Source: Humidesulfovibrio sp.
GTDB taxonomy: Bacteria > Desulfobacterota > Desulfovibrionia > Desulfovibrionales > Desulfovibrionaceae
Direction: 5' to 3'
Assembly: GCF_031082295.1 (NCBI RefSeq)
Contig: NZ_JAVHLD010000022.1
Coordinates: 1 to 50,196 of the forward strand
Length of the DNA: 50,196 bases
The position numbers were made by a program, and so were the translations under genes. The notes under the pieces are model-generated. The model saw only the letters and a list, made by a program, of their open reading frames with translations. It had not been told where the DNA came from and did no database searches. This document shows, in pieces, positions 1 through 50,196 of this stretch. Position 1 is the first letter of the stretch; each line of letters begins with the position of its first letter.

Positions 1-5
1 TCTAT

Positions 6-272
6 CTAGTAACGGCGGGGCGGGCGGGGGGCACGCTCCTTGGCCTCGTTGACGCGCAAGGTGCGGCCGCCGAAGTCTTTGCCGTCAAGGGCCTCGATGG
101 CCTTGGCGGCGCCTGCGTCCTCCATCTCCACGAAGCCGAAGCCGCGGAAGCGGCCCGTCTCGCGGTCCATGACGAACTTGACCACCTGCACCTCGCCGTG
201 GGCGGCGAACAGGTCACGAATCTCATCTTCCTTGGCGCTGAAAGGCAAATTACCGACATAAATGGACTTCAT
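6..272 (-). CDS. RNA-binding protein with one RRM domain
   Basis: A small single-domain RNA recognition motif protein of 88 residues, like the glycine-rich RNA-binding proteins of many bacteria. RNP2 is seen as IYVGNLPF near residue 4 and RNP1 as RFRGFGFVEM near residue 41; the basic, proline-rich tail (RAPRPPRRY) ends the protein. The ATG follows GAGGAGTAGGAAGCG, a good ribosome binding site. It probably binds single-stranded RNA as a chaperone or cold-response protein in the cytoplasm; the family role is known only loosely and the target is unknown. It is transcribed leftwards and is separated from the flagellar block by about 230 bp in which I see no gene. Confidence 0.9.
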   Translation of the reverse strand: MKSIYVGNLPFSAKEDEIRDLFAAHGEVQVVKFVMDRETGRFRGFGFVEMEDAGAAKAIEALDGKDFGGRTLRVNEAKERAPRPPRRY

Positions 273-504
273 CGCTTCCTACTCCTCGTGGAATACAAGA
301 GAGAACCCGCCTTGTCCCGTCCGCCTGCGTCTTACCCAAAGTCGCACGCAACGCTCCAAGCATGCCTTGACCTATTGCCGCAGTATCAAAGGCAAAACAA
401 AACAGCAAGGGTTTGGGCGGAAATTTCATGCCCATGACGAAAAATAAATTGACCCTGCTGAATCTTTTCCCAAACCCCGCAGCCGCCAGAACTATTTGCG
501 CGGC

Positions 505-2403
505 TTACCCCTTTCGCCGCAGCAGTCCGGAGCCGGTTTCCCACGGAAACGGCCCGAGCCCGCCCGATTTCTTGCTGTCGTAGATCTCGAACAGCGACTT
601 CTTTTTCTCCTCGCCAGCCGTGCCGCCGTCGAGCAGGTCCAGCAGCTGGTTGGCCTTTTCCAGCTGCGCCTCGGTGCGCGGCGTGGGCGAGGCCAAAAAC
701 GGGTTGCGCTCCGGGAAGGCGCTCTGCGGCAGCAGCAGGCTGTCCGCCCCATTGGCGAGCGCGTCCTGGGCCTTTGCCGCCAGCTCCGGCAGCAGGCCAG
801 TGGCGGAGCCGTCGCCCAGCAGCGTGGCGCGCACGCCCTGCGGGTCGCTGGTCAGCGCCTGCACGAAGGTATCGGCGTTCATCCACAGCAGCTTGCCCGT
901 GCCGGCCTCGACCAGGCCCAGGCTGGCCAGGTCGCCGGCGCGGTCGGCCACGGGCTTGCGGAAGTCCTCGGCCAGGCCGGAGCGCAGCAGGTCCGCGTTC
1001 TTGGTCAGCAGGCCGCGCAGGTCGTTGTAGGCCGAGACCGCGTCGGACAGCCCCTGGGACATGCGGTCGAGCGGCGCGAGCACGCTCACCGGCACCATCT
1101 CGCCGAAGGTGCCGGACTGGTCCAGCGTCACCCGGCCCTGGTCGGCGATGTACGCCCCCGGCGTGCGCGTCTGGTCGCGGCCGTCGATGACCATGCGCCC
1201 GTCGCTGCCGGGCTGGGCCGTGACGTTCAGGCCCATGGCCGAGAGGATGTTGGCGGAGGCGTCGGCGTTGTCGCCGCCGGAAAGGGAGAGCCGCCAGCCG
1301 GGCTTGGGGTCGTTCAGGGCCACCTGCAGGCCCGTGGCGTCCACCACGGCGTGCAGCTCGTCGGTGGTGGAGTCCCACACGCGCTTGGCCGGAACCAGCT
1401 GCGCGCTCATGGCCGGGCTGGCCGAGCCGAGCATGCTCTTCATGTTGGCCAGCACTTCGCCCCAGGTGTCGCCCGCGGCGATGACGATGTCCACGCTGCC
1501 CGAGTACACGCTGCCCGAGGCCGGGCCAGCGGCGTAGTCCACGGTGTAGGTGCCTGCGGAGAGCGTGGTGGTGGCGTTGGTGTCGTACCCGCCGGTGCTG
1601 TAGACCGTGGGCCGCGCCACGGACAGGCTGGTGAGCTGGTGCGTGTCCTGCGCGGCGGGGGCAAGCGGCGTGCCCGTGGCGGAGAGTTTGAGCGAGGCCG
1701 CCAAATGCCCGGAGGTGTCGGTGAGGGTCGGGGCTTCCGCGGCGCGGGTGCGGTTCACGGACAGCGCCAGGAAACTCCCGGTGGGGATGACCCCTGGGCC
1801 GAGGGGGCCGTAGCCCAGCGGATTGACGCCGGTCTGGCTGCGCACCGAGGCGTCCACCTGCAGGGTGGAGGCGTTGACGGCGTCGGCCACGGCCTGGAGC
1901 ACGTCGCCGTTGGTGTCGCCCTCGGCCACGTCGATGGAGAGCTTCTCGGTCTTGCCGCCGAAGCCGAGCTTCATGGCGTAGGTGCCGGGGTCGAGGGTGG
2001 TGGGCGTGCTGGCCGCGAACCCGCGCGAGAGGTACTTGTCCTCCTGCAGGTAATTGGCGGCGTCGGGCAGGCCCGCGGCGAGGTCGGCCTTGCGCGCATC
2101 CGCCAGCACCGCCAGGCGCGAGTTGGTGGCGAAGGGGATACCCTCGGTGGGCCAGGCGAAGGCGGAGGCGGTGTCGCTTAAGCGGCGCAGGGCGCTGTCC
2201 AGCCCGTAGGCCAGGGAGCTGCCCAGGCGCAGGCGGCGCGCCCCGGCGTTGGCCTGCTTGTATTCTTCCGTGACCCGGGCGCCAGGGGAGACCCCCGCGG
2301 GCTGCCCCGTCGCGAGGGGGTCAGTCCGCAGGCTCCCGCCCAGGCCCGTCGTCATGCCCGACAGGCTCCCGGTCGCCGCGTCCGGCCATTTGATGCTCGT
2401 CAT
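505..2403 (-). CDS. FliD-like flagellar hook-associated protein
   Basis: A protein of 632 residues resembling flagellar filament cap/hook-associated protein 2. Visible traits are a low-cysteine, Ala/Ser/Thr/Gly-rich sequence, an N-terminal helical segment followed by repeated beta-type modules (for example STGGYDTNATTTLSAGTYTVDY), and a C-terminal segment VSAYNDLRGLLTKN that matches the FliD C-terminal helix style. The start chosen is the ATG giving MTSIKWPDAA; the longer reading frame upstream is an out-of-phase shadow of truA. It lies last in a leftward block fliJ-motE-truA, which supports a flagellar role outside the cell after export by the flagellar system. The sequence is divergent, so a FliD paralogue or another hook-associated protein is possible. 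Confidence 0.6.
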   Translation of the reverse strand: MTSIKWPDAATGSLSGMTTGLGGSLRTDPLATGQPAGVSPGARVTEEYKQANAGARRLRLGSSLAYGLDSALRRLSDTASAFAWPTEGIPFATNSRLAVLADARKADLAAGLPDAANYLQEDKYLSRGFAASTPTTLDPGTYAMKLGFGGKTEKLSIDVAEGDTNGDVLQAVADAVNASTLQVDASVRSQTGVNPLGYGPLGPGVIPTGSFLALSVNRTRAAEAPTLTDTSGHLAASLKLSATGTPLAPAAQDTHQLTSLSVARPTVYSTGGYDTNATTTLSAGTYTVDYAAGPASGSVYSGSVDIVIAAGDTWGEVLANMKSMLGSASPAMSAQLVPAKRVWDSTTDELHAVVDATGLQVALNDPKPGWRLSLSGGDNADASANILSAMGLNVTAQPGSDGRMVIDGRDQTRTPGAYIADQGRVTLDQSGTFGEMVPVSVLAPLDRMSQGLSDAVSAYNDLRGLLTKNADLLRSGLAEDFRKPVADRAGDLASLGLVEAGTGKLLWMNADTFVQALTSDPQGVRATLLGDGSATGLLPELAAKAQDALANGADSLLLPQSAFPERNPFLASPTPRTEAQLEKANQLLDLLDGGTAGEEKKKSLFEIYDSKKSGGLGPFPWETGSGLLRRKG

Positions 2404-3208
2404 GGGCCGTGTCCTGGCCGCGCGACGCATCGTCCTCCGGGCCGCCCCCAGGGCCGGGCTCCGGATAAAAGACGCGCTCCATGCACAGGCCCCAAGGCGG
2501 GGCCGTCGGCAGGAAGTGGTTGCGGTCGCGCCGCTCAAGGATTGATCGGACATCGTCGGGCATGACTTTACCCTTGCCCACGGCCACCAGGCAGCCCATC
2601 ATGTTGCGCACCATCTGCTTCAGGAAGCCGTCGCCCCGGAAACGCCAGACGGTCTCCGCCGGGGTCTGGCCCGGCTCGCGCCACAGGGCGATAATCGTGC
2701 GCACCGTGCCGCGCGGCCCCAGCGGCGTGCCCGCGTTCTTGAAGCTCTTGAAGTCGTGGGTGCCGAGAAAATGCAGGGCGGCGGCGTCCATGGCCGCGAA
2801 ATCAAGGGGCGGCACGTCCCACACGAAGCGGCGGCGAAAAGGGTCCACATGGGTGCGGTCGATCCAGAGGGTGTAGGCGTAGATCTTGGAGAGGGCGTCG
2901 CGCGTGGCGTGAAAGCGCGGGTGGGCGAGGGTCGCCTCGACCACGCGCACGTCGGGCCGCATGTGGCCGTTCAGGGCCACGCGCCAGGGAATGCGCGCGA
3001 ACCGCTCCGGGACCTCAAAATGGGCGCACTGCCCGAGCGCGTGGACACCGGCGTCGGTGCGACCGGCGCCCTGCACGGCGATCCGGTGGCCGACGATCTT
3101 GGCGATGGCGGCCTCCACCTCGCCCTGCACGGTGCGGTCGCGGGGTTGGAGCTGCCAGCCGGCGAAGTCGGTGCCGTCGTAGGCCAGAATGAGCTTGATG
3201 CGTGGCAT
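2321..3208 (-). CDS. truA: tRNA pseudouridine(38-40) synthase TruA
   Basis: Converts uridines 38-40 of the tRNA anticodon arm to pseudouridine in the cytoplasm. The catalytic motif GAGRTDAGVHA is present with the nucleophile Asp52, as are AYDGTDFAGWQ at the N-terminus and VRNMMGCLVAVGKG in the C-terminal half. The ATG giving MPRIKL was chosen because the family starts there; a 12-residue upstream extension is unlikely. The protein is 295 residues, longer than usual: the conserved body ends near CMERVFYP and is followed by about 40 hydrophilic residues (GPGGGPEDDASRGQD...) encoded where the gene overlaps the start of the FliD-like gene by 83 bp. Confidence 0.95.
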   Translation of the reverse strand: MPRIKLILAYDGTDFAGWQLQPRDRTVQGEVEAAIAKIVGHRIAVQGAGRTDAGVHALGQCAHFEVPERFARIPWRVALNGHMRPDVRVVEATLAHPRFHATRDALSKIYAYTLWIDRTHVDPFRRRFVWDVPPLDFAAMDAAALHFLGTHDFKSFKNAGTPLGPRGTVRTIIALWREPGQTPAETVWRFRGDGFLKQMVRNMMGCLVAVGKGKVMPDDVRSILERRDRNHFLPTAPPWGLCMERVFYPEPGPGGGPEDDASRGQDTAHDEHQMAGRGDREPVGHDDGPGREPAD

Positions 3209-3284
3209 GGGGCGGACGTAGCACAGCCCCGCCCGGCCGTCCACGAGGGACTTCCGGGCGGGGCTGGAGGAATTGCGTCGGTGG

Positions 3285-3935
3285 TTACTGGCCGGGACCC
3301 TGCAGGGCCTGGACCTTGGTCATGGCCTCGGTGAGCTTGGCGGCCTTGGGGGTCTTCACGTAGGTCATGATTTCGCCCGCCACCTTGGGCTTCATGCCGG
3401 TCAGAATCTTGACGGCGAGGGCTTCGTCCATGTTCGAGAGCACTTCCGCGGCCTGCTTGGGCTTCATGGCCATGTAGGTGTCCACCTGCCGCTTGATGCG
3501 GGCGTCCTTGAGCACGTCGGCCTGGTCCAGCAGCGCCTTGATGGAGGCTTCCGCGCGCTTGAGCTCGGCCAGCTTCTCGTCGAGGCTCTTCTCCATGGCG
3601 CTCAGGGCGCGCTCCTTGGCGGCCACCTCGTCCTCGCGGCGCTTCAGGCTGCTCGCCTGCTGGGTCTCCTTGACCTCGGGGCCGGGGATGACGTTCTCGG
3701 CCAGCATCTCCGGCTCGGCCGGGGCGGCGTCCTTGGCCGGGGCCACTGCGGCCGGGCCGGCCGGAGCGTCTTGTCCGGTGGCGGCGGGCGTGGAGGCCAG
3801 GGCGTTGGGCATTTTGAACAGGTCCTCACCCTGGAGATGCTCCCAGGCCTTGAGGCCCAGCGCGCCAAGCACCGTGAGCTTGAGCGCGGCCACAACCACC
3901 AGCAGCGCCAGAACCTTAAGTATCTTTGGGCTCAT
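3285..3935 (-). CDS. motE: MotE-family flagellar protein
   Basis: A 216-residue single-pass membrane protein. After MSPK comes a hydrophobic segment (ILKVLALLVVVAALKLTVLGAL), then an Ala/Pro linker, a coiled coil (about residues 100-155, rich in KRREDEVAAKERAL) and a C-terminal MgtE-N-like domain (VDTYMAMKPKQAAEVLSNMDEALAVKILTG). This layout is that of MotE, thought to act in the periplasm as a chaperone or partner of the flagellar motor. It overlaps the end of fliJ by 20 bp, so the two are translationally linked. An ATG 21 bp upstream (MRWPRFA) is an alternative start with a weak AAGAG site. Confidence 0.75.
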   Translation of the reverse strand: MSPKILKVLALLVVVAALKLTVLGALGLKAWEHLQGEDLFKMPNALASTPAATGQDAPAGPAAVAPAKDAAPAEPEMLAENVIPGPEVKETQQASSLKRREDEVAAKERALSAMEKSLDEKLAELKRAEASIKALLDQADVLKDARIKRQVDTYMAMKPKQAAEVLSNMDEALAVKILTGMKPKVAGEIMTYVKTPKAAKLTEAMTKVQALQGPGQ

Positions 3936-4356
3936 AGCGAAGCGTGGCCATCTCATCGAACTCTTTTTGCTCTGCGAGGTTTTCCGCGACATGGTGTTTC
4001 TTTGCCTGCCTGTCCTTGAGTTTTTCGAGGAGCTTCTTCTCTCTGGAGCGAAGCACCGCTTCCTGGCGGCAATGATGCAAAATGGAGGCCAGCCGTTGCA
4101 GTTCGGCCTTTGCGGCGGACACGTCGCGCTCCAGGGCCTGGCGATACTGCATCCACAGCCAGATGTCCGCCTGGGAGGCCTTGGCCCCGAAGCCGTGCTC
4201 CAGGTGGTCCGCCAGCCGCGTCTCCAGGTCCAGGACAGCCTCCTCCTGGGCCTTGTGCCGAGCCTGGGCCTGGGCCAGGGCCATGCGCGCCTGGTCTTCC
4301 AACTGGCGTCGATATTCCAGCACCTTTTCCAGGCGAAAAACAAAGGGTTTGCCCAT
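3916..4356 (-). CDS. fliJ: flagellar export chaperone FliJ
   Basis: A 146-residue, almost wholly helical, charged protein starting MGKPFVFRLEKVLEYRRQLED, the characteristic FliJ opening. FliJ acts in the cytoplasm as the coiled-coil stalk of the flagellar type III export ATPase complex. The long coiled coil runs through most of the sequence (ARHKAQEEAVLDLETRL, REKKLLEKLKDRQAKKH). The start was set at the family-typical MGKPF and not at upstream in-frame codons, whose translation is arginine-rich shadow sequence. It overlaps motE by 20 bp and is first in the leftward flagellar block; 138 bp separate it from the divergent phosphatase gene. Confidence 0.85.
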   Translation of the reverse strand: MGKPFVFRLEKVLEYRRQLEDQARMALAQAQARHKAQEEAVLDLETRLADHLEHGFGAKASQADIWLWMQYRQALERDVSAAKAELQRLASILHHCRQEAVLRSREKKLLEKLKDRQAKKHHVAENLAEQKEFDEMATLRYEPKDT

Positions 4357-4494
4357 GGGCGGGTCATGCCACGAACCCAGTCCGCAGGCAAGGGCGGGGC
4401 AAGGCCGGCGCGATCGCCGACTCTTGTGCCGAAGGCCGCTTGGGTGTAGGCTCGCCTCCGCACAAACCCCGGCCAGAGCCACCCAAGGAATGCC

Positions 4495-5175
4495 ATGACA
4501 ATGACGCCCCGCGCCCTCATCTTCGACCTGGACGGCACCCTGCTGAACACCCTGGACGATCTGGCCGACTCCGGCAACGCCGCGCTGGCCGCGCTGGGGC
4601 TTCCGGAACACCCGGTGGACGCCTACCGCCTGTTCGTCGGACTTGGCGTGGCCGAGCTGGTCCTGCGCATGCTGCCCGCGGACAGCCGCGACGAGTCAAC
4701 GCTCAAGCGCGCCGGGGCCCTGCTCGTGGACGAGTACACGCAGCGCTGGAAGTCAAAAACCCGGCCCTACCCCGGCATCGTGGAGATGCTCTCCGCGCTG
4801 CGCCAGGCCGATTTGCCCATCTGCGTGCTCTCCAACAAGCCCCAAGACTACACCGACCTGACGGTGCGCGAGTTTTTCCCGGACGTGCCATTCACCCAGG
4901 TGCGCGGCTCCAGGCCCGAGGTGCCGAACAAGCCGCACCCGGCCGGAGCCCTGGCCCTGGCCGGCGAGCTGGGCCTTGCGCCCGGGCAGATCGTCTTCGT
5001 GGGCGACTCCGCCACGGACATGAAGACCGCGCGCGGCGCGGGCATGCTCCCGGTGGGCGTGCTCTGGGGCTTCCGCGACGAGGCCGAGCTGTCCGGCAAC
5101 GGCGCCCGGCACCTGATCAAGGCCCCCGGCGAGCTGCTGCCGCTGCTGGCGCGCACCGCAGAGATCACAGGCTAG
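4495..5175 (+). CDS. gph: HAD-family phosphatase (phosphoglycolate phosphatase-like)
   Basis: A 226-residue haloacid dehalogenase-superfamily hydrolase. Motif I is FDLDGTLLNT with nucleophile Asp11 and acid/base Asp13; motif II is VLSNKP; the motif III lysine lies in VPNKPHPAG; motif IV is VFVGDSATDMKTA. A helical cap of the Gph type lies between motifs I and II. The closest match by pattern is phosphoglycolate phosphatase, which clears 2-phosphoglycolate, but relatives act on other phosphomonoesters and the substrate cannot be read from sequence. The ATG is preceded by AAGGA at 6 nt. Only 4 bp separate it from the downstream sigma54 activator. Confidence 0.85.
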   Translation: MTMTPRALIFDLDGTLLNTLDDLADSGNAALAALGLPEHPVDAYRLFVGLGVAELVLRMLPADSRDESTLKRAGALLVDEYTQRWKSKTRPYPGIVEMLSALRQADLPICVLSNKPQDYTDLTVREFFPDVPFTQVRGSRPEVPNKPHPAGALALAGELGLAPGQIVFVGDSATDMKTARGAGMLPVGVLWGFRDEAELSGNGARHLIKAPGELLPLLARTAEITG

Positions 5176-5179
5176 CGCC

Positions 5180-7624
5180 ATGCCCGTTTTCCCCGCCCCG
5201 GACCTGGACCTGCTGAACGCCGTCGACGCGGGCGTGCTGCTGCTCGACGCGGCCTCCGGCCGGGTGCTCCAGGCCAACGCCAAGGCCCAGGCGCTGCTCG
5301 GCCGCGCCGACGCCCTGCCCATGCTGTCCGGGCTGTTCGCCCCGGGCGAGGTGTCCCTGGCGGAGCTTTCCGCCGGGGTGAACGACCGCGAGTGCCGGGT
5401 CTTCGGGAGCATGGGCCTGCCCATCCCGGCGCTTTTGACCTCGCGCCCGCTGAACCAGGACGGCCGCAAGCTGCTGGTGCTGACCCTGTCCGACCTCTCC
5501 GGCCTCAAGCGCGCCGAGGCCCGCTTCCAGGGCTTTTTCGAGAACATCATCGAGGGCGTGTTCCAGTCCACCCCGGGCGGCTCGTTCCTCATGGTCAACC
5601 CGGCCCTGGCCGAGATCCTGGGCTTCGACAGCCCCGAGGAGCTGATCAACCACTTCCGCGACCTGCGCTCCCAGCTCTACGTGGACCCCAGGGACCGCGA
5701 CACCTTGCTGCGCATCCTGCGCGAGCAGGGCCGCATCAAGGACTTCGAGACGCGCTTCAACTGCAAGGACGGCTCGACCAAGTGGATATCACTCACCGCG
5801 CGCGAGGTGCGCGACCCCTCCACCGGCGAGCTGCTCTACATCGAAGGCCTGAACGTCGACATCACCGCCCGCAAGCAGGTGGAGCGCGCCCTGCGGGAGA
5901 GCGAGGAGAAGTTCCGCCACACCTTCGACCAGTCGCCCATCGGGGCCAGCATGGTGGCGCTGAATTCCACCTTCCTGCGCGCCAACGACGCCTTCTGCCG
6001 CATCACCGGCTACAGCGAGCAGGAGCTGCGGGCCATGACCTTCCTCGACATCACCCACCCCGACGACCAGGGCGAGAGCTTCTCCCAGTACGAGCGGGTC
6101 AAGGCCGGGGAGATCGAATCCTTCGAGCAGGACAAGCGCTACATCCACAAGAACGGGCACGAGGTCTGGGTGCACCTCTCCGCGGGCATGGTGCGCGACG
6201 CGCTCGGCCAGCCGCTGTACCTGCTGCCCATGGTCCAGAACATTTCCGACCGCATCGAGACCGAGCAGGCCATGCGCGGCATCCACACCGAAAAGGAGCG
6301 CCTGCGAGCCAACCTTGAGGCCATGTTCCGCTCCATCCCCGATGCCATCATCACCGTGGACACGGACATGCGCATCATCCAGACCAACCGCGCCCTGGGC
6401 GAGATCTGCTGCATCGGCTCGGAGCTCTCGCCGGGCAAGGAGCTGGCGGACCTCTCGGGCTCGTGCAAGCGGGCCTGCTTCTCCGTGCTGCGCACCACGC
6501 TCGAAACCCGGCGCCCGGTGCTGGAGCATCGCGTGGAATGCCAGAGCCACACCCCCGGCAAGGTGGTGGTCATCAACTCCTCGCCGCTTCTCGACAGAGA
6601 CAACAACTTCACCGGCGCGGTGCTCGTCATCCGCGACATCACCCGCCTGGCCGTGCTGGAGAAGCGCCTCACCGACCTGCACAGCCACCAGGGCATCGTG
6701 GGCAAGAGCAAGGTCATGCAGGACATCTACGCCGTGCTCGACCACCTCTCGGACGTAGAGTCCACGGTGCTCATCACGGGCGAGTCCGGCACGGGCAAGG
6801 AGCTGGTGGCCGAGGCCCTGCACTTCGGCGGCTCGCGCAGCAAGGGCCCGCTCATCAAGGTCAACTGCTCGGCCCTGTCCGAAAGCCTTCTGGAGAGCGA
6901 AATCTTCGGCCACACGCGCGGCGCCTTCACCGGGGCCATCCGCGACAAGATCGGCCGGTTCGAGGCCGCCGAGGGCGGCACCATCTTCCTCGACGAAATC
7001 GGCGACATCTCCCCGCGCATCCAGCTGAACCTCCTGCGCGTGCTGGAGAGGAAGGAATTCGAGCGCGTGGGCGACTCCAAGACGCGCAAGGCCAACGTGC
7101 GCGTGCTGGCCGCCACCAACGTGGACCTGCTGGAGAAGATCCGCCAGGGCCTGTTCCGCGAGGACCTCTACTACCGCCTCAAGGTCATGGTCATCCAGCT
7201 GCCGCCCCTGCGCGAGCGCACCGAGGACATCCCGCTGCTCACGGCGCATTTCATCAGCCACCTGCAGGCCGCCTTCGGCAAGAACATCACCAAGTGCTCG
7301 GAGGAGGTCATGCGGCTGTTCATGACCTACCCCTGGCCGGGCAACGTGCGCGAGCTCAAGTACTCCCTGGAGCACGCCTGCATCCTTTGCCCCGGCGGGG
7401 AAATCACCCTCGCCCACCTGCCCGCGGACCTGCTGCGGCCCATGCCCCCCCGGCCCACCCACGCCGAACAGCCCGCCCCGAGGCCGGGCTCCCGCGGGCT
7501 GACCATGCAGGACATCACCCGCGCCCTGGCCCAGACCCGGAACAACCGCGCCAAGGCCGCGCGCCTGCTCGGCATCGACCGCCGGACGCTCTACCGCAAC
7601 ATGGAGCGCCTGGGCCTCTCCTGA
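5180..7624 (+). CDS. PAS-containing sigma54-dependent transcriptional activator
   Basis: An 814-residue one-component activator with no receiver domain. In order: a degenerate PAS-like region (1-115), a PAS/PAC pair (about 116-235), a second PAS/PAC (240-360), a third PAS (380-490), the AAA+ sigma54-interaction domain (505-740) and a Fis-type HTH (774-814). Walker A is GESGTGKE at 534-541, the sigma54-contact loop is GAFTGA at 581-586, and Walker B ends in Asp605-Glu606. The third PAS carries five cysteines (410, 411, 429, 433, 454) that could bind metal, an Fe-S cluster or sense redox state. The gene ends 12 bp before a cluster of palindromes, and two perfect sigma54 promoters lie downstream, before the dicarboxylate transporter and frdC. 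I infer that it controls both. Confidence 0.93.
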
Positions 7625-7635
7625 CCGACGCAAGA

Positions 7636-7677
7636 GTGTGGCGAGCGCCACACGTGTGGCGCCACAGTCGTGGCGCG
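7636..7677 (+). promoter_or_regulatory. Probable upstream activator sites for the transporter promoter
   Basis: Two adjacent inverted repeats: GTGTGGCG-AG-CGCCACAC (7636-7653, perfect 8-bp arms) and the perfect palindrome TGTGGCGCCACA (7655-7666), followed by a half site GTGGCGCG. The 12-mer starts 126 bp before the -24 element of the sigma54 promoter, a normal distance for an enhancer site of a sigma54 activator. The same 12-mer occurs upstream of frdC at nearly the same distance. Confidence 0.75.
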
Positions 7678-7780
7678 TGCTACATTATCTCGAGCGTGCG
7701 ACCCGCTCGCACCACATTTTTTTACACTTTTTTTACAGCTAACATACGGCGTTAGCAAAAGCGCGCGAGCGATTGCCCGC

Positions 7781-7796
7781 TGGCACAACCTTTGCC
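7781..7796 (+). promoter_or_regulatory. Sigma54 (-24/-12) promoter of the SLC13 transporter
   Basis: TGGCAC-AACCT-TTGCC is a perfect match to the sigma54 consensus, with GG and GC separated by 10 nt. Transcription would start near 7806, leaving an untranslated leader of about 230 nt before the ATG. Confidence 0.88.
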
Positions 7797-7895
7797 AAGA
7801 CAGCCTTGGCAAGCATGTTGCCCACCCATCGCTAATTTCTGGAAGAGGCGTTGAGACAGGGGTGGACGACACATCTTACCTGACCACCGCGCTGC

Positions 7896-7919
7896 CATCC
7901 GGTCTGAGGGGACCGGATG
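7896..7919 (+). other. Hairpin in the transporter leader
   Basis: CATCCGGTC-tgaggg-GACCGGATG, a perfect 9-bp stem with a 6-nt loop inside the roughly 230-nt leader between the sigma54 promoter and the transporter start. There is no T tract, so it is not an obvious terminator. It may affect message stability or translation. Confidence 0.5.
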
Positions 7920-8036
7920 TGCCGACAGAGCCGCCCACGCGAAAGCCGTGCCCAAAGGGGGAATTTTGGGGCCATCGTCCGGGGCATACCGCGAGCGCCG
8001 TGCGTCACCAACCTGCAACGCGCACCTGGAGGGGCC

Positions 8037-9521
8037 ATGCAAGACAAGTTGAAAGTTTACGGACTATTCCTCGGGCCGATCGTCTTTCTCATCATCTGCT
8101 TCCTGCCGCTGCCCGAAGGACTGACCCAACCGGCCCTGTACTGCGGCGCCGTCACGGCCCTCATGGCCATCTGGTGGATCACCGAGGCCATTCCCATCCC
8201 GGCCACCTCGCTGATCCCCATCGTCCTGTTCCCCCTGCTGCAGATCCTGCCCACGGCAAAGGTCACTCCAGCGTACTCCAACCACCTGATTTACCTGTTC
8301 ATGGGCGGCTTCTTCATCGCCGTGACCATGGAGCGCTGGAACCTGCACTACCGCATCGCCATGCACACCATTCGCATGGTGGGCACCAGCCCCTCGCGCA
8401 TCATCCTGGGCTTCATGATCGCCACGGCGTTCTTGTCCATGTGGGTGTCCAACACGGCCACCACGGTCATGATGATGCCCATCGGCATGGCCATCATCAA
8501 CGCCTGCGCCGAGATCACGGGCGACAAGGACCTGAGCAGGAACCCCTTCGCCATCGGCCTCATGCTCTCCCTGGCCTACGCCGCGTCCATCGGCGGCATC
8601 GCCACCTTGATCGGCACCCCGCCCAACGTCATCATGGTGGCCCAGCTTGACAAGCTCTACGGCCAGACCATCAGCTTCGCCCAGTGGATGCTCATCGGCG
8701 TGCCCCTGGCCGCCACCTTCCTGTTCGCCGCCTGGGTGCTCATCACCAAGATCCTCTACCCGGTGCACGGCGACATCCTCATGGGCAAGGGCGAAGAGCT
8801 CGTGCGCACCGAGATCGCAAAGCTCGGACCCATGAAGCGTGAGGAAAAGATCATCACCATGGTCTTCGTGGCCGCCGCCGCCGCCTGGATCCTCATGGGC
8901 CTGGTGAAGCTGCCCTTCATGAAGGGCGTCTCCGACGCCACCGTGGCCGTGGCCGCGGCCCTGGCCCTGTTCCTCATCCCCTCGGACTTGAAGAAGGGCG
9001 TGTTCCTGCTTGACTGGAAGACCGCCGTGAAGATCCCCTGGGACGTCATCCTGCTCTTCGGCGGCGGCCTGGCCCTGGCGGGCGCCTTCCAGAGCACCGG
9101 CCTGACCCAGTACATCGCCGGCGGCCTGACCGACATGAACGGCATGCCCGTCATCATCATCCTGGGCGCCATCGTGGCCCTGAACATCTTCCTGACGGAA
9201 GTGACCTCCAACACCGCCGTGGCCACCCTCATGATCCCCATCATGGGCGCCATCGCCGTGGGCATGGGCATCCACCCCTTCGGCCCCATCATGGCCGCGT
9301 GCATCGCCTGCTCCTACGCCTTCATGCTGCCGGTGGCCACGCCGCCCAACGCCGTGGTCTTCGGCTCCGGCGCGGTGACCATCCGCCAGATGGCCAAGAC
9401 CGGCCTGTGGCTGAACCTCCTCGGCATCGTGCAGATCACGCTCGTCGTGTACTACCTGGCCCCCATCGTGCTCGGCATCGACCTGAACGTGCTGCCCGAC
9501 TGGGCCATCCCCAAGAAGTAA
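8037..9521 (+). CDS. SLC13/DASS-family dicarboxylate transporter
   Basis: A 494-residue inner-membrane transporter of the divalent anion:sodium symporter family, which takes up succinate, fumarate, malate or related anions with sodium. The paired signature motifs are visible: SNTATTVMMMP near residue 138 with IGTPPNV after it, and the second-half copy TSNTAVATLMIPI with ATPPNAVVFGSG after it. About a dozen hydrophobic segments span the length. The ATG (MQDKLKVYG) follows TGGAGGGGCC. The gene has its own sigma54 promoter, enhancer-like palindromes and a strong terminator, and sits before frdCAB, so I infer that it imports fumarate or malate for fumarate respiration. The exact substrate is not shown by the sequence. 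Confidence 0.92.
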   Translation: MQDKLKVYGLFLGPIVFLIICFLPLPEGLTQPALYCGAVTALMAIWWITEAIPIPATSLIPIVLFPLLQILPTAKVTPAYSNHLIYLFMGGFFIAVTMERWNLHYRIAMHTIRMVGTSPSRIILGFMIATAFLSMWVSNTATTVMMMPIGMAIINACAEITGDKDLSRNPFAIGLMLSLAYAASIGGIATLIGTPPNVIMVAQLDKLYGQTISFAQWMLIGVPLAATFLFAAWVLITKILYPVHGDILMGKGEELVRTEIAKLGPMKREEKIITMVFVAAAAAWILMGLVKLPFMKGVSDATVAVAAALALFLIPSDLKKGVFLLDWKTAVKIPWDVILLFGGGLALAGAFQSTGLTQYIAGGLTDMNGMPVIIILGAIVALNIFLTEVTSNTAVATLMIPIMGAIAVGMGIHPFGPIMAACIACSYAFMLPVATPPNAVVFGSGAVTIRQMAKTGLWLNLLGIVQITLVVYYLAPIVLGIDLNVLPDWAIPKK

Positions 9522-9544
9522 CCCGGCGCACAGAGTCCCCCCGG

Positions 9545-9578
9545 CGGGCGGGCAGCGCACGTGCTGTCCGCCCGTTTT
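9545..9578 (+). terminator. Rho-independent terminator after the transporter gene
   Basis: CGGGCGGGCAGC pairs with GCTGTCCGCCCG (12 bp, one G-T wobble) around a 6-nt loop and is followed by TTTT. It isolates the transporter from the frd operon, which has its own promoter. Confidence 0.85.
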
Positions 9579-9623
9579 CATTCACAACAAAAAAGCAAGC
9601 CACTTCAGGTGGTTCTGAGCAAC

Positions 9624-9665
9624 TGTGGCGCAGCCCCACATGTGGCGCCACACCATGTGGCACAT
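9624..9665 (+). promoter_or_regulatory. Probable upstream activator sites for the frd promoter
   Basis: Three adjacent dyads: TGTGG-N7-CCACA (9624-9640), the perfect palindrome TGTGGCGCCACA (9641-9652), identical to the one upstream of the transporter, and ATGTGGCACAT (9655-9665). The identical 12-mer starts 128 bp before the -24 element. Confidence 0.75.
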
Positions 9666-9768
9666 GCCTCGCAACCAGCGTCCGGATAAGCCGAAGCCCA
9701 GGCTTGTTTTTAGCAATTTGCGCAGCAAGTACGGGGTGTTGCCGGTCCAACGCGGGCAGCCGCCCGCA

Positions 9769-9784
9769 TGGCACGGCAATTGCC
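9769..9784 (+). promoter_or_regulatory. Sigma54 (-24/-12) promoter of the frd-fum operon
   Basis: TGGCAC-GGCAA-TTGCC, a perfect sigma54 consensus with GG-N10-GC. Transcription would start near 9795, giving a leader of about 250 nt before frdC. Apart from the operator dyads and this promoter, I see no convincing gene in the 526-bp gap between the transporter and frdC. Confidence 0.88.
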
Positions 9785-10047
9785 TTAAAGTGCGCGAGCA
9801 CAAAATGCGTTCTCCTGGCCTTTCGGGAGCCCTGCCCGCGCAGGTCTCCTGGTCCAGCGCGAACAGCTCGAGGAGAGGATGTACGGTTTCGGCCGAAGAT
9901 GAAGGCAGACGCGGCCACGCACCCTCCACCGGGCTGTTTTTTCGCCCCGGCCCTGGACTGCGCGACCGAAATACGGCAACAATGCACAGTAATCGTTCCG
10001 GCACCCCGCCGGGGCAAATTCCAAGAAAAATGCAGATGGAGGTTCGA

Positions 10048-10707
10048 ATGTCCGTTCCCTTGACCGCCAATCACAAAAGTCTGCAAAGCCATCGCTTCGA
10101 TGGCCTGCTGGACTGGGCGCAGATGCTCTCCGGCGCGGGGCTCATCCTGTTCATGTGGGCGCACATGCTGCTCGTGGGCAGCGTCGTCCTGAGTCCCGGC
10201 ATCATGAACGCCATCGCGGAATTTTTTGAGAACACGGGCATGGCCCAGGTGGGCGGGCCGCTGATCTTCCTGCTCTTCCTCGCGCACTTCGCCCTGGCCG
10301 CGCGCAAGATCCCCTTCCGCCTGGAGGCGCAGGGGACCATCTGGGAGCACGCAAAGCTCCTGCACCACACCGACACGTGGCTCTGGGTCATCCAGGCCGT
10401 CACGGCCATGATCATCCTGATCATGGGCTCCATCCACATGTGGGCGGTGCTCTCCGACCTGCCCATCAGCGCCGCCAAGGCCGCCAAGGTCCTGCAGGAG
10501 CACAGCGGCTGGTTCCTGTTCTACCTGGCGCTGACGCCGCTGGTGCACGTGCACCTTGGCATCGGGCTGTACCGCATCGCCATCAAATGGGGTTTCGCGG
10601 GCCGCGCCGAGCGCGCCGCGCTGAAGCGTGTTGTGACGCTCATCGTCCTGGTCTCCGTCGGCATCAGCGTGCTGGCGCTGATCCGGTTCTGGTTCATGGC
10701 AGTCTAG
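10048..10707 (+). CDS. frdC: fumarate reductase cytochrome b subunit FrdC
   Basis: The 219-residue membrane anchor of a Wolinella-type (B-type, two-haem) menaquinol:fumarate reductase. Five hydrophobic segments are visible. Candidate axial haem ligands are His39 (FMWAHM), His80 (FLAHFA), His130 (GSIHMW) and His169 (LVHVHLGIG), one in each of four helices. The ATG (MSVPLTANHK) has an ideal GGAGG at 5 nt, so longer in-frame starts are rejected. The C-A-B gene order is that of Wolinella frdCAB. His167 stands two residues before the last ligand, where I recall that the Wolinella enzyme has the functional Glu180. The enzyme can run as fumarate reductase or as succinate dehydrogenase. Confidence 0.93.
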   Translation: MSVPLTANHKSLQSHRFDGLLDWAQMLSGAGLILFMWAHMLLVGSVVLSPGIMNAIAEFFENTGMAQVGGPLIFLLFLAHFALAARKIPFRLEAQGTIWEHAKLLHHTDTWLWVIQAVTAMIILIMGSIHMWAVLSDLPISAAKAAKVLQEHSGWFLFYLALTPLVHVHLGIGLYRIAIKWGFAGRAERAALKRVVTLIVLVSVGISVLALIRFWFMAV

Positions 10708-10717
10708 GGGGCGGACA

Positions 10718-12562
10718 ATGCAGACTATCTACACCGACGTTCTTGTTGTTGGAGCCGGACTCGCCGGCGAACGCGCGGCCATCGAGGCCGCCGAGGCGGG
10801 CTTCTCCGCCATCTGTCTGAGCCTTGTGCCGTCGCGCCGGTCGCATTCCTCAGCCGCCATGGGCGGCATGCAGGCGGCCATGGGCAACTGCGCCAAGGGC
10901 GAGGGCGACTGCCCCGATGTCCACTTCGCCGACACGGTGAAAGGCTCCGACTGGGGCTGCGACCAGGAAGTGGCCCGCATGTTCGCCGACCGCGCGCCCA
11001 TCGAGATGCGCCAGCTGGCCTACTGGGGCGTGCCCTGGGGCCGCGTGGTCCCCGGCAAGGGAACCTACTACAAGGGCGGCAAGCTCTACGACAAGGAAGA
11101 GAAAGAGGAGAACCGCGGACTCATCAACTCCCGCGACTTCGGCGGCACCGCCAAGTGGCGCACCTGCTACGTCTCCGACGGCACGGGCCACTCCGTTCTG
11201 TACACCATCGACAACGTCTGCGCCAAGCTGGGCGTCGAGGTGCATGACAAGACCGAGTCCATCTCGCTCATCCACGACGGCGTGACCTGCTTCGGCGCGG
11301 TGGCCAGGTGCCTGCGCACCGGCGAGCTGCGCGTGTACCTGGCCAAGGCCACGGTCATCGCCACCGGCGGCTTCGGCCGCATCTACCCCGGCACCACCAA
11401 CGCGGTCATCTGCGACGGCGGCGGCCACATCACGGCGCTGAACACCGGCGTGGTGCCCATGGGCAACATGGAGGCCGTGCAGTTCCACCCCACGGGCATC
11501 GTGCCCACCGAGATCCTCGTCACCGAGGGCTGCCGCGGCGACGGCGGCACCCTGCTCGACGTGAACGAAGAGCGCTTCATGCACGTCTACGAGCCCGAGA
11601 AGCAGGAGCTGGCCTCCCGCGACGTGGTGGCCCGCTGGATGACGCACCACATCCGCCAGGGCAAGGGCGTGAAGTCCCCCTACGGCGACCACCTCTGGCT
11701 CGACATCCGCCATCTTGGCGAGAAGCACATCACCGGCAAGCTGCGCGAAGTGTACGAGATCTGCACGTCCTTCCTGGGCGTGGACCCCATCCACCAGCTC
11801 ATCCCCGTGCGGCCCACCCACCACTACAGCATGGGCGGCGTGCGCACCAACAAGGACGGCAAGGCCTACGGCCTCTCCGGCCTGTTCAGCGTGGGCGAGG
11901 CCTCCTGCTGGGACATGCACGGCTTCAACCGCCTGGGCGGCAACTCCCTGGCCGAGACCGTGGTCGCGGGCGGCATCGTCGGCAAGAAGATCGCCGAGTT
12001 CCTGCAAGGGGCCGAGGTCACCTTCAACTCGAGCGTCATCGACGCCGAGGTCAAGAAGCAGCAGGAGCGCATCCAGAACGTCATCAGCTGCAAGGCCGGC
12101 ACCGAGAACGTCTTCAAGGTGCGCACCGCCATGCAGGACGCCCTGTTCAAGGGCGCGAACATCTTCCGCACCAAGGAAGGCCTGGAGGAGTGCGTCGCCA
12201 CCCTGCAGGACACCCTGGCGCGCGCGCGCAAGGTTGGGCTCAAGAGCAACGGCAAGGGCGTCAACCCGGAACTCTCCGCGGCGCTCAAGATCGAGGGCCA
12301 GGTGAAGATGGCGCTCATGCTCTCCGTGGGCGCGCTGAACCGCACGGAATCGCGCGGGAGCCACAACCGCGAGGACTACCCCGCCAGAAACGACCGCGAC
12401 TGGCTCACCCGCACCCTGGCGTACTGGAAGAACGAGAACGACGACATGCCCACGCTCGCATACGAGGCGGCCACTGAAATCTTCCACATCCCGCCCGGCG
12501 ACCGCGGCTATGGCAAGAGCGAGATCATCAAGGCCGACACCAAGGCCGAGGAGAAGGGGTAG
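10718..12562 (+). CDS. frdA: fumarate reductase/succinate dehydrogenase flavoprotein FrdA
   Basis: The 614-residue catalytic flavoprotein, with covalently bound FAD and the dicarboxylate site, on the inner face of the membrane. The FAD-binding start is VLVVGAGLAGERAAIEA; the segment RRSHSSAAMGGMQAAMG contains the region of the FAD-linking His; HPTGIVPTEILVTEGCRGDGG, RPTHHYSMGGV and FNRLGGNSLAE are substrate and flavin motifs of the family. The length and the lack of a signal peptide fit a cytoplasmic-side subunit. GGGGG lies just before the ATG and the gene starts 10 bp after frdC. It works with FrdB and FrdC, and the fumarase genes downstream give the link to malate. Confidence 0.96.
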   Translation: MQTIYTDVLVVGAGLAGERAAIEAAEAGFSAICLSLVPSRRSHSSAAMGGMQAAMGNCAKGEGDCPDVHFADTVKGSDWGCDQEVARMFADRAPIEMRQLAYWGVPWGRVVPGKGTYYKGGKLYDKEEKEENRGLINSRDFGGTAKWRTCYVSDGTGHSVLYTIDNVCAKLGVEVHDKTESISLIHDGVTCFGAVARCLRTGELRVYLAKATVIATGGFGRIYPGTTNAVICDGGGHITALNTGVVPMGNMEAVQFHPTGIVPTEILVTEGCRGDGGTLLDVNEERFMHVYEPEKQELASRDVVARWMTHHIRQGKGVKSPYGDHLWLDIRHLGEKHITGKLREVYEICTSFLGVDPIHQLIPVRPTHHYSMGGVRTNKDGKAYGLSGLFSVGEASCWDMHGFNRLGGNSLAETVVAGGIVGKKIAEFLQGAEVTFNSSVIDAEVKKQQERIQNVISCKAGTENVFKVRTAMQDALFKGANIFRTKEGLEECVATLQDTLARARKVGLKSNGKGVNPELSAALKIEGQVKMALMLSVGALNRTESRGSHNREDYPARNDRDWLTRTLAYWKNENDDMPTLAYEAATEIFHIPPGDRGYGKSEIIKADTKAEEKG

Positions 12563-12568
12563 CACAAC

Positions 12569-13306
12569 ATGGCCAGACTGCTGAAATTCAACATCTTCCG
12601 CTATAATCCGCAGGACCCGGAGTCCACCCCGCACATGGAAAGCTTTGTGCTGGAGGAAACCGACTCCATGACCCTGTTCATCGTGCTGAACCGCATCCGC
12701 GAGGAGCAGGACCCGAGCCTCCAGTTCGACTTCTGCTGCCGGGCGGGCATCTGCGGCTCCTGCGGCATGGTCATAAACGGCCGCCCGGGCCTGGCCTGCC
12801 ACACCAAGACCAAGGACCTGCCCGACGAGATCACCCTGCTGCCCCTGCCCGTGTACCAGCTGGTGGGCGACCTCTCGGTGGATACCGGCAGCTGGTTCCG
12901 CGAGCTCTACGACACCGTCGAGAGCTGGATCCACACCTCCAAGGCGTTCGACCCCACGGCGCAGGAAGAGCGCATGGAAGACAGCATGGCCGAGGCCATC
13001 TACGAGCTGGACCGCTGCATCGAGTGCGGCTGCTGCGTGGCGGCCTGCGGCACGGCGCGCATGCGTCCGGACTTCCTGGGCGCGGCGGGCATCAACAAGG
13101 TGGGCCGCTTCCTCATCGACCCCAGGGACGAGAGGACCGAGCGGGACTACTTCGAGATCATCGGCAACGACATGGGCATCTTCGGCTGCATGGGCCTGCT
13201 CGCCTGCGAGGACGTGTGCCCCAAGCACATGCCCCTGCAGAACCAGCTGGGCTTCCTGCGCAGGAAGATGGGCATCACGGCGCTCAAAAGCTTCTTCAAG
13301 AAGTAG
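12569..13306 (+). CDS. frdB: fumarate reductase/succinate dehydrogenase iron-sulfur protein FrdB
   Basis: The 245-residue electron-transfer subunit between haem b and FAD. Three cluster sites are seen: a [2Fe-2S] site (FCCRAGICGSCGMVINGRPGLAC), a [4Fe-4S] site (CIECGCCVAAC) and a third site (CMGLLACEDVCPKHMP) of the [3Fe-4S] pattern. The N-terminal plant-type ferredoxin fold and the C-terminal bacterial ferredoxin fold are in the usual order. It starts 6 bp after frdA and is clearly cotranscribed. Confidence 0.96.
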   Translation: MARLLKFNIFRYNPQDPESTPHMESFVLEETDSMTLFIVLNRIREEQDPSLQFDFCCRAGICGSCGMVINGRPGLACHTKTKDLPDEITLLPLPVYQLVGDLSVDTGSWFRELYDTVESWIHTSKAFDPTAQEERMEDSMAEAIYELDRCIECGCCVAACGTARMRPDFLGAAGINKVGRFLIDPRDERTERDYFEIIGNDMGIFGCMGLLACEDVCPKHMPLQNQLGFLRRKMGITALKSFFKK

Positions 13307-13330
13307 GGCGCAAAGGACAGGGGTCACGCC

Positions 13331-14167
13331 ATGAGAGAAATCAAGGCGGCGGACATCAGCGCGGCCGTGGCGCAAATGTGCATGAGCGCCAACACGAAGC
13401 TGCCCGACGATGTGCGCAGGAAATTCGAGGAAGGCTACAAGAACGAGACCACGGAGGCCGGCAAGGAGATCTTCCGCCAGCTTCTGGAGAACGCCGACCT
13501 CTCGTTCGAGACCAAGCTGCCGCTCTGCCAGGACTGCGGCCTTGCCATCTTCTACGTGGAGATGGGCGAGGACGTGTTCGTCAAGGGCGGCGTCAACCAG
13601 GCCATCACGGAAGGCATGGTGACCGGCTACAAGGACGGCTTTCTGCGCAAGAGCAGCTGCGACCCGCTCACCCGCAAGAACACCGGCGACAACACCCCGG
13701 CCATCATCCACATCGACATGGTGCCCGGCGACCGGCTTAAGATCAGCTACATGGCCAAGGGCGGCGGCAGCGAGAACATGAGCCGCGTGACCATGCTGTC
13801 CCCCAGCCAGGGCTGGGAGGGCATCAAGAAGTTCGTGGTGAACCGCGTGGCCGAGGCCGGACCGAACCCCTGTCCGCCCATCATCCTGGGCGTCGGCATC
13901 GGCGGCACCTTCGAATACGCCCCCAAGATCGCCAAGCAGGCGCTGCTGCGCAAGCTCGACGACACGCACCCCGACCCCAAGGTTGCCGCCATGGAGGCGG
14001 AGCTGCTCGAGGCCGTGAACAAGCTCGGCATCGGCCCCATGGGCCTGGGCGGGTCTTACACCTGCCTGGCCGTGAAGATCGCCCTGGCCCCCTGCCACAT
14101 CGCCAGCCTGCCGCTGGCCGTGAACGTGCAGTGCCACAGCGCCCGGCACGAGGAGGTGGAGTTCTGA
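13331..14167 (+). CDS. fumarate hydratase class I, alpha subunit
   Basis: The 278-residue N-terminal (alpha) half of a two-subunit class I [4Fe-4S] fumarase or tartrate dehydratase-type hydro-lyase, interconverting fumarate and malate in the cytoplasm. Candidate cluster cysteines lie in LPLCQDCG (66/69), SSCDPLTRKNTGDNTP and NPCPPIILGVGIGGTFE. AGGGG precedes the ATG. It follows frdB by 24 bp and its stop overlaps the beta-subunit start (TGATG). The context strongly favours fumarase over L-tartrate dehydratase: malate is turned into fumarate for the reductase, or the reverse during oxidation. Confidence 0.93.
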   Translation: MREIKAADISAAVAQMCMSANTKLPDDVRRKFEEGYKNETTEAGKEIFRQLLENADLSFETKLPLCQDCGLAIFYVEMGEDVFVKGGVNQAITEGMVTGYKDGFLRKSSCDPLTRKNTGDNTPAIIHIDMVPGDRLKISYMAKGGGSENMSRVTMLSPSQGWEGIKKFVVNRVAEAGPNPCPPIILGVGIGGTFEYAPKIAKQALLRKLDDTHPDPKVAAMEAELLEAVNKLGIGPMGLGGSYTCLAVKIALAPCHIASLPLAVNVQCHSARHEEVEF

Positions 14168-14712
14168 TGCCCACGTACACCCTGAACACTCCCCTCACCG
14201 ACGCCGACATCGAAAAGCTGCGCGCGGGCGACGTGGTGCTCTTAAACGGCATCATCTACTCCGGCCGCGACGCCGCCCACAAGAAGCTCATGGAACTGCT
14301 CGACGCGGGCAAGCCCCTGCCTTTCGACCTCAAGGGCGCGAGCATCTACTACGTCGGGCCGTCGCCGGCGCCCCCGGGCCGCCCCATCGGCTCCGCCGGG
14401 CCGACCACCAGCTACCGCATGGACGCCTACGCCCCGCGCCTGCACGCCCTTGGCCTCAAGGCCACCATCGGCAAGGGCAAGCGCTCCGACGAGGTGAAAC
14501 AGGCCATGCGGGACAACAAGGCCGTGTACTTCGGCGCCACCGGCGGCGCGGGCGCGCTCTTGAGCAAGTGCATCACGGCCTCCACGGTCATCGCCTTCGA
14601 GGAACTGGGGCCGGAGGCCGTGCGCGAAATGAAGGTGAAGGACTTCCCGCTGCTCGTCATCAACGACGCCTTTGGCGGGGAGCTCTACGCCAAGCCGAAG
14701 CTCGACGACTAG
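14167..14712 (+). CDS. fumarate hydratase class I, beta subunit
   Basis: The 181-residue beta half of the class I fumarase, equivalent to the C-terminal domain of one-chain FumA. Motifs include GDVVLLNGIIYSGRDAAHKK, YYVGPSPAPPGRPIGSAGPTTSYRMD and KAVYFGATGGAGALLS. The start MPTYTLNTPL uses the ATG that shares one base with the alpha-subunit stop, which suggests coupled translation and equal amounts of both chains. It is the last gene of the frd-fum operon; a hairpin lies about 100 bp downstream. Confidence 0.93.
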   Translation: MPTYTLNTPLTDADIEKLRAGDVVLLNGIIYSGRDAAHKKLMELLDAGKPLPFDLKGASIYYVGPSPAPPGRPIGSAGPTTSYRMDAYAPRLHALGLKATIGKGKRSDEVKQAMRDNKAVYFGATGGAGALLSKCITASTVIAFEELGPEAVREMKVKDFPLLVINDAFGGELYAKPKLDD

Positions 14713-14814
14713 CCGCAAGGCGAAACGAAAACGCAACTGGCCGGGGGCGGCCTCTGTGCGGCGCTACCGCAGAAGGCCCGACCACATGCCCCCGTTTGCC
14801 GCGCGCTCAAGGCG

Positions 14815-14862
14815 GGCCGGTCTTCCGTTGCCCCGGATCAACGGAATCGACCGGCCGCCTTT
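14815..14862 (+). terminator. Hairpin terminator after the frd-fum operon
   Basis: GGCCGGTC-TTCCGTTG pairs with CAACGGAA-TC-GACCGGCC (16 bp with a 2-nt bulge and an 8-nt loop), followed by GCCTTT. The T tract is short, but the stem is long. It lies in the 285-bp gap between fumarase and hdrC; no sigma54 promoter was found for hdrC there. Confidence 0.65.
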
Positions 14863-14997
14863 GACGGGCGTGGCCCTCTCACGAAAGACGCGGGGTGACG
14901 CGGCCAGCGCCCCGGCACAGTCTCAGCATGGCGCCCTTGCCTTGGCGGAACCTGTTTGTTATTCCCGACCATGGGATACATTCCCCGGAGACTTGCC

Positions 14998-15669
14998 ATG
15001 CAGACCCCACCGCGCCCAGTGGACCTCGCGGACGACCGCGACCCGGCCTTCCAGGCGGAGGTGGCCCGCCGCTCCGGCCAGGCCCTGGCGTCCTGCTACC
15101 AATGCGGCAACTGCACCGCCGGCTGCGTCTTCACCCCGGACTACGACATCCCCGTGCACCAGGTCATGCGCCTGGTGCAGGTCGGACTGAGGAAGCGCGC
15201 CCTGGCCTGCCGGGCCATCTGGCTCTGCGCCACCTGCCAGGCCTGCACCACCCGCTGCCCCAACAACATCGACGTGGCCAAGGTCATGGACGTGCTGCGG
15301 CACATGGCTCGGCTGGCCGGGCACGCCCCGGAGCCGAACGTCAAGACCTTCACCGACAGCTTCCTGTCCTCCGTCGCCAAGCATGGCCGGGTCTTCGAGG
15401 CCGGGCTGGCCGCCGTGTTCGCGCTGAAGTCCGGCAAGCCCCTGCAGGACGCGTCCCTGGGCCTGCCCATGCTCACGCGCGGCAAGCTCTCCCTCACCCC
15501 GCACGAGCCCGAGGGCAACGGCAAGGCCGAGGTGGCCGCCATCTTCTCCCGCTTCCGCTTCGCGGGCCAAGGGGCCAGCCGCTGCGCGGACCAAGGGGTC
15601 AGCCGCAACTCCCACGACGACGTCCAGCGCGGCGGCAAGCCTTCCGGCAAGACGGAGGACAAGAGATGA
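14998..15669 (+). CDS. hdrC: heterodisulfide reductase subunit C-like protein HdrC
   Basis: A 223-residue iron-sulfur protein with two [4Fe-4S] motifs, CYQCGNCTAGCVF (near residue 34) and CATCQACTTRCP (near residue 77), as in HdrC. It passes electrons between HdrA and HdrB in the cytoplasmic HdrABC module. The start MQTPPRPVDL follows CCGGAG at 8 nt. The C-terminal tail holds a short 24-bp tandem repeat (coding GQGASRCADQGVSRN), probably a dispensable linker. Its stop overlaps the hdrB start (ATGA). It is the first gene of the hdrCBA-flxDCBA operon. Confidence 0.93.
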   Translation: MQTPPRPVDLADDRDPAFQAEVARRSGQALASCYQCGNCTAGCVFTPDYDIPVHQVMRLVQVGLRKRALACRAIWLCATCQACTTRCPNNIDVAKVMDVLRHMARLAGHAPEPNVKTFTDSFLSSVAKHGRVFEAGLAAVFALKSGKPLQDASLGLPMLTRGKLSLTPHEPEGNGKAEVAAIFSRFRFAGQGASRCADQGVSRNSHDDVQRGGKPSGKTEDKR

Positions 15670-16652
15670 GCGCCCCCGCCGCGACGCCACCCACCTTCGC
15701 CTACTACCCCGGCTGCTCCCAGACCGGCACCGCTGCCGAGTACGACCGCTCCAGCCGGGCCTGCTGCGCGGCGCTTGGCGTGCGGCTGGTGGACGTGCCG
15801 GACTGGACCTGCTGCGGGTCGACGCCGGCGCATACCGTGGACCACGTGCTGGCCGGAGCGCTGGCCGCGCGCAACCTGCTTCAGGCGGAGCTCATCGGGC
15901 ACGACCGCGTGACGACGCCCTGCCCCAGCTGCCTGGCCGCCCTGCGCACCGCCAGCCACCACCTGGCCGAGCCTGAAGCCGAAGACAGTGAGACGGGCCT
16001 GCGCGCACCAAGCTTCCGAACTGAGGTCGAGCGCCTGCTGGACCGGCCCGCGCCCCTGCGCGCGGACGCCGTCAGCGTGCTCCAGGTGCTGGTGGAGGAC
16101 GTGGGCGTGGAGGCCATCGCCGCCGCGGTCAAGGCGCCCCTCGCCGGGCTGCGCGTGGCGCCCTACTACGGCTGCATCATGAACCGCCCGCCCGGGCTCA
16201 TGGCCTTCGACGACCCGGAAAACCCCACGGCGCTGGACCGGCTGCTCGCCGCCTGCGGGGCCACGGTGGTGGACTACCCCTTCAAGACAGAATGCTGCGG
16301 CGCGGCCTTCGGCATGCCCCGGCTGGACATCATGCAGCGGCTGTCCGCGCGGCTGCTCGGCATGGCCGCGGACTGCGGGGCCGACGCCATCGTGGTGGCC
16401 TGCCCGCTCTGCCAGATGAACCTGGACCTGCGCCGCTCCCAGGTGAACGCCTGCGCCGGGAAAAACCACGCCATGCCGGTGCCCTACTTCACGCAACTGC
16501 TCGGCCTGGCCCTGGGCCTGCCCGAGGACGCCCTCGGCCTGGACAAGCTTGTGGTGCCGCTGGCCCCGGCCCTTGAGGCCGCCAAGGCCCGCGCTGCCGA
16601 GCCGAAGAACGCCAACGGCGGCGGCCCGAAGGAGAACGCCCCATGCGCATAG
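15666..16652 (+). CDS. hdrB: heterodisulfide reductase subunit B-like protein HdrB
   Basis: A 328-residue protein with two CCG domains: YYPGCSQ...DWTCCGSTPAHT...TPCPSCL in the first half and YYGCIMNRP...TECCGAAFGMP...CPLCQMN in the second. In HdrB these cysteines hold two non-cubane [4Fe-4S] clusters that reduce a disulfide. Sulfate reducers lack CoM-S-S-CoB, and DsrC trisulfide/disulfide is the likely partner by family knowledge. The stop codon lies inside the first copy of a tandem duplication of the hdrA start. Confidence 0.94.
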   Translation: MSAPAATPPTFAYYPGCSQTGTAAEYDRSSRACCAALGVRLVDVPDWTCCGSTPAHTVDHVLAGALAARNLLQAELIGHDRVTTPCPSCLAALRTASHHLAEPEAEDSETGLRAPSFRTEVERLLDRPAPLRADAVSVLQVLVEDVGVEAIAAAVKAPLAGLRVAPYYGCIMNRPPGLMAFDDPENPTALDRLLAACGATVVDYPFKTECCGAAFGMPRLDIMQRLSARLLGMAADCGADAIVVACPLCQMNLDLRRSQVNACAGKNHAMPVPYFTQLLGLALGLPEDALGLDKLVVPLAPALEAAKARAAEPKNANGGGPKENAPCA

Positions 16653-16727
16653 GCGTCATGGTCTGCCATTGCGGCTGCAACGACGAGGAGGCTTCGTGCG
16701 CATAGGCGTCATGGTCTGCCATTGCGG
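16644..16727 (+). repeat. Tandem duplication of the hdrA 5' end
   Basis: A 31-bp sequence (16644-16674) is repeated exactly at 16697-16727, period 53 bp. Both copies encode the HdrA opening RIGVMVCHCG. The first copy starts with ATG at 16643 after AAGGAG and makes a 20-codon ORF ending in TAG at 16703-16705; the second copy is the true hdrA start. The TAG that ends hdrB is the one inside the first copy. Confidence 0.9.
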
Positions 16728-18690
16728 AAACAACATCGCCGCCACCGTGGACTGCGAGGCCGTGGCCGCGGCAGCCCGCGAATTCCCCGACGTGGTCTAC
16801 GCCACCGACCACATGTACGCCTGCTCCGACCCCGGCCAGGGCACCATCGAGAAGACCATCCGCGAACTCAAGCTCGACGGCGTGGTGGTGGCCTCCTGCT
16901 CGCCGCGCATGCACGAGGTGACCTTCCGCCGGGCCGTGGAGCGCGCGGGCCTGAACCGCTACATGTTCGAGATGGCCAACATCCGCGAGCACGTGGCCTG
17001 GATCTCGCTCGACCGCAAGCGCAACACCGAGAAGGCCATCGACCTGGTGCGCATGGCCGTGGAGAAGCTGCGCTACGACAGGCCGCTCACGGCCAAGAGC
17101 TTCGAGGTGCAGAAGCGCGTGCTCATCATCGGCGCGGGCGTGGCCGGGATACAGGCCGCCCTGGACTGCGCCGAGGGCGGGCTGGACGTGGTGCTGGTGG
17201 AGCGCAAGCAGTCCATCGGCGGGGTCATGAGCAAGCTCGACAAGACCTTCCCCACCGTGGACTGCTCGGTCTGCGTGCTCGGCCCCAAGATGGTCGACGT
17301 GGGCCAGCACCCGCGCATCACCCTGCACGCGCTGTCCGAGGTGGAGGAACTCTCCGGCTACGTGGGCAATTTCGAGGTCAAGATCCGCAAGAAGACGCCC
17401 TTTGTGGACTGGACCAAGTGCACCGGCTGCGGGGCCTGCCTGGAAAAATGCCCGAGCAGGAAGGTGCGCGACGGCCACAACGAGGGCATCTGCACCACCA
17501 CGGCCATCAACATTCCGTTCCCCCAGGCCATCCCCAAGCGGGCGGCCATCGACGCAACCGTCTGCCTGCGCTTCACCAAGGGCAAGTGCGGCGTGTGCCA
17601 GAAGATCTGCCCGGCCGACGCCGTGGACTACGACCTGAAGGACGAGGTGGTCACCGAGAAGGTCGGCGCGGTCATCGCCGCCACCGGGCTGGACCTCTTC
17701 GACCACACCAAGTGCGGCGAGTACGGCGGCGGGCGCTACCCGGACGTCATCACCAGCCTGCAGTACGAGCGCATGCTCTCGGCCTCCGGCCCCACGGCGG
17801 GCCACATCAAGCGGCCCAGCGACGGAAGGGAACCCAAGACCGTGGTCTTCATCGCCTGCGTCGGCAGCCGCGACCGCTCCGTGGACCGGCCCTACTGCTC
17901 CAACTTCTGCTGCATGTACACGGCCAAGCAGGCCATCCTGACGCGCGACCACATCCCGGACTCCCGGGCCTACGTGTTCTACATGGACATCCGCGCCACG
18001 GGCAAGGGCTACGAGGAGTTCGTGCGCCGCGCCCAGGAGGAGTACGACGTCCAGTACGTGCGGGGCCGCGTGGCCCAGATCTACCCTTCGACCGGGCCGG
18101 ACGGCGACCAGCTGGTGGTGCGCGGCGCGGACACGCTGCTCGGCGCCCAGGTGGAGATCAAGGCCGACCTGGTGGTGCTGGCCGTGGGCGCGGAGTCGGC
18201 CAAGGGCGCGGGCGCGCTGGCCGAAAAGCTGCGCATCTCCTACGACGCCTACGGCTTCTTCCTGGAAAGCCACCCCAAGCTGCGGCCAGTGGAAACCAAC
18301 ACCGTGGGCGTGTTTCTGGCCGGGGCCTGCCAGGCCCCCAAGGACATCCCCGCCAGCGTGGCCCAGGCCAGCGCCGCCGCGGGTAAGGTCCTGGCCCTTT
18401 TGTCCAAGGACAAGCTCGAGAGCGACCCGCAGATCGCCCAGGTGCAGACCATCCGCTGCATCGGCTGCGGCAAGTGCGAGCGCACCTGCCCCTTCGGCGC
18501 CATCCGCATGCGCGAGCTGCGCGACGGAAGCAAGCGCGCCGAGGTCGTCGAAACCGTCTGCCAGGGCTGCGGCATTTGCAGCGTCACCTGTCCCGTGCGG
18601 GCCATCCAGCTTGCCCACTTCACCGACTCACAGCTCCTCGCGGAGGTCAACGCGCTATGCAGGACATGGGACGAGAATACCGAATCATAG
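16696..18690 (+). CDS. hdrA: heterodisulfide reductase subunit A-like flavoprotein HdrA
   Basis: A 664-residue FAD and multi-[4Fe-4S] protein, the flavin-based electron-bifurcating core. It starts with GTG (VRIGVMVCHCGNN) 5 nt after GAGGAG. Visible parts: N-terminal CHCG domain, FAD fold VLIIGAGVAGIQAALDCAE (near 143), VDCSVCVLGPKM, CTGCGACLEKCP, CGVCQKICP, NFCCMYTAKQAIL, and C-terminal CIGCGKCERTCP and CQGCGICSVTCP. Cysteine occupies VDCSVC, where some HdrA proteins have selenocysteine. It overlaps flxD by 34 bp. In this operon it should couple NADH oxidation by FlxABCD to ferredoxin and disulfide (probably DsrC) reduction through HdrBC. Confidence 0.95.
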   Translation: MRIGVMVCHCGNNIAATVDCEAVAAAAREFPDVVYATDHMYACSDPGQGTIEKTIRELKLDGVVVASCSPRMHEVTFRRAVERAGLNRYMFEMANIREHVAWISLDRKRNTEKAIDLVRMAVEKLRYDRPLTAKSFEVQKRVLIIGAGVAGIQAALDCAEGGLDVVLVERKQSIGGVMSKLDKTFPTVDCSVCVLGPKMVDVGQHPRITLHALSEVEELSGYVGNFEVKIRKKTPFVDWTKCTGCGACLEKCPSRKVRDGHNEGICTTTAINIPFPQAIPKRAAIDATVCLRFTKGKCGVCQKICPADAVDYDLKDEVVTEKVGAVIAATGLDLFDHTKCGEYGGGRYPDVITSLQYERMLSASGPTAGHIKRPSDGREPKTVVFIACVGSRDRSVDRPYCSNFCCMYTAKQAILTRDHIPDSRAYVFYMDIRATGKGYEEFVRRAQEEYDVQYVRGRVAQIYPSTGPDGDQLVVRGADTLLGAQVEIKADLVVLAVGAESAKGAGALAEKLRISYDAYGFFLESHPKLRPVETNTVGVFLAGACQAPKDIPASVAQASAAAGKVLALLSKDKLESDPQIAQVQTIRCIGCGKCERTCPFGAIRMRELRDGSKRAEVVETVCQGCGICSVTCPVRAIQLAHFTDSQLLAEVNALCRTWDENTES

Positions 18691-19253
18691 GCTTTCTGTG
18701 CAACTGGTGCTCCTACGGCGGCGCGGACGCGGCCGGCGTGGCCCGTTTCAGCCAGCCCACGGAACTGCGCATCATCCGCGTGCCCTGCTCGGGCCGCGTG
18801 GACCCCATGTTCGTGGCCAAGGCCCTGCTCTCCGGGGCCGACGGCGTGCTCGTGTCCGGCTGCCACCCGCGCGACTGCCACTACACCGAGGGCAACCTTT
18901 ACGCCCGCAGGCGGCTGGAGCTGCTGCGCCGCTTCCTGCCCATCATCGGGGTGGACGAGGGCCGCTTCGAGTACGTCTGGGTCTCGGCGTCCGAGGGCTC
19001 GCGCTGGCGCGACATGGTGACCAAGTTCACGGACAAGATCCACCAGCTCGGCCCCATGCCGCGCATGGCCGAGGCCGCCCGCACCCTGTGCAAGCTCGAG
19101 GGCATGCTCGGCGTCAGCTCCGCCCAGCCGGACATGTGGCGCGCCGACGCCGCAAGCCCGGCGCCGCGGCACGACGCCCTGCTCAACATGGACGACTTCA
19201 GGCTGGATGCCTCGAAACTGGACGAGGCCAAGGAGGTCATGGATGGCGAGTGA
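18657..19253 (+). CDS. flxD: FlxD, MvhD/FrhD-like electron-transfer subunit
   Basis: A 198-residue protein of the MvhD/FlpD type, with the cysteine motifs FLCNWCSYGGAD, VPCSGRVDP and SGCHPRDCHYTEGN expected to bind a [2Fe-2S] cluster. It docks the electron input module (FlxABC) on HdrA. The start is the ATG that gives MQDMGREYR, 10 nt after GGAGG and inside the end of hdrA; a second ATG three codons on is possible. The C-terminal 80 residues extend past the MvhD core. Confidence 0.9.
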   Translation: MQDMGREYRIIGFLCNWCSYGGADAAGVARFSQPTELRIIRVPCSGRVDPMFVAKALLSGADGVLVSGCHPRDCHYTEGNLYARRRLELLRRFLPIIGVDEGRFEYVWVSASEGSRWRDMVTKFTDKIHQLGPMPRMAEAARTLCKLEGMLGVSSAQPDMWRADAASPAPRHDALLNMDDFRLDASKLDEAKEVMDGE

Positions 19254-20256
19254 TCCCTTCGCCACCGGCGCCGCCAGCCGCATGGAGACCCTGCGCTCCA
19301 AGATCGCCCAGGAGCTCGCCAACGTCGACTTCGTGCTGGGCTACGGCCGGGGCTTCGACCCCCTGCACGCCACGCCCGTCACCGTGCGCAACGAAAAGGA
19401 TCTGGACCGGCTCATCTTCGACGCCACCTGCGTGCAGAACCTGGCCACCAGCCTCTACGGCCTGCGAGGCAAACGCCTGGGCGTGGTGGTCAAGGGCTGC
19501 GACTCGCGCTCCATCGTGCAGCTCCTGCAGGAGCGCCTGTGGGAACGCGAGAACCTGGTCATCTTCGGCCTGCCCTGCGAGGGCGTGCTCGACCTGGCCA
19601 AGCTGCGCGCCAGCATGGACATCGCCTCGGTCAAGGAGGCCCGCGTCGAAGGCTCCCCGCGCGACGGCCTGCTGCGCCTGAAGCTCGCGGGGGACGGCGG
19701 CGAGCGCGTGCGCGACATCGAGACCAGGGGCCTGCTGGCCGACAAATGCCTGCGCTGCCAGCACCCCAACCCGCTGGTGTACGACCACTTGATCGGCCCG
19801 GAGATCGCCCCCCAGGGCGCGGAGGACGACTACGCCGACCTGGCCGCGCTGGAAAAGCTGTCCACCCAGGAACGCTTCGACTTCTGGAAGCGCCAGATGG
19901 GCCGCTGCATCCGCTGCTACGCCTGCCGCAACGCCTGCCCACTGTGCGTGTGCAAGCACGTCTGCCTGGCCGACAGCCGCGAGCCGCACTGGCTCAGCGC
20001 GGAGGCCACCCTGCAGGAGAAGTGGCTGTTCCAGGTCATGCACGCCCTGCACCTGGCCGGACGCTGCACCGAGTGCGGCGAGTGCCAGCGCTCCTGCCCC
20101 ATGGGCATCCCCATCCTGCTTTTGAAGCGCATGATGAACCGGGAGCTGAAGGAATTGTTCAACTACCAGGCCGGGGTGAACCTCGACGCCGTGCCGCCCC
20201 TGCACACCTTCCTCATGGAAGAAGACCGCATCAAGGACCGGGGGCTGTTATGGTAG
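19243..20256 (+). CDS. flxC: FlxC, iron-sulfur subunit of the NADH dehydrogenase module
   Basis: A 337-residue protein resembling the FrhB/FdhB family, with an N-terminal domain (VVVKGCDSRSIVQLLQE, LPCEGVLDLAKLR) and a C-terminal region with CIRCYACRNACPLCVCK and CTECGECQRSCPMG. It carries electrons in the Flx module. The start MASDPFATG has AAGGAGG at 6 nt and overlaps flxD by 11 bp. B and C are assigned within the module by order and fold type, so the letter could be exchanged in other naming schemes. Confidence 0.85.
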   Translation: MASDPFATGAASRMETLRSKIAQELANVDFVLGYGRGFDPLHATPVTVRNEKDLDRLIFDATCVQNLATSLYGLRGKRLGVVVKGCDSRSIVQLLQERLWERENLVIFGLPCEGVLDLAKLRASMDIASVKEARVEGSPRDGLLRLKLAGDGGERVRDIETRGLLADKCLRCQHPNPLVYDHLIGPEIAPQGAEDDYADLAALEKLSTQERFDFWKRQMGRCIRCYACRNACPLCVCKHVCLADSREPHWLSAEATLQEKWLFQVMHALHLAGRCTECGECQRSCPMGIPILLLKRMMNRELKELFNYQAGVNLDAVPPLHTFLMEEDRIKDRGLLW

Positions 20257-21368
20257 CGCGCCACATCAAGGAGACCGAACTGGCGGCCGTGGCCGCGGCC
20301 TGGGCGCGCAGCTACCGCGTGCTGGCCCCCGTGCGCGAGGGCGCCGCCATCGTCTACCGCGTGTTTTCCGAGGACATGCACCCCTTCCTGGGCCGCCCGC
20401 CCACGTCCTCGGCCAAGGAGGCGCTCCTGCCCCAGACCGAGAACCTGTTCACCTACAAGTACCGCAAGGACCAGGCCGACCTGACGCGCACCGAGGTCTT
20501 CCTGTCCGAGGCCCTGCCGCCGGAGCCCACGCTGATCCTGGGGCCGCGCCCCTGCGACGCGCGGGGCCGACACCTGCTCGACCGCGTGTTCCTGGAGCGC
20601 GGCGTCGTGGACCCGCAGTACAAGGCCCACCGCGCCGCCACGCTGTTCGTTTCCGTGGCCTGCACCAGCCTGCAGAACACCTGCTTCTGCCACTGGACCG
20701 GCGGGGGCATGGACGACGAGACCGGCTCCGACGTGCTGCTGCATCCGCTGAACGGCGGGTTCGTGGCCAAGGCCGTGACCCCGGCCGGGGAGAAGCTCAT
20801 AGCCGAGCTGCCCGAGGCCACGGCGCAGACGCTCGCCAGCCTGGACGAGCGCAAGGCCGCGGCGCAAACGCCGGACCAGGCACCGGAACAGACGCCGGAC
20901 CTGAAGGACATCGCGGGGAGCTTCCTGGCCGTGTTCGCGGACCTGGACTTCTGGACCGACCAATCGGCCCGGTGCCTGAGCTGCGGGGTGTGCACCTACC
21001 TGTGCCCCACCTGCTCCTGCTTCAACATCACCGACGAGAACCAGGGCATGAGCGGACGGCGCCTGCGCACCTGGGACACCTGCATGAGCGCGCTGTACAC
21101 GCTGGAAGGCAGCGGCCACAATCCGCGCGGAAGCCGGGCGCACCGCCTGCGCAACCGCGTGGGGCACAAGTTCTGCTACCACCCGCGCGAATTCTCCGAG
21201 GCCGCCACAGAACCCTCGGGGCTGGAGTTCTCCTGCACGGGCTGCGGCCGCTGCATCAAGTCCTGCCCGGTGGCCGTGGACATTCGGCAGATCGTGCTGG
21301 ACGTGCTGGACAAGGCCCGGGAGAAGGCCGCGGAAACCGCCGGGGCCAAGGGCGAGGAAGCCAAATGA
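20250..21368 (+). CDS. flxB: FlxB, AsrA-like iron-sulfur subunit
   Basis: A 372-residue protein like the A subunit of anaerobic sulfite reductase and related NADH-linked iron-sulfur proteins. Motifs are LGPRPCDARG, CFCHWTGGG, and two C-terminal clusters CLSCGVCTYLCPTCSCFN and CTGCGRCIKSCPVAVDIRQI. The ATG overlaps the flxC stop by 7 bp and its own stop overlaps flxA (ATGA). A low-complexity linker (AAQTPDQAPEQTPDLK) lies near residue 210. It should relay electrons between the flavin of FlxA and FlxC/D. Confidence 0.87.
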   Translation: MVARHIKETELAAVAAAWARSYRVLAPVREGAAIVYRVFSEDMHPFLGRPPTSSAKEALLPQTENLFTYKYRKDQADLTRTEVFLSEALPPEPTLILGPRPCDARGRHLLDRVFLERGVVDPQYKAHRAATLFVSVACTSLQNTCFCHWTGGGMDDETGSDVLLHPLNGGFVAKAVTPAGEKLIAELPEATAQTLASLDERKAAAQTPDQAPEQTPDLKDIAGSFLAVFADLDFWTDQSARCLSCGVCTYLCPTCSCFNITDENQGMSGRRLRTWDTCMSALYTLEGSGHNPRGSRAHRLRNRVGHKFCYHPREFSEAATEPSGLEFSCTGCGRCIKSCPVAVDIRQIVLDVLDKAREKAAETAGAKGEEAK

Positions 21369-22198
21369 ACGCGAACAATCCCTACATCCCCGAGCTGGCC
21401 ACCATCATCGAGACCTTTGACGAGACCCCGGACGTCAAGACCTTCCGCGTGGTGCTGCAGGACCCGGCCAAGATGGCGGCCTTCCGCTTCGAGCCAGGCC
21501 AGGTGGCGCAGCTCTCCGTGTTCGGCACGGGCGAGAGCACCTTCGTCATCTGTTCGCCGCCGACGCGCATGGACTACCTCCAGTTCAGCGTCATGCGCGT
21601 GGGCGAGCTGACCCACCGCCTGCACACGCTGAAGGAGGGCGATCCCGTCGGCCTGCGCGGGCCGCTGGGCAACCACTTTCCCTACCAGGACATGCGCGGC
21701 AAGGACATCGTGTTCGTGGGCGGGGGCCTTGGGCTGGCGCCCCTGCGCACCCTGCTGCTGTTCATGCTCGACAACCGGGCCGACTATGGTGCGATCACGC
21801 TCATTTACGGCGGCCGCACCCCGGAGCACCTGTGCTTCAAGGACGAGCTGAAGGAGTGGGCCAACAGGGGCGACATGCGCGTGGAGCTCACCGTGGACAA
21901 CCCGAACGAGGGCTGGCAGGGCCGCACGGGCGTTGTCCCGGCGGTGCTGACCGACCTCGGGGTTCGCCCCGACAACGCCGTGGCCGTGACCTGCGGCCCG
22001 CCCATCATGATCCGCTTCACCCTGGAGGCCCTGGGCAAGCTGGGCTTCAAGGACGAGCAGATCGTGACCACGCTGGAGCGGCGCATGAAGTGCGGCATCG
22101 GGCTGTGCGGGCGCTGCAACATCGGCGAGAAGTTCGTCTGCGTGGACGGACCGGTGTTCACCCAGGCGCAGCTCGCCGGGCTGCCGCAGGAGTTCTAG
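21365..22198 (+). CDS. flxA: FlxA, NAD(H)-binding FAD/[2Fe-2S] subunit
   Basis: A 277-residue ferredoxin-NADP reductase-fold protein, the NADH entry point of the complex. An FAD-binding barrel (FEPGQVAQLSVFGTGESTF) is followed by the NAD fold (IVFVGGGLGLAPLRTLL, YGGRTPEHLCF, VTCGPPIMIRF) and a C-terminal cysteine cluster CGIGLCGRCNIGEKFVC like that of the electron-transfer subunit of dihydroorotate dehydrogenase. It closes the seven-gene operon; a weak hairpin (GGCCTC...GAGGCC then TTTTTT) follows at 22201-22238. Confidence 0.92.
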   Translation: MNANNPYIPELATIIETFDETPDVKTFRVVLQDPAKMAAFRFEPGQVAQLSVFGTGESTFVICSPPTRMDYLQFSVMRVGELTHRLHTLKEGDPVGLRGPLGNHFPYQDMRGKDIVFVGGGLGLAPLRTLLLFMLDNRADYGAITLIYGGRTPEHLCFKDELKEWANRGDMRVELTVDNPNEGWQGRTGVVPAVLTDLGVRPDNAVAVTCGPPIMIRFTLEALGKLGFKDEQIVTTLERRMKCGIGLCGRCNIGEKFVCVDGPVFTQAQLAGLPQEF

Positions 22199-22281
22199 GC
22201 GGCCTCCATTTTTCTCGGCGCGAGGCCAAAAGTTTTTTCGGAACCACCTTGGCGCACTGGAAATTTTTCTTGGCCCGGCTG

Positions 22282-22309
22282 TTGACATGCCAAGCCCAAA
22301 GAGTATCCT
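22282..22309 (+). promoter_or_regulatory. Sigma70-type promoter before a structured leader
   Basis: TTGACA, 16 nt, then TATCCT. This is one of the best housekeeping-type promoter matches in the window. It reads towards a tiny ORF and a group of nested hairpins, not towards a clear protein gene. Confidence 0.55.
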
Positions 22310-22357
22310 GACATCGTAGGGATCTTCCCTCAACGCATGAAAGAGGAGGTCACTCCA

Positions 22358-22381
22358 ATGGGCTATTCCCTTCGTGCTTAG
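22358..22381 (+). CDS. Very short ORF MGYSLRA with a strong ribosome binding site
   Basis: AGAGGAGG lies 8 nt before ATG, and the ORF ends in TAG after seven codons (MGYSLRA). An in-frame ATG 21 bp upstream would give 14 codons starting MKEEVTP. It follows a sigma70-type promoter by about 45 nt and is directly followed by nested hairpins, as expected of a leader peptide, but no clear regulated gene follows. Real translation is unproved. Confidence 0.35.
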   Translation: MGYSLRA

Positions 22382-22387
22382 AAGGCC

Positions 22388-22473
22388 CCTGACCGGCCCG
22401 GGCTCCGATCTGCTTCCGACCCGCCGCGCTCTCGCGGGGGGGACGGGCCAAAAGCCGGAAACCAGCGGTCAGG
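22388..22473 (+). ncRNA. Nested inverted repeats, possible structured RNA
   Basis: CCTGACCG (22388-22395) pairs with CGGTCAGG (22466-22473); inside it GGCCCG (22395-22400) pairs with CGGGCC (22444-22449), which encloses CCGCG-ctct-CGCGG (22424-22437). CCGGC/GCCGG (22393/22454) is a competing pair. Such nesting suggests a folded transcript or attenuator. It matches no RNA family that I recognise; I looked for tmRNA, RNase P and 6S features and did not find them. Confidence 0.35.
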
Positions 22474-22538
22474 CTCTCAGCAAGTGGAACGCAAAACGAT
22501 CCCCGGGGAAACGGGATCTGGAGCCGGAAACCTGCACG

Positions 22539-22766
22539 ATGCGCCAAGACAAGGAGCCGCACGGCGCGTTGAAAAACGTATACGTGGACAAAGCGGCCTA
22601 CAAGGCCATCATCAAGGAGAAGGCCCGGGCCAAACCCGACGAGGCTGCCATCGTGGAGGAAAACTGTAGGCTTGACCAGAAACTGGCCGCAGTCACGATG
22701 CAGGACGAAAGATGGCTACAATGCCAGTCCAGGTCACAAGACGGCTCAAGAATAGCCCGGACCTAA
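22539..22766 (+). CDS. Doubtful small ORF in the gene-poor region
   Basis: A reading frame of 75 codons. Its first part (NVYVDKAAYKAIIKEKARAKPDEAAIVEE) has the G/C-ending codons typical of this genome and a plausible helical protein pattern. The last 30 codons lose that bias, and no good ribosome binding site precedes the ATG. It may be a small real protein or the decayed end of one. No function can be named. Confidence 0.25.
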   Translation: MRQDKEPHGALKNVYVDKAAYKAIIKEKARAKPDEAAIVEENCRLDQKLAAVTMQDERWLQCQSRSQDGSRIART

Positions 22767-22889
22767 TACAGACCGTCCCGGGCAAGGCAGCACCCCTGCA
22801 AACGACGCCGCGACACGACCAAGGACACCGATAACGTCTGGTTGGCTCCGCTGGAAGATACAACCGGCCCAACAGACCCCAAAATAACA

Positions 22890-22920
22890 GGCCGCCCAGG
22901 ACAACCCGGGCGGCCTTCTT
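22890..22920 (+). terminator. Bidirectional terminator
   Basis: GGCCGCCC and GGGCGGCC form an 8-bp stem with a 10-nt loop. TTCTTCATT follows on the plus strand, and TGTTATTTT follows on the minus strand. It ends the structured transcript from the left and the EF-hand gene from the right. Confidence 0.8.
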
Positions 22921-22946
22921 CATTGACTCAGCAGTATTCGTGGCGG

Positions 22947-23393
22947 CTAGAAGCGGAACAGGGCGAACTCGCTGGGCCGGAGCGCCTTGTTCTTGTCGGC
23001 GTCGGCCTTGGCAAAGGCCTCCCGGTGCTTGCGCCGGTAGTACTCGTCGAGGTCCTCGCGGCTGATGTAGCCGTCGCCGTTAATGTCCATCTCCTTCAGA
23101 TTCACGGCGCCGAACTGCTCCATACCGTTGATGCCAGCCTTGCGCTGCTCCTCCGGCGTGAGCACGCCGTCGCCATCCAAGTCCGCGTCCGTGATGCGGA
23201 ACGGCTCGGTGTCCGAACTCTTCTTCTTGGCGTAGGACATGACCTCTTCAAGGGTCAGGTGCCCGCTCTTGTCCGCGTCCATGGCCTTGAAGGAAGGCCC
23301 TGCAACCTTTTCGGACGGCGCTTTCTGTGCCTGGGCCGAAACCGCCATGAGCAGCAGCCCCCCCAGGAGCAACGCCATCGTGCTATGCCTCAT
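22947..23393 (-). CDS. Exported EF-hand calcium-binding protein
   Basis: A 148-residue protein with a signal peptide (MRHSTMALLLGGLLLMAVSAQA) and at least three EF-hand loops: DADKSGHLTLEE, DADLDGDGVLTPEE and DINGDGYISRED, plus a weaker one, DADKNKALRPSE. It is expected in the periplasm, binding calcium. The start is the ATG that places the signal peptide at the N-terminus, close behind GGGGGGAG. It ends at a bidirectional terminator. The specific role is unknown. Confidence 0.85.
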   Translation of the reverse strand: MRHSTMALLLGGLLLMAVSAQAQKAPSEKVAGPSFKAMDADKSGHLTLEEVMSYAKKKSSDTEPFRITDADLDGDGVLTPEEQRKAGINGMEQFGAVNLKEMDINGDGYISREDLDEYYRRKHREAFAKADADKNKALRPSEFALFRF

Positions 23394-23483
23394 CTCTCCC
23401 CCCTTGCATGGCCGCAATGGCCTGCCTGCGTTTTGGCGAGCCTACATGAGGGGGGAGGCAAAGGGCAATGCCCGCAGGCCTCT

Positions 23484-23783
23484 TTAGGCCAGCTTACTGA
23501 GCAATTCCTTGCTGCCCAGGTAGCTTGGCCCTTCCTCGGTCTTCACCAGCTTGTAAAAATCGCACTCCATGCAGTTGGACGCCTTCTGGGCGAAGGAACC
23601 CTGGACCTTGCCGCCGCAAAGGGTGCCGGCGAGCGCCCAACAGGCCCGCCCGCCCATCTTGCCCTGGTTCAGCCCATCGGCGCGCTTGTCCTTGCCGGCC
23701 GGGCACTCGCCCAGTTCCGACACCTTGGCCCCACCTGGCTGACGGCCGCACTTCTTGAATTCCCAGCAATTGGTCTTGCCCAT
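23484..23783 (-). CDS. Two-CW domain cysteine-rich protein
   Basis: A 99-residue soluble protein with paired Cys-Trp motifs: NCWEFKKCGRQPGG at the start and RACWALAGTLCGGKVQG near residue 47, then ASNCMECDFYKLVKTEEG. This is the layout of the two-CW proteins found in many sulfate reducers and other deltaproteobacteria, whose function is unknown. The cysteines (7, 12, 27, 48, 56, 70, 73) suggest metal or Fe-S binding. GGAGG lies 8 nt before the ATG. It stands alone between the EF-hand gene and the divergent chemoreceptor. Confidence 0.8.
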   Translation of the reverse strand: MGKTNCWEFKKCGRQPGGAKVSELGECPAGKDKRADGLNQGKMGGRACWALAGTLCGGKVQGSFAQKASNCMECDFYKLVKTEEGPSYLGSKELLSKLA

Positions 23784-23963
23784 GCGTCAAACCTCCGTTG
23801 GTTGATGCGATAAAATCATACCGAAAAAATCTGATTACAAGGAAGCTTACTTCGCTTTCAAGGCTTCTGGCAAGCTTCCCCTTAAGAAAATTATACGCTA
23901 TGACGAAAACGTGATTGCCCACTGTACCCCGAACTCGCACTCGTTCGCCTCCAAGGAGCCCAC

Positions 23964-25844
23964 ATGTCGCTGAACTTCTTAAACATCGTCGCCAGGGCCA
24001 AGATCTCCGCGAAGATCTGGATCATTTCCGCCGTGACCATCGCCCTTTTTGTCGTTGCCACCCTCTACGGCTTTCTGCCGCTCATGGCCGAAAAGCTCAT
24101 GGAGGAGAAGCGCGTCATGCTGGCCAACCTGGTCCGCGTCGAGGACGCCCAGGTGCGCGACTACCAGGCCCGCGCGGCCAAGGGGGAGTTCACGGTCGAG
24201 GAGGCCAAGGCCAAGGCTCTGGAGTTCATCGCCAAGCACCGCTACGGGCCAGAGGGCAAGGACTATTTCTGGGTCAACAGCAATGAGGCCACCCCGGTCA
24301 TGGTCATGCACCCCACGGTGCCCGCCCTGAACGGCAAGCCCATCGTGGACCCGAAGTTCGCCACCGCCACCAGCATGCGCTACCGCGGCGCTGACGGGAA
24401 GTGGGTGGTCACTGAGATCCCCGGCGGCAAGGGCAACCTGTTCCAGGCCATGGTCGGCGTCACCAGCAAGAGCCCCGACGGCATCGGCTACGTCACCTAC
24501 AACTGGCCAAAGCCCAAGGCCGGGGGCGGCGTTACCGCCGAGATGTTCCCCAAAGAATCCTGCGTGAAGCTGGACAAGGACTGGGGCTGGGTCATCGGCA
24601 CCGGCATCTACGTGGACGACGTGGAGGCCGAGGTGGCAGGGGTGCGCCTCCTGGTGCTGGGCGTGGTGGGCGTGGTGGCCGTGGCCGCGGCGCTGTTGAC
24701 GCTCTTCATCCTGCTCGGCATCACCCGGCCCCTGGGGCGGCTGGTGGACTATTCCCTGAAGGTGGCCGAGGGCAAGCTCGACGCGAACATCGAGGGCAGC
24801 TACCACGCCGAGCTCGGCGAACTCAAGGACTCGCTCACCCTCATGGTGGCGCATCTCAAGAAGGAGATCGCCATCGCCAAGGAGCACGAGACCCTGGCTG
24901 CCGAGAAGACCTGCGAGAGCGAGAAGGCGCTCTTGGCCCTGCAATGCGCCGAGGACCAGGCCAAGGAGCAGACCAAACAGACCGTGTCAGAGATTATCGC
25001 CAAGCTTCGGGGCTCGAGCGAAGAGGTCCTGTCCTCGGTCATGTCGGCCATGATGGAGATCGAGGACATCCACAACGAGTCCGAGCAGCAGCTTGGACAC
25101 ATCTCCGAGGTGGCGACGGCCATGGACGAGATGACCGCAACCGTCCTTGAGGTGGCCAAGAGCGCTGGCCGCGCCGCCGAGGGCGCCGAGAACACCCGCA
25201 AGAGCGCCGAAAACGGCGCCCGCGTCGTGGAAAGCTCGGTCAAGGCCATCAATACCGTGCACGACCTCACGGTGCAGCTCAAGACCAACATGGTGGAGCT
25301 GCACACCCAGGCCGAGGGCATCGGCCAGATCATGGGCGTCATCTCCGACATCGCCGACCAGACCAACCTGCTGGCCTTGAACGCCGCCATCGAGGCCGCC
25401 CGCGCCGGCGACGCCGGGCGCGGCTTCGCCGTCGTGGCCGACGAGGTCCGCAAGCTCGCCGAAAAGACCATGAACGCCACCAAGGAGGTGGCCCAGGCCG
25501 TCAACGCCATCCAGGGCGCGGCCAAGCTCAACATGGACGGCACCGACGCCGCGGCCCAGGCCGTGGAGCAGGCCACCACCTTCGCCAACGAGTCCGGCGA
25601 TGCCCTGAAGAGCATCGTGCATCTCGTGGGCGGCACCTCGGACCAGGTGCGCTCCATCGCCACAGCCTCGGAGGAACAGTCCGCCGCCAGCGAGGAGATC
25701 GACCGCATCGTCAGCCAGGTGCGCAACGCCTCCCAGGTGGCCCTGGACAACACGGCCACCGCCGCCAACGCCGTGGCCAAGACCTCCAGCGCCGCGCGCG
25801 CCCTGCAAGACGAGATCGAGGACTTGAAGAAGATGTACGAGTAG
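23964..25844 (+). CDS. Methyl-accepting chemotaxis protein with a single Cache sensor domain
   Basis: A 626-residue chemoreceptor. Transmembrane segment 1 lies at about 18-40 and the periplasmic sCache_2-type domain at 45-215 ([51 protein letters not shown]). Transmembrane segment 2 is at about 226-250, HAMP follows ([20 protein letters not shown]), and the signalling hairpin has [41 protein letters not shown]. sCache_2 domains commonly bind small organic acids or amines; the ligand here is unknown. AAGGAG precedes the ATG. It appears to be transcribed alone. Confidence 0.95.
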
Positions 25845-25871
25845 CGCCACCGCGCCACTCGGCCAGAAAGC

Positions 25872-25913
25872 GCGAGGCCGCCAGGAAGGGAGAGCCCGTC
25901 CTGGCGGCCTCGC
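25872..25913 (+). terminator. Perfect 15-bp hairpin between convergent genes
   Basis: GCGAGGCCGCCAGGA pairs without mismatch with TCCTGGCGGCCTCGC around a 12-nt loop. No T tract follows on either strand, so it may act as a stability element or a weak terminator for both the chemoreceptor and the nitroreductase genes. Confidence 0.6.
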
Positions 25914-25932
25914 CGCGTTCGAGGTCAGGCGG

Positions 25933-26724
25933 CTACAACCAGCGGACCTTGGCCGGATTCCTCGGCGGCAGGCGCTTGAAGCCGTACTTGGGGTACCCGG
26001 CCATGAGCGCGCCCAGCACCCGGTGGCCCTCGGGGATGCGCAGCGCCCCGGTCAGCTCGGGCGAGTCCTTGGCCGCCAGCATGAGCAGCCCGGCCCAGCA
26101 GGTGCCGACGCCGTGCGCGTGGGCCGCCAACTCGAAGTAGGTCAGCGCGATGGCCCCGTCCACGGTGTGGTCAAAGCCCGTGGCCTCGGCATGGGCCAGC
26201 ACCAGGTTCGGCGCCCCGCGCAGGATCACGTCCTGGCCCTTGTCCCAGGCCTCCAGAAAGCCCAGGAAGTACGGCAGGCGCCTCAGCGCCTTGGCCGTGA
26301 GCCCGGCCAGCTCCATCATGCGCTCGCGGCCCTCCACCACCAGCCAGTGCACCGGCTGGGCGTTCATGCCCGAGGGAGCGTAGCGCGCGGTGTCGATGAG
26401 CTGCAGCAGCAGGTCGCGGTTCACGGGCGCGCTCTTGTAGCGGCGCACCGAGCGGCGCGAGCGCAGCAGCTGTTCGGCGGCCTCCGGGCTCACGGTGAAC
26501 TTCTTCTGCACCTCCGGCAGGGCCGTGGGCGGGATGCCCGCCAGGGTCAGCGCGGCCTGCGGGCATACCGCGACGCAGTGGCCGCACATGACGCAGCGCG
26601 CGGCGGCCTCGTCCGAAACGGCAGGCAGGCCGCCCTCGCCGAAGGCGATGATGCCCACCGGGCATTCGGCCACGCACAGGCCGTCCTTGTCGCAGCGGGC
26701 GGAATCGATTTGAATGTGGGACAT
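25933..26724 (-). CDS. Ferredoxin-nitroreductase fusion protein
   Basis: A 263-residue protein with an N-terminal two-cluster ferredoxin domain (CDKDGLCVAECPVG and CVMCGHCVAVCPQAAL) joined to an FMN nitroreductase domain (RSRRSVRRYK near 87, DTARYAPSGMNAQPVHWLVV, HGVGTCWAGLL). In the first cluster motif Asp14 stands at the place of the second cysteine, as in some ferredoxins with an Asp ligand. Such fusions reduce unknown substrates with ferredoxin-level electrons. AAAGGAGG lies 7 nt before the ATG. It follows the nucleoside transporter gene by 35 bp and is probably cotranscribed with it. Confidence 0.88.
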   Translation of the reverse strand: MSHIQIDSARCDKDGLCVAECPVGIIAFGEGGLPAVSDEAAARCVMCGHCVAVCPQAALTLAGIPPTALPEVQKKFTVSPEAAEQLLRSRRSVRRYKSAPVNRDLLLQLIDTARYAPSGMNAQPVHWLVVEGRERMMELAGLTAKALRRLPYFLGFLEAWDKGQDVILRGAPNLVLAHAEATGFDHTVDGAIALTYFELAAHAHGVGTCWAGLLMLAAKDSPELTGALRIPEGHRVLGALMAGYPKYGFKRLPPRNPAKVRWL

Positions 26725-26759
26725 GGCGTCCTCCTTTCGTTTGCAGTGAGGCTTTGCGT

Positions 26760-28013
26760 TTACAGTGAAGCGATGATGCCGACGACCGTGCCGGTCATGA
26801 GCGAGGCGATGACCCCGGCCAGAAGCGAGCGCATGCCCAGGCCGGTGATCTCGCCCCGGCGCTCCGGGCACAGCGTGCCCAGGCCAGCGATGAGGATGCC
26901 CAGGCTGCCGAAGTTGGCGAAACTGCACATGGCGTATGTCAGGATGAGCCGGGAATGGGTTGAGAGCGCCTCCACGGGCAGGGCCGCCAGATCCATGAAC
27001 GCCAAGAACTCGTTGAGGATGATCTTGGTGCCGAGCAGCGAACCGGCCGTCTGGGCCTCGGCCCAGGGGATGCCGATGAGCCAGGCCACGGGCGAGAGCG
27101 CCACGCCCAGGCCGCGCTGCAGGGTCATGGGCGCGCCGGCCACGTCGGGCAGGGCCGCCAGGCCGATGTTGGCCAGCTTGACCACGGCCACGAACACGAT
27201 GAGCATGGCCACGATGTTCCAGAACAGGGTCAGGCCCTCCCAGGTGCCGCGGCACAGGGCGTCCACAGACCCCGAGGCGGCGGACTTGGGCATGTCGTGG
27301 CCCAGGGTGGGCTTGCCGCGCTCCGGGAGCATCAGCGCCGCCACAAGCAGCGCCGCTGGAGCGTGGATCACCGAGGCCGTGAGGATGTGGCCCAGGGCGT
27401 CGGGGATGACGTTTTGCAGCACCGAGGCGTAGAGCACCAGCATGGTGCCGGCGATGCAGCTCATGCCCGTGGCCATGAGCGCGAAGAGCTCGCTCTTGGT
27501 CATCACCGCCAGGTACGGGCGGATCAAGAGCGGCGACTCGATCATGCCGAGGAAGATGCAGCCCGCCGCGCCCACGCCGAGAGCACCGCCGATGCCCATG
27601 GCCTTTTCCAGCACCAGGGAGAACAGCCGCACCACGCGCTGCAGAATGCCCCAGTAGAACAGGAGCGAGGCCAGGGCCGCGATGAGGATCACCAGCGGCA
27701 GGGCCTGGAAGGCCAGGCTGAAGGTCAGCGCCGGGGTGGTCACGGTGAAGGGCGCCTGCCCGCCGCCCACGAAGCCGAAGACGAAGCTCGTGCCCGCGCG
27801 GGTGGCTTCCTCGAGCGCGTGGACCACGCCGTTGAGGCCCATGAACAGGGCCTTGAAGGCCGGGATCTTGAGCACCAGCCCGGCGATGCCGAACTGCAGG
27901 GCCAGCCCGGCAACGATCATGCGCCAGGGCAGGCGGGAGATTCGGCTGCGCTCGGCGCTGGCCAGCCAGGCGATGACCATAAGAGCCACAAGACCCAGGG
28001 CGCTGTGGAGCAT
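26760..28013 (-). CDS. Concentrative nucleoside transporter (CNT/NupC family)
   Basis: A 417-residue polytopic inner-membrane protein of the CNT family, importing nucleosides with H+ or Na+. Family motifs seen are FVFGFVGGGQAPF, GAAGCIFLGMIESPLLIRPYL, MATGMSCIAGTMLVLYASVL, GTKIILNEFLAF and YAMCSFANFGSLGILIAGLG. GAGGAG lies 8 nt before the ATG giving MLHSALGLV. The ferredoxin-nitroreductase gene follows on the same strand. A divergent membrane protein gene lies 202 bp upstream. Confidence 0.9.
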   Translation of the reverse strand: MLHSALGLVALMVIAWLASAERSRISRLPWRMIVAGLALQFGIAGLVLKIPAFKALFMGLNGVVHALEEATRAGTSFVFGFVGGGQAPFTVTTPALTFSLAFQALPLVILIAALASLLFYWGILQRVVRLFSLVLEKAMGIGGALGVGAAGCIFLGMIESPLLIRPYLAVMTKSELFALMATGMSCIAGTMLVLYASVLQNVIPDALGHILTASVIHAPAALLVAALMLPERGKPTLGHDMPKSAASGSVDALCRGTWEGLTLFWNIVAMLIVFVAVVKLANIGLAALPDVAGAPMTLQRGLGVALSPVAWLIGIPWAEAQTAGSLLGTKIILNEFLAFMDLAALPVEALSTHSRLILTYAMCSFANFGSLGILIAGLGTLCPERRGEITGLGMRSLLAGVIASLMTGTVVGIIASL

Positions 28014-28132
28014 GCAATTCTCCTCGTGGGGGATTCGGGCGCGCGGAAGAACCGTCGCCCTCCCATCTTGTGCTCGATTTTTCGAACTTTGTGAAGGGGC
28101 GGCGCTCAAAGGCCGACAACAATATCGGCTGG

Positions 28133-28161
28133 TTGACCACGGACAGCGTGGCATGTATTGA
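28133..28161 (+). promoter_or_regulatory. Sigma70-type promoter of the 28216 gene
   Basis: TTGACC, a 17-nt spacer, then TATTGA, about 55 bp before the GTG start, in the intergenic region divergent from the nucleoside transporter. Confidence 0.5.
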
Positions 28162-28215
28162 TTGCCCGGAACAGCCGGAAGGCCCGGCAAACGCACAAGA
28201 AACACGGGGGACGCA

Positions 28216-29055
28216 GTGACGCGGAAAGAACCGGGACTCTTGCGGACAAGCTTCCGCTTCGTGAAACAGGCCCTGAACGAGAACGCCCTGCTGCGCACCA
28301 GCGTGCTGGCCACGGTGCTTGTGGTCACTCTCACCTGCATCGGGCTCGCGTTCTTCGGCGTCACCTACAGCCTCGACCCGAAGAAACCCGCCGAGGCATA
28401 CTCGCCCCGGCTGTTCGGCATCCTGTTCCTGCCCGCCGAATTCCTCGTCTACGACCTCATCCTGGGCGCCCCAGCCCCGCGCACCTCGCTCAAGGACCTG
28501 TACCTGGACTGGCGACTGCCGCGCTTCTTCTGGGCCACCCTGAAGGCCATGCTGGCCGTGCTCGTGCCGACTTTTGCCGCGGGGCTGCTGCTGGTGGCCA
28601 TGACCGTCGGCTTCCAAAAGGGCGGCAAGCCCGCAATGGCGGCTCTCATCGTGCTGGTCCTCGGCCTGATCGTGCTCCTCTGCGCCGCCTTCTACTACCT
28701 GTCCCGCTTCTTCTACCTGCCCATCAACGTGGCGCGGCGCGAGGAAATGCCCGTGCGCGCGGCCTTCCGGGAAACCAAGGGCAGGATGTGGAGGATCGGC
28801 TGCGCGCTGTTCCTGCCCTACCTGGCCATCCTTGCCGTGACCATTCCCGTGGAGATGCTCGGGCCGGTGCTGGAGCGCAACCTCGGCTTCGTGGGCCTGG
28901 CGCCCTGGTTCCTGCTCGACGCGGGCCTGTCGGGATTCATGAGCTGCCTGGGCGCGGCGGTTTTGGCCTTCTCCTACCAGCGGATCATCGTGCGCGGAGC
29001 AACGCCCGCCCCGGAGCCCGCCGCAGTCCAGGTCCCGAGGCCGCAGGACGGCTGA
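28216..29055 (+). CDS. Uncharacterised multi-pass membrane protein
   Basis: A 279-residue protein with about six hydrophobic segments: VLATVLVVTLTCIGLAFFGV, LFGILFLPAEFLVYDLIL, ATLKAMLAVLVPTFAAGLLL, AALIVLVLGLIVLLCAAFYYL, LFLPYLAILAVTIPVEML and APWFLLDAGLSGFMSCLGAAVLAF. I recognise no family motif. The start is a GTG (VTRKEPGLL) with GGGGG at 5 nt; codons further upstream are not supported by a binding site. A housekeeping-type promoter precedes it, and the secreted protein gene 24 bp downstream is probably in the same operon. Confidence 0.8.
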   Translation: MTRKEPGLLRTSFRFVKQALNENALLRTSVLATVLVVTLTCIGLAFFGVTYSLDPKKPAEAYSPRLFGILFLPAEFLVYDLILGAPAPRTSLKDLYLDWRLPRFFWATLKAMLAVLVPTFAAGLLLVAMTVGFQKGGKPAMAALIVLVLGLIVLLCAAFYYLSRFFYLPINVARREEMPVRAAFRETKGRMWRIGCALFLPYLAILAVTIPVEMLGPVLERNLGFVGLAPWFLLDAGLSGFMSCLGAAVLAFSYQRIIVRGATPAPEPAAVQVPRPQDG

Positions 29056-29079
29056 AGGCTCCAGGGAAGGGGGAAAACG

Positions 29080-29922
29080 GTGCCGACGCCGCACTCCTGT
29101 TACGGAACCCTCCGCCAGCGCCTGTGCGCCACACTGTGCGCCTTGGCGCTGTGCCTCGCGTCCACGCTGGCGTTCGGGGCCGAAGCCGACAGCCTCGCGT
29201 CCGCGCGCTATGCGGAACCGGTGGACCGCTACGGGCATTTCGCCCTGGGCCGCCCGCACGAATACGCGCGCATGGAGGCCGAGACGACGGGGGGCGCGAG
29301 GTTGGTCCTCAGCCTGCCGCCGGAGGAGGTGTTCGAGGACGTGGCCCCGCGCCTGGTGCGCCTGTCCCCCGCCAGCCCCGCGCTCCTGCTGGCCATCGTG
29401 AGCAACCGCGCCACTGGCTCGGCCCTGGCCCTGCTCGGGCTGGAGCACGGGCGGCTCGCCATCCTGGCGCGCTCGGCCCCCATCGGCACCGCCCGGCGCT
29501 GGCTGAACCCGGTGGGCGTGGCCGACCTGGACGGCGACGGCGTGGCCGAGATCGCCGCGGTGCTCACCCCGCACATCGGCGGCACCCTCAAAGTATACCG
29601 CCGCGAAGGCCATGAACTGAAGGAACTGGCCGCCCTGCCCGGCTTCTCCAACCACGTGTATGGCACGAGCGAGCAGCGCCTGTCGGCCATCGTGACCACG
29701 GGCGGCACGGCGCGGCTGCTGGTGCCGGATACGTCGCGCACGGTCCTGCGCGTGCTGGAATTCCAGGCCGGACGCCTGCGCGAAACGGGCCGCTGCCGAC
29801 TTGCCGCGCCGGTGGTCGGTCCGGTGCTTCCGGCTGGCGAGGCCGAGGTGGTGGTGACGACGCAAAACGGCGAGCAGCGGCTTGCTCCAGCCCACTGCCC
29901 GCCGCCGGACGGGAAGAAGTAA
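29080..29922 (+). CDS. Exported protein with one FG-GAP/VCBS-like repeat
   Basis: A 280-residue protein with a signal peptide (RLCATLCALALCLASTLAFGA) preceded by a short hydrophilic stretch; it starts at a GTG behind AAGGGGGAAAAC. The body is beta-rich and has one calcium-loop-like FG-GAP element, GVADLDGDGVAEIAAVL, near residue 146, suggesting a partial beta-propeller in the periplasm. No catalytic motif is seen. It ends 17 bp from the convergent MetE-like gene. Confidence 0.75.
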   Translation: MPTPHSCYGTLRQRLCATLCALALCLASTLAFGAEADSLASARYAEPVDRYGHFALGRPHEYARMEAETTGGARLVLSLPPEEVFEDVAPRLVRLSPASPALLLAIVSNRATGSALALLGLEHGRLAILARSAPIGTARRWLNPVGVADLDGDGVAEIAAVLTPHIGGTLKVYRREGHELKELAALPGFSNHVYGTSEQRLSAIVTTGGTARLLVPDTSRTVLRVLEFQAGRLRETGRCRLAAPVVGPVLPAGEAEVVVTTQNGEQRLAPAHCPPPDGKK

Positions 29923-29939
29923 AAGGTGCGGGGCCGCGG

Positions 29940-31157
29940 CTACCCGTGCCGCTCCCGCAGGATGCGCGCAGCCTGGGCCATGCTCCTGAGCTTGGCGGCG
30001 GCGATGTCCTCCACGTTGACGCAGCGGTTGGCGAAGCAGCCGAACCCGCAGTCCGTGTTCAGGAAAATCTGCTCCGGCCGGTAGTACGCGAGCGCGGCCT
30101 CGGCCTTCTCCACGATGAACTCCGGCGTCTCCACGTCCACGGTGCGCGGGTTGACCACGCCCAGGCCCAGCTCGCGCGGCAGGTCCGTTTCCGGAACAAC
30201 GCCGGACAGGGCGCGACCCACCACGCCGATGTCGCCCGCGCGCGGGGTGGCGTATTCCAGCACATACTGGCGCACGTGCATGCGTTCAAGCGCGGGCAAA
30301 AGCGCGGTGTAGTCGCCCGTCAGGAGCACCTCTTCCTTGGTGCTCCAGTTGCCCCGGCAGATGTGCAGGCCTATCCGGGGACCGGTTTTCCCTGAAGGGT
30401 CGAAGACCCCGTCGATGATGCGGTTGATGAGGCTGGCGGCGTACCGGAGTTCTTCACCCGCGTCCCGGCGGGTGGCGAGCGTCGCTCACATGAAGGTTCG
30501 TCGGCCGCACTCCTGGCTCATGACGATCTCGGTGAGCACCGGCTCGTCGAACTGCACAAACTCGCACCCCGCCTCGGCCAGCTCCATCAGCTCCGCGCGC
30601 AGGATGGCCACCACGTCGTCGCCCAGGGCCTGCTGGTTCTCGTAGACCTTGCCCGTGTACGCGCCCACCCACATGGAGCGGTTCAGCAGGTACGGCCCGG
30701 GCAGGGTGATCTTCACCGGCTTGTCCGTGAGGCTTTTGACGAAGCGGAAGTCGTTCAGGGCCAGCGGTTCGCGGCGCTTGAGCCGCCCGACGCAGGTGGG
30801 GTTGCGGATGGCCGAGGCCGGGACGTCGAGGGTGGTCAGCATCTCCTCGAAGCCGCTCTTGTCCTCCACCTCGTCCAGCATCTCGGCCAGGCTCATGAGC
30901 TTCGTGCCTTCGACCTTTTCCGTGAGGAAGGAGTAGAAGTTGTCGCGCCGGTGCTCGCCGTCCACCACAACGTCGAGCCCGGACTCTTCCTGGATGCGCA
31001 CGGTGCGGCGCACTTCCTCGTCGGCGACAGCGTCGAAGGCCTCGCGGGCCATCTCGCCCAGGCGGCGGTCGCGCAGGGCGCGCAGCATGGCCTTGGAGCG
31101 GGGCCAGGAGCCCACCTGCGTCGTCTGAAAGGGGAGGGTCTGAGAGGGGGTCGTCAT
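29940..31157 (-). CDS. MetE-like methyltransferase, probable selenoprotein (in-frame TGA at codon 224)
   Basis: A 405-residue protein of the short cobalamin-independent methionine synthase-like family (catalytic domain only). The opening is TTQVGSWPRSKAMLRALRD; the zinc site is readable as His265 and Cys267 (GLHICRGNW), Glu301 (VLEYATPRAG) and Cys370 (NTDCGFG). The frame runs from ATG to TAG with a single interruption, TGA at 30488-30486, in RTFM-TGA-ATLATRR. As I recall, relatives have Cys there (RTFMC-type). The frame and family similarity continue perfectly after it, and a hairpin starts 11 nt downstream, the spacing of the E. coli fdhF element. I therefore read Sec224. It follows the OsmC fusion gene by 2 bp. 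Homocysteine methylation itself is not proved; thiol or selenol methyl transfer is an alternative. Confidence 0.82.
30455..30474 (-). promoter_or_regulatory. SECIS-like hairpin in the MetE-like gene
   Basis: On the coding strand CACCCGC-CGGGAC-GCGGGTG forms a perfect 7-bp stem with a 6-nt loop, beginning 11 nt after the TGA. The loop has G at its second position, which fits published rules for bacterial SECIS elements as I remember them. The bulged U of E. coli fdhF is not obvious. Confidence 0.7.
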
Positions 31158-31159
31158 CG

Positions 31160-31930
31160 TTACACCACCGCGAATTTGATTGTGAGGGCCGTGGCCTTCT
31201 TGAGCGTGGCCGCGATGGGCGAGCGCGCCACCACGTCCTCGAAGGCGGAGCGGACGGCCGCTTCGTCGTCCAGGGAGGAGGCGTAGCACTTGACCTCGAT
31301 GTCGGCGAAGGACGGGTCGCCCACCTCCATGCCCAGGTGCGCCAGCACGTTGGCGAGCCTGCCCGCCACCGTCAGCTCGATGTCGTCCAGCTCCAGGCCG
31401 CGCCGGGCGCACTCCGTGGCGTAGGCCGTCGCCAGCGAGCCGCCCAGCGCCCCGAGCAGGGCCTCCACCGCGCTCGGGTGGGCGTCCTTCTCTTCGAAGC
31501 TGGCGCTCTGGCCCAGGTCCCAGGAGAAGTTGCGGCAGTAGACCGTGGCCTTCTGGTGGCCGGTGGCCCGGGTGCGCAGGCGCCACACGTAGGCCTTGGC
31601 CTTGGCCTTGTCGTCGGCCAGGGCCTTGGCCTCGCTGGCCAGCTGCTCTTGGGCGCCACGGCGCACGAAGTAGCGGACGACGCCCGGAGCCTGGCCTGGG
31701 GCGGCGCCTTGCGCGTGGCCCAGGTACTCGTGCCCGGCCATGCGGCACCAGGGGGGCAGGTCGTCGGCCACGGTGGGCTCGCTGCTCTTCATCTCCAGCA
31801 CGCCGCCCACGGGCACCAGCAGCATGTGCTCGCGGATCATGAGCACAAGGCCGGAGCCGCAGTCCAGATCGCCGCCGTCGAAGACCACATCAGGGGTGAT
31901 CCCCGGCGGCGGCGTGCTCGCTGCAGTCAT
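31160..31930 (-). CDS. TusA-like/OsmC-like fusion protein
   Basis: A 256-residue two-domain protein. Residues 10-95 are TusA/SirA-like (VVFDGGDLDCGSGLVLMIRE with Cys24 at the sulfur-carrier position, then LPPWCRMAGHEYLG with Cys62). Residues 110-256 are OsmC-like (ALLGALGGSLATAYATECARRGLELDDIELTVAG). In peroxidatic OsmC/Ohr the two catalytic cysteines lie in GSC-L and KCP-type motifs; here the matching places appear to be Ser165 and Ser237, so it is probably not a peroxidase. The ATG lies 4 bp after the DsrE-like gene and the stop 2 bp before the MetE-like gene. I infer transfer of sulfur or selenium within this operon. Confidence 0.82.
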   Translation of the reverse strand: MTAASTPPPGITPDVVFDGGDLDCGSGLVLMIREHMLLVPVGGVLEMKSSEPTVADDLPPWCRMAGHEYLGHAQGAAPGQAPGVVRYFVRRGAQEQLASEAKALADDKAKAKAYVWRLRTRATGHQKATVYCRNFSWDLGQSASFEEKDAHPSAVEALLGALGGSLATAYATECARRGLELDDIELTVAGRLANVLAHLGMEVGDPSFADIEVKCYASSLDDEAAVRSAFEDVVARSPIAATLKKATALTIKFAVV

Positions 31931-31934
31931 GGGA

Positions 31935-32300
31935 CTAGTAGGCCACGCAGGGGCTGCCGTTGGCCAGCCACTCCACCAGGGCCGCGCCACCGGCCGGGGT
32001 CGCGCCGGGGATGAGGTCGGCTTCGCCGAGGCCGCGCTTCTTCAGGCAGGGAGTGCAGACGTAGACCTTGCCGCCCGCGCCGATGAACTTGTTGATGAGC
32101 TCCTTCAGCGGGGCGAAGGGCGCGCCCTCGTCGATCTTTTCGGCCTCGCCCTTGACCGCGCAGTACACGCCGTCCGTTGACAGGAAGACCATGGTCTCCT
32201 TCTCGCTGCCCTGGGCGGCGTTGGCCACGACGAAGCCGAGGGTGGCCTTGTCGCCGTCGGTGCGGCAGTGGGTGATGGTCACGCAGAAGGTTCCGGCCAT
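31935..32300 (-). CDS. DsrE-family sulfur-carrier-like protein
   Basis: A 121-residue cytoplasmic protein of the DsrE/DsrEFH fold, with MVFLSTDGVYCAVKG, a putative active cysteine pair in KVYVCTPCLKKRG (Cys82 and Cys85) and a C-terminal Cys118. DsrE proteins carry persulfide sulfur and exchange it with TusA. AAAGGAG lies 7 nt before the ATG. It starts 1 bp after the TusA-like gene and is followed by the TusA-OsmC fusion. Confidence 0.85.
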   Translation of the reverse strand: MAGTFCVTITHCRTDGDKATLGFVVANAAQGSEKETMVFLSTDGVYCAVKGEAEKIDEGAPFAPLKELINKFIGAGGKVYVCTPCLKKRGLGEADLIPGATPAGGAALVEWLANGSPCVAY

Positions 32301-32301
32301 G

Positions 32302-32559
32302 TCAGACTCCTTTGAGTTCGGGTTTGTACTCGATGAGGTAGAACGGATGCGCCTGGTCCAGCAGGGTGTTTCTGGTCATGCGGCACCAGGAGGGAAACTC
32401 GATGGGCGCGGCGGCGTCGCGGCTGATGAGCAGCACGCGGGTGCCGGGCTCGGCCCGCTTCAGGTAGGTGTAGAGGTTGATGATCACCCGGCCGCAGGTC
32501 TCCTCGCCGCCGTCGAACTCGTCCTCGAACTCCCAGTGGTCGGGATAGTTTTCATGCAT
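32302..32559 (-). CDS. TusA-like sulfurtransferase-fold protein
   Basis: An 85-residue protein with a divergent TusA/SirA fold: FDGGEETCGRVIINLYTYLKRAEPGTRVLLISRDAAAPIEFPSWCRMTRNTLL. Cys22 sits at the position of the sulfur-carrying cysteine but lacks the CPxP context, and Cys59 sits in the same WCRM motif as in the downstream TusA-OsmC fusion, so the two are paralogous modules. It is the first gene of the four-gene operon; GGAGG lies 12 nt before the ATG. The 212-bp stretch upstream, before nadE, holds no gene that I can see. Confidence 0.75.
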   Translation of the reverse strand: MHENYPDHWEFEDEFDGGEETCGRVIINLYTYLKRAEPGTRVLLISRDAAAPIEFPSWCRMTRNTLLDQAHPFYLIEYKPELKGV

Positions 32560-32771
32560 GGGCTGAAGCGTCCTCCGTCATGGGAAGAAGCCGTAGCATG
32601 GGCTTTGGTGATAGTAAATATTTTGTCTCTCTATCGAAGGCTGGCACAGCGCACTGATATGCTTGGTCAACAATCAAGATGCGGAGTGACCACATCAGCA
32701 CTGGGATCATCGCTGAGGGGACGGCAGGGTGCGAGGGTGGGGAGCTGCGGGATGCGGGTGTCTTGAAAGGT

Positions 32772-34478
32772 TTACGGCAGCGGCGCGGCGGCGAGCGGCA
32801 TGCGCCAGCCGGAGCCGAAGGAGCGCCAGGCGATCTTGATGCCAGGCGCGGCCTGCCTGCGCTTGAACTCGGCGAACTTCACCAGCCGGCACACCCGCGC
32901 CACAACCTCGGCGTCGAACCCCGCCGCCACGATCTCCGCGGCCGTCTGGTTCTTCTCCACGTGCAGGGCCAGGATGGCGTCCAGCACGTCGTAAGGCGGC
33001 AGGCTGTCCTGGTCGGTCTGGTCGGGCCGAAGCTCCGCCGAGGGGGCCTTGTCGATGATGGCCTGGGGGATGACCTCGCCGCGCGTCTCGTTCAGGTGCC
33101 GGGCCAGGGCGTAGACCTGAGTCTTGCGCAGGTCGCTGATGAGCGCGAACCCGCCGGACATGTCGCCGTAGATGGTGCAGTAGCCCACGGCCAGCTCGCT
33201 CTTGTTGCCGGTGGTCAGCAGCAGGGCGCCGGTCTTGTTGGACAGCGCCATGAGCAGGTTGCCCCGGATGCGCGACTGGATGTTCTCCTCGGTGGTGCCC
33301 GGCCCCTGCCCTGGCGCCAGCTCGGCGAAGCTTCCGGCAAGGGCCGCGTCGAAGCCCCGCATCAGCGGCTCGATGGGGATGGTGCGCGTGGACATGCCGA
33401 GGTTCTTCGCCAGGGCCAGGGAGTCGTCGAGGCTGCCCGTGCTTGACCAGGGCGAGGGCATGAGCACGCCGAGCACGTTGGCTGCGCCGAGCGCCTCCAC
33501 CGCCACCGCCGCCACCACGGCGGAGTCGATGCCGCCGGACAGGCCGAGCAGGGCCTTCTTGAAGCCGCACTTGCGCAGGTAGTCGCGCGTGCCGAGCACC
33601 AGGGCCTGCCAGATCTCGGCGCTGCCCGTAGGCTCCGTGCCGGAAGGCGTGCCCTCGTCGGCCACGCGGCCTAAAGCGGCGAGGTCCGCCACCAGCACGT
33701 CCTCGGCGAACCCGGCGGCCTGCGCCAGCACCGCGCCGTCCGGCCCGTAGGCCGCGCTGCGGCCGTCGAAGACCAGCTCGTCGTTGCCGCCCACCTGGTT
33801 GCAATAGAAGAGCGGCAGGCCCCGCTTTTTCGCGATGGCCGAGAGCATGTCGCGCCGGAGCGCCTGCTTGCGCAGGCTGAAGGGCGAGGCCGAAAGATTG
33901 AGCAGCGCGTCCGCCCCGGCCGCCACGGCGGCCTCCACCGGGTCCACGGGGTACAGGCGGTGCGGCCAGTAGTCCTTGTCGTTCCAGAGATCCTCGCAGA
34001 TGCTCACGCCGAACTTGAGGCCCCGGTACTCCACCACGCCCGCGCCGTCCTGCGCGTTGCCCGCCTCGAAGTAGCGCGCCTCGTCGAACACGTCGTAGGT
34101 GGGCAGCAGCGACTTGCGGATGCGCGCGCGGATGCCTCCGGCCTCGCACCACAGGGCGGCGTTGAACAGCGCCTTGCCCTGGCCCGTGTCGTTGGGCTCC
34201 GGGCAGCCCAGCACCAGGGCCGGACCGTCGGGGAAGCGCTCGGCCAGGCGGCGCGCCAGGGCCTCGGCCCCGGCGAAGGCGGCCCGGCAGAAGCCGTCAT
34301 AGAGCAGCAGGTCGCGGGGGGGATAGCCGGTGAGGGCAAGCTCCGGCGTCAGGCAGAGTTCCGCACCACTGGCGGCTGCGGTGGCGTAGGCGGCCTCCAC
34401 GAGCGCGGCGTTGCCTTTGAGGTCGCCCACCACGGGGTTGATCTGCAGGAGGCCGATCTTGAGCGAGCCGGTGCGCAT
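32772..34478 (-). CDS. nadE: glutamine-dependent NAD+ synthetase
   Basis: A 568-residue two-domain enzyme that turns nicotinate adenine dinucleotide into NAD+ using glutamine. The N-terminal nitrilase-type glutaminase has PELALTGYPPRDLLL (catalytic Glu), RKSLLPTYDVFDEARYF (Lys) and GVSICEDLWND (Cys nucleophile). The C-terminal ATP pyrophosphatase domain has the loop LGLSGGIDSAVVAAVA. The length fits the bacterial glutamine-dependent form. It follows the glycosyltransferase gene by 25 bp. Confidence 0.96.
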   Translation of the reverse strand: MRTGSLKIGLLQINPVVGDLKGNAALVEAAYATAAASGAELCLTPELALTGYPPRDLLLYDGFCRAAFAGAEALARRLAERFPDGPALVLGCPEPNDTGQGKALFNAALWCEAGGIRARIRKSLLPTYDVFDEARYFEAGNAQDGAGVVEYRGLKFGVSICEDLWNDKDYWPHRLYPVDPVEAAVAAGADALLNLSASPFSLRKQALRRDMLSAIAKKRGLPLFYCNQVGGNDELVFDGRSAAYGPDGAVLAQAAGFAEDVLVADLAALGRVADEGTPSGTEPTGSAEIWQALVLGTRDYLRKCGFKKALLGLSGGIDSAVVAAVAVEALGAANVLGVLMPSPWSSTGSLDDSLALAKNLGMSTRTIPIEPLMRGFDAALAGSFAELAPGQGPGTTEENIQSRIRGNLLMALSNKTGALLLTTGNKSELAVGYCTIYGDMSGGFALISDLRKTQVYALARHLNETRGEVIPQAIIDKAPSAELRPDQTDQDSLPPYDVLDAILALHVEKNQTAAEIVAAGFDAEVVARVCRLVKFAEFKRRQAAPGIKIAWRSFGSGWRMPLAAAPLP

Positions 34479-34503
34479 GGCGTGTCCCTGGCCTGGCGGC
34501 CTG

Positions 34504-35580
34504 TCAGTCGCGGGAGTCGGGCGTTTCTGGCGCTGTGCCGCGCACGATCTCGCGCACCTTGTAGGGCATGTTGCCGCTGACCACGTCGTGGGTGTTCACC
34601 AGCACCTCAAGGATCAGGCCGGTGCTCATGAAGCCCAGGGACGACAGGTAGAACAGCACGGCGCCCATGAACGGCGGGCGGGTGCCCATGTGCACGCCCA
34701 GGAACAGCTTCTCGTACAAAAGCCAGACCATGGTCACGGAGGCCAGCGCGAACAGCCACAGGCTGATGCGCCCGAAAAGATACACGGGCCGCTGCTTGTA
34801 GGAGTTCTGGAACCACAGGAGCACAATGTCGAAGAGCACGTCGATGCTGCGGCCGATGCCGTAGTGGCTCTTCCCCGCGAAGCGCGGCGGCGCGGAGGTG
34901 GGCACCTCGCACACGGCCCCGCCCAAGCCGTACACCAGCGCCGGGATGAGCCGATGCTGGCCCTCGCGCAGCTTGAGCGAACGCGCCAGGTCGCCGTCCA
35001 GGCAGGACAGGCCGCCCATGTCGTGCACGTCGCACTTGCTGGTGGCGCGCATGAGGTAGTTGGCGACGAGGCTCGGGATGCGCCGCAGCAGCAGGGATTC
35101 CTGGCGCTTCTGGCGCACGCCCTTGACCAGGTCGTAGCCCTCGCGGATCTTCTCGATGAGGCTCGGGACCTCCTCGGGCGGGTGCTGCAGGTCGCCGTCC
35201 ATGATGACCACGTACCTGCCGCGCGAGTGCTGGATGCCTGCGAAAATGGCCGTGCACTGGCCCCGGTTGCGCGCCAGGAACACGCCCACCAGGTGCGGGT
35301 CGGTGCTGGCCAGCTCGCGGATGATGGCGGGGGTGGAGTCGGTGCTGCCGTCGTTCACCAGCACGATCTCGTAGCTGACGCCCAAACCCTGGAGCGCCGC
35401 GCCGATGCGCTTATGGAACTCGCGCACGCAGAGCTCCTCGTTGTGCATGGGCGTGACGATGCTGACTTCGACCGGCCAGGAGCCTGCGGGCGGCCAGGAG
35501 CCTGCGGAGTTCAGGGGGCGACCGGCCCCGGCCTGGGCGGGGGAGTCATTCTGGGGGCAGTTCAGGGCGGATCGTGACAT
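34504..35580 (-). CDS. Family 2 glycosyltransferase (DPM1/ArnC-like) with two membrane segments
   Basis: A 358-residue enzyme with a GT-A domain (VSIVTPMHNEELCVREF, VLVNDGSTDSTPAII, VIMDGDLQHPPEEVP, RQKRQESLLLRRIPS) and two C-terminal hydrophobic segments (LFGRISLWLFALASVTMVWLL and GAVLFYLSSLGFMSTGLILEVL). Such enzymes transfer a sugar to undecaprenyl or another polyprenyl phosphate at the inner membrane. The N-terminal tail has a short repeated GSWPPAGSWP. The ATG giving MSRSALNCP is preferred (GGGA at 8 nt); one three codons upstream is possible. It pairs with the YdjC-type deacetylase 33 bp upstream. Confidence 0.88.
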   Translation of the reverse strand: MSRSALNCPQNDSPAQAGAGRPLNSAGSWPPAGSWPVEVSIVTPMHNEELCVREFHKRIGAALQGLGVSYEIVLVNDGSTDSTPAIIRELASTDPHLVGVFLARNRGQCTAIFAGIQHSRGRYVVIMDGDLQHPPEEVPSLIEKIREGYDLVKGVRQKRQESLLLRRIPSLVANYLMRATSKCDVHDMGGLSCLDGDLARSLKLREGQHRLIPALVYGLGGAVCEVPTSAPPRFAGKSHYGIGRSIDVLFDIVLLWFQNSYKQRPVYLFGRISLWLFALASVTMVWLLYEKLFLGVHMGTRPPFMGAVLFYLSSLGFMSTGLILEVLVNTHDVVSGNMPYKVREIVRGTAPETPDSRD

Positions 35581-35613
35581 GCTTGGCATCCCGTTTTTTC
35601 TGACGTCGTTGCG

Positions 35614-36513
35614 TTACTGGCGAAATTCCGGCCGAAGACCGCGCGTGGCCGGATCAAGCTGGCCGTAGTGCGTCAGCCGCGCCCCGGCATCCGCCAGGAC
35701 CGCGTCCCAGCCCGGCGCGGCCAAAGCGTCGCGCTCGGCCTTCCACTGGCCGCTGATGCGCATGGGGCCGTACTCCACGGGCAGCGGAGCGTCGTCCTCG
35801 CGCGGGGCGCCGGGGTGGCAGACCACCTCCAGCACATCCGGCCGCACACGCTTCATATACGCCTGAAGCCGCCCCGGCAACAAGTCCGCGCCCTGGTCGG
35901 CCACGCCGAACACCGAGTGCGGGCAGGCCACGCGGCCGCTCCTCGGCACCTGGTGCCACAGGGCGAAAGTGTTCAAAATCCGCGCACGCCGCCCGCCCTT
36001 GTCCCAGCGCAGGGGCGAGACAAGCTCCACCGGCCTGCGCACCCAGCCGATGCCGAAGGCTTCGGCCACGCGGCAGGCGGCCTCGAACAGGCCCGGCCAC
36101 ACGTGGATGTGCTTCTCGGAATCCAGGTGCGTGGGCGCCACGCCAAGGGCAAGCGCGCGCTCCACCTGGCGCGTCCACTCGCGCTCGGCGTCCGCCGGGG
36201 TGAAGGCCCGGCCAAGGTAGCGCTTGAAAAGCGCCACATAGTCGCCCAGGAACAGGCCCTGCGGCCCAACCAGGCCGGAAATCTCGTGCGCCGGGCTCTC
36301 GGGACGGCCCCGAAGAATGTTCAGGTGCACGCCGATGCCGAGGGCTCCCCCGCTCTGCGCGGACAATCTTGCCGCGGCGGGGGCGTCCGGGCCGTTGACC
36401 AAGAGCGTGGCCGAGCTGACGCGCGCCAGGCCCGCCAGGTCTTCCACGGCGCGGCGCACGGCGCTTGAGAGGCCCAGGTCGTCGACATTCACAACCACAT
36501 ACATGGGCGGCAT
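35614..36513 (-). CDS. YdjC/ChbG/HpnK-family carbohydrate deacetylase
   Basis: A 299-residue metal-dependent deacetylase. The metal-binding motif VNVDDLGLS lies near the start, the His motif THLDSEKHIHVWP in the middle, and EVVCHPG near the end. YdjC-type enzymes remove acetyl from N-acetyl sugars or related lipids, and HpnK acts on hopanoids. Lying just before a polyprenyl-phosphate glycosyltransferase, it probably deacetylates a lipid-linked sugar; this is inference. Two ATGs (MPPMYVVV) are possible starts and neither has a clear ribosome binding site. Confidence 0.82.
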   Translation of the reverse strand: MPPMYVVVNVDDLGLSSAVRRAVEDLAGLARVSSATLLVNGPDAPAAARLSAQSGGALGIGVHLNILRGRPESPAHEISGLVGPQGLFLGDYVALFKRYLGRAFTPADAEREWTRQVERALALGVAPTHLDSEKHIHVWPGLFEAACRVAEAFGIGWVRRPVELVSPLRWDKGGRRARILNTFALWHQVPRSGRVACPHSVFGVADQGADLLPGRLQAYMKRVRPDVLEVVCHPGAPREDDAPLPVEYGPMRISGQWKAERDALAAPGWDAVLADAGARLTHYGQLDPATRGLRPEFRQ

Positions 36514-36722
36514 GCTATCTTGTGGCGCGCAGAAGGTAAAGCCTGGGCGCGCCAAGGCCGCTCCGCCGCCGCGCCGAACATCCTTCGGAACCAAGCGGGC
36601 AGTCGCTTTCCTTCAAAATTCCACTAGCCAACATGCTCAGGCTTGGATATCATAAACGAAAATGACACCACCGCCCCGCCCTGCCACCAAAGGCAGCGGG
36701 ACGAAGCACAGGAGAACCACAC

Positions 36723-37373
36723 ATGCTCATCGAAAACTGGATGACCAAGGACGTGTTTACCGCCACCCAGGAGACCTCCATGATGAAGGCCTCCAAGATC
36801 ATGAAGGAGAAGGGCGTCAGCCGCCTGCCCGTGGTGGACGACAAGGGCGTGCTCGTCGGCATCGTCAGCGACCGCGACATCAAGGATGCCTCTCCCTCCA
36901 AGGCCACGACCCTCGACATGCACGAGCTGTACTACCTGCTCTCCGAGATCAAGGTGAAGGACATCATGACCAAGAAGGTCGTCACCATCCGCTCGAACGA
37001 GACCGTGGACAGCGCGGCGGCCATCATGCTGGAGCACAAGATCGGCGGCATGCCCGTGGTGGACGAGAACAACAAGGTCGTGGGCATCGTCACCGACTCC
37101 GACATCTTCAAGGTGCTGGTGAAGATCACCGGCGTGCTGGAGGGCGGCATCCAGATAGGGGTGCGGCTGTCCAACGAGCCGGGCGGGCTGGTGCCGGTGC
37201 TCGACTACCTGAAGGACCACGGCGCGCGGCTCATGAGCCTGCTCACGGCGTGCGAGCCCGCCGAGGTGGGCCAGCGCGACGTGTTCATCCGCATCCGCGA
37301 CATGGACAAGACCGCCATGAACAAGCTCAAGGCCGAGATGAAGGAAGCCTTCGAGGTCGTCTACTGGGTGTAG
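36723..37373 (+). CDS. CBS-pair and ACT domain protein (AcuB-like)
   Basis: A 216-residue cytoplasmic regulator. Two CBS motifs occupy residues 1-135 (MLIENWMTKDVFTATQE, GVSRLPVVDDKGVLVGIVSDRDI; KVKDIMTKKVVTIRSNE, KIGGMPVVDENNKVVGIVTDSDI), and an ACT-like domain follows (GIQIGVRLSNEPGGLVPVLDYLKDHGARLMSLL). CBS pairs bind adenosine nucleotides and ACT domains bind amino acids, so it senses a metabolite; the target is unknown. AGGAGA precedes the ATG. It is monocistronic, with a strong terminator. Confidence 0.9.
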   Translation: MLIENWMTKDVFTATQETSMMKASKIMKEKGVSRLPVVDDKGVLVGIVSDRDIKDASPSKATTLDMHELYYLLSEIKVKDIMTKKVVTIRSNETVDSAAAIMLEHKIGGMPVVDENNKVVGIVTDSDIFKVLVKITGVLEGGIQIGVRLSNEPGGLVPVLDYLKDHGARLMSLLTACEPAEVGQRDVFIRIRDMDKTAMNKLKAEMKEAFEVVYWV

Positions 37374-37393
37374 GCGCTGGCAGAAACAACTGA

Positions 37394-37428
37394 AAAGGCC
37401 GGGGGCGCAAGCTCCCGGCCTTTATTAT
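37394..37428 (+). terminator. Bidirectional rho-independent terminator
   Basis: AAAGGCCGGG-GGC-gcaa-GCT-CCCGGCCTTT, then ATTATAG. The minus strand reads GGCCTTTTCAG after the stem. It ends the CBS-ACT gene from the left and the BglII-like gene cluster from the right. Confidence 0.9.
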
Positions 37429-37440
37429 AGCCCATACTCG

Positions 37441-37950
37441 CTAGGCGAGATCTATACCATACACCAACACTGGGACCTGTATCGCGCTCTTGAGATGCGG
37501 CAGATACTTAACAACTTTTTCAAAGTTTAAAGAACCTTCCCAGTTGAGTTCATGCAGCTGTTTCATCTTCTTTTGAAAAGAAAGCGTTGTCACAACATAC
37601 ACACCGATATCAATCTTATCTAAGCCAGAGTAGGAGCCGATCTGCATCTTTAAAAGATCTATTCCGATGAACGATGCATGCCCGAACTCAACCTCTACTC
37701 CGACGCGATTCTTCAGAAAATCCATCTTCGCCATCGGCTCTCCTGGTTCACCGAACACGAGAGGCTGAGACTCCCAGCCTCTGGCGACAAAACGAGTCTC
37801 AAGCTCTTCGTTGAACCTTGGGCGCGATAGTTCAGCTATCGGAAGTGAAGGGTCCGTCAGGACGGCCTCAATCTCCTGCCGAATAGCAAGGCTACTGTTG
37901 ATAACTTGCTCAGCAAAGCGGTAACTAAAATTTCTCAAAATGATCGGCAT
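37441..37950 (-). CDS. BglII/BstYI-family type II restriction endonuclease-like protein
   Basis: A 169-residue protein whose core MDFLKNRVGVEVEFGHASFIGIDLLKMQIGSYSG matches the BglII/BstYI family. The active-site pattern Asp-x8-Glu-x-Gln of that family appears as Asp77, Glu86 and Glu88, with Glu in place of Gln. It is shorter than BglII. Its A+T-rich codons (ATA, TTT, AAA, AGA) differ sharply from its neighbours, a sign of transfer. No DNA methyltransferase gene is in the window, so it is solitary here: either cognate-free, inactive or used in another way. It starts 10 bp after the stop of the sigma54 response regulator and may be read with it. Confidence 0.72.
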   Translation of the reverse strand: MPIILRNFSYRFAEQVINSSLAIRQEIEAVLTDPSLPIAELSRPRFNEELETRFVARGWESQPLVFGEPGEPMAKMDFLKNRVGVEVEFGHASFIGIDLLKMQIGSYSGLDKIDIGVYVVTTLSFQKKMKQLHELNWEGSLNFEKVVKYLPHLKSAIQVPVLVYGIDLA

Positions 37951-37960
37951 GTCGCCCCCC

Positions 37961-39418
37961 TCACTCCGCCTGAATCCCGTACCCTTTCAATTTCCGGTAC
38001 AGCGAGCTGCGGTCCAGGCCCACGGCCTCGGAGAGCTTGGTGACATTGCCGCCGAACTCCTTGAGCTTGGCCTCCAGGAAACGCGCCTCGAACGCCGCAC
38101 GCGCGGCCTTCAAGTCCAGCGGCCCGGCCCGGAAGGTGTCGGGGATGTCGGTATCGGGGACGTCGTCCTCGTCCGGCCCGGCGGCGGGAGCCTGGAGCGT
38201 TGCAGCAGGCGGCGGCGACGCAGGCGCGGCGCTCACCGTTGCGCGGCTGGTGATGTCCGGCGGCAGGCGGTCCGGGGTGATCTCGCGCCCGCCCGCCAGG
38301 ATCAGCATGCGCTCCACGAAGTTCTTGAGCTCGCGCACGTTGCCCGGCCAGGGGTAGGTCTGGAGCACGGCCAGGGTCTCGGGGCTGAAGACGGCGCGCT
38401 TGCACCCGCCCCGACGCGAGAGCGTCTCCACGAAGTCGTCGATCAAAAGCGGAATGTCCTCGGCGCGCTCGCGCAGGGGCGGCACGGTGAGCGGGAACAC
38501 CTTGAGGCGGTAGTACAAGTCCTCGCGGAAGTTCCCGGCGCGTATCTCGCTCGCCAGGTCCTTGTTGGTGGCGGCCAGCACGCGCACGTCCACGGTGATG
38601 GTCTTGCGCCCGCCCACGTGCTCGAAGCGCTGCTCCTGCAATATGCGCAGAATCTTCGCCTGGGTCTTCAGGCTCATGTCGCCGATTTCGTCCAGAAACA
38701 GGGTGCCCTTGTTGGCCAGCTCGAACTTGCCGATCTGGGCCTTGTCCGCGCCGGTGAAGGCGCCTTTCTCGTGCCCGAACAGTTCGCTCTCTATGAGCTC
38801 CTCGGGGATGGCCGCGCAGTTCACGGCCACGAAAGGCAGGTCGGCCCGGCGGCTCATGCCGTGCAGCAGGCGCGCCGCGATCTCCTTGCCGGTGCCGTTT
38901 TCGCCGGTGATGAGCACCCAGGCGTCGGTGGGGGCCACCTGGCCGATGACCTCGCGCAGGGCGCTCATGGCCGGTGATTCGCCGGTGAGGTGCACCTCGG
39001 CCTCGCCCAGGGAGTGGCGCAGGGCCAGGTTCTCCTGCTTGAGCCGGGAGAATTCCAGGGCCTTGTGCGCGGCCAGCACGACCTTCTCCAGCGACAACGG
39101 CTTCTCGATGAAGTCGAAGGCGCCGCGCTTGATGGCGGTGACGGCGGTCTCGATGGTGCCGTGGCCGGAGATCATGACCACGGGCAGCCCCGGCCGTTCC
39201 TCGCGCAGGCGGGCCAGCACCTCCAGGCCGTCCAGCCCGGGCAGCCAGATGTCCAGAAACACCAGGTCGAAGTCCCCGTCCGCGTCCAGCAGTTCAAGCC
39301 CGCGCTCGCCGGTTTCGGCCTCGGCCACGGCAAAGCCCTCGTCCTCCAGGATGCCCTTGAGGGAAAAGCGGATGCCGGACTCGTCGTCCACCACCAGGAT
39401 GCGCCCTCGTTCGCTCAT
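37961..39418 (-). CDS. NtrC-type sigma54 response regulator
   Basis: A 485-residue protein with a receiver domain (ILVVDDESGIRFSL; the phosphoacceptor Asp is in LVFLDIWLPGLDG; the Lys is in FIEKPL), an AAA+ domain (GENGTGKE Walker A, GAFTGA loop, GTLFLDEIGD Walker B) and a Fis-type HTH (LSEAVGLDRSSLYRKLKGYGI). An Ala/Pro/Asp linker of about 60 residues lies before the HTH. The second of two adjacent ATGs (MSERGRIL) has GGAGGA at the better distance. It overlaps the upstream HD-GYP regulator by one base. The sensor kinase is not in the window; the targets are unknown. Confidence 0.95.
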   Translation of the reverse strand: MSERGRILVVDDESGIRFSLKGILEDEGFAVAEAETGERGLELLDADGDFDLVFLDIWLPGLDGLEVLARLREERPGLPVVMISGHGTIETAVTAIKRGAFDFIEKPLSLEKVVLAAHKALEFSRLKQENLALRHSLGEAEVHLTGESPAMSALREVIGQVAPTDAWVLITGENGTGKEIAARLLHGMSRRADLPFVAVNCAAIPEELIESELFGHEKGAFTGADKAQIGKFELANKGTLFLDEIGDMSLKTQAKILRILQEQRFEHVGGRKTITVDVRVLAATNKDLASEIRAGNFREDLYYRLKVFPLTVPPLRERAEDIPLLIDDFVETLSRRGGCKRAVFSPETLAVLQTYPWPGNVRELKNFVERMLILAGGREITPDRLPPDITSRATVSAAPASPPPAATLQAPAAGPDEDDVPDTDIPDTFRAGPLDLKAARAAFEARFLEAKLKEFGGNVTKLSEAVGLDRSSLYRKLKGYGIQAE

Positions 39419-40881
39419 CATTCCTCCAAATCGGCAACGGCTTGTGGCGCCTGTGGCGCGCAACTCAGGGAAAAGTCGGGCAACGGCCCGGGCGGATGGG
39501 GCTCCGGGGCCTCGAAAGTGAAGCCGCCTCTATTCAGCAGCGCAAGGCAGGCGTCCACGACCTCGGGGTCGTAGACCTTGCCGCGCCCGGCCTTGATCTC
39601 CTCCAGGGCCAGGGGCAGGCCCAGGGCGGCGCGGTAGGGCCGGTGCGAGCTCATGGCCTCGACCACGTCGGCCACGGCCAGGATGCGCGCCTCAAGCGAA
39701 ATTTCGGTGCCCTTGAGTCCGCCGGGATAGCCGGAGCCGTCCAGGCGCTCGTGGTGTTCGAGCACCGTGCGGGCCACGGGCCAGGGGAAGTTCACCTCGC
39801 GCAGGATCTCGAAGCCCACCTCGGAGTGGCTCTTCATGATGCCCATCTCCATGTGCGACAGCCGCGCCGGCTTGGACAAGATCTCCGCCGGGACGTAGAC
39901 CTTGCCCACGTCGTGCAGGGTGCCGGAGACCTCCAGCCCTTCCAGGGAATCCGCGGGCAGGCCCATCTCCCCGCCGATGGCGCAAGCCAGCCGCGCCACG
40001 CGCTGCTGGTGTCCGGCGGTGTAGGGGTCGCGCTTTTCGGCCATGCTGGCCAGGGCGCGCACGGTCTGGCGGAAGGCGGTGCGCAGGGCCTGCATGCTCT
40101 CGAGCAGCTCGGCTTCCGCCTGTTTGCGCAAGGCGACATTGCGCAACACCATCACCCGGCCACGGAACTCGCCACGCTGCCCCGTGACGGGGGACACCGA
40201 CAGCCCCACGGGCATCTCCAGTCCGGCGGACGTGCGCAGCAGCATGTCCTCGCACATGGGGTGCGCCGCGCTCGGGCTGCAGATCTCCTCCAGCCCGGCG
40301 ATGGGCAGGCGGGTGTCCGGCTCCATGATGGTGAACAGGGCGGAAATGTCGTGGCCCAGGGGCTGCTCCGCCTCCACGCCCAGCATGTGCGAGGCGGCGG
40401 GGTTCATGTAGGTCACGCGGCCCTCGGCGTCGATGGCCACCACGGCCTCGGCCAGGCTGCCCAGCGTGGTGGACAAGAGCCGCTCGCTCTCCTGCAGCTG
40501 CGCGTCGGTGCGGGCCTTGTACAGGGCCACCTCGATGGCCAGGGACAGGTCATGGTCCCTGAAGGGCTTGGTGATGTAGCCGAAGGGGTCTGTGCGCTTG
40601 GCGCGGTCCAGGGTCTTCTCGTCGGTGGCGGCGGAGAGGTAGACCACGGGCAGGCGGAGGTGCTCGTGCAGCTCGCGGGCGGTGTCGATGCCGTCCATGC
40701 CGCCGTCGAGCATCACGTCCATGAGCACGAGATCGGGCCTGGCGGCCTCCGCCAGGGACAGGGCCTGAAGCCCTGTGGACGCCACGCCCACCACCTCGTA
40801 GCCCAGGCGCATCAGGGTGGACCTGATGCCCAGGGCCACTATGGATTCGTCCTCAACGATCAAGATTCTGCCTTTGCCCAT
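39418..40881 (-). CDS. Response regulator with PAS and HD-GYP domains
   Basis: A 487-residue protein: receiver domain 1-120 (ILIVEDESIVALGIRSTL; Asp in VLMDVMLDGGMDG; Lys in GYITKPF), PAS about 130-255 (AEAVVAIDAEGRVTYMNPAASHML) and HD-GYP 290-460 (HQQRVARLACAIGGEMGL, GTLHDVGKVYVPAEIL, VLEHHERLDGSGYPGGLKG). HD-GYP domains cleave cyclic di-GMP; all metal-binding His/Asp motifs are present, so it is probably active. The start MGKGRILI has GGGAG at 6 nt. It is coupled to the sigma54 response regulator downstream. Confidence 0.93.
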   Translation of the reverse strand: MGKGRILIVEDESIVALGIRSTLMRLGYEVVGVASTGLQALSLAEAARPDLVLMDVMLDGGMDGIDTARELHEHLRLPVVYLSAATDEKTLDRAKRTDPFGYITKPFRDHDLSLAIEVALYKARTDAQLQESERLLSTTLGSLAEAVVAIDAEGRVTYMNPAASHMLGVEAEQPLGHDISALFTIMEPDTRLPIAGLEEICSPSAAHPMCEDMLLRTSAGLEMPVGLSVSPVTGQRGEFRGRVMVLRNVALRKQAEAELLESMQALRTAFRQTVRALASMAEKRDPYTAGHQQRVARLACAIGGEMGLPADSLEGLEVSGTLHDVGKVYVPAEILSKPARLSHMEMGIMKSHSEVGFEILREVNFPWPVARTVLEHHERLDGSGYPGGLKGTEISLEARILAVADVVEAMSSHRPYRAALGLPLALEEIKAGRGKVYDPEVVDACLALLNRGGFTFEAPEPHPPGPLPDFSLSCAPQAPQAVADLEE

Positions 40882-40908
40882 GTGCGCTCCCTTCAACTCC
40901 CCGCCAGC

Positions 40909-41826
40909 CTACGCCCGGCCCAGGACGTCCGCAAGGGCGTCGGCCAGGGAGGGGTGCCGGAACCGGTAGCCCGCGGCCAGCAGGCGGGTGGGCTCCGCGC
41001 GCACCCCGGAGAGCAGGACCTCTTCCGCCATCTGCCCCAGCAGCAGCCGGAGCGCGAGGCCCGGCGCGGGCAGAAAGGCCGGGCGGCCGAGCGCGCGGCC
41101 AAGGGCGCGGGCGAACCCGCGGGAATCCACGGCCTCGGGCGCGGCCAGGTTGAAGGGGCCGGACAGCCCCGGCGTGGCGATCAGAAAAGCCATGGCCCCG
41201 ACCTCGTCGTCAAGGTGGATCCAGGGCACCATCTGGGTTCCGGCGCCCAGCGGCCCGCCCAGGCCCAGCTTGAACGGCGGCAGCATCTTGGCCAGCGCGC
41301 CGCCCCGGCCCAGCACCATGCTCGTGCGGGCCACGACCCTGCGCACCCCGAGCGCCTCCGCGTCCTGGGTCGACGCCTCCCAGCGGCTGGCCACCTGGGC
41401 CAGAAAATTTGCGCCCGGCGGGGCGTCCTCGCCCACCGGCTCCGGCCCGCGCGCGCCATAAAAGCCCACGGCCGAGGCCTGCACCAGCACCGCGGGCGGG
41501 GCCGCTGCCTGGCGGATGGCGTCCATGACCGCGGCCCCGGCGTCCAGGCGGCTGTCCAGGATGCGCCGCTTCTTGTCCGGGGTCCAGCGGCCCTCGGCGA
41601 TGTTCTCGCCCGCCAGGTTCACGATGGCCGTGTCCGCGTTGATGTGCTCCGCCCAGCCCGCGCCGGTGACGCCGTCAAAGGGCGCGCCGAGGACTCCACG
41701 GCCCAGCGCCGCCGGAACTTTTTCCGGCCTGCGCGAGGGAACGACGACCTCGTGCCCCTGCCCTGAGAGCAGCCGCGCAAGCGCCTTGCCGATAAACCCT
41801 GTGCCGCCGAGAATGATTGTTCTCAT
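40909..41826 (-). CDS. TIGR01777-family SDR/epimerase-like protein (YfcH-like)
   Basis: A 305-residue extended short-chain dehydrogenase-like protein with the nucleotide-binding start TIILGGTGFIGKALARLL, VNLAGENIAEGRWTPDKKRRILDSR, QASAVGFYGARG (altered YxxxK), RTSMVLGRGGALAKMLPPFKLGLGGPLG and a C-terminal DUF1731-type region. It is cytoplasmic with unknown substrate. The start is the ATG giving MRTIILGG. It precedes the HD-GYP regulator by 27 bp and is divergent from lepA. Confidence 0.9.
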   Translation of the reverse strand: MRTIILGGTGFIGKALARLLSGQGHEVVVPSRRPEKVPAALGRGVLGAPFDGVTGAGWAEHINADTAIVNLAGENIAEGRWTPDKKRRILDSRLDAGAAVMDAIRQAAAPPAVLVQASAVGFYGARGPEPVGEDAPPGANFLAQVASRWEASTQDAEALGVRRVVARTSMVLGRGGALAKMLPPFKLGLGGPLGAGTQMVPWIHLDDEVGAMAFLIATPGLSGPFNLAAPEAVDSRGFARALGRALGRPAFLPAPGLALRLLLGQMAEEVLLSGVRAEPTRLLAAGYRFRHPSLADALADVLGRA

Positions 41827-42022
41827 GGTCCGTTGGATACGCACAATCCATGACGAGGGCAAGGGCCGGGCCACGCGCAAGCGGGCCGTGAAGGCGCCCC
41901 GCCGCGTGGCCCTCGCGCCATTAGACAGCCGGACAATTATGCCGTACAAGGGCTCTCGCCCTCAAACGGGGTAATCCTCAAGAACGCAGCCCGGAGAGCT
42001 TCCGGACGGCACGTGCGAGACC

Positions 42023-43831
42023 ATGACCGACACCAACCTCATCAGAAATTTCAGTATCATAGCGCATATCGACCACGGCAAATCGACCCTGGCCGACCGC
42101 ATCCTTGAGCTCACCGGCGTGGTTTCCGCGCGGGAGCAGAAGGCCCAGTACCTCGACAAGATGGACCTGGAGCGCGAACGCGGCATCACCATCAAGGCCC
42201 AGGCCGTGCGCATCCCCTACACCGCCAAGGACGGGAAGAAGTACGTCCTGAACCTCATCGACACCCCCGGCCACGTGGACTTCTCCTACGAGGTCTCGCG
42301 CAGCCTCGCCGCCTGCGAGGGCGCGCTGCTCGTGGTCGACGCCTCCCAGGGCGTGGAGGCCCAGACGCTCGCCAACGTCTACCTGGCGCTGGACAACGAC
42401 CTCGAGGTCGTGCCGGTGCTGAACAAGATCGACCTGCCGAGCGCCGAACCCGAGCGCGTGAGCCGCGAGATCGAAGAGGTCATCGGGCTGGACTGCACCG
42501 ACCCGGCCCTGGTGAGCGCCAAGTCGGGCCTGGGCGTGGCGGACCTGATCGAGCGCATCATCACGCACCTGCCGCCCCCAAAGGGCGAGGCCGACGCGCC
42601 CCTGAAGGCGCTCATCTTCGACTCCTGGTACGACACGTACCTGGGCGTGGTGGTGCTCTTCCGCGTGCTTGAGGGCACCATCAAGAAGGGCGAAAAGATC
42701 CGCATCTTCTCCTCGGGCAAGGAGTTCGAGGTCATGAAGCTCGGCGTGTTCTCCCCGGAGAGCGTGGAGATGGCAGACTTCGGCCCCGGCGAGGTAGGCT
42801 TCCTCTGCGCCAACATGAAGGAGCTGTCCGACGCGCCCGTGGGCGACACCATCACCAAGGCCGCGAACCCCACCAAGACGCCGTTCCCCGGCTTCAAGAA
42901 GGTCAAGCCCATGGTCTTCTCCGGCCTGTACCCGGTGGAGCCCAACGAGTACGAGATGCTCAAGGTGGCGCTGGAGAAGCTCCAGCTGAACGACGCCGCC
43001 TTCAGCTTCGAGCCGGAGACCTCCAAGGCCCTGGGCTTCGGCTTCCGCTGCGGCTTCCTTGGCCTCCTGCACATCGAGATCATCCAGGAGCGCCTTGAGC
43101 GCGAGTTCCAGGCCCGGCTCATCACCACCGCGCCCTCGGTCATCTACAACGTGGAGACCACCGACGGCCGCAAGCTCCAGATCGACAACCCGAGCCTGCT
43201 GCCCGAGCCGAGCCACATCGCCGCGCTGTACGAGCCCTACGCCAAGGTGGAAATCCACGTGCCCAACGACTTCGTGGGCAACGTGCTGGGCCTGTGCGAA
43301 GAAAAGCGCGGCATCCAGAAGGACATGAAGTACCTGACCACCTCCCGCGTGGTGGTGACCTATGAAATGCCCTTCGCCGAGATCATGTTCGACTTCTTCG
43401 ACAAGCTGAAGAGCACCACGAAGGGCTACGCAAGCCTCGACTACGAGATCATCGACTACCGCCAGTCCGACCTGGTGCGCCTGGACATCCTCATCAACAC
43501 CGAGGCCGTGGACGCCTTCTCGGTCATCGTGCACCGCGACTCGGCCTACAAGTTCGGCCGCAGCCTCGCGGAGAAGCTCAAGAAGAGCATCCCCCGCCAG
43601 ATGTTCGAGGTCATCATCCAGGCCGCCATCGGCAACAAGATCATCGCCAAGGAGCGCGTGGCGCCCTTCCGCAAGGACGTCATCGCCAAGTGCTACGGCG
43701 GCGACATCACCAGAAAGCGCAAGCTTTTGGAAAAGCAGAAGGAAGGCAAGCGCCGCATGCGCCGCATGGGCAACGTGGAGATTCCGCAGGAAGCCTTCCT
43801 GGCCGTGCTCAAGGCCGGCGGCGACGACTAG
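42023..43831 (+). CDS. lepA: translation elongation factor 4 (LepA)
   Basis: A 602-residue ribosome-bound GTPase. The GTPase motifs are [13 protein letters not shown] (G1), ERERGITI (G2), [12 protein letters not shown] (G3), NKIDLPSA (G4) and SAKSGLG (G5). The EF-G-like domains and the LepA-specific C-terminal domain ([36 protein letters not shown]) are complete and the length is normal. It is followed by lepB 59 bp downstream, a common bacterial order. Confidence 0.98.
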
Positions 43832-43890
43832 CCCCCAACGACGACCAACCACGCGGCGGCCCCCTCGCCGCACAGAGAGAAGGAACGAGC

Positions 43891-44610
43891 ATGAATCCGA
43901 GATGGCTCAAGACGCTCAAGGAATACGTGGAGGCGCTGCTCGTCGCGGTGGTGCTGGCGCTGATCATCCGCGCCTTCGTGGTGCAGGCCTTCAAGATCCC
44001 CACCGGCTCCATGCTTGAGACCCTGCAGATCGGCGACCAGCTGCTCGTCAGCAAGTTCCACTACGGCCTCAAGATGCCCTTCTCCGACCGCATCCTGGTG
44101 GATGTGTACGAGCCCCAGCACGGCGACATCGTCGTGTTCGAGTACCCCTTCGACGAGAAGCTCGACTCCAGCCGCCCGACCCTGAAGGACGTGGACTTCG
44201 TCAAGCGCATCGTGGGCGTCCCCGGCGACACGGTGGAGATCCGCGCCAAGGAGGTCTACGTCAACGGCAAGCACGTCACCGGGCCGTACGTCCAGCACAC
44301 CATGGCCGACATCGAGCCAAGCCCCCTGCCCGAAGGCCACCCGGACGTCACCGTGGACCCCAAGACCTACTTCGACCACTGCGAAAGCGCGAGCGCCCCC
44401 TGCAGCGCCAAGCGCGACTGGATGCCCAAGATCACCGTGCCCGAGGGCAAGTACTTCTGCATGGGCGACAACCGCGACGAGTCCTTCGACTCCCGCTTCT
44501 GGGGCTTCGTGGACCGCTCCGCCATCAAGGGCAAGGCCATGATCATCTACTGGTCGTGGACAAGCCCCACCCACATCCGCTGGGAGCGCATCGGCCGCCT
44601 GCTGCACTAG
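43891..44610 (+). CDS. lepB: signal peptidase I
   Basis: A 239-residue membrane-anchored serine protease that cleaves signal peptides on the periplasmic side. One transmembrane segment (ALLVAVVLALIIRAFVVQAF) precedes the catalytic Ser40 (KIPTGSML); the general base Lys105 is in FVKRIVGVPGD; the box GDNRDESFDSRFWGFV is complete. AGAAGGAA precedes the ATG. It is probably cotranscribed with lepA. Confidence 0.96.
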   Translation: MNPRWLKTLKEYVEALLVAVVLALIIRAFVVQAFKIPTGSMLETLQIGDQLLVSKFHYGLKMPFSDRILVDVYEPQHGDIVVFEYPFDEKLDSSRPTLKDVDFVKRIVGVPGDTVEIRAKEVYVNGKHVTGPYVQHTMADIEPSPLPEGHPDVTVDPKTYFDHCESASAPCSAKRDWMPKITVPEGKYFCMGDNRDESFDSRFWGFVDRSAIKGKAMIIYWSWTSPTHIRWERIGRLLH

Positions 44611-44619
44611 CCCGCTCCG

Positions 44620-45477
44620 GTGAAGGAAGGCACGAAGGCAACGCTGGCGCTGGTGGCCACGGCGCTCATCTGGAGCTCCGGCGGCCTGGCAGTGAAGCTG
44701 GTGGACGTGAGCCCCATGGCCATCACGGGCGTGCGCGGCGCCATCTCCGCCCTGACCATCCTGCTCATGATGCGCGGCGCGCTTGACCTCCGGCCCACCC
44801 GCGCGCGCCTGGGCACGGCCCTGTGCTATGCCGGGCTGCTGCTCGGCTACGTGGTCGCCATGAAGATGACCACCGCGGCCAACGCCATCCTGCTGGCCTA
44901 CACCGCGCCCATGTACGTCGCGCTGCTGGCTCCGCGCCTGCTGGGCGAGCCCACCCGCCCGCGCGACTGGCTGTTCGTCCTGACCATGCTCTGCGGCATG
45001 GTGCTGTTCTTCCTCGACCGGGTCTCCACGACGGGCCTCTGGGGCAACGTCATCGCCATGGGCACGGGGATGCTCTACGCGGCCTTCACCCTGTGCATGC
45101 GCGCCCAGAAGGACGCCTCGCCCCTGGAGGCCGTCGCGCTGGGCAACATCATCACCGCGCTCATCGGGCTGCCGTTCCTCCTCTGGGAAGGCCTGCCCGA
45201 CGCCTCCGGCTGGCTGGGCCTGGTCTACCTGGGGGTGGTCCAGCAGGGCCTGTCCATGGGCCTCTACGTCTGGGCCATCAAGCGCCTGGGCGCGCTGGAG
45301 GCCATCCTCATCATGACCCTGGAACCCATCCTGAACCCTGTCTGGGTGGCCCTGGGCTACGGCGAGATTCCCGGCCTGTGGTCGATCCTCGGCGGGGCCG
45401 TGGTGCTCTGCGCCGTGACGCTGCGCGGCGTGTCCGGCGCGTTGCGAAAGCCCGCCCCGGCCTCCGCACCGGCCTGA
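44620..45477 (+). CDS. EamA/DMT-family transporter
   Basis: A 285-residue inner-membrane protein with ten hydrophobic segments in two EamA repeats (ATLALVATALIWSSGGLAVKLV... and LWGNVIAMGTGMLYAAFTLCMRAQK...). The family exports metabolites or amino acids; the substrate is not deducible. It starts at GTG 9 bp after lepB and has only a weak ribosome binding site, so translation may be coupled to lepB. Confidence 0.88.
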   Translation: MKEGTKATLALVATALIWSSGGLAVKLVDVSPMAITGVRGAISALTILLMMRGALDLRPTRARLGTALCYAGLLLGYVVAMKMTTAANAILLAYTAPMYVALLAPRLLGEPTRPRDWLFVLTMLCGMVLFFLDRVSTTGLWGNVIAMGTGMLYAAFTLCMRAQKDASPLEAVALGNIITALIGLPFLLWEGLPDASGWLGLVYLGVVQQGLSMGLYVWAIKRLGALEAILIMTLEPILNPVWVALGYGEIPGLWSILGGAVVLCAVTLRGVSGALRKPAPASAPA

Positions 45478-45555
45478 TTGCCTTGACTTTCTAGACAAAG
45501 CGCTCCCGGTATGGCATGATCTATAGGCACAGCCGCAGAAAAGGAGCATCCCCCC

Positions 45556-47124
45556 GTGATCGCCAAAGTCAGCACCGCCGCACTGCTCGGCATCGAAGCC
45601 CTTCCCGTGTCCCTGGAGGTCGACCTGACCCGCTCCGGCATGCCCGCCTTCACCCTCGTTGGCCTGGCCGAGGGCGCCGTGCGCGAGGCCAAGGAGCGCG
45701 TGCTCGCGGCGCTGAAGAACGCCGGACACAAGCTGCCGCCCGCGCGCATCACCGTGAACCTCGCCCCCGCCGACCTGCGCAAGGAGGGCAGCGCCTACGA
45801 CCTGCCGCTGGCCCTGTGCCTGCTGGCCGCCAGCGAGGCCATCGACCCGCGGCACCTCGCCCCGGAAGGCCCGGACCCCAAGGTCGGCGGCTGGTTCCTG
45901 GCCGGGGAGCTGTCGCTGGACGGCGCGCTGAAGCCCGTGCCGGGCATCCTGCCCCTGGCCATCCTGGCCCGCGACCAGGGCGCGCAGGGGCTCATCGTGC
46001 CGGGCGAAAACGCCGCCGAGGCCGCCGTGGTGCAGGGACTTTCCGTCTACGGCGTGGACAGCCTGTCCCAGGCCGTGCGCATCGTCACCGGAGAGGACCA
46101 GCCCGCGCCCGCCGTGGTGGACGTGGACGCGCTGTGGGCGGGCCAGGCCGGGTGCGAGGGCGACTTCGCCGAGGTCAAGGGCCAGGACCACGCCAAGCGC
46201 GCCATCGAGATCGCCGCCGCGGGCGGGCACAACCTGCTGTTCGTCGGGCCTCCGGGCAGCGGCAAGACCATGCTCTCCCAGCGCATCCCCACGGTGCTGC
46301 CGCCGCTCACCTTCGACGAGGCGCTGGAAGTCACCAAAATCTACTCCGTGGCAGGAATGCTCCCGCGCGAGGCCGCGCTCATCGTGCGCCGCCCCTTCCG
46401 CTCGCCGCACCACACCATTTCCGACGCCGGGCTCATCGGCGGCGGGGTCTGCCCCCGGCCCGGCGAGGTGTCCCTCGGCCACAGAGGCGTCCTGTTCTTA
46501 GATGAGCTGCCGGAGTTCAAGAAACACGTGCTGGAGGTGCTGCGCCAGCCCCTGGAAGACGGCCGGGTGACCATTTCCCGCGCGGCCCAGGCGCTCACCT
46601 ACCCGGCGGACTTCATGCTCGTGGCGGCCATGAACCCCTGCCCCTGCGGCTACCTGACGGACGACCGCCACACCTGCACATGCTCGCCGCTGTCCATCCT
46701 CAAGTACCGGTCGCGCATCTCCGGCCCGCTCATGGACCGCATCGACCTGCAGGTGGAGGTGCCCGCCGTGCCGTACGAGGACCTGAAGGCCCCGCGCGGC
46801 ACCCGCGACTCGGCCACCATGCGCGCAGGCATCGTCAAGGTGCGCGCGCTGCAGGCCGAACGCTACAAGGATTCGAGCATCCGGCTGAACGCCGACCTCC
46901 AGGGCGCGCTCCTGGAGTGCTGGTGCAAGGTGGGCGAGGGGGAGCACCAGTTCCTGGAGCAGGCCGTGCGCCGCCTGGGCCTTTCCGCCCGGGCGTACAC
47001 CCGCGTGCTGCGCATCGCCCGCACCATCGCGGACATGGAGGACGCGGAAGCCATCGAGATTCCGCATCTGGCCGAGGCCATCAACTTCCGCACCATGGAC
47101 CGGGTGAACCAGCCGGGGGGGTGA
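45556..47124 (+). CDS. comM: ComM/YifB-family AAA+ Mg-chelatase-like protein
   Basis: A 522-residue protein of the YifB/ComM family; ComM is a helicase that aids branch migration in natural transformation. The order is an N-terminal Lon-like S5 fold (VEVDLTRSGMPAFTLVGLAEGAVREAKERV), AAA+ with Walker A GPPGSGKTM and Walker B VLFLDELPEF, a zinc-like CPCGYLTDDRHTCTC and a C-terminal helical lid. The start is GTG with AAGGAG at 9 nt. The last residues (MDRVNQPGG) are encoded by a 24-bp sequence repeated 940 bp further on at the far end of an A+T-rich insert. Confidence 0.95.
   Translation: MIAKVSTAALLGIEALPVSLEVDLTRSGMPAFTLVGLAEGAVREAKERVLAALKNAGHKLPPARITVNLAPADLRKEGSAYDLPLALCLLAASEAIDPRHLAPEGPDPKVGGWFLAGELSLDGALKPVPGILPLAILARDQGAQGLIVPGENAAEAAVVQGLSVYGVDSLSQAVRIVTGEDQPAPAVVDVDALWAGQAGCEGDFAEVKGQDHAKRAIEIAAAGGHNLLFVGPPGSGKTMLSQRIPTVLPPLTFDEALEVTKIYSVAGMLPREAALIVRRPFRSPHHTISDAGLIGGGVCPRPGEVSLGHRGVLFLDELPEFKKHVLEVLRQPLEDGRVTISRAAQALTYPADFMLVAAMNPCPCGYLTDDRHTCTCSPLSILKYRSRISGPLMDRIDLQVEVPAVPYEDLKAPRGTRDSATMRAGIVKVRALQAERYKDSSIRLNADLQGALLECWCKVGEGEHQFLEQAVRRLGLSARAYTRVLRIARTIADMEDAEAIEIPHLAEAINFRTMDRVNQPGG
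47093..47116 (+). repeat. Left copy of a 24-bp direct repeat (comM end)
   Basis: The repeat starts CCATGGACCGGG and ends AACCAGCCGG. It is identical to 48033-48056 and lies within the last codons of comM. The pair brackets a low-G+C segment, as attachment-site copies would. Confidence 0.85.
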
Positions 47125-47332
47125 GGGGGCTGTCAAGAACGTCACTTTACGGCTGGCGCGGCTGAAGAAGCTGGGCACACGCATTAGCCAGCGCGCGAAT
47201 GGAACTGAGGGGAGCAGATGTTGGAAGAAGTGAAGCGGAGGGTGCTTTCGGGGAGAGCGGTGCACATGTTGCAGGAAGTTGCGGGTGGATGCAAACAAAA
47301 ATATGTGAATCGCTACTACTAAGGGGGCGATG

Positions 47333-47881
47333 ATGAGGAAGCGGGTGTTTGTGATATTGTGCTGCTTTGTTTTTCTCCACATGCCCATGGCAACTGCAGG
47401 AACTGATGCAATTTGCAAGAAAAGACATACAGACAATCTTGACGCGTACTTCGAGACAGATGTTGAACATATAATTACGTGTGCAAAGCATACCGAGGTG
47501 ACAGATCTGAACTTTGTCTCAACAACGCTAGATGAGTCAAGCCCTGTTGCTATATTGTATTATAACAATAACGAAAGAAATTCTAATGGGTTTGCTGCTG
47601 TATTTCACCTGCTCAGCAAAACAGTTAAAACACTTAGATACGCCACGTTTAGGGTCAGTGGAGGAACAATAACTCCACCTGAAGCGGCGTTTATGACTAC
47701 AAGATATAGTTTCTCGAGCATTCCGTCGATTGTTGTTTACCGTGCCTCTGCGGACGGTGTTGATGTCTCCCAAATTCGTGGTCATGTTAAAAATTCACGA
47801 GACATCAATGGCCTATACCTGGAGTCTCTTGATTATATCGTAAACGTTGTACTTCGGCCGCAGAGTACAAGCCCAAAATAG
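47333..47881 (+). CDS. Exported thioredoxin-fold-like protein of the island
   Basis: A 182-residue protein with a signal peptide (KRVFVILCCFVFLHMPMATAG). The segment PVAILYYNNNERNSNGFAAVFHLLSK followed by FSSIPSIVVYRAS, with a Pro where thioredoxins have the cis-proline, suggests a thioredoxin-like fold, but no CxxC is present. The mature part has two cysteines (CKKRH and TCAKH). Codons are A/T-ending, unlike the rest of the window. AAGGGGG lies 6 nt before the second ATG. Function is unknown; the fold call is tentative. Confidence 0.65.
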   Translation: MRKRVFVILCCFVFLHMPMATAGTDAICKKRHTDNLDAYFETDVEHIITCAKHTEVTDLNFVSTTLDESSPVAILYYNNNERNSNGFAAVFHLLSKTVKTLRYATFRVSGGTITPPEAAFMTTRYSFSSIPSIVVYRASADGVDVSQIRGHVKNSRDINGLYLESLDYIVNVVLRPQSTSPK

Positions 47882-47941
47882 TCACCGCAGAAACGTTGGC
47901 TGTAGTGACACCATACCAATAATAGACCATCATCCATCCAT

Positions 47942-48064
47942 GTGCACTTTGATTTCGTTGGCAGTTATACTCGTGTTGGCAACGCCTACAAGGAGCGCTC
48001 GGGCTGGGTCTGCCCGGCCTGCGGGCTGCTGGCCATGGACCGGGTGAACCAGCCGGAGGGATAG
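47942..48064 (+). pseudogene. Truncated ORF ending in the right comM repeat
   Basis: Forty codons from a GTG (HFDFVGSYTRVGNAYKERSG, then WVCPACGLLAMDRVNQPEG) to TAG. The last nine codons equal the comM end (MDRVNQPEG), so this looks like a foreign C-terminal fragment with a CPAC zinc knuckle joined to the original comM terminus. No ribosome binding site is seen. Confidence 0.35.
48033..48056 (+). repeat. Right copy of the 24-bp direct repeat
   Basis: Identical to 47093-47116. In frame it reads MDRVNQPE followed by Gly and a stop, probably the original end of comM before insertion. Confidence 0.85.
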
Positions 48065-48202
48065 TCCCCAATCCCCACCGCAAAAGGGGAATTGCCCTGC
48101 GCCGCAAGTTCTGATACCCAGGACGGGTACCCGGCGGACCGCGCGCACGCCCACCAATGCCTGCCACCGCCCGGCCCTGGCCGCGCGCACTCAGGAGGAA
48201 CC

Positions 48203-48862
48203 GTGACCCTGCTCAGCCTGTATGATTTCGCCGCCGGCCCGCTCTTCGCCTTTTCCTTCAGCGTGTTCGCGCTGGGCTCAGGCTGGCGCGTGCTGCGCTT
48301 CGTGCTCCTGGCCCGCGCCGCAGACCCAGCCGCCCTCAAGGGCTTCCGCCCGTCCTGGGCGCTGAAGAGCATCCTGCGCTGGCTCGTCCCGGCCAACATC
48401 ACCGCGCGCGAGAACGCCCTCATGACCGCCGCGGGCTTTTCCTTCCACCTGGCGCTCCTCGGCGTGGCGCTCTTCTTCTCGGCCCACGTGGTGCTGGTGG
48501 ACCTGGCCTGGGACGTGTCCTGGCCCACCCTGCCCGACGAGGCCGCCGACTGGCTGACCTACCTGTTCCTGGCCTCGGCGGCGTTCCTGGCCTGGCGGCG
48601 GCTCAGCCTGCCCCACGTGCGCGCCCTCACCACCGCCTCGGACTGGCTGGTGCTGGCCCTCACCGCCGCGCCCATGCTCACCGGCCTCATCGCCTACCGC
48701 CAGTGGGGCGACTACGACCTGTTCATCACCCTGCACGTGCTCTCGGGCAACCTGATGCTCCTCGCCGTGCCGTTCACCAAGCTCTCCCACGCCGTCTTGT
48801 TCTTCGTCTCGCGCGCCGTCACCGGCAGCGACTTCGGCAAGCGCAACGTGGGCGCCTGGTAA
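48203..48862 (+). CDS. Membrane cytochrome b subunit (NarI/TmcC/DsrM-like)
   Basis: A 219-residue protein with five hydrophobic segments. Histidines suitable for two b haems are His82 and His95 in one pair of helices and His178 and His196 in another; the 18-residue spacing of the last pair equals that of the NarI ligands. It starts at GTG behind AGGAGGA. The next gene encodes an HdrD/TmcB-like Fe-S protein, so the two form a TmcBC- or DsrMK-like module that moves electrons between menaquinone or periplasmic cytochromes and the cytoplasm. The periplasmic cytochrome c partner is not in the window. Confidence 0.82.
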   Translation: MTLLSLYDFAAGPLFAFSFSVFALGSGWRVLRFVLLARAADPAALKGFRPSWALKSILRWLVPANITARENALMTAAGFSFHLALLGVALFFSAHVVLVDLAWDVSWPTLPDEAADWLTYLFLASAAFLAWRRLSLPHVRALTTASDWLVLALTAAPMLTGLIAYRQWGDYDLFITLHVLSGNLMLLAVPFTKLSHAVLFFVSRAVTGSDFGKRNVGAW

Positions 48863-48891
48863 TCGCCCAGTAGAATCGGCAAGGAGACGCA

Positions 48892-50124
48892 ATGGACTTA
48901 GGCATCCTGAAACAAGCCCTGGCAGGCAAAAGCGGCGCGCGCCTCAAGCTCTGGATGGAGATCTGCGCGCGCTGCGGCCTGTGCGCCCAGGGCTGCCACT
49001 TCTTCCAGTCCGACCCCCGGCCCGAGCACGTGCCCGCCTACCGCCTGAAGCCCCTGGCCGAGCTCATCCGCAAGAAGGGCGACGTGGACGAGGCCTTCAT
49101 GCAGTGGCTGGTGGACACAGCCTACGGCACCTGCACCATGTGCCAGCGCTGCACCATGTTCTGCCCGCACGGCATCTCCATAGCCTTCCTGGTGCGCGCC
49201 ACCCGGGCGCTGGCCGTATCGCAGGGCATGACCCCGCAGGGGCTGGCCTCGGGCCTGGCCAACGCGCTGGAGTTCGGCAACAACCTCGGCATCACCGAGG
49301 AAGAGTACATCGAGACCGTGGAATGGCAGCTGGAGGAACTCCAGGCCGAAATGCCGGACGCCGTGGCCCCCATCGACAAGAAGGGCGCCGAGGTGCTCGT
49401 CACCTTCCACCCGCGCGACATCAAGTTCTACCCGCAGAACCTCTACTGCTACCTCAAGCTGTACAACGCCGCCGGGCTCGACTTCACCCTCACCAGCGCC
49501 AAGGGCTGGGACTCCACCAACATCGGGCTCTTCGCCGGGGACGACCCCGCCGCCGCCGAGCTGGCCGGACGCGTCGTGGCCGCGGGCGAAAACCTGGGGG
49601 TCCGAACGATCCTCACAGCCGAGTGAGGGCACTCCATCCGCGCCCTCAAGTTTGAGGGACCCAACTGGCTGAAAAGAGACTTCCCCTTCGAGGTGGTGGC
49701 CCCCATGAAGATGTGGGCCGACCTCTTCCGCGCGGGCAGGCTCAAGCTCAAGCACCATTTTTACAAGGAATCGGCCACATTCCAGGATTCCTGCAACTTC
49801 ATCCGCAACGCCGGGCACTTCGAGGACTCGCGCCTGCTCTTGAACCACGTCTGCGCCGACCTGCGCGAGATGTACCCAAACGGCGTGCATACCCACTGCT
49901 GCGGCTCAGGCGGGGGGCATGGACTCATGGCCGAGTACAAGCAGAAGCGCCTGGCCACCGCCAAGGCCAAGGCCGAGGCCATCCGCGCCACCGGGGCCGA
50001 GGTCGCCGTGGTGGCCTGCCACAACTGCGAGGACGGCATCCGCGACGGCCTGAAGACGCACGAGGTGCCCGCGCAGGTGCATCTGTTCAGCAACTACCTG
50101 GCCGAGGCAGTGGACCTGGACTAA
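48892..50124 (+). CDS. HdrD/TmcB-like CCG iron-sulfur protein, probable selenoprotein (in-frame TGA at codon 245)
   Basis: A 410-residue protein with two [4Fe-4S] motifs (Cys25/28/31/35 in CARCGLCAQGC and Cys81/84/87/91 in CTMCQRCTMFCP) and CCG-type regions. The second CCG domain is complete (Cys301, Cys336-Cys337 in HCCGSGGG, Cys376-x2-Cys379). In the first, GWDSTNIGLFAGDD leads to LTAE-TGA-GHSIRALK, where TmcB/DsrK/HmcF relatives have ECGH. The frame continues with full family similarity to TAA, so I read TGA (49624-49626) as Sec245. A hairpin follows. AAGGAG precedes the ATG. It should take electrons from the cytochrome b encoded 29 bp upstream; the cytoplasmic acceptor, possibly DsrC or a disulfide, is inferred. 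Confidence 0.82.
49643..49658 (+). promoter_or_regulatory. SECIS-like hairpin in the HdrD-like gene
   Basis: CCCTCAAGTTTGAGGG forms a 5-7 bp stem with an AGTT or AAGTTT loop, starting 16 nt after the TGA. A G lies at the second loop position if six pairs form. It is weaker than the hairpin in the MetE-like gene but in the expected window. Confidence 0.5.
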
Positions 50125-50145
50125 GAAAAGAGATGCCTCCGGCGG

Positions 50146-50168
50146 CCAAAGGGCCTGAGGCCCTTTGG
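50146..50168 (+). terminator. Hairpin after the HdrD-like gene
   Basis: CCAAAGGGCC-tga-GGCCCTTTGG, a perfect 10-bp stem 22 bp after the stop codon, with no T tract. It is a likely transcription end or stability element. Confidence 0.6.
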
Positions 50169-50196
50169 AATCCCCATATCAAGCGAAAGGGCTTGG

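Follow-up and report, generated by a model that had tools for sequence, protein, structure and literature searches.

We describe what is probably a new selenoprotein family, in which a selenocysteine (Sec) at codon 224 would be decoded via a SECIS hairpin and a MetE-type zinc thiol/selenol methyltransferase would stand at the end of a TusA - DsrE - TusA/OsmC chalcogen relay. The gene lies on the minus strand of a 50,196-nucleotide stretch of DNA from Humidesulfovibrio sp., which in its whole length is referred to as the window. The parts of this reading differ in strength. Specifically, our data make Sec incorporation at codon 224 appear close to certain, they point strongly to a link of the Sec forms to a persulfide relay, and they are suggestive of a role of the module in selenium supply. 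Sequence comparison shows the pairing of Sec with Cys, the conservation of the hairpin and of the active-site residues, the presence of genes for Sec decoding, the operon itself and, in relatives, a fusion of TusA with MetE. This would be a selenoprotein family built on a methyltransferase barrel and tied to a conserved persulfide-carrier operon.

Positions 31157-29943 of the window (minus strand) read as 405 codons in which the sole in-frame stop is the TGA at codon 224 (30488-30486; context RTFM-TGA-ATLATRR), and the frame is closed by TAG at 29942-29940 (Table 1). A preliminary description of this DNA had claimed a single 405-codon frame broken only by this TGA, with the zinc-site residues His265, Cys267, Glu301 and Cys370 in the same frame past it, and our reading of the minus strand agrees on both the frame and the positions. 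The 405-codon frame matches PF01717, the MetE catalytic domain of Pfam, with 105.7 bits (cut-off 21) and is assigned to that domain. None of the NCBIfam methionine-synthase models scores over its cut-off on the frame, the best reaching 165.8 bits against 406. Where UGA is taken as a stop, the gene would be split into two pieces in every Sec genome.

Table 1. Predicted features of the operon that ends in the MetE-like selenoprotein gene (window coordinates).
Feature	Position	Strand	Basis
Separate TusA-like protein, 85 aa (assumed start ATG 32559), gene 1 of the operon	32302..32559	-	TusA 22.4 bits (below the 28.6 cut-off)
DsrE-family protein, 121 aa	31935..32300	-	PF02635 59.3 bits, cut-off 22.7
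Fusion of a TusA-like and an OsmC-like domain, 256 aa (assumed start ATG 31930)	31160..31930	-	OsmC 43.9 bits (cut-off 27.5), TusA 22.3 bits (below 28.6)
MetE-like (PF01717) predicted selenoprotein, 405 aa, Sec at codon 224	29940..31157	-	Single in-frame TGA
UGA codon read as predicted selenocysteine, residue 224	30486..30488	-	TGA at the same column in homologues
Putative bacterial SECIS hairpin, 7-bp stem, 6-nt loop CGGGAC, G at loop position 2	30455..30474	-	11 nt after the UGA; conserved pairs and frozen codons

The in-frame TGA is shared by all close homologues. We identified 22 full-length homologues in other genomes, 67-93% identical, and every one of them has TGA at the codon-224 column, as does the window gene (23/23). 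The homologues of 72-93% identity were taken from 99 relatives and from genome contigs, and the one of 67% from 395 genomes of the phylum. The set of 23 genes includes the window, copies of the same gene in two collections were removed from it, and L016 (TGA present, degenerate upstream) and the fragments L017 and L018 were left out. In eight pairwise comparisons dN/dS ranged between 0.12 and 0.38 downstream of the TGA and between 0.11 and 0.29 upstream of it. With 23 genes of separate genome records all carrying the TGA, a sequencing error is not credible; together with the selection that continues past the TGA, this recurrence is also the ground on which we reject a frameshift or a pseudogene, and the earlier claim that the frame is not shifted stands.

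The TGA might instead be an ordinary stop, in which case the gene would be a pseudogene or would encode 223 residues followed by a remnant. Standard annotation would indeed end at codon 224, some copies in other genomes are degenerate or truncated (L016, L017), and the hairpin that follows the TGA is not significant by folding alone (see below). Against this stand the TGA at the same column in all full-length genes, zinc ligands that are invariant downstream of it in a region under the selection given above, Cys in the nearest orthologues and the presence of a Sec machinery (the latter two below), and we judge an ordinary stop very improbable.

At the codon-224 column, the 11 nearest orthologues without TGA, which are 39-53% identical to the window protein, all have Cys (11/11), as the preliminary description had stated of relatives. 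The motif is TFMC or SFMC followed by [AG][AS][LM]. These orthologues came from searches of 395 and 350 genomes (two phyla) and of plasmids; 11 were examined, and two further Paracoccus versutus plasmid matches lie outside this count. Among seven distant MetE-like homologues (alignment A2), six have another residue at the column and one, L078, has Cys within a different motif. No Cys is aligned to the codon-224 column in 15 Chloroflexota relatives of <35% identity, most of which have a gap there. L062 (Dehalococcoidia), an apparent distant relative, was rejected for its broken frame. A maximum-likelihood tree of 41 rows unites the 23 Sec rows in one clade (support 100/100) and places the 11 Cys rows beside it, a topology as would be expected for one Cys-to-Sec change; we only infer the direction of this change because the tree is midpoint-rooted and has several open forks.

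The window hairpin, CACCCGC-CGGGAC-GCGGGTG, is a perfect 7-bp stem that starts 11 nt past the TGA, with the stem length and spacing previously noted for it. Its folding alone is not beyond chance (z = -1.49; 14/200 shuffles fold as well), and an Rfam search for SECIS at the window locus (E up to 1) matched no family. It is through comparison across homologues, and not through folding alone, that the putative SECIS is significant. Across loci the stem is CACCCGC/GYGGGTG, and its five inner pairs (G-U counted) can be formed in 22/22 distinct sequences representing 27 loci. The two outer pairs fail in L064 only, and the minimum-energy fold contains the stem in most loci, L053 folding differently. 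The loop is CG[GT]GA[CT] in all 22 distinct sequences and includes the same G that is conserved in bacterial SECIS loops according to the accessible text of PMC1088965 and PMC1794560.

Changes in the stem are one-sided (G-C to G-U, C-G to U-G), and there is no two-sided covariation. The synonymous codons of the stem are frozen, with ACC in 22/22, CGC in 22/22 and GGT in 21/22. Mean normalised codon entropy is 0.29 for the six stem codons and 0.73 for 27 codons outside (Mann-Whitney p = 0.005), and for codons +1 to +14 (n=11) synonymous freezing gave p = 0.036 (Mann-Whitney), both p-values being only a guide as the compared rows are related. Some codons outside the stem, i.e. Glu at +12 and Cys at -7, are also nearly fixed. 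We regard the frozen synonymous codons as a stronger sign of the predicted SECIS than the one-sided pair changes. At the corresponding distance the stem is absent from the folds of all 11 Cys orthologues, though L094-L096 have short hairpins of other kinds close by.

A search of the genome itself for selA, selB, selC and selD was positive for all of them: selB over the cut-off (384.6 bits), tRNA-Sec (80.9 bits vs 47), a selA homologue (tblastn, 48.5% over 379 aa) no more than about 2 kb from selB, and a selD whose frame contains a single TGA, which points to UGA being decoded as Sec elsewhere in this genome as well. Among the 23 genomes tested SelB scored over the cut-off in 20, namely 15/17 with the TGA gene and 5/5 that have the Cys form; G294, where the gene is a different one, is not among them. 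The two TGA genomes without SelB over the cut-off are 81% and 73% complete. As support for a selenium role this co-occurrence was rejected as uninformative given the background, selB being listed for 353/395 Desulfobacterota and 273/350 Chloroflexota genomes sampled. It is listed for four of five Chloroflexota genomes with the module, G620 being the one without.

The operon has the order TusA - DsrE - TusA/OsmC - MetE(Sec), with MetE(Sec) last and a spacing of 1 to 4 nt with the chosen starts. This operon, with its sulfur carriers, had gone unnoticed in the preliminary description. Both TusA calls in the window are below the Pfam cut-off, and OsmC and DsrE are above it. In full-length Sec loci TusA/OsmC adjoins the Sec gene in 30/30 and DsrE is found in 29/30, counts made with the window and with duplicates of a gene that occurs in two collections. 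The one locus without DsrE (L012) has a short flank, and in the same gene with a longer flank (L054) DsrE is situated about 0.9 kb further upstream. Of 28 Sec loci searched (copies of one gene included), 26 have the first TusA; the two misses, L047 and L055, begin inside DsrE. Moreover, DsrE, TusA/OsmC and MetE are common to 10/10 stretches of 15-20 kb from other genomes, and window ORFs of at least 100 codons outside the operon match at most three of these stretches, in practice two genus-mates. It is hence the operon that is conserved, and not the region.

The OsmC domain encoded at 31160-31930 has Ser at what we take to be the usual catalytic Cys positions of OsmC (GGSLATAY, SPIAATL), and the domain may serve in binding instead of as a peroxidase. 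TusA and DsrE are separate genes in the window and not parts of one chain, as they are in YedF (TIGR03527; accessible text of PMC5322559), and an NCBIfam scan of the three operon partners gave no YedF match. In 10 loci of 15-20 kb around the Sec operons, a tblastn search with Paracoccus proteins (E 1e-10) found no selA or selB homologues.

Three Cys orthologues (L068, L069 and that of Paracoccus) have a TusA domain fused to the MetE domain, and in L068 and L069 DsrE is located just upstream. The remaining 8/11 (L065-L067, L094-L098) have no TusA or DsrE in the 10-20 kb examined; OsmC and rhodanese adjoin the gene in L065 and L067, and OsmC only in L066. Among five Chloroflexota Cys orthologues OsmC is adjacent in three, and in two an OsmC-like match is about 2 kb away. 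The five Desulfobacterota Cys loci gave no selA or selB homologues (tblastn with Paracoccus proteins, E 1e-5). On the Paracoccus ferrooxidans plasmid pFER4 the genes run TusA, DsrE, two unknown proteins, TusA-MetE (Cys), selA and trxB, with a SufS-type cysteine desulfurase beside the run and selB at a distance of about 8 kb from its first gene, TusA. This gene order recurs on a P. versutus plasmid at 97-100% identity, and the continuation of the run into selA represents one lineage. The two proteins between DsrE and TusA-MetE on pFER4 (L079, 12853-14937) have no Pfam or NCBIfam match at E 0.001.

This arrangement bears on a reading in which the whole module is dedicated to selenium, with a YedF-like TusA/DsrE relay for SelD and a MetE-like protein that demethylates or traps methylated selenium. 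The Paracoccus run into selA and trxB, with the desulfurase and selB in its vicinity, fits such a function, as do the tie of YedF, a TusA-DsrE fusion, to selD in the accessible text of PMC5322559 and the proposal, in that of PMC10418091, that UroD-superfamily methyltransferases demethylate methyl-selenium compounds. However, selA and selB homologues were found neither in the 10 Sec loci nor in the five Desulfobacterota Cys loci at the thresholds given above, selB co-occurrence is uninformative, and G620 carries the module and is not listed with selB. We give dedication to selenium a limited chance. The in vivo selenium form used by SelD and its donor system are incompletely elucidated (PMC13188914), and the Paracoccus run, with selA, cysteine desulfurase, TusA and DsrE, makes the module a candidate for this selenium-donor question.

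In a profile alignment Ser17, Glu68, Asp204 and Cys370 fall in columns aligned to T. maritima MetE, and according to the accessible text of PMC7857596 the MetE counterparts of the first three bind homocysteine and that of Cys370 is a zinc ligand. The assignment of His265, Cys267 and Glu301 as zinc ligands uses the HxC motif and the spacing in place of a printed alignment. In the 22 rows of A2 none of the seven residues varies. As assigned by sequence, the protein has both the zinc ligands and the homocysteine-binding Ser, Glu and Asp that mark MetE and the core methionine synthases. The AlphaFold model is a barrel (pTM 0.81, mean pLDDT 75.9), the nearest solved fold being that of T. maritima MetE (1t7l). 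The Asp-Glu-Pro strand is followed by a loop particular to the family, which bears the Sec (Cys in relatives); in the model the loop 206-230, including residue 224, has pLDDT <50 and Sec224 is not placed. Sec224 comes after the strand that ends near Asp204 and ahead of the one leading to His265 and Cys267, a position that by barrel logic would put it on the catalytic face, where it could serve, apart from the zinc ligands, as a second nucleophile.

A plain core methionine synthase (like MesA-MesD) that uses Sec, with neighbours belonging to general sulfur metabolism, would likewise keep the zinc and homocysteine-binding residues (residue list in the accessible text of PMC7857596). No other MetE relative was found in the genome with this query, and most Cys orthologues found (8/11) are without TusA and DsrE nearby, both of which agree with such an enzyme. 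Yet its best NCBIfam score is far under the cut-off (see above), the partners of the Sec form are persulfide-carrier families, and the TusA fusion has no obvious place in methionine synthesis. In addition, the genome encodes a MetH-like protein (839-aa frame, 443.8 bits, below the model cut-off), from which we argue that MetE(Sec) is not the only methionine synthase; the idea that it is the sole one of the organism is weakened by this gene. A plain synthase is in our judgement unlikely.

For the family in which Sec is linked to the carrier operon we envisage the following. Selenocysteine would be inserted at UGA 224, the hairpin that immediately follows serving as the SECIS, and the single-domain MetE-type barrel would retain its zinc ligands and homocysteine-binding residues. 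The carriers would bring sulfur (or selenium) as persulfide to this barrel, zinc would activate a homocysteine-like substrate, at its thiol or selenol, for the transfer of a methyl group, and on a lid loop Sec224 would act as the second nucleophile, accepting a chalcogen atom or a methyl group. Carried further, TusA/DsrE may hand S or Se to Sec224 of a zinc- and selenium-dependent terminal MetE relative, the zinc site exchanging methyl with the homocysteine-like substrate. Such a relay could recover Se from methylated forms for SelD, or make an S/Se-amino acid from carrier-bound chalcogen; we advance this version tentatively, as a possibility. The reaction of MetE(Sec), its direction and its physiological substrate are what we infer from the residues and partners described.

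Among known systems MesA-MesD, the folate-independent MetE relatives of PMC7857596 and PMC7005905 (accessible text of both), share with MetE(Sec) the single MetE catalytic domain, the zinc ligands and the homocysteine-binding residues; MetE(Sec) differs in its extra Sec/Cys loop, its scores below the NCBIfam cut-offs and its place in a sulfur-carrier operon. YedF has TusA and DsrE together, as here (PMC5322559, accessible text), whereas the window operon has two TusA-like domains and a separate DsrE, plus OsmC and a MetE-like enzyme. Adjacent dsrE and tusA also occur in the sulfur-oxidizer clusters of PMC4175335; in the accessible text of that paper, however, these adjoin heterodisulfide-reductase-like genes, while the window operon ends in a MetE-like selenoprotein gene. 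The Type 1 mlp clusters of PMC10418091 likewise link a methyltransferase of the wider superfamily to selenium, but as described in the accessible text they comprise UroD-superfamily proteins (a different family), corrinoid proteins and methyltransferases without Sec.

The in-frame UGA, the downstream hairpin, the Sec/Cys pairs and the sel genes are features shared with known prokaryotic selenoproteins (PMC13188914). The May 2026 inventory in Table 1 of that paper (119 prokaryotic families and subfamilies) has no MetE-like or PF01717 entry, and none of the nine new selenoprotein families in the accessible text of PMC12013277 is MetE-like. In the literature covered, accessible in part, we found neither a MetE relative with Sec nor an operon of this kind; papers behind a subscription and supplementary files, e.g. 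the lists of predicted selenoproteins of PMC8318568 and PMC12013277, were outside its scope and might hold an earlier mention.

A second UGA family was seen in the MetE superfamily; here the HxC motif has TGA in place of its zinc-ligand Cys (HL-UGA-RGN). It comprises four otherwise open frames of 376-436 codons, three from Chloroflexota (L129 in G799, L130 in G648 and L131 in G568), which are 93-94% identical to each other, and one from Desulfobacterota (L070 in G294), to which the three are about 61% identical. A relative, L132 (G608), has Cys at that position. The predicted fold has a short hairpin after the UGA in L129, L131 and L070, not in L130. With respect to decoding, selB is listed for G568 and G648; because it is not listed for G799 and was not found at E 1e-60 in G294, the UGA may represent Sec at the zinc ligand or something else.

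Two of the Cys orthologues have neighbours of other kinds. In L118 (G612; 5947-9582) the gene is beside relatives of the Rv1680 substrate-binding-like protein and the Rv1679 acyl-CoA dehydrogenase and an OsmC-like gene, all on one strand, the Rv1680 and Rv1679 matches being below the NCBIfam cut-offs. In L117 (G620; 4678-10307) OsmC is behind the Cys orthologue and an NMT1-type substrate-binding protein is encoded upstream, together with an ORF that by eye resembles an ABC ATPase, a set that suggests uptake of a small organic substrate.
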